Shown here: positions 1 to 33,769 of the stretch, one piece after another
Layout: each line of letters begins with the position of its first letter
How positions within the stretch are numbered: position 1 is the first letter of the stretch
Origin: Chloroflexi bacterium OHK40
GTDB lineage: Bacteria > Chloroflexota > Chloroflexia > Chloroflexales > Chloroflexaceae
Direction of reading: 5' to 3'
Assembly: GCA_004367505.1 (NCBI GenBank)
Contig: SFCB01000003.1
Location: 1-33,769 of the forward strand
Length of the DNA: 33,769 nucleotides
Position numbers and translations under genes: made by a program
Notes under the pieces: model-generated
Seen by the model: only the letters and a program-made list of their open reading frames with translations
Databases searched by the model: none
What the model was told of the DNA's origin: nothing

Positions 1-387
1 CGCCTTGGCGCTGGCGTAGCCAAACGTGAGAAAGACGCTCGCCGGCTTGACGCCAAGCGCGAGCGCAGACAGCCCGGCAAATTCGTCGAGCGCCACTACT
101 GACAGCGTTGCGGTTGTGGTGGTCGGTGCCACCGTCGCCGTGGGCGCGCTGACACCCGGCGCACCACACCCCGCCAGCACCAACGTCCCAACCCCGATCA
201 GAAAGCGCCGGCGGCTGATCAGCCGCTCCGCCAGTTCGACGCGCTCGATGGCGCTGAGATGGCGATGCCCGTTGGCGTGCAGCCAGGCGGCCAGTTCGCG
301 CAGATCGTCGGTGGCGGGCGCGCAGCGGGCGAGGGCATCGAGCGTGTGAGCGTTGGTTTTGGTTTGTGTGGTAGTCAGCATTGCCAT
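1..387 (-). CDS. Periplasmic binding lipoprotein (siderophore/cobalamin type), N-terminal part only
   Basis: The reading frame runs off the left edge, so only the first 129 residues are visible. It should be the extracytoplasmic substrate-binding subunit of an iron-siderophore (or B12) ABC transporter. A Tat-like motif SRRRFLIG (about residues 58-65) leads into a hydrophobic stretch and a lipobox LAGC with Cys74. A Thr/Ala/Pro-rich linker follows, and then a segment (LALGVKP) typical of the first lobe of FecB/BtuF-type proteins. The roughly 57 residues before the twin arginines are unusually long for a signal peptide, and I see no internal ATG or GTG that would shorten them. ATG 387 or ATG 381 may be used; AAGGA is spaced better for 381. 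It follows the O-methyltransferase gene by 57 bases and probably shares its transcript. The truncated protein at 21159-21572 has a similar N-terminus. Confidence 0.8.
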   Translation of the reverse strand, partial: MAMLTTTQTKTNAHTLDALARCAPATDDLRELAAWLHANGHRHLSAIERVELAERLISRRRFLIGVGTLVLAGCGAPGVSAPTATVAPTTTTATLSVVALDEFAGLSALALGVKPASVFLTFGYASAKA

Positions 388-444
388 CCTTACTCTTTCT
401 AGTTCGTGTACATGAGCTGCGCCCTGATACCTGACCCTTGCGCC

Positions 445-1422
445 TCAGCGCTTCCGTGCCAGCGTCAGCCCGTCGCCGAGCGGCAGCAGGCTCAGGTCGA
501 TCCGTTCGTCGGCGTGGAGCCTGGCGTTCAGGGCGCGCAGCGCCTGCGTGTCGGCGTCCTGCGCCGCATCGTCGGCCACTGCGCCGCCCCAGAGCACGTT
601 GTCGATCGCGATCAGCCCGCCGGGGCGCACGAGCTGGAGGCATTGCTCGTAGTAGCCGGCGTAGCCCTCCTTGTCGGCGTCGATGAAGGCAAGGTCGAAG
701 CTCCCGGCCTGTCCTTCGGCCAGCAGCGCCGCCAGCGTCCCGGCGGCGGGGGCCAGGCGCAGGTCGATCCTTGCCGCCACGCCCGCCGCCTGCCAGTAGC
801 GTTGCCCGATGCTGGTGTAGGCTTCGCTCACGTCGCAGGCGATCAACTTCCCGTCCTCTGGCAGCGCCAGCGCCATCCACAGGGCCGAGTAGCCGGTGAA
901 CGTGCCGATCTCCAGCACGCGCCGGGCGCCGAGCAGCTTCAGCAAGAGTGCCAGGAACTGCCCCTGCTCCGGCCCGATCTGCATGCCGCCCTCCTCCATC
1001 TGCGCGGTCTCCTCGCGCAAGCGGCGCAGCAGCTCCGGCTCGCGCACCGATGTGGCGAGCAGGTAGCGGTAGAGCGCCGCGCTCAGCCCCAGGTTGCGCC
1101 CGCCGTCGTCGTCCTCCTCGGTCGGTTCAGGAAGGCCAAGGTTGGCCCGCGCCCGCCCGATCAGCGCGATCAGCGCCGGGCGGAACTGGTTCGGCTTGTC
1201 GAGCGGCGCATCGAACGGCACCCGCAGTGGCTCTTCGCGGTCGTCGGCCCGCAGCACAAGCTCGATGCCGTCCCGGTCGGCATGCCGCAGTTCGGCCTCC
1301 CGCGCCCAACGCTGGCCGGCCAGGCCATGGGCCAGGTCGAGCATCTCCCGGCGGTGGTCCTCGTTGATGTGCGCTACCACGCCGCTGACAAACTTCTCGG
1401 GAAGCGTGCGATCGTCGCTCAT
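445..1422 (-). CDS. DUF2470 domain fused to class I O-methyltransferase
   Basis: A 325-residue protein. Residues about 5-85 resemble DUF2470 (HINEDH motif, then D..G.EL), a domain known from HugZ-type haem-degrading proteins. Residues about 115-325 are a caffeoyl-CoA/catechol-type SAM-dependent O-methyltransferase: VLEIGTFTGYSALWMA is the SAM motif, FIDADKEGY and AIDNVLW carry the acidic and Asn residues that bind the divalent metal in this family, and the end fits the family fold. The start ATG overlaps the stop of the upstream binding-protein gene (ATGA), so the two are probably translationally coupled. Position in an iron-uptake operon suggests action on a catecholate siderophore or an iron-linked cofactor, but the substrate cannot be read from the sequence. 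The fusion itself is the odd feature. Confidence 0.85.
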   Translation of the reverse strand: MSDDRTLPEKFVSGVVAHINEDHRREMLDLAHGLAGQRWAREAELRHADRDGIELVLRADDREEPLRVPFDAPLDKPNQFRPALIALIGRARANLGLPEPTEEDDDGGRNLGLSAALYRYLLATSVREPELLRRLREETAQMEEGGMQIGPEQGQFLALLLKLLGARRVLEIGTFTGYSALWMALALPEDGKLIACDVSEAYTSIGQRYWQAAGVAARIDLRLAPAAGTLAALLAEGQAGSFDLAFIDADKEGYAGYYEQCLQLVRPGGLIAIDNVLWGGAVADDAAQDADTQALRALNARLHADERIDLSLLPLGDGLTLARKR

Positions 1423-3404
1423 TGCCGTTTCAGCGCCTCCTCGATGTCGCCCAGTACCTGCAGCGCCGCCAGCGGCCCGCCGATGCTCGTCCAGACCGCG
1501 CCGTCCACCTCGACGACTCGCGCCTGTTGCACGACGTCGAGTTGCTGGAACAGCGGGTTTGCGCGGGCCGTCTCCAGCGCGGTCGCGCCCTCTGGGTTGA
1601 GTGTGCCAAGGAACAGCCAGTCGCTGTCGAGCAGCTCAAGTTGCTCCAGGCTGAGCGGGTCGGTGTGCGCGCCGTGAGAGCCGGCCAGTTCTACGATCTC
1701 CTCCGGGCGGGTGAAACCGATATCGGCGAGTACGCGGCTCGAGAAGGTGGTCGGCATCATCACCACCGGGCCCTGCGGCATCCAGCGCGCTACGTTCGCC
1801 TCGGCGCCATCGGCGGGCAAGAGCGCCTTCACTGCGGTGACCCGTTCGTCATACTCGGCGAGAAACGCCTCGGCTTCTGCCGCGCGGTTCAGCGCGCCCG
1901 CGATACTGGTGAAGGCGGTTTTCCAGTCGTCGCTCGGCTTGTAGGTTGCCACCACCGGCGCGATCGCGCTCAGCTCCGGCAGCAGCCCTTCGATCTGTGG
2001 GATTAGCGACCCGGCCAGGATCAGGTCGGGCTCCAGCGCGACGATCGCCTCCAGCGAGGGCTCGGCAAGTGTGCCGACCGACACAACGTCGCTGGCTTTG
2101 TCGCCCAGGTAGAGCGGCAGGCCGGCCTGGCCGCGCCCGTTGACCGCGCCTACTGGGGTGAGGCCCAGCGCCAGCGCGCTGTCGAGATCCAGCTCGCTCA
2201 GTGCCACCACGCGCTGCGGGTTCGCCGGCACCGTCACCGTCGCGCCGCGGGCGTCGGTGATCGTGCGTGTCGCGTCCCCCGCTGACTGCGCCGCGGTGCT
2301 GGCGGAACCGCCGGTCGTCGGGTCGCCGTCCACTGCGGCCGCCAGCTGCGGTACCAGTTCCGCGAACACGATCGGCAGGCTCAGCACGCTGCTGTAAACC
2401 AGGGCCGGGCCGGCGAGCTCGCCCGCGCCGCTGGTATCCAGCCAGATCACCCGCCCTTCCCGCACCGCCCTGAGCTGCTGGTAGATCGGGTTGGCCTCGA
2501 TCTGCGGGCGCTGCTCCGGGGTGGCCGTCCAGAGCAGCACATCGGTGTCCAGCAGGTCGAGCCGCTCGCCGCTGATCGTGCCGTAGAAGGCGTCGCCGGC
2601 GATCGCCTCCAGCTCACCGGGCAACACGAAGCCGAGCGATGTCAGGACCCGCTGGCGCTCGTGCTGGGGGCCAGAGAAGAAGAACTGCCCATCGCTGGCC
2701 GGGGCGGCGATGGCGGCGGTGGCTCCCTGAAATTCCGGGTGCTGCTGGCGCAACTCGGCGAAGCGGTCCTCGGTGGCTGCGACAAGCGCCTCGGCCTCGG
2801 CGGCGCGCCCGAGCGCCTGGCCGATCACGCGGGTCTGCTCCTGCCAGGGCACGCCGAAGTCGACATACGCATCAGACTGGGCCAGGGTAGGGGCGATCTG
2901 GCTCAGCGTTGCGTACTCATCCTCGGTGATGCCCGCCGAGACAGCGATGATCAGGTCGGGCTGGAGCGCGGCGATCGCCTCGATATTCAGCTCGCCGAAG
3001 GGCATGTTGAGGATCGCGGGCGCCTCACCGGTTACCCGGTCGGCCGCCCATGGCCAGACGGCCTGCGTGTCGTCGCCGAAGAAGTAGCGCACCGCCACCG
3101 GCTGCACGCCGAGGGCCAGGATGGGGTCCTGGTCGGTGTAGCCGAGCGCAATCACCCGCTGCGGCGCACTCGGGATCGTGGTGTTGCCATATTTGTGTTC
3201 GATTGTCAGAGGAAAGGTGGTGGACGCTGCGGTCGGCGCGGGAGTCGGGGCAACGGGAGCACTGGTGGGAGCAACGCTAGGAGCATCTGTCGGTGCCAGA
3301 GTGGTCAGCGCGGGAGCGGCGGTCGGTGCGGGAGCGGCGGGTGTTCCGCCGCAGGCGGCGAGCAGAGCGAGCAGGGCGAACAACAGCATGGTTCGGGGGA
3401 GCAT
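1419..3404 (-). CDS. Lipoprotein with two tandem FecB/BtuF-type binding domains
   Basis: A 661-residue secreted lipoprotein: hydrophobic signal, lipobox LAAC with Cys18, and an Ala/Pro/Thr linker to about residue 60. Two complete type III periplasmic-binding domains follow (about 62-355 and 380-660). Each begins with the family pattern (PQRVIALGYTDQDPILALGV and PQRVVALSELDLDSALALGL) and carries the later IEAIAALQPDLII / LEAIVALEPDLIL element. Single-domain relatives are about 300-350 residues, so this is a head-to-tail fusion. ATG 3404 has an ideal AAGGAGG seven bases upstream (3412-3418). It is the first large gene of the left minus-strand operon and should capture ferric siderophore or a related ligand outside the membrane. 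Possible partner permeases are at 18043-21060. Confidence 0.9.
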   Translation of the reverse strand: MLPRTMLLFALLALLAACGGTPAAPAPTAAPALTTLAPTDAPSVAPTSAPVAPTPAPTAASTTFPLTIEHKYGNTTIPSAPQRVIALGYTDQDPILALGVQPVAVRYFFGDDTQAVWPWAADRVTGEAPAILNMPFGELNIEAIAALQPDLIIAVSAGITEDEYATLSQIAPTLAQSDAYVDFGVPWQEQTRVIGQALGRAAEAEALVAATEDRFAELRQQHPEFQGATAAIAAPASDGQFFFSGPQHERQRVLTSLGFVLPGELEAIAGDAFYGTISGERLDLLDTDVLLWTATPEQRPQIEANPIYQQLRAVREGRVIWLDTSGAGELAGPALVYSSVLSLPIVFAELVPQLAAAVDGDPTTGGSASTAAQSAGDATRTITDARGATVTVPANPQRVVALSELDLDSALALGLTPVGAVNGRGQAGLPLYLGDKASDVVSVGTLAEPSLEAIVALEPDLILAGSLIPQIEGLLPELSAIAPVVATYKPSDDWKTAFTSIAGALNRAAEAEAFLAEYDERVTAVKALLPADGAEANVARWMPQGPVVMMPTTFSSRVLADIGFTRPEEIVELAGSHGAHTDPLSLEQLELLDSDWLFLGTLNPEGATALETARANPLFQQLDVVQQARVVEVDGAVWTSIGGPLAALQVLGDIEEALKRQ

Positions 3405-3450
3405 TCCAGAGCCTCCTTGAACGTCTCCTGTGCCGGTGCGGCGACAGGGC

Positions 3451-3690
3451 TTACAGCTCCGTGACGGTGTCCAGGCTCGATCGGACTTGTGGCGGAGCGC
3501 GCGGGAGCCGAAGGTTCGGCGCCAGCAGGAGCGTGCGCATCAGCCATGCTGCCGACGGCGAGAGCCTGCCTGTGGCCAGACACCGGCGCAGTTGATCGCG
3601 ATCCTCAGCGTCGAATCTGTCAGAACCTCTTGCAAGGCATATCAACCCGGCACGTGCGACATCGTCGGACGCGATGGGAAGCGCTGACAC
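3451..3690 (-). CDS. Doubtful small ORF in the leader of the iron operon (79 aa)
   Basis: A GTG-initiated frame of 79 residues lies wholly within the 5' leader between the promoter at 3734-3760 and the binding-protein gene at 3404. No known domain is recognised and there is no signal peptide. The ribosome binding site is poor (GAGC about six bases upstream). It may be a small leader protein, a remnant of a pre-signal extension like that of the binding protein at 1-387, or not coding at all. Confidence 0.25.
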   Translation of the reverse strand: MSALPIASDDVARAGLICLARGSDRFDAEDRDQLRRCLATGRLSPSAAWLMRTLLLAPNLRLPRAPPQVRSSLDTVTEL

Positions 3691-3728
3691 AGCGCAGCTC
3701 GAAGAATCTGTATAGGCTAACGATCGGG

Positions 3729-3744
3729 GTTAGATTATACTAAC
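3729..3744. promoter_or_regulatory. Putative operator GTTAG-N6-CTAAC over the -10 box
   Basis: A perfect 5+6+5 palindrome whose central six bases are exactly the minus-strand -10 hexamer TATAAT. A repressor bound here would block the left iron operon. A further CTAAC lies at 3717-3721, pairing with GTTAG 3729-3733 across seven bases. The same 5+6+5 arrangement recurs at 23002-23017 by the right iron operon. The half-site resembles DtxR/IdeR-family iron boxes in composition but not in exact spacing, so the regulator is unknown. Confidence 0.6.
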
Positions 3745-3760
3745 ACTCATGGTTTGTCAA
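3734..3760 (-). promoter_or_regulatory. Promoter of the left iron operon (TTGACA/TATAAT)
   Basis: On the minus strand, TTGACA (3760-3755) and TATAAT (3739-3734) both match the sigma-70 consensus perfectly. The spacer is 15 bases, two shorter than optimal. Transcription would start near 3727 and leave a leader of about 320 bases before ATG 3404. Confidence 0.7.
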
Positions 3761-3778
3761 GTTAATGATGAGCTAACT
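3760..3778. promoter_or_regulatory. Third, imperfect AGTTA/TAACT repeat next to the -35 box
   Basis: AGTTA-N9-TAACT abuts the -35 hexamer of the left iron operon. It uses the same half-sites as the palindromes at 3729-3744 and 23001-23018 but is one base longer between the halves. It may be a secondary site for the same regulator. Confidence 0.35.
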
Positions 3779-4008
3779 GTGTATACCCTATGTGCCCTTC
3801 CCCGCCGGGATGCAAAAAAATTTGCAGCATCGACGGACAAATTTGGGCCTGTCCGGGCTACGCTCTCTGCGCCGGATGGTAGCGCTGTGGGAGAACACCA
3901 CTGCTTGCCGGTATTCCTGCCCCACCGAGCTGCCCTCGACCGCATCAGTACGCGGAAGCTGAGCTGGTGTCGATCCTGCCGGCCTGCATCTGGAACGGAG
4001 AGGTGGTC

Positions 4009-5520
4009 ATGTTCAAGAAGATCAAAGCGTCCCTCTCGAACGGGTGGTGGAATGAGCGCCCGGAACAGCAGGCCACAGATCTCGTGCGGCACGCTGCCCA
4101 CCTGCACCGTCGGGCTGACGAGATGATGCAGCAGGGAAAGTATGCCGACGCGCTGCAACAGTACCAGGAGGCGCTTATCATCGCGCGCGAACTGGCCCGA
4201 ACGCATCCCGACGATCATCTTCACAGCCAGGCGATGGCGAGCATGCTCTATAGCATGGCCAGTGCGCTGACCGCATGTAATCAGCCGGCGGCAGCGGTCA
4301 CTGCGCTCGAGGAGAGCGAACAGCAGTACCGCGCGCTCGACGCTGCGGGTGTGCTGCAAGCGGCGCCGCTGGTCGCCGATGTGCAGGCACGCAGAGGTTT
4401 CGCCCAGCATGTCCGGGGCTATGGTGCCTCGGCTGTGCTCGACCTGGATGCCGCCGTTGTCGCATATCGTTCGCTCTATAGCGGGCGCGACAACGATCCA
4501 CTCGCGCTTGACCTGGCGCGGGTGCTGGCAATGAACGCCGCCGTGCTACGCGCACACGGCGATCCCGACCTGGCGGTCGCCGCTGCTGATGCTGCGCTGC
4601 GGCTCTATCTCTCGCGAGCCGCGGCAGTCAATCGTACTCCCGCCGTAGCGCTCCACGCGACGTATACCCTGATGGCGGCAAACGTGGCTTCGGAGATTCA
4701 CGCAGCCCACCGGCGCATGGATCTGGCGTTTGCAGCCGACGAGATTGCCGTACACACGGCCCGTTCGCTCCTGCCCCGCAACACTGGCCGGGATCGCAGC
4801 GCACTCGCGCTGGCGCTGACTCGCAAAGGGCTGCACCTGCGGGCCAGCAATCGCCCTGCGGAGGCCGGGCCACTCCTCAACGAGGGCCACAGGCTCGACT
4901 CTGCCGCCGCGCAGCAGGCTATCGCACACTGGGAGGAAGTGCAGGCCGGCGTCGCGCCCATCCAGATAACGGTAGCGACAGCGCTCGCCGCTGCGGCCAA
5001 GGACTTGGGAACCGAGCGTGTCCCTGCCAGTCTGGCATCCAGCCTGATCCGTCCGACACGTGAGGTTGTGCTCTTTTCACCCTTCGATCGGTGCAGCCCG
5101 CAACAGGCGCACACCTATGCCCGACAACTGGCCGAGATCAGCGTCGCGTTGCTGCCGGCAAAGCGCGAGGAAGGGCTGCGGCTCGGGCTGGAAGCGCATT
5201 ACCTGTTTGCGATCGCCTCGCGTGAGCAGTCCTCGGCGATGCGCTATCAGCTGAACGTGTATGGGCCGCCATGGGTGCGTACGCTGCTGGCTTGTTCCAA
5301 AACATATGAAGCGGAGGGGCAGCTCTCCATGGCCCTCGACCTGGCCGCGTGGGGCAGCGGGGTTGTGCAGAACATGCTTCCGGCGCGCGTTCTGGACACC
5401 CAGCTGCAGCCACTGATCCGCGACTGTCTGGAACAGCACGGGCGGTTGTGCATGGCCACCGGTGATACTCGCGCGGCCGAGGAGATGTTGCGCCAGGCGC
5501 AGACGTTGTCAGGCAACTGA
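4009..5520 (+). CDS. TPR-repeat protein, cytoplasmic, function unknown
   Basis: A 503-residue protein with no signal peptide or membrane segment. Helical pairs of TPR type are visible from about residue 27 (AAHLHRRADEMMQQGKYADALQQYQEAL) and recur to the C-terminus (ARVLAMNAAVLRAHGDPDLAVAAADAAL, then GQLSMALDLAAWG and GDTRAAEEMLRQAQ). There is no catalytic domain, so it is probably a scaffold or partner-binding protein. ATG 4009 is chosen because GGAGAGG lies upstream at good distance; an in-frame extension to 3967 lacks such a site. It is the first gene of the plus-strand block, with the next gene 43 bases downstream. A link to the TIR/CHAT genes further right is inferred only from strand and content. 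Confidence 0.8.
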   Translation: MFKKIKASLSNGWWNERPEQQATDLVRHAAHLHRRADEMMQQGKYADALQQYQEALIIARELARTHPDDHLHSQAMASMLYSMASALTACNQPAAAVTALEESEQQYRALDAAGVLQAAPLVADVQARRGFAQHVRGYGASAVLDLDAAVVAYRSLYSGRDNDPLALDLARVLAMNAAVLRAHGDPDLAVAAADAALRLYLSRAAAVNRTPAVALHATYTLMAANVASEIHAAHRRMDLAFAADEIAVHTARSLLPRNTGRDRSALALALTRKGLHLRASNRPAEAGPLLNEGHRLDSAAAQQAIAHWEEVQAGVAPIQITVATALAAAAKDLGTERVPASLASSLIRPTREVVLFSPFDRCSPQQAHTYARQLAEISVALLPAKREEGLRLGLEAHYLFAIASREQSSAMRYQLNVYGPPWVRTLLACSKTYEAEGQLSMALDLAAWGSGVVQNMLPARVLDTQLQPLIRDCLEQHGRLCMATGDTRAAEEMLRQAQTLSGN

Positions 5521-5563
5521 TGTGCTTTGAGCGTGATACGCGATGTGTGGAAGGAGCCGAACG

Positions 5564-7033
5564 ATGCTGCCATGGCTCTCTGCGCCGAACACGGCGCTGG
5601 TGGTCTTGCTGATGCTGTCCGCCGGTGCCGTTGCTGCGCCGCTCGCGCCGGTAGGTGGCGAAGATGCCACTGCTGCCCTGAGCGACGCTGGAGGCTCGGT
5701 AATCGCCTACGTCAGTTCCAGTACCGATAACCAGGCGATCCGTCTGGTCAATCCCGATGGCACGGGCGATCGTGCATTCTGGCGTGTGCCTACGGCAAGC
5801 GAGCCCGGCGATGGGATCGGCACCTTGAGCTGGCATCCCGATGGCGCCGAACTGCTCTTCGATAGCGGACACGACTGGCAGCGCTCGATGGCGATCCGCG
5901 ATCTCTATGCCGTTACGCCGGATGGGTCGCGCTTCCGCCGGGTGAGCAGCCCACCAGGGCCAAACGAGTACGGCCCCTACCCAACCGGCACCGTGACGTT
6001 TATCGTTGATGCGATCGAGCAGGGCGATGTGCAGATCTACATCGACGGCGCGGCGGAGCCAGTCAAGTATTCCGCCGGGCTCTACGATGTCTACCGGATC
6101 ACCCAGACCGTGGCCGACCTGGGCGATGGCGTTCGCCAGTATATTCGCCTGTGGGACCCAGAAACCTACAGCTATCCCTGCCATTTCAGCGCAAACGGCT
6201 GGGTCGATGTCGTACCAGGGCAGGTCAACGATCTCGGCACGCTGTATTTTGGGGCTGTGAGCTCCGATTTTGCTTGCCCACGAATGTTCAGCGCCACCTG
6301 GTTCCACGATGGGAGTCGCCTGCTGTACCTCTTCCGTGAAGCGACTCCAGACGCCAGTCCCGAGAACAACCTCTGGCAGATCGCCACCCGAGCGCCCGTG
6401 AACACGATCGGCTCACGGGTGCTTGATATGAATGCCTACACAGCGCCGGGGAAACTCTACCGGGCCGTGATGGGGCCAACCGCCGCGCAGGCTGATCAGA
6501 TGCTCTTCTTGCAGAACCAGGCGCTCTCCGACGTCGTGTTTTACGGCACCACCGCGAATGCGGCCAGCAGCCGATCGATCAATCTGGGCCGGTGTCCGCA
6601 AGTCACTTGCGATCTGCTTGATGTCGCCTGGCTGCCGGATGGTTCGGGATTCGTCCTTGCCCGGTACGAGCACGAGGCCCTATCAACTCCGGTTGGCGCC
6701 CTGTATCGGTACACCTTTGCCGACCAGCGCTTGACCGCGATCGTGCGCCTGCCCGGCGAGGCGATCGGCAAACTGGCCGTCGCTCCCGACGGCGAGGCCA
6801 TTGTCTTCGAGCGCGGGCCATTCGTGGCTGGTACGACCGACCAGGTCTACTGGGGACCGGCAGTGCAGTGTCCCTGCGAGCTGTGGCGGGTCCAGAGCGA
6901 TGGGAGCGGGCTGCGCCAGCTCGTCGCCGATGGGCGCGCGCCAGCCTGGGGCAGACTGGCACCCGGTGCTGGACCTGAGCCAGACCCGAACCTAACGCCA
7001 CGGGCCTGGCTGCCGTTCGTGGGTGCGAAGTAG
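5564..7033 (+). CDS. Secreted TolB-like beta-propeller protein
   Basis: A 489-residue protein with a signal peptide (hydrophobic run about residues 11-23, then AVAAP). The mature part has repeated TolB/WD40-like (PD40) blades, for example IRLVNPDGTGDRAF, LSWHPDGAELLFDSG, LYAVTPDGSRFRRVS, VAWLPDGSGFVLARYE and VAPDGEAIVFE. Residues about 130-230 form a non-propeller insertion containing VQIYIDGAAEPVKYSAGLYDV. The C-terminus reads PRAWLPFVGAK, like the YLPLV-type tail I associate with many secreted Chloroflexota proteins. ATG 5564 has AAGGAG (5551-5556) seven bases upstream, so the in-frame ATG at 5543 is not the start. It probably binds protein or polymer ligands outside the membrane; no enzyme motif is seen. 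Confidence 0.8.
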   Translation: MLPWLSAPNTALVVLLMLSAGAVAAPLAPVGGEDATAALSDAGGSVIAYVSSSTDNQAIRLVNPDGTGDRAFWRVPTASEPGDGIGTLSWHPDGAELLFDSGHDWQRSMAIRDLYAVTPDGSRFRRVSSPPGPNEYGPYPTGTVTFIVDAIEQGDVQIYIDGAAEPVKYSAGLYDVYRITQTVADLGDGVRQYIRLWDPETYSYPCHFSANGWVDVVPGQVNDLGTLYFGAVSSDFACPRMFSATWFHDGSRLLYLFREATPDASPENNLWQIATRAPVNTIGSRVLDMNAYTAPGKLYRAVMGPTAAQADQMLFLQNQALSDVVFYGTTANAASSRSINLGRCPQVTCDLLDVAWLPDGSGFVLARYEHEALSTPVGALYRYTFADQRLTAIVRLPGEAIGKLAVAPDGEAIVFERGPFVAGTTDQVYWGPAVQCPCELWRVQSDGSGLRQLVADGRAPAWGRLAPGAGPEPDPNLTPRAWLPFVGAK

Positions 7034-7130
7034 CGTTGCCACAACGACAGCCTGGTTTCGCTCAGGCTGGTCCCGATCGTGACGGCACACACACGTGGTT
7101 CTGGTCGAAGGAACAAGGAAGGGCATCGCC

Positions 7131-8354
7131 ATGACCTCACTCGACCGCGATCCGTCGTCGCACCGCCGATTGTCTGGCAGGCGGTGGTTCATCTGGCTGC
7201 TGACCAGTGTCGTCGTGATCGTCGGATATATCGGCTTTGGCTTCTTCCGCAATCAACGCAACTACACCGCTGGCCACCGAGCCTGGCAGCAGGCCGACTG
7301 CGCCACTGCCCTTGACGCCCACGACAGGGTCATCAACCGGAGTCTCCTTAACCCGATCCGCTGGTTTGCCGATCAGGCTGAGCTGGAGCACGCTCAGTGC
7401 CGTGCGTTTGAGTATGCCCTGGAAAGTGAACGATCCGGCAACCTGTCTGGGGCGCTCTATGGCTACACGACCTTTGTGACCTCCAAACCCACGAGTCCGT
7501 TGAACGAGGCCGTGCGCACACGGATCAGGGCCCTGTTCGAGACCGCGAGCGCTACGCAGCTCGCCGCCAGCACGACCTGCGCCAAAACAGCCGAGTTGCT
7601 CCGCAACAAGTTGGTACCGCAGCCGGAACTCACGATGCCGGCGCTTTATCACGCCTGTGGCCAGCGCTATACTGCCGACAACAGTCCGTATCAGGCGTTC
7701 GCCGCCTACCAGACGTTGCTTGCCGAATATCCCGATCACGCCCTGGCCGAGGAGGCGGAGGCGGCGCTGCTCACGAATCCGGCCGCGTGTGAGAACCTTA
7801 CCGAGCTTCGGACTCAGCTCGCTGACCGCGCGGATTTTCTGCCGACCCTGTATCTGACCTGTGGCGAGCAATTCGAGGAGCAAGACCCCGCTGAGGCGGT
7901 GGCGCTCTACGAGCGCTTTCTGGCCGATTTCCCCGACGACCCGCGCGCCGAAACGGCACGGGCCGGCCTTGCCCGCGCCATGGTGGCCGAGGCCCGTTCA
8001 GCCGGCGCAAACGAGATCCTCGCGCCGTCGTCACGCGGGACTGCCCCACGGAGCAGCACCATCATCGAGATCCAGAATGACGCGCCCTATCGATTGCAGA
8101 TCGTCTTGAGCGGGCCGGAGTCGCTGATCGCGGAAATTGCTGCGTGTGATCGATGCAGCGAAGTGTCCTCAATCATGCAATCATTGGCGTGCCAGGCCAG
8201 AGGGCCGGTTGGGCGTTACACCCTCCCGCCAGGTGAGTATGATGTCGTCGTCAGGACGCTCAGTGGCGATGCACAGCCATTTACCGGCACGTGGACGCTC
8301 AACGATAGCAATGAGTATTACCAGTGCTTCTTTGTGGCGAACTGGCCCTCGTGA
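7131..8354 (+). CDS. Membrane-anchored TPR protein with Cys-rich C-terminal domain
   Basis: A 407-residue protein. A basic N-terminus (RRLSGRR) precedes a single TM segment (about residues 19-39), so the rest should lie outside the cytoplasm. Residues about 45-305 are TPR-like with regularly spaced Cys (ADCATALDAHDRVI, YHACGQRYTADNSPYQAFAAYQTLL, YLTCGEQFEEQDPAEAVALYERFL). Residues about 315-405 form a compact beta domain with CDRCS, a further Cys, GRYTLPPGEYDVVV and GTWTLNDSNEYYQCF; four Cys suggest metal binding or disulphides. ATG 7131 has AAGGAAGGG (7115-7123) seven bases upstream, better than the ATG 36 bases earlier. It lies 97 bases after the propeller gene and may assemble with it at the membrane. 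Confidence 0.8.
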   Translation: MTSLDRDPSSHRRLSGRRWFIWLLTSVVVIVGYIGFGFFRNQRNYTAGHRAWQQADCATALDAHDRVINRSLLNPIRWFADQAELEHAQCRAFEYALESERSGNLSGALYGYTTFVTSKPTSPLNEAVRTRIRALFETASATQLAASTTCAKTAELLRNKLVPQPELTMPALYHACGQRYTADNSPYQAFAAYQTLLAEYPDHALAEEAEAALLTNPAACENLTELRTQLADRADFLPTLYLTCGEQFEEQDPAEAVALYERFLADFPDDPRAETARAGLARAMVAEARSAGANEILAPSSRGTAPRSSTIIEIQNDAPYRLQIVLSGPESLIAEIAACDRCSEVSSIMQSLACQARGPVGRYTLPPGEYDVVVRTLSGDAQPFTGTWTLNDSNEYYQCFFVANWPS

Positions 8355-8387
8355 AGAGCGGGCTGCAGCACGTCTACGAGGGAGACG

Positions 8388-8972
8388 GTGAACCAGATCC
8401 AGGCCGCGTTCCGGTTTACCGATAGCGACCTTGCCGCTAACCGCCAGGGCTGGGCGACCGAGCAGCAGGTGCGCCGGCTCGCGCAGGGCTCTGGCTGCGG
8501 CTTTGCGATCGCTGGCGCTACGGCGGCTGGGATGTTCCTGTTCGCCTTCGTTGCCGGGCTCGCGGTGGTCGCCGGCGCATTCGTGTTCGGGTGGTCAGCC
8601 GGTTCTGGTGGCATAAGCGCCATGCGGCCATCATCGGCGATCGGCATCCTGGCGCCATTCGTGCTGGGTCTGAGCCTCCTCGGCTTCCTCCTCCTGCTGG
8701 CAGTGCGTATACGCCGCGACCGGAGCGAGCGGCGCGTTGCGCGTTGTAGCGGCCCATTCCGCATCGAAAGCCGATTCCTGGAGACCGACTCGCTCTCCAA
8801 AACACTGCATGTCGATGGGCGGCGCTTCAAGATCAATCCGTTCCAATCACGCGCGTTGCGTCCGTATCAGGGGAGACGCATCACGGTGTATTACTTTCCA
8901 CATGCCCGGGAGATTGCGTCGATCGAGCTAGTGGGTCACCACGGTGAGTGCGCTGGAGGGCGCACTGGTTGA
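8388..8972 (+). CDS. Two-TM membrane protein, function unknown
   Basis: A 194-residue protein not recognised by family. It starts at GTG 8388 with GAGGGAGA (8378-8385) just upstream, 33 bases after the previous gene. Residues about 35-63 and 82-104 are hydrophobic membrane segments rich in Gly/Ala/Leu; the second is followed by a basic RIRRDRSERR stretch. The soluble C-terminal part (about 110-194) contains short strands such as LHVDGRRFKINPFQSRAL and RRITVYYFPHAREIASIEL. It is probably a membrane component of the same gene group. Confidence 0.65.
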   Translation: MNQIQAAFRFTDSDLAANRQGWATEQQVRRLAQGSGCGFAIAGATAAGMFLFAFVAGLAVVAGAFVFGWSAGSGGISAMRPSSAIGILAPFVLGLSLLGFLLLLAVRIRRDRSERRVARCSGPFRIESRFLETDSLSKTLHVDGRRFKINPFQSRALRPYQGRRITVYYFPHAREIASIELVGHHGECAGGRTG

Positions 8973-9087
8973 GACACCCCGATGGGGCGTCTTGACCCCG
9001 CAGGATCAGGAGGGTGGCTGGGAGCACAGGCCGCTGGCAGACGCGCGGGAGGTGCACGAGCCCGGGATGTCGCTGTTTATCGCGTGA
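8944..9087 (+). CDS. Possible small ORF overlapping the previous gene (47 aa)
   Basis: A GTG-started frame of 47 residues begins 29 bases before the end of the two-TM protein gene. It contains WGVLTPQDQEGGWEHRPLAD and ends PGMSLFIA. No clear ribosome binding site is seen and no family is recognised. It may be a small downstream partner or chance. The rest of the 8973-9159 gap shows nothing convincing. Confidence 0.2.
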   Translation: MSALEGALVETPRWGVLTPQDQEGGWEHRPLADAREVHEPGMSLFIA

Positions 9088-9159
9088 GGCGGAGCTAACG
9101 AGCTGACAGGGTTGGCTTCGCCTGCGCGGAGCACGGGCGAGCTCGAACGTTTGAGTGCT

Positions 9160-9678
9160 TCAGGCGTTCACATGTTTCAGGAGCGTTATCTTTTTCTCCA
9201 CCGGATGCACGTGAACCACCGGCTGGCCCTGTTGCCGGGCATAGGCAACCACATCGCCTGTGCCGCCCAGCGCGACAGCCGGCAGGCCGTTCCAGACGGC
9301 GATCAGCAGGTCGCTCGAGTCGACCAGCCAGTGTCCCAACGCCATGTAGGCCGTGTTTGAGCGCTCCACGAACGGCAGCCGGTGCACGTGGCGGCTGCGC
9401 GCGACCAGTTCGTAAAAACGTTTCCGCTGCGGGCCAGGCGCAAAGTTTTCCGCGATATCGTCGCACGCCAGGCACGCCTCCAGGGGGATGCCGCAGGCCA
9501 GGGCTGTCTCGGCGAAGATCGTGTCGGCGCCGGCGGCAAGGCCGGAGAGGGCCACGATGCCCCCCGGAGCCGCCCGCTGCATCCGCGCGAGAATGGCGCG
9601 CAACGCGCGCTCCACAAAGCGCGTGGCCGAGTCGTCGCCAAGCCGGCAATGGCCGGTCACTGCTACAATACATGCCAT
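9160..9678 (-). CDS. SLOG-superfamily nucleotide-binding protein
   Basis: A 172-residue single-domain Rossmann-like protein of the SLOG (SMF/DprA-LOG) superfamily. It begins VAVTGHCRL (residues about 5-13), continues with ALSGLAAGADTIFAETAL (about 43-60) and closes with DLLIAVWNGLPAVALGGTGDVV, all hallmarks of the superfamily. SLOG domains bind nucleotide-derived ligands, including NAD-derived signals made by TIR enzymes in Thoeris. The gene is divergent from the TIR gene, whose start is 156 bases away. ATG 9678 is the first ATG before the conserved strand; a long upstream extension in this frame is antisense to the TIR gene and is rejected. It could be the sensor or immunity partner of the TIR protein. 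That is an inference from adjacency. Confidence 0.75.
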   Translation of the reverse strand: MACIVAVTGHCRLGDDSATRFVERALRAILARMQRAAPGGIVALSGLAAGADTIFAETALACGIPLEACLACDDIAENFAPGPQRKRFYELVARSRHVHRLPFVERSNTAYMALGHWLVDSSDLLIAVWNGLPAVALGGTGDVVAYARQQGQPVVHVHPVEKKITLLKHVNA

Positions 9679-9738
9679 GCCGGGTACCCACAGTGCGCCC
9701 GCAGTTGGGAGGCTGAGAGACGATCGGGTGCGTTCACT

Positions 9739-9763
9739 ACCACAAATACACCACAGGTTGACG
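9739..9763. promoter_or_regulatory. Direct repeat and -35-like element between SLOG and TIR genes
   Basis: ACCACA occurs twice (9739-9744 and 9750-9755) with an 11-base period, one helical turn, directly before TTGACG (9758-9763), which could be the -35 element of the TIR gene. I cannot find a matching -10 hexamer with confidence. The arrangement suggests a regulator bound between the divergent genes. Confidence 0.3.
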
Positions 9764-9834
9764 CCAGATTGTTTGGACATGCTGCTGAATTTTCTGCGCC
9801 CTGGCCCTCCACGCCGAGCGGATCGGGGGCGCGC

Positions 9835-11736
9835 ATGACCCCTCCCTGCGTGTTTCTGTCCTATGCCCGCAGCGATCTGGCCTATGCACGCACCCTGCAC
9901 GATCGCCTGGAAGCGGCGCGGCTCACGGTCTGGTGGGATCAGGAGGAGCCGCCGGGGGAAGATTGGACGGAGCAGCTCCTCGCCTGGCTGGAGGGTGCCC
10001 ACGCGGTGGTTGTGATCGTCTCGCGCGACAGCGCCGTTGCGCCCTCGGTGAAGAATGAGGTTCTCCTGGCCCAGGACTATCATCGTCGTGTGATCCCGGT
10101 GCTGCTCGAGCAGGCCCGTGGCGGCCTCTGGCTGCTGATCCGCTCGCTGCAATGGATCGATGCCCGCGATGGCCGCGATCCGGTGCCCGCGCTCCTGGAG
10201 GCCCTGCGCGCTGCGCCCCCTCCCGCACTCCCCGACCCGACCGACGAGGCCCTCGCCATGGATGACGTGATGGCGCGGTATGCTCCGCCCCCGGCCAGCC
10301 TGGTGCAGGCGCAGGTGACGATTACGCTGCCCGGTGACATTCGCGATTTTAGCGACCGCGAACGGTCGGGGCTCATCCAGATCATTGCACGGTTTGCCAG
10401 GCTGCGCCCCGACCAGATCAAGATTGTGCGCGTCGAGGCCGGTAGCGTCCTTGTGACGCTGCAGTTGCCCGAGTCGAGCGCGCGCTGGCTCGTTACGCTC
10501 TACGAGCGCCAGGCGCCGCTGATCGACCTGCTCGACATCCATGCCGTGCGTGACCTGCGGGTGCTGCCCGCGCCGAACAGCGCGGTGGAGCCCCCTGCGG
10601 CGGCGCCAGAGGTTGTGGAGTGGCTCGGGGCATGGCTGCGGGGATGGACCCGCCGCTCCGTCCTCGCCGGCGCGCTGGCTGCCCTGTTGCTGGTTGCTGC
10701 GCTGACGATGACCCTGCGCGCTCCGGCGCCGCCAGATGGAACGCTGGTCGGCATGGTCGTGGCGGTCCAGGGGACGCTTGAGCTGCGGAGTGTGGGCTGG
10801 AATGCCTTCGTCCCCGTAGCGGCTGGCGCCCATCTCCAGGCCGGCGATCGGCTGCGGCTGGAGCCGGGTGCGCAGGCCCGCGTGGTGTGCGCTGATGGCA
10901 CCCTCATCGAGGTGCAGGCGGGGAATGCGCCGGTTCCGTGCCAATCGCAGGCCGAGCGGCTCTTCGATATCGCCAGGGTACCCTGGGCGAATGCGGTGCT
11001 CAGCGCGGGCGATGCTGCGTTGCCTCGGGTTATCATGCCCCGTGCGACCGCCCTGCTGACGACCATGCCGGCAGTTCGCTGGACCGCTGTGGATGGCACG
11101 GATAGCTACACCGTGATCCTGTACCGCGAGGGCGAGGAGCTCTGGCGCGAAACGGCCCAGGACACTACGACGCTGCCCTACCCCGCCGATCAGCCGCCGC
11201 TGGAGCCCGGTCCGATCTATCGCTTTGCCGTTACCGTCGAGGATGGGCCAGAGGAGATCGCCCAGGGTTCTGGTGTGCAGGTGCTTGATGCGCAACAGGG
11301 GCAGGCCATCCGCGCGGAGGCCCGGCAGATCGAACAGCTCGACGTGGACGACGCGATCAGATTCCTGCTCCTGGCGAACCTGTACGCCAGCCACGGGCTG
11401 TACGCCGAGGCGCTCGTACTGCTCGAGTCGCCCGAAGACCCATCTGCGCAGCCGGCGCTGTTCCAACTGCGCGGCGATATCTACCTGGCGGTGGGGCTGC
11501 CGGAGCTCGCCATTGCCCCCTACACCCGGGCGCTCGAAGCTGCGGCGCGAGCGGGTGACCAGCCCGCGCAGGCACGGGCCAACCGGATGCTCGGGACCGT
11601 CTACAGCCGGCTCGGCGGCGAGATCAACCGGGCGCGGGCCGTGGCGCACTTCCAGCAGGCGCTCCGGTTCGCCGAGGAGGTCGGAGATGTCGAGGCCCAG
11701 AAGGAGTTGCGCCAGCTTCTGGCCGATCTGGCCTGA
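9835..11736 (+). CDS. TIR protein with effector-associated-like, TM, FecR-like and TPR regions
   Basis: A 633-residue multidomain protein. Residues 4-125 form a TIR domain (VFLSYARSD, then WWDQEEPPG, and SVKNEVLLAQ with Glu75 where TIR NADases carry the catalytic Glu). Residues about 155-245 (VQAQVTITLPGDIRDFS, IKIVRVEAGSVLVTLQLPE) resemble an effector-associated adaptor found in conflict-system proteins; I recall the pattern but cannot verify it. A single TM lies at about 276-294. A FecR-like domain (about 300-370), a fibronectin-III-like segment (RVIMPRATALLTTMPAVRWTAV onward) and C-terminal TPRs (about 500-633) follow, presumably outside the cytoplasm. ATG 9835 is placed directly before the TIR domain; upstream codons of the frame are low complexity. 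The CHAT gene begins at once after the stop. Confidence 0.85.
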   Translation: MTPPCVFLSYARSDLAYARTLHDRLEAARLTVWWDQEEPPGEDWTEQLLAWLEGAHAVVVIVSRDSAVAPSVKNEVLLAQDYHRRVIPVLLEQARGGLWLLIRSLQWIDARDGRDPVPALLEALRAAPPPALPDPTDEALAMDDVMARYAPPPASLVQAQVTITLPGDIRDFSDRERSGLIQIIARFARLRPDQIKIVRVEAGSVLVTLQLPESSARWLVTLYERQAPLIDLLDIHAVRDLRVLPAPNSAVEPPAAAPEVVEWLGAWLRGWTRRSVLAGALAALLLVAALTMTLRAPAPPDGTLVGMVVAVQGTLELRSVGWNAFVPVAAGAHLQAGDRLRLEPGAQARVVCADGTLIEVQAGNAPVPCQSQAERLFDIARVPWANAVLSAGDAALPRVIMPRATALLTTMPAVRWTAVDGTDSYTVILYREGEELWRETAQDTTTLPYPADQPPLEPGPIYRFAVTVEDGPEEIAQGSGVQVLDAQQGQAIRAEARQIEQLDVDDAIRFLLLANLYASHGLYAEALVLLESPEDPSAQPALFQLRGDIYLAVGLPELAIAPYTRALEAAARAGDQPAQARANRMLGTVYSRLGGEINRARAVAHFQQALRFAEEVGDVEAQKELRQLLADLA

Positions 11737-11737
11737 G

Positions 11738-14647
11738 TTGCGGCTGGCGCTGTGCAGCCTGCTGCTCCTGCTCACCCTGCTGCCGGGCGTGCCGACCCTG
11801 GCCCCTGTCTACGCGGGAATGTCTACGCGCCAGAACGACCCGGCGGCACAGTGTGCTGAGGGCATGCAGCTTGCCGAAGCGGGCCGGACGGATGCGGCGC
11901 TGCCGCTGCTGGCGGCCGGGGTCGCCGGTGCAACGTCGGGCGTCTTCGACGCCCCCGAACTGCCTGGCGCCTGTGCCGCGACCCTCGGCAGGCTCCTGCA
12001 GGACCAGGGACGCCTCGACGACGCGCTTGCGGCCTACGCGACCGCGCTTCAGTTCTTTGAGACACAACCCAACGACGCGGCGACGCTCGATGTACTCGAG
12101 CGCATCGGCGCCGCCTATGCCGGCCTGGGCCAGACGATCGAGGCGCTGGAGGCCTACCGCCGCGCCCGCGACCTCGCCCGCGCGTTGGAGGACCGCCCAC
12201 GCGAGATGGTCGCCCTCGCCAACATGTTTCGTCTGTTCCATGAACAGCGACACTGGCGGGAAGCGCTGGAGCTCACCCTGCAGATGCAGCAGGTCGGGCG
12301 CGCGATCACCGAAGAAACGGGCGACGGGCTCTTCGAGAGCATCGGGCTCCTTTTCACCATGGTTGTGCTGGTGGGCCAGTGGCGCTGCACCGAGGCGCCC
12401 GTAGTTGGTCAGCAGGCCCTGGACCTTGCCCGTGACGATGAACGGTTCAATGTGGCCGGGACGGTCGCCTTTAGCAACGGCCAGTGTGCCTTGATCCAGC
12501 AGCGCTACGACGATGCGCTGGAGTTCTACCGCCAGGCCGTGGTGTACAGCCGCGCTCTGGGCGATCACGACATCGAACTGCTCGCCCTCGACGGCGTGGC
12601 CAGGGTCCACCGGACGCACCAGCGCTACGACGAGGCCCTGGATGTTATCCGGCTGGCGCTGCAGCGGGCACGTGCACTCGATGACCGCGACCGGGAGGCC
12701 GATCTCCTCGGTGCGATGGGGAGTATCTACAGCGACCAGGCGCGCTACGATCAGGCGCTAAACCTCTCCCGGCAGGCCCTGCAGATCGCGCGCGACCGGC
12801 GCGACCGCTTCGGCGAAGCGTTTCAACTGCTGCACATGGGCGAAATGTACCGCCACCAGCGTCGCTACGATGAAGCGCTCGCGACCCACCAGCGCGCCTT
12901 GCAGATCGCCCGCGAGATGGGTTTTCGGGAACTTGAGGCCTTCGCGCTGACCTATCTCGGCGAGGATTACGCCGCGCAGCAGCGCCTCGATGAGGCCCTC
13001 GACGCCGGGCTGCGGGCCCTGGATGTGTACGATACGGTGCGCACCACCGCCGGCAGTGATGCCGCGCGCATCGGGATCGTTGAACAAAACTTCTTCGCCT
13101 ACGACCGCCCCGTCTGGCTGGCCCATCAACTGGGCCGGGACGACCTGGCCTTTGCGATCAGCGAGCGGGGGCGCGCTCGCGCCTTCCTCGATGGCCTGGC
13201 CACCGGCACGATCGAGCTCTCGGACGACACCGCCAACCAGCTCTTTCAGCGCGAGCGTGAGACGGCGCTCACCTGGCTGTTGGCACAGGATGCGCTCAAC
13301 CAGGCCCGCGCCCGGCGCTCGTCCGACCGCGCGCGGCTGGCCGAGCTTGAGGCCCGGCTCGAAGCGGCGGAAGCCGCCCACGCCGCCGCCCTGCGCGCCA
13401 TCGACCAGCGCGGTGGCCAGCTGGCGGCCCTGGTGCCGGGGCGCGCGCAGGCGCCGCTGAGCCGCGTGGAGGTGCAGGCGCTACTGCCACCCCGCACCAC
13501 GCTGGTGTCGTACTGGCTCGGCGGCGACCAGACGCTGGCATTTGTGCTCAGCGCCGATCAGTTCCAGACGATCGCGCTGCCAGTCGGGGTTGCCGAGGTG
13601 ACGCAGCACGTCCGGCAACTGCGCAGTGTGTTGATCTCGGCTCCGCCCACGCAACGGATCAGCCAGCCGTCAGCGGCCGTGTGGCTTCACCGGCAGCTGA
13701 TCGCGCCGCTGCGCCCCCACCTGCGCACCTCGCGACTGCTCATCGTTCCCCACGCCTCGCTGCACCACCTGCCCTTCGCCGCGCTTGGCGACGAGCGCGG
13801 GCGGATGCTGCTGGACGAGTTTACGCTGACCTTGCTGCCCAGCGCCAGCACGCTGCGGTTTCTCGAACGCCCGGCATCCGCGCCGGTTGCTGCGCCCCGG
13901 GCGCTGGTGCTGGCCAATGCCGACTACACCCTGCCCAGCGCCGCCGCCGAGGCGCAGGCCATCGCCGATCTGTTCGATAGCCAGCTCCTCCTGGGCAGCC
14001 AGGCCACCGAGCAGGCGCTGCGCGCACACGCCGGGCAGGCCGGCATCCTGCACATCGCCACCCATGGCGAGTACCTCCCCGATGCGCCGCTGGCCTCCTA
14101 CCTCACCCTGGCGCCAGGCTCGCCTGAGCACACACCCGCCGCCACCCGTGGCAGCGACGAGCCCAGCGGCGCGCGGCTGGAGGTCGCCGACGTCTACGGG
14201 CTGGATCTGCGGCAGACCGACCTGGTGGTATTGAGCGCCTGCCAGAGCAACCTGAGCGCCTGGACCTCCGGCGACGACATGGTCGGGCTGACGCGCGCAT
14301 TCCTGTATGCCGGGGCGTCAAGCGTTGTCGCCTCGCTGTGGCTGGTGCCCGACAAGGCAACCAGCCAGTTGATGGAGCGCTTCTACACCCATCTGCGGGC
14401 TGGTAGTGGCAAAGCCGAGGCTCTGCAGAAAGCCCAGCAGGAGATCCGGGCGCGCTACCCCAGCCCCTACTACTGGGCCGGCTTCGTGCTGCTGGGCGAG
14501 GGGGAGGGCGCGCTCGTCGCTGTACCATGGTGGCAGCGCCTCCCCTGGTGGGCCTGGCCGGTGGCGCTGAGCCTGGCGATCGTCGGAATAGGGGGCGCCT
14601 GGAGACAACGAAACCGATGGCTGCGGGACGATCCGCGCAAGGGGTAG
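11738..14647 (+). CDS. Secreted/anchored TPR-CHAT caspase-like protease
   Basis: About 969 residues if TTG 11738 is the start. That start begins one base after the TIR gene stop and gives a proper signal peptide (LCSLLLLLTLLPGVPTLAPVYAG); ATG 11819 would remove it. TPRs fill about residues 40-470 with repeated QRYDEALD / RALQIAR elements, and a coiled coil follows near 510-560. The CHAT domain is at about 600-905: His776 (ILHIATHGEYLP) and Cys835 (VVLSACQSN) form the caspase-type dyad, followed by GLTRAFLYAGASSVVASLW. A TM helix (about 936-955) ends in a basic tail RQRNRWLRDDPRKG. Signal peptide plus this tail predict a protease domain outside the cytoplasm, which is unusual. Probable partner or target: the extracytoplasmic part of the TIR protein. 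Confidence 0.9.
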   Translation: MRLALCSLLLLLTLLPGVPTLAPVYAGMSTRQNDPAAQCAEGMQLAEAGRTDAALPLLAAGVAGATSGVFDAPELPGACAATLGRLLQDQGRLDDALAAYATALQFFETQPNDAATLDVLERIGAAYAGLGQTIEALEAYRRARDLARALEDRPREMVALANMFRLFHEQRHWREALELTLQMQQVGRAITEETGDGLFESIGLLFTMVVLVGQWRCTEAPVVGQQALDLARDDERFNVAGTVAFSNGQCALIQQRYDDALEFYRQAVVYSRALGDHDIELLALDGVARVHRTHQRYDEALDVIRLALQRARALDDRDREADLLGAMGSIYSDQARYDQALNLSRQALQIARDRRDRFGEAFQLLHMGEMYRHQRRYDEALATHQRALQIAREMGFRELEAFALTYLGEDYAAQQRLDEALDAGLRALDVYDTVRTTAGSDAARIGIVEQNFFAYDRPVWLAHQLGRDDLAFAISERGRARAFLDGLATGTIELSDDTANQLFQRERETALTWLLAQDALNQARARRSSDRARLAELEARLEAAEAAHAAALRAIDQRGGQLAALVPGRAQAPLSRVEVQALLPPRTTLVSYWLGGDQTLAFVLSADQFQTIALPVGVAEVTQHVRQLRSVLISAPPTQRISQPSAAVWLHRQLIAPLRPHLRTSRLLIVPHASLHHLPFAALGDERGRMLLDEFTLTLLPSASTLRFLERPASAPVAAPRALVLANADYTLPSAAAEAQAIADLFDSQLLLGSQATEQALRAHAGQAGILHIATHGEYLPDAPLASYLTLAPGSPEHTPAATRGSDEPSGARLEVADVYGLDLRQTDLVVLSACQSNLSAWTSGDDMVGLTRAFLYAGASSVVASLWLVPDKATSQLMERFYTHLRAGSGKAEALQKAQQEIRARYPSPYYWAGFVLLGEGEGALVAVPWWQRLPWWAWPVALSLAIVGIGGAWRQRNRWLRDDPRKG

Positions 14648-14673
14648 TGCGGGGCAAAGGTATCAGAACGCCT

Positions 14674-14698
14674 GTCCCCGGTCCCCGGTCCCCTGTCC
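14674..14698. repeat. Short tandem repeat GTCCCCG x3.5
   Basis: Three and a half copies of a seven-base unit (the third ends in T) lie in the 59-base gap between the CHAT and STAND genes. It is too short to be a CRISPR or a coding repeat. It may affect transcript structure or vary between strains by slippage. Confidence 0.5.
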
Positions 14699-14706
14699 TC
14701 AGCGAA

Positions 14707-16992
14707 ATGCGAGCAGCCATGTCATCTGTCGCCAACAAGGAGTTCGGCCACCTGGTGCGCGGCGCAGTCAACGCCATCGCCGATTTCGAGGGCCAGAACG
14801 TCTCGATCATCGAGGCCGAGTTAAGCGAGCGCATCTGCATGGCCCCGACGGCGATTCACCGCTTTAAGGCCGGGTACGTGCCCCGCGACCCCCGAATCAT
14901 CGAGGTCCTGGCCGAGGCGGGCGTCCGGCGCGCCTACCTGAACCGCGCCTGGCTGCAGCGCTTTTTGCGCGCCGCGCATTACCACGATGCCGCCGCGCTG
15001 ATCGAGCGTCTCATCCCGCCGGAATCGGCGCCGTCGGCATTGCCCGAGCGCAGCTACCACAACCTGCCACCCCTGACCACCAGCCACTTCGTGCTACGGG
15101 CCGAACCCTCCACCGCCGTGTTCGAAGGACTGCGCCAGCGCTGCGCCGTGGTGGTGATCGTCAGCCTGGGGGGCATGGGGAAGACCAGCCTGGCCCGTGA
15201 AGTGGCCGCCCACTGCCTGCGCCCGCCCGAGAGCGGCGAGCACGAGCCGTGCTTCGATGCGGCGGTGTGGATCAGCGACAAAGACACCCCCGGCTCCACC
15301 TCGCTCACCCGGCTGCTCGACGAGATCGCCTACACCCTCGACTATCCTGGCCTGACCCGCCTGGAGCAGACGCACAAGCGCCGCGAGATCGAGCACCTGC
15401 TCAAGCGGCGGCGCATCTTGCTGATCGTCGACAACTTCGAGACCATCACCGATGCCGCGCTACTGCCCTGGCTTTTGCGTCTGCCCGAGCCGAGTAAGGC
15501 TCTGGTCACGACGCGCGAATACCGCAAGGAATTTCAACAGGGCGCCTGGCTGGTCGAGCTTGGTGGCATGGCCGAGACCGAGGCCCGCCAGCTGATCGCG
15601 GAGCGTTCGCGCCAGCTGAAGCTCCAGCTTCCTCCCGACGAGGCCACCATCCAGCAGCTGATCGGCGTGACCGGCGGCAACCCCAAAGCCATAGAAGTGG
15701 TCCTCGGCCTGGCGAAAAGCACGGGGCACGCACTGGCGCAGGCTATCGAGCAACTGCGCAGCGGGCCGGACCACCTGTTCGCCGATCTGTTCACCCTGAG
15801 CTGGTCGCTGCTTGGTCAGGACGCCCAGCAGATCCTGCTCGCCACCACGTTGTTCCCCACCAGTGTCGACAGCTCCGCCCTCGCCGAGGTGGCTGGTCTG
15901 AGCGAGCCGGTCTTCTTCGCCGCCGTGCGGCAGCTCACGGAGTTGGCCCTGCTCGATACCGAGCAACTCGATGACCCGCAGCAGCCGGCGCGCGCGCCCA
16001 TCCGCCGTGCGATCCACCCATTGACACGCGCCTTCCTCGAACGGCAGCAGGCCGTCCAGGCAGCCTTCCTCGGGCATGCGCGCGAGCGCTGGCTCGCCTG
16101 GGCCGTGCGCACTGCGGCCCGTGTCGGCTATGCCGTCGAGGATCTCGCCCGGCTCGAACCGCTGGATCGCGAGGAGCCCACGCTCTTCGCGGCGCTCACG
16201 TGGGCATTCGCGCACAACCGGGATGCCGAGGTGATCCAGATCGCCAGGGGGATTGAGTTCTACTACTACGTGCGCGCTCAGTGGAGCAAGAAGCTATACC
16301 TGCACCAGCTCTACATCGAGGCCGCGCGCCGGCTGGGCGATATCGGCGAGGAGATTGTGGCGCTCACCTTGCACATCCAGTTGCTCAGCCGGCAGGGTAA
16401 CGCGGCGGCAGCCGCAGCCTACGTGTCGCGCCTGCGCGAATGCGTGCGCAGCCATCCACCGCGCGGCGAACGCTTCTTTCACGTGGAGCACGCCTCGGGG
16501 CTCTACCAGCTCGCCGAGGGGCACGCGGCAGCGGCAGAGGGCTGCTGGCGCCGCGTGCTCGATCCAGCACAGGCGCATGGCCTCCCCGCGCACATGGTGA
16601 TTGGCGCCCAACACTGGCTGGCCGTGTGCCTCGCGCAGCAGGGCAAGCATGCCGAGGCGCGCAGCCTGTACGAGTCCGCGCTCACACAGGCGCGACAGCA
16701 CGGCTACCAGCGCATGGTTGCGCGCAACCAGTTGCAGCTAGCCCTGCTCGACCTGAGTGATGGGGAAGTGGCTCGTGCGATGGGGCGCCTGGAGGAGAGC
16801 CGCGCTCACACCAGAGAGCGTGACTGGGAGCAGCGCGCGCGCATCCAGCAGGCGCTGGCGCACGTCCACCTGCGCACCGGCAACCGCGCCGTGGCGCGCG
16901 CGGCGCTACTTGAGGCCATCGATCTCTTCGACCGGATGGGGCTGGCCGTCGAGAGCCAGGCCGCGCGCACCGCGATGATCGAGGCGTCGTAG
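14707..16992 (+). CDS. STAND (NB-ARC) ATPase with N-terminal HTH-like domain and TPRs
   Basis: A 761-residue STAND-class signalling ATPase. Residues about 10-90 look like a helix-turn-helix adaptor (SERICMAPTAIHRFKAGYVP). The NB-ARC module runs about 140-400: Walker A LGGMGKTSLA with Lys159, Walker B LLIVDNFETI with Asp242, ALVTTREYRK as the sensor, and VTGGNPKAIEVVLGL as the GLPL-type motif. A winged-helix-like part follows to about 510, then TPRs to the end (AEARSLYESALTQARQ, ARMGRLEESRAHTRERDW type repeats). Such proteins are inactive when ADP-bound and oligomerise on ligand sensing. No effector domain is attached, so it may act with the CHAT and TIR genes just upstream. ATG 14707 is the likely start (ATG 14719 is also possible). 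Confidence 0.85.
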   Translation: MRAAMSSVANKEFGHLVRGAVNAIADFEGQNVSIIEAELSERICMAPTAIHRFKAGYVPRDPRIIEVLAEAGVRRAYLNRAWLQRFLRAAHYHDAAALIERLIPPESAPSALPERSYHNLPPLTTSHFVLRAEPSTAVFEGLRQRCAVVVIVSLGGMGKTSLAREVAAHCLRPPESGEHEPCFDAAVWISDKDTPGSTSLTRLLDEIAYTLDYPGLTRLEQTHKRREIEHLLKRRRILLIVDNFETITDAALLPWLLRLPEPSKALVTTREYRKEFQQGAWLVELGGMAETEARQLIAERSRQLKLQLPPDEATIQQLIGVTGGNPKAIEVVLGLAKSTGHALAQAIEQLRSGPDHLFADLFTLSWSLLGQDAQQILLATTLFPTSVDSSALAEVAGLSEPVFFAAVRQLTELALLDTEQLDDPQQPARAPIRRAIHPLTRAFLERQQAVQAAFLGHARERWLAWAVRTAARVGYAVEDLARLEPLDREEPTLFAALTWAFAHNRDAEVIQIARGIEFYYYVRAQWSKKLYLHQLYIEAARRLGDIGEEIVALTLHIQLLSRQGNAAAAAAYVSRLRECVRSHPPRGERFFHVEHASGLYQLAEGHAAAAEGCWRRVLDPAQAHGLPAHMVIGAQHWLAVCLAQQGKHAEARSLYESALTQARQHGYQRMVARNQLQLALLDLSDGEVARAMGRLEESRAHTRERDWEQRARIQQALAHVHLRTGNRAVARAALLEAIDLFDRMGLAVESQAARTAMIEAS

Positions 16993-17112
16993 TCCGGTCG
17001 GGATGTTGCCCGAGCCTCGCGGGGGCGGATCGCCGGCGTGCAGCAGCCAGAAGGCCAGCATTGTACCCGAGCAGACCTGAACCGTCGCCAGCGACACGGC
17101 GTGCCCGCGCGC

Positions 17113-18012
17113 CTATCCAGCCACATCCGCGCGGCGCCCCTCGCGCAGCAGCGCATCGCCGGCCAAGCGGCCCTGCGGTGACACGGCTGCATCGGGCGCC
17201 GGCGCCCACTTCCCCGCCGGGGGCGCTGGCTCGGCCAGACCGTAGGCGATGCAGAGTGGCACCCCGGAGCGTGGGTCGGGCACAACCGCGCCATCCACCC
17301 CGAACACCTCGCGCAGCAGGGCGGGGGTGACGACCTCGCCCGGCGCGCCTGCTGCCACTACCCCGCCCGCCTTCAGCGCGATCAGGTGGCTGGCGTGGCG
17401 CGTGGCGTGGTTCAGGTCGTGGACCACCATCACGATCGTGCGCGCCTCCTCGCGGTTCAGCCGCTCGAGCAGCTGCAACACCTCGATCTGGTGCGACAGG
17501 TCGAGAAAGGTGGTCGGCTCATCGAGCAGGATCACCGCCGTCTCCTGCGCAAGCGTCATGGCGATCCAGGCCCTCTGGCGCTGCCCGCCCGAGAGCGCGT
17601 CCACCGGGCGCTCGGCCAGTTCGGCCATGCCGGTCAGCTCTAGCGCCTTCACTACGGCCGTCTCGTCATCGGCGGCCCACTGCTGGAACCAGCGCTGGTG
17701 CGGGTAGCGCCCCTGGGCGACGAGCTCGCGCACCGTGAGCCCTTCGGGCGCCACCGGGCTCTGAGGCAGAATGCCGAGTTGCTTCGCCAGTTCGCGGGTG
17801 GGCAACTGATGAATGGCCTTGCCGTCCAGGTAGGCCGCCCCGCCCCGGGGCGCCAGCAGGCGGGCCAGGCCGCGGAGCAGGGTGCTCTTGCCGCAGCCGT
17901 TCGGTCCCACCAGGGCCGTGATCTGCCCACTCGGAATCGTCACGTCCATCCCGCGAATGATCACCGCCTGGTCGTAGGCCAGGGTGAGGTTCTGTGTAGC
18001 GAGTGTGCTCAT
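17113..18012 (-). CDS. ABC transporter ATPase, FecE/FhuC type (iron siderophore import)
   Basis: A 299-residue ATP-binding subunit: Walker [10 protein letters not shown], signature [10 protein letters not shown], Walker B VILLDEP, then the switch histidine in VVHDLNHA. Sequence order and the [20 protein letters not shown] segment are typical of iron(III)-siderophore importer ATPases. The C-terminal 45 residues (after IAYGLAEP) are a proline/alanine-rich tail beyond the usual family end. It lies 30 bases after the second permease gene and ends the right iron operon, converging with the STAND gene. The 120-base gap 16993-17112 shows no obvious terminator. Confidence 0.93.
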
Positions 18013-18042
18013 CTTGTTCCTGACCGGGTGCTATCGTGGCGC

Positions 18043-19110
18043 TCAGCCATGGCGTTGCCGCCACAGCAGACCAATGAAAAACGGTGCTCCAACGGCGGCT
18101 GTGACCAGTCCGGCGGGCAACTCGATCGGCGCGAAGAGTGTGCGCCCGACCAGGTCGGCGGCAACCACGATCAGCGCGCCGATCACGCCAGCGGTCGGTA
18201 GCAGGCCGCTGTGATCGGGTCCCACCAGCCGCCGGCTGATGTGAGGTGCCATCAGCCCGACGAAGCCGATCGTCCCGGCGGCGGCCACTGTGGCCGCCGC
18301 AAGCGCTACGGCAGTTAGCAATAGCAGGCCGCGCCGCCAGGCCACCGGGCTGCCCAGCCCCCGCGCCACCTCCTCGCCCAGGTTCAGGGCGTTCAGGTCG
18401 CGGGCGAGTACGAACGCCAGTGGCACGAAGACTACGATCCAGGGTAGCAACGGCCAGAACTCCTCCCACGAACGGCCGTAGACGCTGCCGGTGAGCCAGA
18501 TCAGCGCCCGCTGCACGTCGTAGATGTCGCCGAAGGTGATCATCAGCGTGGTGGCCGCGCCGCAGATCGCGCCCAGGCCGATGCCGACCAGGATCAGGCG
18601 GATGGGCGAGTCCCCCCCGCGCCATGCCAGCAGGTAGATCAGGCTGGCCACGATCGTCGCGCCGCCGAAGGCCGCCACCGGGATCACCCCGGCCGGTACC
18701 TCGCGTACCACGACAATCAAGGTGACGGCCACCAGCCCGGCTCCCGCGCTGATGCCCAGAATCCCCGGGTCGGCCAGGGGGTTGCGGGTGAGCCCCTGCA
18801 TGATGGCGCCAGCGACGCCCAGGGCCAGACCCACCAGCGCCGCGACGAGCATGCGTGGCAGGCGCAGGGTGTTGACGATGAAGGCGTAATCTTCGTTGCC
18901 TGTCGGTAGCCCCAGCACCGTGCGCACGACATCGATCGGCGGGATGGGGTATTCACCCACGCCGATGTTGACGACCATCGCCGCGAGCATGGCCAGCAGT
19001 GCTAGTGCCAGCACCGGTGGCACGCGCCGGTCGATGCGGAACGAAAGCCCACGGGTGCGTACCGTTAGCCACGGGGCGCGCGCTGGGCGAGGCGGGGCCT
19101 CGATACTCAT
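18043..19110 (-). CDS. FecCD-family permease 2 (iron siderophore import)
   Basis: A 355-residue integral membrane subunit of a type II (BtuC-like) ABC importer. About nine or ten TM helices are visible after residue 35. Family motifs include [44 protein letters not shown], and [22 protein letters not shown] near the end. The start is taken as ATG 19110 because it overlaps the stop of the upstream FhuF-like gene (ATGA); the frame extends further upstream but only antisense-like residues would be added. It would pair with the permease at 20014-21060 and the ATPase downstream. Confidence 0.93.
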
Positions 19111-19970
19111 ACCACGGCCTCCTCTACGGCCGGCTCGGTCGGTGTCGCCGCCGTCTCCGCGAGATAGGCGAGCAGTCGCTGGCGACGATCGTCCGGCGTA
19201 CGGTGCGGGCAGGTGCTGCAATACTCCCCGCCGTCGGTTTTGTACCAGTAGCAGCAGGTTGCCCGATCAAGGAAGATGCGGGATTTCTGCGCGTAGCTGA
19301 GCTGGATCAGGCCGATCTGCCGGCTGGTGAGTGGCGATCCTGACACGCGGATGAGCGCCGCGATCTCGGCCTCGATCTGCGCCATCGAGGTCGTTTTGTC
19401 CTGCTCCTGCATCAGCCAGACGAGCGTGCTGGCACAGCTATCGGTGACGTTCAGCCACAGCCCGCGCGGCTTGCAGCCCAGGCGGGCGCAGAGGTGATCG
19501 ATCACCAGGCCAAGGTGGGCCTCGATCGCGTGGCGCATCGCCGTACGCAGGCTGTCGAGGTCGGGCGCCACCGTCGCATCGGAATGATCTGCCGCCGGGT
19601 CATCGGCCAGGCAGGTGAACCGATCGCTGAGCAGCGCCAGGGCGTCGGCCTCCTGCGCGGCGTTGTACCTGGTCAGCGTCTTCGTTGCACCGAGGTCGGG
19701 TACGCGCCGGTCGAGCAGGTAGCAAGCCAGCGCCGTGCTGATGAGCGGCCACTGGTAGCTTTGCAGGATGGCGCTACCCACGACCATCGGCGCTCTGGTG
19801 CGTAGCCGGGCCTGCGTCGCGGTGATCAGCGCATCAAGCCGTACCGCGCCGGGGACAAGATCCGTGTGGGCAATCCAGCCTTCGCCGCTCGACGCGCCCA
19901 GTTCAGGCTTGAGGTATTCGCTGAGCGCGCGTACACGGACCAGCGTCTGTTCAAGAGGATGGTTCATCAC
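19107..19970 (-). CDS. FhuF-like [2Fe-2S] siderophore-iron reductase
   Basis: A 287-residue protein with the C-terminal Cys pattern CC-x10-C-x2-C ([16 protein letters not shown]), the [2Fe-2S]-binding signature of FhuF-type ferric reductases. The N-terminal two thirds are helical and diverged (for example [20 protein letters not shown]). It would reduce iron from an imported siderophore in the cytoplasm, consistent with its place between two permease genes. The gene follows permease 1 by 43 bases and overlaps permease 2 by four. Start ATG 19970, or the adjacent second Met. Confidence 0.85.
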
Positions 19971-20013
19971 AGTAATACTCGCCCCTGTTCTCGGCTTTTC
20001 GTGCTCGGTTCGC

Positions 20014-21060
20014 TCATCGTTTCACCCGCCAGCGCACCAGATAGACGAAGAACGGCCCGCCGATCAGTGCCGTCATCACGCCCACCGGCAGCTCCGTGGG
20101 CCGCAGCACCAGCCGCGCGGCCACGTCCGAGAGCACTAGGAAGGTCGCACCAATCAGCGCGGCATACGGCAAAATCCAGCGGTAGTCCTGGCCGACGAGG
20201 AAGCGCACGGCGTGGGGAATGACCAGCCCGACGAAGCCGATCGGCCCGGCGACGGCCACCGCCCCGCCGGCGAGCAGCACGGTGGCGATGGCGGTCAGCC
20301 CCTTGACCCAGCCAGTGCGCTGGCCGAGCCCTTTCGCCACATCGTCGCCGAGCGAGATCGTGGTGATCTGCCGCCCCAGCCCGAGTGCCAGCAGCAGCCC
20401 GGCGATCAGGTAGGGTGCGGCCTGGAGGAGCAGGTTCAGGTCGCGCCCCGCCACCGAGCCAGCCAGCCAGAAGCGCACCTCCTCCAGCGTGCGCTGGTTG
20501 AAGATCAGCATGCCGGTGGTGAGCGAGGAGAGCAGTGCCGTGAGCGCCGCGCCGGCGATGGTGATCTTCAGCGGGGTGGGGCCACCGCGCCCGAGCGAGC
20601 CCAGGGCATAGACGGCCACGGCGGTGAGTGCGGCCCCGGCGAAGGCGAAGAGCGCGTAGAGATAGAGCGAGCCGATCTGGAGAAAGTAGACCGCCGCGAC
20701 GACCCCGAGCGCGGCGCCGGTCTCGATCCCGAGGATGCCGGGATCGGCCAGGGGGTTGCGGGTGAGCCCTTGCATCAAGGCGCCGGCCACGGCCAGCGCC
20801 GCGCCAACCAGGGCGGCCACGGCGGCGCGCGGGATACGCAGCGTCTGGATGATCAGGTGCTCGGTGCTCTCCGGGTTGAAGGCGACGAGTGCCGCCCACA
20901 CATCGGCGGGCGCGATGTCGGCGGCGCCGAAGGCGATGCTGCTCATCAGCGCCAGGCCGAGCAGCCCGGCGCAGAGCGGCAGGCCGAGCAGCAGCACCGC
21001 GCGTGAGCGGGCGAAGCGCAGCGCGCGCGAAGGCGCGGGTTTGGCGCTGAGGGTGGTCAT
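20014..21060 (-). CDS. FecCD-family permease 1 (iron siderophore import)
   Basis: A 348-residue permease of the BtuC/FecCD family with about nine or ten TM helices. The motifs [44 protein letters not shown] and [22 protein letters not shown] match the family and the paralogue at 18043-19110, and the N-terminal 20 residues are basic. Upstream lies a truncated binding protein; downstream the FhuF-like gene. The two permeases probably form a heterodimer as in FecCD systems. Confidence 0.93.
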
Positions 21061-21158
21061 CGAACTCCTCTCGTCTATGCTTGCCTCACACCAGGTCGGT
21101 GCGGATCTCGTCGATAGTTCAGAGGCCGTCCGGCAGGAGGCGCGCGATGGAGATCTAG

Positions 21159-21572
21159 TTAGGTGCGCTCCAGGCTCGGTTGATAGGTAATCCCGATGTC
21201 GGTCACCTCGCTCAGATCCAAGGAGCGCGTACCATCGGCACGCATCCCGGCTTTGCGCGAACTGATGCCCACGAGCGGCCCGCCGAGCGAGAGGATCTGC
21301 GCACCGGCGTTGATGTCGTGGGTGGCGATGATCCAGGCAGGACGCACAGGTATCTGTACCGTCTGGCCGGTAACATCGACCTGCGTGCCTGTGGGCTGCG
21401 TCCGTGATCCACTCGGGTGTTGCTGCGCCGTTGTTGCGCCAGACCGGGTGGCGACGCAGTGCGCCGCTGTTGGCGCTCTAGAGCCAGTGGCTGTACCATT
21501 GGTAAGCGCCCCCACGCCGATCAGGAAACCCCGGCGAGTCAGGTTCTCGCAAAGCTCGTTTGATGCTGCCAT
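21159..21572 (-). pseudogene. Truncated periplasmic binding protein (siderophore type)
   Basis: A 137-residue frame begins four bases after the MFS gene stop. Its N-terminus has a Tat-like motif (LTRRGFLIGVGAL) matching the intact protein at 1-387, but the lipobox Cys is missing. Then [12 protein letters not shown] and [14 protein letters not shown] correspond to the first lobe of a FecB-type protein, and the frame stops exactly where the IAALQPDLI-type element should follow. About 200 residues are missing; 98 unmatched bases precede the permease gene. It is most likely a decayed paralogue whose role is taken by the binding proteins at 1-3404. A short functional product is not excluded. Confidence 0.75.
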
Positions 21573-21576
21573 CGCG

Positions 21577-22812
21577 CTAATCGGCCATCTCTGCGGCCTT
21601 CAGGGTTGGTCCAGATTGCGGCCGCGCGCGCAGCAGCCACAGGTTCGGCATCAGCAGCACAGCACTCACCACAAAGGCCGCCCGCAACGAGCGGTTGCCG
21701 ATAGCACCGAGCGGCGGCCCGCCCGCCAGCTGGCCCAGCGCGTCGCTCTGCCCGCCCAGCGAGAGCACCGTCGCCCGCACGCGCAGGTCGTCGATCTGGG
21801 CGTTCTGCCAGGTGCTCAGCAGCGGGCCGATCAGCCCGCGCGCCACGCTGAAGCCGAGGAAGGCGATAGCCGCCACGGCGATGTGCGGCGCCAGGCCGTA
21901 GGTTAGTAGCCCGAGCACCATCACCGCTGTGAAGGCCAGGACCAGGCGGCGCGTCTGCTCGGCGTCGTTGGGGCGCAGGCGGCGGCGCAGCAGTTCGGCT
22001 GCCGCAATCGAGAGCAACATCTCGACGCCACCGAGCGTCGCGAGAAGCACGATCGGCGCAAGCGGCGTCAGCGCGGCCAGGTCAAAGGTTGTCACCAGGT
22101 GGGCTTGCCAGAGCCGGTCCCAGGCCTCACTAAACAGCCCGAAGAAGAACAGCACACCGAGCAGGCGTAGCAGGTTCGGTCGCCGCCGCACCACCCGTGC
22201 GCCGTCCCGTAGCGTCACGGCCAGCTTACGCCAGGTGCTGCGCTCAGCGGCTGCTGCCCGGTGGAAGTTGGTTTCGGGCATCGCCACGAGGCAGTATGCC
22301 GCGCAGAGCGCGAAGATCACCCCGCCAACCAGCACCGGTAGCCCGAGATAGATGCTGCCGAGCACTGCGCTGCCAGCAAGCCCACACAAGGCCGCCACCC
22401 GCGCCACCTGCTCGCCGCGCAGCAGCGCGTCGCCCAGTCGCTCCATGCCTAACTCATCGGCGAGCCATGCATCGTACGCTCCACTCAGGCAGGTTACACC
22501 TACGCCCCAGATCGCCGCGCCGAGCACGGCCATCGGGAAGGTTGGCATAAATGCCTGGAGCAGATAGGCCGCCGCCGTCAGGCCAAAGCCAAGGATGATC
22601 GAGAGCCGGCGGCTGACAAGATCCGCGATCACCCCGGTGGGCACCTCACAGAGCAGGATGGTGATCTCCAGCACCGAGCCGACCAGCACCAGCTGCAAGG
22701 GCGACATCCCCACCACAGTGAGTTGAAAGACGGTAAACCCGGTCCAGATCAGCACGTTGGCGCCGTCGGCGAGGAAACAGAGGATGAGGTGGCTGCGGTA
22801 GGCCGGGCTCAC
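21577..22812 (-). CDS. MFS transporter, first gene of the right iron operon
   Basis: A 411-residue major facilitator protein with about twelve TM helices. ITILLCEVPTGVIADLVSRR is the cytoplasmic loop motif between helices 2 and 3. GTG 22812 is taken as the start because it directly precedes the first helix (YRSHLILCFLADGANV). An ATG at 22914 would add 34 Pro/Gly-rich residues without a ribosome site. Given the operon, siderophore export or uptake of a related compound is plausible, but substrate motifs are not diagnostic. The stop lies four bases before the truncated binding protein. Confidence 0.85.
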   Translation of the reverse strand: MSPAYRSHLILCFLADGANVLIWTGFTVFQLTVVGMSPLQLVLVGSVLEITILLCEVPTGVIADLVSRRLSIILGFGLTAAAYLLQAFMPTFPMAVLGAAIWGVGVTCLSGAYDAWLADELGMERLGDALLRGEQVARVAALCGLAGSAVLGSIYLGLPVLVGGVIFALCAAYCLVAMPETNFHRAAAAERSTWRKLAVTLRDGARVVRRRPNLLRLLGVLFFFGLFSEAWDRLWQAHLVTTFDLAALTPLAPIVLLATLGGVEMLLSIAAAELLRRRLRPNDAEQTRRLVLAFTAVMVLGLLTYGLAPHIAVAAIAFLGFSVARGLIGPLLSTWQNAQIDDLRVRATVLSLGGQSDALGQLAGGPPLGAIGNRSLRAAFVVSAVLLMPNLWLLRARPQSGPTLKAAEMAD

Positions 22813-23000
22813 GCGGGTTCTTTCTACCGTCGGGCCTGGTGCTTCAGAGCTCGCACCAGACGGACCGGTGCCTTGAGGGTGTGGGCTGCCCCGGGGATGG
22901 GGCCCACGGGCCATGCATGTGAGTACACCCGTACACGCACCAGGCGTCCACCCGGTGGCAAAGCCAACCAGCGGGGTTGGAGTGACAGCTCGGCGTCTCG
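22813..23000 (-). other. Leader of the right iron operon
   Basis: About 190-210 bases lie between the operator and GTG 22812. The stretch is GC-rich with short complementary runs (for example GGGCCC around 22900-22910) but I see no recognisable riboswitch or attenuator. An ATG at 22914 gives an upstream in-frame extension of the MFS gene that I do not favour. Confidence 0.4.
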
Positions 23001-23018
23001 AGTTAGGATGTGCTAACT
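23001..23018. promoter_or_regulatory. Putative operator AGTTAG-N6-CTAACT at the right iron operon
   Basis: A perfect 6+6+6 palindrome located about 10 bases downstream of the -10 element, covering the expected start of transcription. Its core GTTAG-N6-CTAAC is identical in layout to 3729-3744. Two iron-uptake operons with the same palindrome imply a common repressor, probably metal-responsive. Confidence 0.65.
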
Positions 23019-23027
23019 TCGGGCTTT

Positions 23028-23056
23028 ACTGTACGTGAATTTGCGAAGTTTGTCAA
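23028..23056 (-). promoter_or_regulatory. Promoter of the right iron operon
   Basis: On the minus strand TTGACA (23056-23051) is separated by 17 bases from TACAGT (23033-23028), a good sigma-70-type promoter. The predicted start near 23021 sits at the edge of the palindrome. Confidence 0.7.
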
Positions 23057-23226
23057 GAAAGAGGTTGGGAAACTGGTGGGGGCTCAGCAGGCCAGCGCCG
23101 CAGCTGCAAGACCTGGCTGGTGCAAGTCCGCGACGAACAGGCGCGGGCTGTCCAGAGAATGCTGGGCGGGCGTCACTGCGACGTAAACGCGGCCGTGGCG
23201 CACACCGCGTCAGCCGGGCACGCACA

Positions 23227-23258
23227 GACGCGGAGCCCCCTGCTGGAGACTCCGCGTC
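23227..23258. terminator. Perfect 9-bp inverted repeat after tRNA-Arg
   Basis: GACGCGGAG (23227-23235) pairs with CTCCGCGTC (23250-23258) around a 14-base loop, starting eight bases beyond the CCA end of the tRNA. It would form a stable hairpin and is a plausible terminator, although no T-run follows on the minus strand. Confidence 0.5.
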
Positions 23259-23265
23259 CTGCTGC

Positions 23266-23342
23266 TGGCGGGGCTGGCGCGATTCGAACGCGCGACCATC
23301 GACTTAGAAGGTCGGTGCTCTATCCAGCTGAGCTACAGCCCC
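23266..23342 (-). tRNA. tRNA-Arg (anticodon TCT), CCA encoded
   Basis: A complete 77-base cloverleaf: acceptor GGGGCTG/CAGCCCC, D arm GCTC-AGCTGGATA-GAGC, anticodon loop CTTCTAA with TCT (23308-23306), T arm GCGCG-TTCGAAT-CGCGC, discriminator G and an encoded CCA. The anticodon reads AGA/AGG. The outermost anticodon-stem pair is a C27-A43 mismatch; the other four pairs are intact. Confidence 0.96.
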
Positions 23343-23352
23343 GCGCATCGCT

Positions 23353-23382
23353 ACTATACCGTAGATCGCTCCTCGTTGGCAA
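23353..23382 (-). promoter_or_regulatory. tRNA-Arg promoter
   Basis: On the minus strand TTGCCA (23382-23377) and TATAGT (23358-23353) are 18 bases apart, and the -10 ends 10 bases before the tRNA 5' end. This fits a strong stable-RNA promoter with a very short leader. Confidence 0.6.
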
Positions 23383-23391
23383 TGGCCGGTG

Positions 23392-24957
23392 CTAGGGCTG
23401 GAACACATACCCCTGCATCGTCACCCGGTAAGTCACCTGGCCTGCGGCGCGGCTTGACTCGACGGGGCTCCCGATATAGGCCGGCGGCCGGTTCATCGCT
23501 ACCTGGGTGCTGGGGCCATACTCGGCCCGGGCCCTGTCCGCAAAGGCGGCGAGGAACGCCTCGCGTATCGCGCTGGCGTCAGCACCCTCGGGCAGCGTCA
23601 CCTCCAGATCATAGGTGACGGCCGTGGAGGGCAGGGCGGGCGCGCTGGTGGGGGCTGGCGCAGCGTCGCCGGGCAGCAACTCAAGCAGCCTGGCAACATA
23701 GGGCTCGGCCCAGGCGGGACGCTCCAGGTAGATGAAGGCGCCCAGGCCCACGGCGGCAACCAGCGCGAGGGTGAAGACCGTGCGCACGAGCGCGCCAACA
23801 GCCGCTCGAAAACCACCTCGTCTGGCTGGCCGCACCCTGGGGGGAGCCGGCCGCGCAGGGCGCTGAGGCGTGGCGGGGGCCTGGGCCGGCGCGGCGGGTA
23901 TGGGCGCGGCGGGGGTCTGAGCCGGCGCGGTAACCACCGGCGCCGGAGCCGTGGCCACCTGCGCCGCCGGCTGCTCGATCCGCCGGGTCGCGGGCGCCAC
24001 ACGCACCTGCGCCGGCTGTGCGGCGCGCCCGGGGATCAGCGCGTCACGCAGCTCAGCGATGCTCGCGAAGCGGTCATCGGCCTTGAACTGCACCGCCCGG
24101 GCCAGCGCATCGCTCGTGCGCTGCGAGATCGACGGTACCAGGCTGCGCGCTGGCGGAAACTCGAAGGGCTTCTCCTCCGTCGGATCACGGCCCGTAAGCA
24201 AGTGGTGCAGCGTGGCCCCGAGGGCATACACATCGGACTGGGGCGTCGCGAGGCCCTGGTACTGTTCGGGCGGAGCGTAGCCCGGGGTCCCGATCTGGGT
24301 GCCGCGCTCGGTAGGCTTGAACAGCTTGGCGATCCCGAAGTCCACCACCTTCACTCCGCCATCGCGCTCGATCATCACGTTCGAGGGCTTCATATCGCGG
24401 TAGATCAGGTCGTTGGAGTGGAGGTGCTCCAGCACATCGCAGATCTGGTCCGCCCAGGCCAGCGCCCGTGCCTCATCCACCCGTCCTTCGCGCTCGATGA
24501 TCTGCTCGAGGTCCTCACCACGGACGAAATCCATCGTCAGGTAGTGGCGGCCTTCATCGGTGAAATGGCCGTACACGCGGGGGATCCGCGGGTGCTTCAA
24601 CCCCTGCAGCATCTCCGCCTCAGCGTTAAAGCGCTCGATGGCCTCAGCCAGTTCGCGCTTGTCGCTAAAGCGGTCGAGCATCATCTTGATCGCATAGATC
24701 TGGCCGGCATCGTCGATGCCCTCATAGACGGCGCCCTGGCCACCCTGCTTGACAACGCGCGTGATCCGGTAGTGCCGTCCGTCGCCGGTGGGCTCATTGT
24801 TGAGCACCACATCACGGCCGCAGTGCTGGCAGAACTTTGCGCGTGGCACATTGCTCCGCAGGCAGTGCGGGCAGAGTATCTGCTTCACCTCGGCCATAAC
24901 GCTCCAGGCAGGCGCGGCGACGACGGGCTGTCGCGCCGTACGGGCATGCTGAGCCAT
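23392..24957 (-). CDS. Zinc-ribbon Ser/Thr protein kinase with one TM segment
   Basis: A 521-residue Hanks-type kinase. A zinc ribbon (CPHC at 29-32, CQHC at 43-46) precedes the kinase domain (about 63-325): glycine loop KQGGQGAVYE, Lys91, catalytic loop YRDMKPSN with Asp188, DFG at 206-208, and GTPGYAPPEQ in the activation segment. A Pro/Ala-rich linker leads to a TM helix (about 395-415), and the last 80 residues (TYDLEVTLPEGADASAIREA onward) lie outside the cytoplasm. It presumably phosphorylates cytoplasmic proteins in response to an envelope signal. ATG 24957 has GGAGG seven bases upstream; Met21 is an alternative. It follows era and ends just before the tRNA promoter. Confidence 0.92.
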   Translation of the reverse strand: MAQHARTARQPVVAAPAWSVMAEVKQILCPHCLRSNVPRAKFCQHCGRDVVLNNEPTGDGRHYRITRVVKQGGQGAVYEGIDDAGQIYAIKMMLDRFSDKRELAEAIERFNAEAEMLQGLKHPRIPRVYGHFTDEGRHYLTMDFVRGEDLEQIIEREGRVDEARALAWADQICDVLEHLHSNDLIYRDMKPSNVMIERDGGVKVVDFGIAKLFKPTERGTQIGTPGYAPPEQYQGLATPQSDVYALGATLHHLLTGRDPTEEKPFEFPPARSLVPSISQRTSDALARAVQFKADDRFASIAELRDALIPGRAAQPAQVRVAPATRRIEQPAAQVATAPAPVVTAPAQTPAAPIPAAPAQAPATPQRPARPAPPRVRPARRGGFRAAVGALVRTVFTLALVAAVGLGAFIYLERPAWAEPYVARLLELLPGDAAPAPTSAPALPSTAVTYDLEVTLPEGADASAIREAFLAAFADRARAEYGPSTQVAMNRPPAYIGSPVESSRAAGQVTYRVTMQGYVFQP

Positions 24958-25062
24958 CAGGGCGCCTCCAGGGTAGCACAGCCGCCGTGTCCAGGCAACT
25001 CCTGAGCACTCGCTGCTGGTCGCTCACTGATACGCTCCCAGAAGCCTCTTTGTTGCGCGCCG

Positions 25063-26517
25063 CTACCGCCAGTCCTTTGCCCGGTAGCCGAGCCAGCCGA
25101 GCGAACTCGGGTCATCGCGCCAGTTCGGCCGCACTTTTACCCAGAGCTCCAGGAAGACCGGGCCGCCAAGCATGCGCTCGATCTCGAACCGGGCGGCGCT
25201 CCCGATCTTCTTCAGCATCGCGCCACCGGCGCCGATCAGGATCGCCTTCTGGCCCTCGCGCTCCACATTGATCGTCATGCGGATGTAGGTCGCCTGCTCG
25301 CGCTGCTCCCACTCCTCCACCTCCACGGCCACCGCGTGGGGTACCTCGTGCTGGGTATGCAGTAGTACCTTCTCGCGCACAAACTCGGCCGCCAGCTGCT
25401 GCTCGCTCTGGTCGGTCAACTGCTCCTCGGGGTAGAGTGCCGGACCCTCGGGCAGCCGCTCGATAATCGCCTCCAGCAGCGCGGCAAGCCCCAGGCCGCG
25501 CCGGGCCGAGATCGCCAGTTCCAGCTCCCAGGCGCCCAGGGCGCGGTACTCCTCCAGGTGGGTCTTCCCATCGCGTGGCCGGGCGTCCACCTTGTTGAGG
25601 ATGAGCAGCTTACGCCCCCGTGCCCGCTGCACCTGCGCGGCGATCTGCCGGTCCAGTTGGCTGGGCGGCTGGCTGATGTCGACCATAAAGCCGATGACGT
25701 CGGCGTTGGGCAGCGTCTTTTCCGCCAGGTCTACCATCAGGCGGCCCAGGGCGTGGTTCGGCTGGTGGATCCCTGGCGTGTCCACAAAGACGATCTGCGC
25801 GCCCGGGCGGCTGAGGATCCCCCGCAGCGGCACCCGCGTGGTCTGCGGTCGGGGTGAGACGATCGCTACCTTCTGGCCCAGCAGCGCGTTCAGCAACGTG
25901 CTCTTCCCCACATTTGGCTTACCAACCAGGGCCACAAAGCCGCTCCTGAGAACCTCGCTTGCCCCGGCCCGCTCATCGTGGGGAGGGGCGCCAGCTTCAC
26001 TGGTGCCGGGCGAGGGGGCGCTGTCCTGCTGCTCCGTCCCTGGCTCCTCATCCTTACCATCCCCCTGGCCCTCCATCGCAAACACCAGTGGCCCCTCCCC
26101 CTCCGCTGGCGCGTCGTCGAGCGCGACCATCAGCGGGGCGAGTCGCTCCAGGGCCTCCGGGGAGCGCAACTCGGCGGGCACGGCAAGCTCCACGCCTAGC
26201 ACCGTCTCATCGCCGTCGAGGTCGAGGATGGCCGTCTCCGTCAGTGGTACTACCCGGGCGGGCGGCTCATCGGCGATGCGGATAGTCAGGCGGCCCGTCT
26301 CCATATCGAGGCGCTCAAAGTCGCCGTCGAGGGCCAGTTCCAGTTGGGCGAGGGTCAGTTCATCATCCAGGTCAAGCCGCAGCCCGAAGATCCGGCCGGC
26401 GTCATCGAGCAGCAGCGCGGCCGGGTACTCCAGCGACTCTACCGCCTGTCCGGCCTCCAGCTCAGTGAAGTAGACGTAGATCGTGCCGGCCTCGGGGTCG
26501 TGTGAGAAGTTCAGCAT
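25063..26517 (-). CDS. era: GTPase Era with an N-terminal DUF2283-like extension
   Basis: A 484-residue protein. Residues about 192-484 are a standard-size Era: G1 GKPNVGKST, G3 DTPGIHQ, G4 NKVD, G5 SARRG, and a KH domain with IGAGGAMLKKIG. Era binds 16S rRNA and assists 30S assembly. Residues 1-190 are extra: two segments (about 1-60 and 75-125) resemble DUF2283 (TIYVYFTE and LLLDDAGRIFGLRL in the first; AILDLDGDETVLGVEL in the second), followed by an acidic, Pro/Glu-rich linker. The frame is continuous with no obvious internal start next to G1. The extension may bind another partner. Confidence 0.93.
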   Translation of the reverse strand: MLNFSHDPEAGTIYVYFTELEAGQAVESLEYPAALLLDDAGRIFGLRLDLDDELTLAQLELALDGDFERLDMETGRLTIRIADEPPARVVPLTETAILDLDGDETVLGVELAVPAELRSPEALERLAPLMVALDDAPAEGEGPLVFAMEGQGDGKDEEPGTEQQDSAPSPGTSEAGAPPHDERAGASEVLRSGFVALVGKPNVGKSTLLNALLGQKVAIVSPRPQTTRVPLRGILSRPGAQIVFVDTPGIHQPNHALGRLMVDLAEKTLPNADVIGFMVDISQPPSQLDRQIAAQVQRARGRKLLILNKVDARPRDGKTHLEEYRALGAWELELAISARRGLGLAALLEAIIERLPEGPALYPEEQLTDQSEQQLAAEFVREKVLLHTQHEVPHAVAVEVEEWEQREQATYIRMTINVEREGQKAILIGAGGAMLKKIGSAARFEIERMLGGPVFLELWVKVRPNWRDDPSSLGWLGYRAKDWR

Positions 26518-26628
26518 AGGGAGGGTCCATTGGTGCGCGGGCCGCAGCGCCGCTGAGGTGCGACGCCGTTCTGGGTGCTGGCCCGATTGGTTGATCGCCG
26601 GGGCCTCGCAGCCTGCGGCTGGTGACCA

Positions 26629-27798
26629 TCACGAGTGCCCTGGCGTACCGGCTGTTGGCGACGTCGAGGGAGCCAGGGCCGGCTCTGGCACAGGCTCACG
26701 GGGTGGTGGCGGGGGCGGCGGCGCGGCCTGGTCGGTCAGCTTGCGGTAGATAAAGCTGAGCAGGATGCGGATCACGGCGGCCACGGGGATCGAGATAAAG
26801 AGCCCGAAGGCGCCCAGCAGCGCACCGCCGGCGAGGATCGAGAAGATCACGACCGCAGGGTGGAGCCGTACCAGCGGGCCCATCACATTGGGAATGATGA
26901 AATGATCCTCGATCTGGCGCAGCACGAAGTAGATCACCCCGAGGAGCGCGGCGAGCCCCAGGTTCGAGAGCCCGAAGGGTACCTCCGGTTGGAACAGTGC
27001 GACGGCCATCGCGATCCCGGCCGCCGACCAGGGGCCAATGATCGGGATGATCTCCAGCGTGCCGGAGACGATCGCGATCACCAGCGCGTAGGGCACCCGC
27101 AGTATCGAGAGTGGGATGTAGAGCAGCACCGACATGATCACGATCAGCAGCAGCTGCCCGCGGATATAGGCGCTGAATACCCCATCGATCTGCCGGCCCA
27201 GGGCGCCGATCTCGGCGCGGTAGGGCGGCGGGATCAAGCTGGTTGCCCACTGCTTGAGTTGCCCGGCCTGCAAGAGCAGGTAGAACGTGATGATCAGGTA
27301 GACCAGCGCGAAGATCACCGTCTCCAGGGCCGAGAAAACCAGGCTCGGCACATTGCTGCCCGCCCGGCGGCCCAGGTCCGTCACGGCGCTGATCAACTGG
27401 GCCTCGAGCGGCGCCAGGTCAAAAACCACCCCGCCGAGCTCGATCTGCTCACGACCGCGGAAGAAGCTCTGGATGCTTCCGGCGATCGCGGGCGCCGTGG
27501 CCGCCAGGTCCCGCGCCTGCTGCGCGATTCGCGGCCAGAGGGCCGTGCCGAGCGCGTAGAGGATCAGAAAGGCGAGCACGTACAGCACCGCGATCCAGAG
27601 CGCCCGGCCCAGGCCGGTGCGCCGTTGCAGCCAGCCAACCAGCGGGTTGAAGAGATAGGCGGTGATAATCGCGGCGACGAAGGGAGCCAGCACGTGCTCC
27701 ACCGCCACCAGCAGCCAGATCGTCAGGGCGACCACCAGGGCCACGGCGATCAGCTTAAGTTGGGGCGAGAATCGGATCGGCGTCTGGTCGGCGGGCAT
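26629..27798 (-). CDS. AI-2E family transporter (PerM-like membrane protein)
   Basis: A 389-residue membrane protein of the AI-2E/PerM family with about eight TM helices, a soluble central part (about residues 85-150) and the family segment TLEIIPIIGPWSAAGIAMAV. The C-terminus (AAPPPPPPPREPVPEPALAP) is a cytoplasmic Pro-rich tail. Members export small molecules or ions; the substrate here is unknown. The start is taken as ATG 27798; TTG 27813 in the same frame is possible. It has its own probable promoter at 27858-27863. Confidence 0.88.
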   Translation of the reverse strand: MPADQTPIRFSPQLKLIAVALVVALTIWLLVAVEHVLAPFVAAIITAYLFNPLVGWLQRRTGLGRALWIAVLYVLAFLILYALGTALWPRIAQQARDLAATAPAIAGSIQSFFRGREQIELGGVVFDLAPLEAQLISAVTDLGRRAGSNVPSLVFSALETVIFALVYLIITFYLLLQAGQLKQWATSLIPPPYRAEIGALGRQIDGVFSAYIRGQLLLIVIMSVLLYIPLSILRVPYALVIAIVSGTLEIIPIIGPWSAAGIAMAVALFQPEVPFGLSNLGLAALLGVIYFVLRQIEDHFIIPNVMGPLVRLHPAVVIFSILAGGALLGAFGLFISIPVAAVIRILLSFIYRKLTDQAAPPPPPPPREPVPEPALAPSTSPTAGTPGHS

Positions 27799-27825
27799 AA
27801 CGTCATCCAGCAAACTGAGGCGACC

Positions 27826-27847
27826 GGGCCAGCGCCAGTGCTGGCCC
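27826..27847. repeat. Perfect 8-bp hairpin in the leader of the AI-2E gene
   Basis: GGGCCAGC and GCTGGCCC flank a six-base loop. The hairpin lies just downstream of the -10 element and upstream of the AI-2E start codon, so it would sit near the 5' end of that mRNA. It may stabilise the message or terminate read-through from minE; no T-run follows. Confidence 0.5.
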
Positions 27848-27857
27848 GCATCGCCCC

Positions 27858-27863
27858 ATTATA
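27858..27863 (-). promoter_or_regulatory. -10 element TATAAT upstream of the AI-2E gene
   Basis: A perfect TATAAT on the minus strand in the 120-base gap after minE. No good -35 element is found at normal spacing. Confidence 0.45.
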
Positions 27864-27933
27864 CCCTGGCCGACACAAGCCGGCATGCCGCAGCCACGTG
27901 GGGCCGCCCCGGAGCGGCAACCCGGCGCGCCAG

Positions 27934-28191
27934 CTACTCCCCGCCGCGCTTGAGCGGGATGTCGGCCTTGAGATAATCGGTGGCCTCACCGCGCAGCAGC
28001 GTCACCTCTATCTGCTCGGGATCCACGGCGGGCAGGTAGCGCGAGAGCACCTCGGCCATCTCGAGCTTCATCTGCTCCAGCATCTCCGGGGTGAGCTTGT
28101 AGCGGTCATCCACCAGCACCATCATCAGGCGCTGCTTGGCCACCTGGGCGCTCCGCTCACGGCGGCCGAAGAGATTGTCAAAGAAGCCCAC
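27934..28191 (-). CDS. minE: Cell division topological specificity factor MinE
   Basis: An 85-residue protein of normal MinE size. The N-terminal amphipathic part (GFFDNLFG) is the membrane and MinD-contact region, and QVAKQRLMMVLVDDR matches the conserved MinD-stimulating helix. MinE stimulates MinD ATPase and drives pole-to-pole oscillation that places the septum at mid-cell. It starts at GTG 28191 with AAGGA seven bases upstream, 45 bases after minD. Confidence 0.95.
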   Translation of the reverse strand: MGFFDNLFGRRERSAQVAKQRLMMVLVDDRYKLTPEMLEQMKLEMAEVLSRYLPAVDPEQIEVTLLRGEATDYLKADIPLKRGGE

Positions 28192-28236
28192 GGCGGGTCC
28201 TTTCCATAGTCGGGGCCTCGGGCTCGCGGTATGCGC

Positions 28237-29037
28237 TCAGGAGCGGCGGCGCCCGAACATCCCGAAGAGCCGCTCCAGCATGCCCTGGCCATCCTGGAGG
28301 GCCGGAAAGGGCACCTCCTCGCCGTTGAGGCGCCGGGCGATATGCACGAAGGCCCGGCCCGCCTGCGACTGCGGATCGTACACCGCCGCCTCGCCGCGGT
28401 TCGTCGCCGTGACGATTGTCTCGTCATCAGGCACGATCCCGATCAGCGTAATCGCGAGCAAGTCGAGCACATCGTCAACAGAGAGCATCTCGCCACGGCT
28501 CACCAGGCGGGGCTTGAGCCGGTTGACGATCAGGCTGGGGGGCCCCTTCTCGGCCGCTTCCACCAGGCCCACGATCCGGTCGGCGTCGCGCACCGCGGAG
28601 ACCTCAGGCGTGGTCACGATGATCACCTGGTCGGCGCCGGCGATGGCATTGCGGAACCCTCCCTCGATCCCGGCCGGGCTATCGACGAGCACATAGTCAA
28701 ATTCGGCGCGCAACTGGTTCGTCAACTCGGTCATCTGCTCAGGGCTCACCGCGTCCTTGTCGCGGGTCTGAGCGGCGGGCAGCAGGCAGAGTTCGGGCAG
28801 GCGCTTATCCTTGATCAGCGCCTGGCGCAGGCGAGCCCGGCCCTCCACCACGTCGACCAGATCGTAGACGATGCGGTTCTCAAGGCCCATCACCACGTCG
28901 AGGTTGCGCAGGCCGATGTCGGCATCGACGACAGCGACGCGCCCGCCCTGCATGGCGAGAGCGGTGCCGAGGTTGGCGGTCGTGGTCGTCTTCCCCACGC
29001 CGCCCTTGCCGGAGGTGATGGTGATTACACGCCCCAT
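28237..29037 (-). CDS. minD: Septum site-determining ATPase MinD
   Basis: A 266-residue P-loop ATPase with the deviant Walker A motif GKGGVGKTTTTANLG, the VVDADIGLRNLD switch and a C-terminal amphipathic end (MLERLFGMFGRRRS) that targets the membrane. It recruits MinC. Start ATG 29037 has GGAG seven bases upstream; an in-frame ATG at 29136 would add 33 unrelated residues and overlap minC. Confidence 0.96.
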   Translation of the reverse strand: MGRVITITSGKGGVGKTTTTANLGTALAMQGGRVAVVDADIGLRNLDVVMGLENRIVYDLVDVVEGRARLRQALIKDKRLPELCLLPAAQTRDKDAVSPEQMTELTNQLRAEFDYVLVDSPAGIEGGFRNAIAGADQVIIVTTPEVSAVRDADRIVGLVEAAEKGPPSLIVNRLKPRLVSRGEMLSVDDVLDLLAITLIGIVPDDETIVTATNRGEAAVYDPQSQAGRAFVHIARRLNGEEVPFPALQDGQGMLERLFGMFGRRRS

Positions 29038-29092
29038 TGCTGCTCCGTTAGGGGCGCGGCGCGCCGCGCCCGCACCAGGTGGTAGCCGTGCT

Positions 29093-29770
29093 TCAGCGCT
29101 TGAAGGACTCCCACGGCTCCACGACGATCTGGCCATCCTCGATCCGCGCCACCTCGGGGGTGTGCGGGCCGCCCCTGGGTGTGGTGGCGATCTGATCCGC
29201 GATGCGCAGCTGGGTGGGCCGCAGCTCCAGCGCGCACACTAGCGCCTCGGCATTGCCGAGGGCGCCGGCGTGAACGAGCCCCCGCAGCCGCCCCCACACG
29301 ACCACGCTCCCGCCGGCAATCAGCTCACCGCCCGGGTTCACATCGCCGATGAGCGTCAGGTGGCCGCTGTGGCGCAGCACCTGCCCGGAGCGCACCGTCC
29401 GCGCTACGAGCAGTGCATCGCCCTCATGGGCTGGCGGCTCGCGGCTCTCACGGGCGGGCTCGGGGTAACGCGGCAGGGGCCGCGCCGTGAGCCCCGCAGC
29501 CCGCGCGGCGCTGCGGCTCTCGCGGGCACTGGCGCTCAGCGCCTCCGCCTCCACGCCGTGCTTCTGCATCAGGGTAAGCATCTCAGCCAGTTGCTCTTCG
29601 CTCATCGCCCGCTCGCCGACCTCCAGCGTCAGCCGCGCGCCGCTAAAGAAGCCGCGGTTCCGGGTGAGCTGCTCCTGGAGTTGGGCGATCAACCTGTCCC
29701 AGTCGGCTGTGTCGTCCAGCCGCATCCGCAGGCCGTCGCGCCCGCCTTTGATGCTGATCAGGTCGCTCAT
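29093..29770 (-). CDS. minC: Septum site-determining protein MinC
   Basis: A 225-residue FtsZ-assembly inhibitor. The N-terminal domain spans about 1-100. The C-terminal beta-helix (about 118-225) has RSGQVLRHSGHLTLIGDVNPG, GELIAGGSVVVWGRLRGLVHAG and ALVCALELRPTQLRIAD, the conserved MinC_C pattern that binds MinD. A short Arg/Glu/Pro-rich linker joins them. It is the first gene of minC-minD-minE and has its own extended -10 promoter 39 bases upstream of its start. Confidence 0.95.
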   Translation of the reverse strand: MSDLISIKGGRDGLRMRLDDTADWDRLIAQLQEQLTRNRGFFSGARLTLEVGERAMSEEQLAEMLTLMQKHGVEAEALSASARESRSAARAAGLTARPLPRYPEPARESREPPAHEGDALLVARTVRSGQVLRHSGHLTLIGDVNPGGELIAGGSVVVWGRLRGLVHAGALGNAEALVCALELRPTQLRIADQIATTPRGGPHTPEVARIEDGQIVVEPWESFKR

Positions 29771-29808
29771 GAACCCCTGTGTCTGGTTTGAACGCGGGAT
29801 GTTCGCGA

Positions 29809-29817
29809 ATTATAGCA
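29809..29817 (-). promoter_or_regulatory. Extended -10 promoter TGCTATAAT before minC
   Basis: On the minus strand TGC followed by a perfect TATAAT gives an extended -10 promoter with a leader of about 30 bases. The -35 region is poor, as is usual for this class. It lies in the 227-base gap between mrdA and minC, so the min genes can be transcribed apart from the mre genes. Confidence 0.6.
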
Positions 29818-29997
29818 CACGCATGTCTCGTGCGGCAGACACAGGCTGCCCCGGCCGCGCATCCGCCAGCGGGTCCGCTCTCATACGCCCGTGGGCCGCT
29901 CCCACCGGGGTCGTGCCCGCTACCCGGTGTGCGCGAAGATCGTTACGTCACATCCTTCGCCTGGCTGGTCCGGCGCATCACCCGTTGCCCGTCCGCG

Positions 29998-32343
29998 TTA
30001 CGGCTGGCCGACCACCGGCGGGGCCGGCTCAGGGTCGGCCGGCATGGCCGGGCAGGTGCGGGGCGCCTCGGCCGGAGGAGCCACCTTGAAGTGGGCCTGC
30101 ATGATCTGCGTCACCGCTGGCACGGCCATCGTCGAAGAGCCATCGCCAAGGTCGCCCACGCCCTCGATCAGCACTGCCACCACGATCTCGGGGTTCTCGT
30201 AGGGCGCAAAACCGACGAACCAGGCGTGGCTCTGGCGCACCAGGCGGCCCTGCGGATTGGTGAGCAGCGGGCCGAACTCCGCTGTGCCGGTCTTCCCGGC
30301 GATGCGCAGGCCCGAACACTCCTCGCGCGCCGCGACGTTCAGGCCGTTCGTGACCGAGTCGCGCATGCCCTGGCGGATCGCCTGCATGTAGGCTGGTTCC
30401 ACCGGGGCCTGGCCCAGGAGCTCAGGGGCTACCGCGCGCACCAGGGTGCCACTCCCGTCCACAATCGCCTGGACGACGTGGGGCCGGTAGATCCGCCCGT
30501 CCGTCGCCACACCGCCCGTCGCCACCGCCAGCTGGAGCGGCGTGACCAGCATATCGCCCTGGCCGATCGCGGTATTGTAGGTGTCGCCGGTGGTCCACAC
30601 TTCGCGCTTGGTCTGGGCCTTCCAGGCCTGTGTCGGCACCAGCCCTGGTGCCTCGCCAGCAAGGTCAACGCCGGTGGGCCGGCCAAGATGGAACCACTCC
30701 AGCCCCTCCACCAGGCCGTCGATATCCAGCCCTCGCACCCGCAGCGCTCGCTCGTCCAGGTTGGTTGCCTGGTCGTTGCCGCCGGCAACCGAGGCGAAGA
30801 AGACGTTCGACGAGAGGCGCAGGGCGTCCACTACCGTTAGCTCACCGTTGTCACGGTTGCGCACCGAGTTGGGCAACTCGAAGGGGGCGCCGTTGCGCTC
30901 GATCAGCTGTAGGAAGCCAGGGTCGCGCAGCCTGGTCTCCACGCCGATTACGCCCTGCTGCAAGGCAGCGGCGCCAACGAACTGCTTGAGGGTGGAGCCG
31001 GGGGGGTACTGGCCGGCAATCGCCCGGTTCGTCAGTGGGGCGAGCCGCAGCAACTCCGCGAGGGCTGCCGGATCGCCGGGGGCGAGCAGGGCCTGCAACT
31101 CGGCCGAGCGGGTTGGGTCAACCCAGACATTATTGTCATAGGCGGGAAGGGAGACCATCGCGAGTACGCGGCCATCGCGGGGATCGATCGCCACGGCAGC
31201 GCCGGCAACGATCGGGTCATAGTTGCGCTTGTAGTCCTCGGTGGCGGCCAGGCGGCGCCGCTCGCCCTCGGCGATCCAGCGGCGCAGGATACGCTCAACC
31301 TCAGCCTGGAAGGCGGTGTCGATCGTCAGCACCAGGTTGTGGCCGTTCTCTACGGGGCGGATGCGTTCTGGCGCGCTCACCGGGCGCTGGAGCGCGTCCA
31401 CCAGCAGCGTCTCGATGCCCATGCGGCCGCGCAGCTCGGCCTCGTAAGCCGCCTCCAGCCCGTCCTTGCCGATCCGGTCGTCCACCTGGTAGGGCGGCAG
31501 GCCGATGCTGGCCGGGTCGATCTGTTTAGGAATGAGGCCGCAGCTACCGGCGTGGCCGATCACGTCGGCCAGGCTGGTGAGCCAGGAGCTAGCCGGGTTC
31601 TCGGCCACCAGTTCGCACTCCGAGATGCGCCCGACGTAGCCGAGCAGGTGCGAGAGCGAGGGGATGGCCGCGCTCTGGGGGTAGCGGCGGCGGAAGCCCT
31701 CCACAACCTGTACGCCCGGCAGGTAGGTGCTATTCTCGCTGATCGCCAGGGCGAGGCTCTGGCTGATATCCTCCTTCACCACCACACTCTGGTACCCGCG
31801 CACGATCTCGCGGTCAATCAGCGCTTCGATCGGGCTCTGGAGGGTCAGTACATCGCTGTGGGTTCTGGTAAGCTGGAGCGCCCGCAGCGTCGCGGCAGGT
31901 GGCACCGTAACGCTGATCGCGGGGCTGGCCGTGATCTGGGCGGGGGCGCCGAGGTTGCGCAGGGCGGTGCGCAGGGCCGGGCGCTCCTGGAGCGCGGCGG
32001 TGGGGGAGATCGTTAGCGTGCTGGTGAGGCCGACCACCTGGCCGATGCGGGCCAGCACCTCGGCGCGGCGCCAGGGCTCGCCGCTGCGGCTGGGCAGGCG
32101 GCCGGGCACAACGGCCAGGTTGTAGATCGGCACGCTCTCGGCGAGCAGCGTCCAGCCGTCGGCGGCGTAGATCTCGCCACGACGCGGCGGCACGGTGATC
32201 GAGCGCCGGGTTGTCACATCAATGTCGTTGCCGAAGCGCCGGCTATCGCTGTCCACGAGCTGCAGCTGGTAGAGCCGGCCCACCAGGACGGCGACGACGA
32301 TCAGCAGCAGGGCGCGCAGGGCAATCAGGCGTGGCATAGGCAT
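29998..32343 (-). CDS. mrdA: Penicillin-binding protein 2 (elongation transpeptidase)
   Basis: A 781-residue class B PBP. An N-terminal TM (about 5-22) is followed by a dimerisation domain that starts RRSITVPPRRGEIYAADGW. The transpeptidase domain has the nucleophile Ser450 in GSTLK (Lys453), then the SSN triad (LRLSSNVFF) and Lys684 in GKTGTAEF, the three active-site motifs. It crosslinks peptidoglycan during elongation with MreC and MreD. It is longer than typical PBP2 (about 600-700); the extra lies mainly between the N-terminal motif and the transpeptidase part. The 166-base gap to mreD contains adjacent palindromes (32414-32436). Confidence 0.95.
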   Translation of the reverse strand: MPMPRLIALRALLLIVVAVLVGRLYQLQLVDSDSRRFGNDIDVTTRRSITVPPRRGEIYAADGWTLLAESVPIYNLAVVPGRLPSRSGEPWRRAEVLARIGQVVGLTSTLTISPTAALQERPALRTALRNLGAPAQITASPAISVTVPPAATLRALQLTRTHSDVLTLQSPIEALIDREIVRGYQSVVVKEDISQSLALAISENSTYLPGVQVVEGFRRRYPQSAAIPSLSHLLGYVGRISECELVAENPASSWLTSLADVIGHAGSCGLIPKQIDPASIGLPPYQVDDRIGKDGLEAAYEAELRGRMGIETLLVDALQRPVSAPERIRPVENGHNLVLTIDTAFQAEVERILRRWIAEGERRRLAATEDYKRNYDPIVAGAAVAIDPRDGRVLAMVSLPAYDNNVWVDPTRSAELQALLAPGDPAALAELLRLAPLTNRAIAGQYPPGSTLKQFVGAAALQQGVIGVETRLRDPGFLQLIERNGAPFELPNSVRNRDNGELTVVDALRLSSNVFFASVAGGNDQATNLDERALRVRGLDIDGLVEGLEWFHLGRPTGVDLAGEAPGLVPTQAWKAQTKREVWTTGDTYNTAIGQGDMLVTPLQLAVATGGVATDGRIYRPHVVQAIVDGSGTLVRAVAPELLGQAPVEPAYMQAIRQGMRDSVTNGLNVAAREECSGLRIAGKTGTAEFGPLLTNPQGRLVRQSHAWFVGFAPYENPEIVVAVLIEGVGDLGDGSSTMAVPAVTQIMQAHFKVAPPAEAPRTCPAMPADPEPAPPVVGQP

Positions 32344-32413
32344 CTTGGTAGGCCGGCGCGTTCACGCGGTGTGAGAACGGTTCGGGTGCTGTTGGGGCGC
32401 CACGACCGTGGCG

Positions 32414-32436
32414 CGTTCCTCGGAACGGCTGAGCCG
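32414..32436. repeat. Two adjacent palindromes between mreD and mrdA
   Basis: CGTTCC-TC-GGAACG (32414-32427) overlaps CGGCT-G-AGCCG (32426-32436). They may be a protein-binding site or RNA structure in the mreD-mrdA gap. No promoter is recognised next to them. Confidence 0.35.
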
Positions 32437-32509
32437 TCTGCCGAGGGCTGAACCATGGCGGAAGGCCATCGGCTTGCGCTGCGCCGGTTCCTGGTACTGG
32501 GCTCGTGCG

Positions 32510-33043
32510 CTAGAGTTGGCCCCGGAGCAGGCGCCGGAGGACGAAAAAGCTCGGGAGGGCTGGGACCATCGCCACGAGCACGGTGGGGAGCAGCACTACC
32601 TGGGTGTAGCTGCGCCACTCGATCGGCCGGGGCTGCGTGAGCAGCGCGAGCGTCAGTTCGTAGATCGGGGTGGCGAGCAGCACGGCCAGAAGCGGGACGA
32701 TCGGGCGCTCGACATTCAGCCGGCGGGTGAGGAGCGCTACTGCCAGCGTGGCCAGCAGCAGGGCCAGGGCATGGCTGCCAAGGGCGGTGGCGGTGAGGAC
32801 ATCGAGGGCGAGCCCGCCGTAGAGCGCCCAGCGCAACGCTCGACTGAGGCCCACGTCGGGGAATGCGGCGCCCACGCCGAGCAGTGTGCGGCAGATCACC
32901 AGCACCAGCACCAGTGGCAGCGCGAAGCCCAGCGGCGTGGTGAGCAGCGTCACCTGGACGAGCGCGAGCCCGAAGAGGGTGGCGATCCGGGCCACCTCGC
33001 GAGCAAGAACCTCCTCTAATCGTCTTGTTTGAGGATCACCCAC
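32510..33043 (-). CDS. mreD: Rod shape-determining protein MreD
   Basis: A 177-residue membrane protein with about five TM helices, the normal size and hydropathy for MreD. It starts at ATG 33043, overlapping the end of mreC by 28 bases; GTG 32995 is an alternative start just before the first TM. It links MreC to the elongation complex. Assignment rests on position between mreC and mrdA as much as on sequence. Confidence 0.85.
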   Translation of the reverse strand: MGDPQTRRLEEVLAREVARIATLFGLALVQVTLLTTPLGFALPLVLVLVICRTLLGVGAAFPDVGLSRALRWALYGGLALDVLTATALGSHALALLLATLAVALLTRRLNVERPIVPLLAVLLATPIYELTLALLTQPRPIEWRSYTQVVLLPTVLVAMVPALPSFFVLRRLLRGQL

Positions 33044-33769
33044 ACGTAGCGCACCTGGTCAGGATCGACAAAGGGGCGAAGTTCCGCAGACTGGTACTGT
33101 TCGGCGGCGCTCACCTGCTCCACGGTGCCGATCGGGATGTCGGCGGGCACGGCGGCAAGGTCGAGCGGCAGGTTCAGGGCCGCGGTGAGGCCAGCCGTCA
33201 CAACGGCGTCGCCGGGGGCCACCGGGGTGTCGCGGCTGATCTGTTCGAGGCGCAGGCGCGAGCCGCGTTGCCACTGGCCCTGGACCAGTCCCACCTCGGC
33301 GCGGCCCTCGTGGATGAGCCGGGCGCTCACCTGGCTGCCGATATCGGTGATCAGCAGCACCTCGGCGGTCCGGGGGCCCGCGCTCTCAACGATGCCCACC
33401 AGGGCGGCGGGGCTACCGGGGGCCTGGCCGATCACCGCCATCCCGGGGCGCACACCGTCGCGCTCGCCCCGGGCGATGCCGATCGTACGGCGTCCAGCGT
33501 CGGGGGCTCGCACCGTCACCTCAGCGCCCAGCAACGTCCAGGGTTGGGCGCGCTGGATCGCGAGTTGCTGGCGCAGAAAGACGTTCTCAACCTGGGCCTG
33601 CTCGCGGGCGAGCAGTTCGCGCTGCAGGCGGGCTTGTTCGGCCTCGAGTTCGGCGATGCGCGCGCGCAGCGCGGCCTCGCCCCGTGGCGCGGTTACCACG
33701 TCGGCCAGCCAATCGCGTAGGGCGGTGAGGCGCAGGGCGGCGGGGGCGAGGGCCTGCTCAACGGTGTGA
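33016..33769 (-). CDS. mreC: Rod shape-determining protein MreC, C-terminal part
   Basis: The frame is open to the right edge, so the N-terminus and TM helix are missing. Visible are a coiled coil (RARIAELEAEQARLQRELLAREQ) and the conserved beta-domains of MreC: TVRAPDAGRRTIGIARGERDGVRPGMAVIG, LVGIVESAGPRTAEVLLITDIGSQVSARL and GDAVVTAGLTAALN. MreC scaffolds the elongasome outside the membrane. It overlaps mreD, indicating one transcript. Confidence 0.93.
   Translation of the reverse strand, partial: HTVEQALAPAALRLTALRDWLADVVTAPRGEAALRARIAELEAEQARLQRELLAREQAQVENVFLRQQLAIQRAQPWTLLGAEVTVRAPDAGRRTIGIARGERDGVRPGMAVIGQAPGSPAALVGIVESAGPRTAEVLLITDIGSQVSARLIHEGRAEVGLVQGQWQRGSRLRLEQISRDTPVAPGDAVVTAGLTAALNLPLDLAAVPADIPIGTVEQVSAAEQYQSAELRPFVDPDQVRYVWVILKQDD

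Follow-up and report, generated by a model that had tools for sequence, protein, structure and literature searches.

A TPR-CHAT protein predicted to be exported and membrane-anchored, encoded beside a membrane-spanning TIR protein

The window analyzed here is a complete contig (C25, 33,769 nucleotides) from the 6.9-Mb draft genome of Chloroflexi bacterium OHK40. It encodes a TPR-CHAT protein whose secretion is well supported by prediction, with a C-terminal helix that would hold it at the outer side of the cytoplasmic membrane (Table 1). Judged from its CHAT sequence, the protein is a member of a clade of exported TPR-CHATs. Its gene lies in a four-gene locus, and we favor, at a probability of roughly 0.4, a switch across the membrane, by which the outer TPR-CHAT protein would act through the outer half of the neighboring TIR protein and so control the TIR domain inside the cell.

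Table 1 Features of the four-gene locus in the window, with the evidence for each.
Feature	Coordinates	Strand	Evidence
TPR-CHAT protein of 986 aa, counted from ATG 11687 (probable start); predicted to be exported and anchored in the membrane by its C-terminus	11687..14647	+	Pfam, AF2 model, orthologue G016:C302
Shine-Dalgarno-like GAGGAGG, 6-nt spacer to ATG 11687	11674..11680	+	Sequence; not clearly kept in G016
Signal peptide, predicted cleavage between VYA and G, after residue 43	11687..11815	+	Sequence; VLA before G in G016
TPR solenoid, residues 52-505, then linker helices	11840..13201	+	Pfam TPR_12 2.1e-33; AF2 model
CHAT domain; His793 codon 14063-14065, Cys852 codon 14240-14242	13676..14500	+	PF12770 9.6e-72; motif alignment
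C-terminal transmembrane helix WWAWPVALSLAIVGIGGAW, then basic tail RQRNRWLRDDPRKG	14546..14602	+	Octanol scan; AF2 helix 956-981; kept in G016, G019
TIR (predicted inside), weak TRADD-N-like stretch, TM 10660-10716, ectodomain with TPRs (predicted outside)	9835..11736	+	TIR_2 3.8e-23; TM scan; 61% orthologue in G016
NB-ARC ATPase with TPRs, cytoplasmic in appearance	14719..16992	+	NB-ARC 1.5e-9; same place in G016
SLOG/YAcAr-like protein, divergent to TIR gene	9160..9678	-	PF10686 8.4e-5, below cut-off; same place in G016

Domains, start codon and membrane anchor

The open reading frame at 11738-14647 is indeed open, as a preliminary description of this DNA had stated. Its CHAT match scores 242 bits against a Pfam cut-off of 24, and the catalytic motifs are intact, with His793 in ATHG and Cys852 in LSAC. 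When homologues of four further phyla are aligned with the protein, both residues are invariant among six distant homologues, and the catalytic motif is also present in an orthologue from a different genus (G016:C302). The AlphaFold (AF2) model, built with five distant homologues and having a mean pLDDT of 76.8, places a leader helix at residues 15-30 ahead of the TPR solenoid, the CHAT fold at roughly 600-937 and one more helix at the C-terminus. A phmmer search with the whole protein returned TPR matches only, as did a full-length profile; a profile of the CHAT domain by itself was needed. PADLOC gave weak or generic matches only.

The G016 orthologue is 65% and 52% identical to the window protein in two pieces, and 65% identical over the CHAT domain. 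It comes from a 71%-complete draft genome in which the CHAT and TIR genes carry one frameshift each. A further CHAT-TM orthologue (L080, G019:C18, reverse complement 8630-10615) is 5'-truncated, contains a TAG and near-identical TPR repeats, and is possibly decaying; with its truncation and its TAG, its N-terminus was left out of the leader comparison below.

The protein probably starts at ATG 11687, in frame 17 codons upstream of TTG 11738. The latter had been taken as the start in the preliminary description, and we rejected it as the likeliest one, as the position reads CTG in G016 while the ATG is kept there. In G016, that ATG and a TTG two codons upstream are the only normal starts that spare the whole hydrophobic core of the leader. 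The ATG sits within the TIR gene, with which the first 17 CHAT codons overlap. Conservation of the ATG alone is weak evidence, because the substitutions that separate the window from G016 in the overlap, which number 3, 7 and 0 at the successive CHAT codon positions, track the TIR frame; judging by this pattern, the ATG in G016 might have been carried along by conservation of the TIR protein. Export is predicted from 11687 and from 11738 alike, and no export is predicted from ATG 11819.

The N-terminus does resemble a signal peptide, as had been proposed. Both the window and G016 have a charged start, a long hydrophobic core and a V-x-A before G, the leaders being MSRPRRSCASFWPIWPELRLALCSLLLLLTLLPGVPTLAPVYA and MPKRKANCASSWPIWHKLWPVVLVLAVLVTFVPTATVLA, respectively, each followed by G. 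These calls were made with a hydropathy rule of our own, which looks for a charged start and an uncharged hydrophobic core. In the part of the leader that does not overlap the TIR gene, the residues differ at 18 of 26 codons between window and G016, and the stretch nevertheless stays hydrophobic, its best 12-mer scoring 2.77 and 3.38, respectively, on the Kyte-Doolittle scale. Signal peptides evolve in just this manner, with residues changing and hydrophobicity staying. Among the 2454 stretches of 27 residues in the forward frames of the window, only 12 are as hydrophobic as the leader core, and at the leader site itself the CHAT frame alone of the three reaches that value. The hydrophobic core of the leader is not a product of chance.

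At the other end of the protein, an octanol scan and the last helix of the AF2 model agree with the single transmembrane helix and basic tail that had been described. The best C-terminal 19-mer has an octanol-scale value of -11.4 kcal/mol in the window and -14.5 and -21.1 kcal/mol in the two orthologues, so that the helix, which has a basic end in G016 and G019 as well, is stronger in both than in the window. With the leader cleaved, the protein would be anchored with its C-terminus inside; with the leader uncleaved, the CHAT domain would lie outside all the same. The earlier prediction that the TPR and CHAT parts lie outside is strengthened by the G016 orthologue, in which a signal peptide and a transmembrane tail are present as well, and by the CHAT tree described below.

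Export across the CHAT family

To our knowledge, the bacterial CHAT proteases that have been characterized act in the cytoplasm, and the preliminary description had considered an external CHAT protein unusual. That view stands within the protein's own lineage and fails across the whole CHAT family, where there is a clade in which export is the norm and where the solved structure of DdvA, described below, offers a precedent. Our sample comprised 41 related genomes, more genomes of the phylum and five named genomes. By the hydropathy rule, the window copy is the sole exported-looking CHAT protein of its own genome. The rule flagged 3 of 57 other Chloroflexota-type TPR-CHATs, none of them convincing; the flags in L094, L096 and L099 were rejected as false positives that reflect internal TPR helices. 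All other sampled TPR-CHATs of the protein's own bacterial family look cytoplasmic. Among cyanobacterial TPR-CHATs, at least 42 of 54 were flagged with a signal peptide, and several of the remaining 12 have visible leaders. Signal peptides are likewise found in Bacteroidetes CHATs and in one Pirellulaceae protein.

We placed 119 CHAT domains in a maximum-likelihood tree, which was midpoint-rooted, took most of its cyanobacterial sequences from a single Calothrix genome and included five loci picked by likeness to the window protein. The tree groups the window, G016 and G019 sequences with TPR-CHATs of cyanobacteria, planctomycetes and Bacteroidetes (96/94) and sets the window protein apart from the cytoplasmic-looking paralogues of its own bacterial family. 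The leaderless cyanobacterial L243 falls among the cytoplasmic set, and a long-branched, leaderless Chloroflexota sequence (L130) falls in the exported set. The exported TPR-CHATs of the three other groups share with the window protein both the clade and the succession of signal peptide, TPR array and CHAT domain. Nearly all of them end at the CHAT domain, to which the window clade adds a transmembrane anchor.

Several members of the family outside the Chloroflexota deserve mention in their own right. A CHAT protein from a Bacteroidetes MAG (L248, 1898-4630) likewise combines a signal peptide with a C-terminal transmembrane helix, in a different phylum. The genome of Calothrix NIES-22 (G379, L204-L253) yields 78 CHAT matches, the majority of them with signal peptides and several in tandem, including a run of four (L220) and a filamentous-haemagglutinin-like protein of 2953 aa with CHAT at its end (L251). 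A literature search for secreted CHAT proteins found no study, which does not in itself show that such studies are absent. As far as that search could find, a large CHAT clade built for export has hardly been studied.

These data bear on the possibility that the protein is instead a cytoplasmic, tail-anchored CHAT protein that starts at ATG 11819 and is switched by a nucleotide made by the TIR protein, as in type IV Thoeris. Such a start codon exists in the window, and the adjacency of a TIR gene to a caspase-like gene recalls that system (PMC12847820). However, G016 has no start codon at the corresponding place and yet keeps the signal sequence, on which grounds we rejected this start. The protein moreover belongs to an exported clade, and its hydrophobic leader would have no meaning in a cytoplasmic protein. 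We regard this possibility as very improbable.

The four-gene locus and its TIR partner

The order SLOG, TIR-TM-ectodomain-TPR, exported TPR-CHAT-TM and NB-ARC-TPR is common to the window and G016, which represent two genera, at 61-65% identity (61% for the TIR protein), and the CHAT and TIR genes overlap or nearly do so. Only these two complete four-gene loci are known. A draw of 350 genomes of the phylum yielded no further genome with the TIR protein in its full form, and the four-gene set is therefore rare. Beyond it, flanking genes at 17113-18012 and 1419-3404, minus strand, encode a siderophore-type ABC ATPase (by sequence reading) and a Peripla_BP_2 protein.

Because an RR pair precedes its transmembrane segment, the TIR domain is predicted to lie inside and the rest of the TIR protein outside. 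A TRADD-like_N match between TIR and membrane (residues 182-226, 0.0047, below cut-off) could mark an adaptor domain. The preliminary description had spoken of a FecR half, and there is no Pfam FecR match at an E-value of 0.5, so the term denotes a resemblance only. A single-sequence AF2 model of the TIR protein, with a pLDDT of 48.5, was too poor for use. Two other genomes (G003 and G012) encode stand-alone members of the family to which the outer half belongs; these are predicted lipoproteins, with leaders ending VSGC and TGC, a form that fits an outside location. In G003, a locus on the minus strand (L163, G003:C167, 5225-9136 and 9498-10787) sets an ectodomain-TPR lipoprotein beside NACHT-FGE and Macro-domain proteins, and is possibly another surface-to-STAND set.

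Prediction and conservation support the domains, the topology, the clade and the gene order in two genera; we infer from here on proteolytic activity, the partnership with the TIR protein, the signal's direction and a role in defense. Under the transmembrane switch, the outer TPR-CHAT protein would recognize an event at the surface and then cleave or bind the outer half of the TIR protein. The state of the TIR domain inside would change in turn, giving an NAD-dependent signal or NAD depletion, and the NB-ARC protein may serve as a cytoplasmic amplifier. As had been suggested, the TIR protein's outer half makes a plausible CHAT substrate, because it too is predicted to lie outside and because it occurs alone as a lipoprotein in the two other genomes. 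The fuller version, in which a surface-anchored caspase-like protease would cleave a TIR receptor in its outer half and thereby switch the TIR enzyme and the NB-ARC protein inside, so that the whole set would sense phage or rivals at the surface, we consider doubtful.

It is also possible, though on balance unlikely, that the exported TPR-CHAT protein acts alone at the surface, in surface-protein processing, adhesion or sensing, as its cyanobacterial homologues may, and that its TIR and NB-ARC neighbors are incidental. Exported TPR-CHATs are indeed numerous, as the single Calothrix genome illustrates, with no obvious TIR partners among the loci listed, and the G019 copy has no TIR-ectodomain gene as its partner. 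The conservation of the four-gene order in two genera, where the CHAT and TIR genes overlap or nearly do so, argues against a role apart from the TIR protein. The pairing of an exported CHAT protein with an NB-ARC ATPase and with a TIR protein that spans the membrane is less ordinary than export itself, and it makes the locus a testable case of an outer-face caspase-like protein that perhaps controls immune-type enzymes on the inner face.

Comparison with known systems

The first Foldseek matches of the model are DdvA (8rw5, 8rot), followed by Csx29 and separase, and VIA-align ranks the Craspase TPR-CHAT first (Z up to 32), with DdvA at a Z of 23.7. The CHAT-only profile reaches DdvA by sequence as well (2.3e-9, residues 834-968). 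DdvA is a transmembrane anti-sigma factor of solved structure, according to the entry title, with an apparent transmembrane segment at about 70-92, read from the alignment. Because its anti-sigma part is N-terminal, its CHAT domain should lie outside, and the likeness to the window protein would extend from the TPR and CHAT fold to a CHAT domain beyond a membrane helix, the topology of the window protein being predicted. The two differ in that the membrane helix of DdvA is N-terminal, whereas the window protein has a C-terminal anchor and would have its inner partner in a separate TIR protein. Neither Pfam nor the AF2 model gives an N-terminal cytoplasmic anti-sigma domain in the window chain, where the signal peptide alone precedes the TPRs.

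With an anti-sigma factor as the top structural neighbor by Foldseek, and with a TIR ectodomain that is FecR-like in look, the outside CHAT domain might instead be a non-proteolytic sensor or ligand-binding domain of a transmembrane regulator, as could hold for DdvA. The invariance of His793 and Cys852 in the six distant homologues, and their retention in G016, make such a domain improbable. The transmembrane switch that we favor allows for cleavage as well as binding.

Csx29, of the type III-E CRISPR Craspase, has the TPR-CHAT fold in common with the window protein; it works in the cytoplasm as part of an RNA-guided complex, whereas the window protein is predicted to be outside. The NCBIfam Csx29 model gives the window protein 42 bits, against a cut-off of 300.

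In type IV Thoeris, N7-cADPR made by a TIR protein activates a caspase-like protease (PMC12847820). There, the TIR protein and the protease have to share one side of the membrane, and the members of the window pair are predicted to be on opposite sides. Type IV Thoeris thus fits the window poorly, since a nucleotide switch needs both components on one side and export of the CHAT protein is predicted.

The STAND/AP-ATPase conflict systems, which use caspase and TIR effectors, bring together NB-ARC-TPR, TIR, caspase-like and possible TRADD-N modules, as the window locus does (PMC8195603). The window locus departs from these systems in that its CHAT domain is predicted to lie outside and its TIR protein to span the membrane.

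Follow-up and report, generated by a model that had tools for sequence, protein, structure and literature searches.

Era is a near-universal GTPase of ribosome assembly, well understood and often essential. In Chloroflexi bacterium OHK40 its gene lies in the stretch of DNA analyzed here (33,769 nucleotides, contig SFCB01000003.1, positions 1 to 33,769), which we call the window, and its reading frame starts far upstream of the GTPase itself. What is this N-terminal extension, is it made as part of the protein, how widely is it shared, and what might it do for an Era?

Parts of the window Era and their sequence relatives

Read from its sequence, the open reading frame is an Era with whole G and KH domains, and the N-terminal extension comprises two DUF2283-type repeats joined to Era by an acidic tether (Table 1). 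Residues 191 to 478 score 351.3 bits against NF000908, “GTPase Era” (cut-off, 237), and residues 193 to 461 score 256.7 bits against TIGR00436 (cut-off, 116.25), both above the thresholds; GKPNVGKST, DTPG, and NKVD are what we take to be the G-domain motifs of Era. No other open reading frame in the genome (6.93 Mb in 301 contigs) exceeds the Era cut-off, and its other GTPases score more weakly. The first-pass annotation had described a core of the size of a whole Era behind an extension with two DUF2283-like segments and an acidic linker. The core is borne out by the two NCBI equivalog models and the KH_2 match, and the extension by Pfam matches in orthologues, by hhalign, and by the net charge of -12 on the linker.

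Table 1. Features of the window era locus and of the related loci discussed in the text
Feature	Location	Strand	Evidence or remark
era gene, 484 aa, ATG start	25063..26517	-	Tandem DUF2283-like module, acidic linker, Era G domain, KH domain
DUF2283-like repeat 1, residues 1-55	26353..26517	-	hhalign to repeat 2 and to stand-alone DUF2283; Pfam model blind here
DUF2283-like repeat 2, residues 62-128	26134..26334	-	Pfam DUF2283, 18.0 bits; above cut-off in seven orthologues; hhalign
Acidic linker, residues 129-191	25945..26133	-	Net charge -12; 26-110 residues in 31 orthologues
Era G domain, about residues 192-366 (end estimated)	25420..25944	-	GKPNVGKST, DTPG, NKVD motifs
KH_2 domain, residues 391-467	25117..25347	-	Pfam KH_2, 63.2 bits (cut-off, 22)
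AI-2E family transporter, upstream neighbor	26629..27813	-	Pfam, 193.5 bits; homologue beside era in L111 (G118)
Protein kinase, downstream neighbor	23392..24957	-	Pfam Pkinase, 153.6 bits; homologue beside era in L111 (G118)
Era gene of G207	L207:1620-2495	+	No repeats
GNAT acetyltransferase ORF of G205	L106:2528-3181	+	Between transporter-like gene and era
Stand-alone DUF2283 behind DUF4258	L082, L084, L089, L099, L195		Over the DUF4258 cut-off; weaker in L091, L094, L097
Genomes with no Era detected, examples	G158, G394, G437, G126, G341

In the window protein Pfam recognizes only the second repeat (DUF2283, residues 77 to 111, 18.0 bits, E 0.0032), below the cut-off of 23 bits, and a DUF2283 family search of the genome at E <= 0.1 missed the window era. 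It is the orthologues that place the extension in this family and thus lead us to read it as a tandem DUF2283-type pair: 28 of 29 aligned members of the order match DUF2283 in Pfam at E <= 1 (best, 6.5e-9), and seven Era genes found among 150 genomes of the class pass the Pfam cut-off (G034, G102, G118, G229, G230, G252, and G253). The alignment, A1, covers residues 1 to 135 of the 29 members and omits three near-duplicates (L018, L021, and L044), two members whose starts were missed by the pattern (L010 and L048), and one with an assembly gap (L042). Its invariant columns are D7, F17, D38, L77, A96, D99, and G108, and the conserved columns of the extension agree with DUF2283.

The profile search of the N-terminal region that the annotation had proposed showed each repeat to resemble DUF2283 above all 100 column shuffles. 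In hhalign, where each E-value refers to a single comparison, repeat 1 against repeat 2 gave 95%, E 3.2e-8, and a score of 39.4 (best of 100 column shuffles, 13.3). Against a profile of 17 stand-alone DUF2283 proteins, repeat 1 gave 90%, E 1.9e-6, and a score of 33.3 (best shuffle, 17.9), and repeat 2 gave 97%, E 1.7e-10, and a score of 52.6 (best shuffle, 19.5). The two repeats rule out a mere low-complexity leader.

Searches by sequence turned up no solved structure that is a convincing relative (best E-values, 0.83, 0.63, and none). The structure model of the extension, with a pLDDT of 56, is too weak to be of use, and we discarded its Foldseek list as noise. A stand-alone DUF2283 model (pLDDT, 76) had no Foldseek matches at E <= 0.001, and its best matches in VIA-align, two chains at Z 4.8 of which one belongs to an EF-Tu/CdiA/CdiI complex and the other to a GatB-YtpR model, are leads only. 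A “PF10049” labelled calcineurin-like in a part of PMC6733907 does not fit the DUF2283 family and was set aside.

The extension is translated and constrained, with a weaker constraint than that on the core, since its dN/dS (Nei-Gojobori) is 0.04 to 0.24 in all 14 pairs compared. The linker gave 0.09 to 0.39 where defined (it was undefined in two pairs) and the core 0 to 0.10, so that the extension evolves faster than the core; these are rough estimates, with pairs that are partly non-independent and several dS values of >1.5. The last ATG, GTG, or TTG ahead of the core in the window is M148. Together, these start codons and the dN/dS of the extension led us to reject an internal start near residue 190, the case that the first-pass annotation had named as its refutation. 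An annotation artefact, in which translation begins internally and the extension is never made, could draw on the absence, by eye, of a clear Shine-Dalgarno sequence ahead of the ATG; but all 14 pairs show the extension to be under purifying selection, and the window has no such start codon between M148 and the core, which makes the artefact extremely improbable.

The era gene belongs to a same-strand cluster (23392 to 32343, minus strand) with genes for a penicillin-binding transpeptidase, MinC, a MinD-type ATPase, MinE, and the AI-2E transporter, and with the kinase gene downstream. Homologues of five of these, all but the transpeptidase, adjoin era in L111 (G118). L104 and L105 are further loci for this cluster, and at this place the transporter gene and the module are jointly missing in G211 and G233.

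Distribution, gain, and loss of the module

A search of 82 genomes of the order found a match to A1 in 68 and a match to Era at E <= 1e-30 in 72. The core N terminus is assembled in 69 Era genes, and for 64 of them the module lies on the same contig and strand; 63 of these modules are in frame, the exception being a run of N in G217. As for the other five genes, the contig of G249 stops there, and the Era genes of G211, G233, G205, and G207, all members of the window's own family, are without repeats. Three further genomes (G204, G213, and G239) have the module with no core N terminus listed. The module is kept across all four families of the order, which is probably the Chloroflexales.

Across 399 Chloroflexota genomes, with six candidates scored per genome, Era was found in 129, of which 46 are inside the order and 83 outside by kinship assignment; 46 of 49 genomes of the order were recovered. 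None of the 83 outside Era genes, a few of which are fragments, carries the module. Eighty of them have frames of at most 403 residues, and the shortest whole Era with a module that we saw has 444. By eye, the repeats are absent from the N-terminal parts of the long Era frames of G412, G426, and G375 and from the plain Era of G443. Matches to A1 outside the order are weak (best E, 2.7e-7), and the frames that hold them, apart from that of G197 (499), have 232 residues or fewer; an Era-type GTPase motif was absent by pattern match from the longer or odder of these frames (G467, G197, G379, and G474). These scans found no wider spread of the fusion in the phylum. The first-pass annotation had asked about its conservation in Chloroflexota: the fusion is conserved throughout one order, and the phylum as a whole is too wide a frame for it. 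The viral contigs searched held no relative of the whole Era protein and one stand-alone DUF2283.

The order forms one clade (100/99) in a tree of Era cores with 49 rows, which does not include G207. Primitive absence of the module in G211, G233, and G205 was rejected (p-AU 6.5e-5) when the module rows, comprising 32 rows with a module and two cut rows (L042 and L107), were held as one clade; the G211, G233, and G205 rows are long branches and call for caution in inferring loss. From the tree and this p-AU value, the simplest account has the module arriving once, ahead of the diversification of the order, and disappearing at least once within the window's family, and we infer from these core sequences that the module was gained once and lost in a few lineages. 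One and two losses are indistinguishable (49/83 support). The era core of G211 and G233 directly follows a MinE-like ORF, and in G118 and the window the AI-2E transporter gene and the module stand between the two; a single deletion may have removed both transporter gene and module in G211 and G233. In G205 the transporter-like gene is separated from era by an ORF for a GNAT acetyltransferase. Since cells without a module exist, the module would seem not to be indispensable in every background.

The scan also touched the presence of Era itself. In the same class outside the order, again by kinship assignment, one of 76 genomes has an Era at E <= 1e-30. With every candidate scored, 14 of these genomes (G443 aside) all stayed below the NF000908 cut-off, and no match in these 14 passes position 207 of 291, so that the KH part is uncovered; many of the matches are adjacent pairs, and paired GTPase matches below the cut-off fit Der. 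The genomes checked in this way measure 2.8 to 6.1 Mb, and genomes without a match may hold a very divergent Era. A review confines Era loss to extremely genome-reduced groups (PMC10582724); the finding of Era in just 129 of 399 Chloroflexota genomes is contrary to that view.

Charge and possible roles of the module

Residues 1 to 191 of the window protein have a net charge of -33 and one lysine, and the core has +3. In 31 of 31 proteins the repeat domain is acidic (-14 to -24) and the linker carries -3 to -22; the six neighboring window ORFs have total charges of -10 to +2, and the 17 stand-alone DUF2283 proteins are acidic at -5 to -12. We tentatively propose, as a possibility drawn from these sequences, that the acidic, nearly lysine-free module is a cis regulator of the Era core or of its RNA binding. 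The module would fold back onto the G domain, the RNA-binding side of Era, or both and would compete with non-cognate RNA until displaced by the proper 16S rRNA 3′ end, and it could thereby tune the rate of GTP hydrolysis and the timing with which Era binds and leaves the assembling small subunit.

Comparison of cores with and without the module bears on where it might act. The mean charge of the G domain is +4.2 with the module (32 rows), -1.0 without it (3 rows), and -2.4 in the outgroup (11 rows), and that of the KH domain is -0.9, -4.0, and +2.2, respectively, a contrast that turns on three module-less rows representing perhaps one loss. Cores with the module thus have a KH domain that is less positive than that of the outgroup, which argues against docking on KH and slightly lowers our confidence in a cis regulator; for cis action, the G domain would be favored over the KH face. 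Rows with the module often have basic residues at positions 298 and 448, where none of the three module-less rows has them; acidic position 468 is also changed in these three rows, and R at 448 occurs in some outgroup rows that have no module. The repeat-less Era of G207 begins with a 64-residue stretch, mostly D and E, of net charge -34 and without a Pfam match, as if acidity were the part that matters. The Era proteins of G211 and G233 have no acidic N terminus.

Acidity alone also suits a protein-binding adaptor, which counts against the cis reading. In this close rival, which we hold possible though doubtful, the DUF2283 pair would act in trans, recruiting an RNase, an assembly factor, or a DUF4258-like RelE-fold protein to the pre-30S particle. 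Several stand-alone DUF2283 genes of these bacteria, and one on a viral contig, begin only a few bases from where an upstream DUF4258 gene ends. Of 10 scanned upstream ORFs, which had been chosen from 18 loci for their likeness to DUF4258, 8 match that family at E <= 0.1, and five of these exceed its cut-off. DUF4258 is listed among toxins of the RelE/ParE superfamily, with activity unknown, in parts of a 2025 review (PMC11980606). From this adjacency and membership, DUF2283 may be a protein-binding, antitoxin-like domain. However, the same parts of the review give an antitoxin-toxin gene order and DUF4258-MqsA fusions and do not contain “2283”, and HicB is the partner of a DUF4258 protein in a further paper (PMC4963859). 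The DUF2283-DUF4258 pairing is, moreover, seen in stand-alone relatives only: none of six window ORFs scanned around era (23392 to 32343) matches DUF4258, and no DUF4258 gene adjoins the window era, which is flanked by the transporter and kinase genes. The stand-alone DUF2283-DUF4258 loci could themselves be toxin-antitoxin-like pairs.

The module could also be a passive extension: picked up by chance, it would aid solubility or expression without serving any specific function, and it would be slowly disappearing, in keeping with the missing repeats of the four Era proteins in the window's family, the 83 Era genes outside the order in which no module was found, and the faster evolution of the extension. 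We consider this unlikely, as all four families of the order keep the module, its dN/dS is well under 1, and its conserved columns agree with DUF2283.

To return to a cis-acting module, a broader form of the idea would make DUF2283 domains acidic RNA mimics or antitoxin-like domains, with a tandem pair domesticated at the base of the order as a brake or specificity filter for Era and with the related DUF4479 of YtpR serving similarly on other RNA-binding proteins; we regard this as a long shot. In YtpR, DUF4479 precedes an RNA-binding domain. DUF2283 matches DUF4479 (PF14794) in hhalign with 66%, E 5.5e-5, and a score of 28.4 (best of 100 shuffles, 16.2), with four of seven fetched sequences in the alignment. 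By fold the match is weak (9a77_B, residues 1 to 60, Z 4.8). The YtpR-type genes concerned include L201, L203, L204, and L205. DUF4479 looks like a distant relative of DUF2283.

Comparison with known systems

The extended Era joins two known families in a new domain architecture that spans one order and is kept by selection. Our literature search returned no mention of DUF2283 and no paper joining “GTPase Era” with “Chloroflexus”, and in the papers that it covered the fusion architecture was not found. Fusion to a GTPase so well understood and often essential gives an assayable handle on DUF2283, for which the same-family relatives with an Era lacking the repeats are natural deletion controls; a module kept by selection yet lost in a few lineages offers a way to learn its role. 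The suggestion that the fusion may give a clue to the function of DUF2283 holds to this extent, through the acidity, the DUF4258 neighborhood of stand-alone relatives, and the natural losses, but the clue is indirect.

Like other bacterial Era proteins (NF000908/TIGR00436), the window protein has a G domain and a KH domain, is encoded by a single-copy gene, and passes both equivalog cut-offs; it differs in about 190 added N-terminal residues, which are seen in 0 of 83 Era genes elsewhere in the phylum. The parts of two papers that we draw on report a comparable logic for the acidic C-terminal tails of Hfq, likewise acidic appendages on an RNA-binding protein (PMC5606850, PMC6561178). The Hfq tail is disordered, whereas the appendage of Era is likely a folded domain pair, and we claim no homology between them. 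YtpR carries an N-terminal DUF4479 that DUF2283 resembles by profile and weakly by fold, although the Era repeats themselves show no match to DUF4479. With the small DUF2283 proteins (PF10049), both Era repeats share sequence profile and acidity, but the window copy scores under the Pfam cut-off, and while those proteins are short and several adjoin DUF4258, Era has two tandem copies fused to a GTPase.
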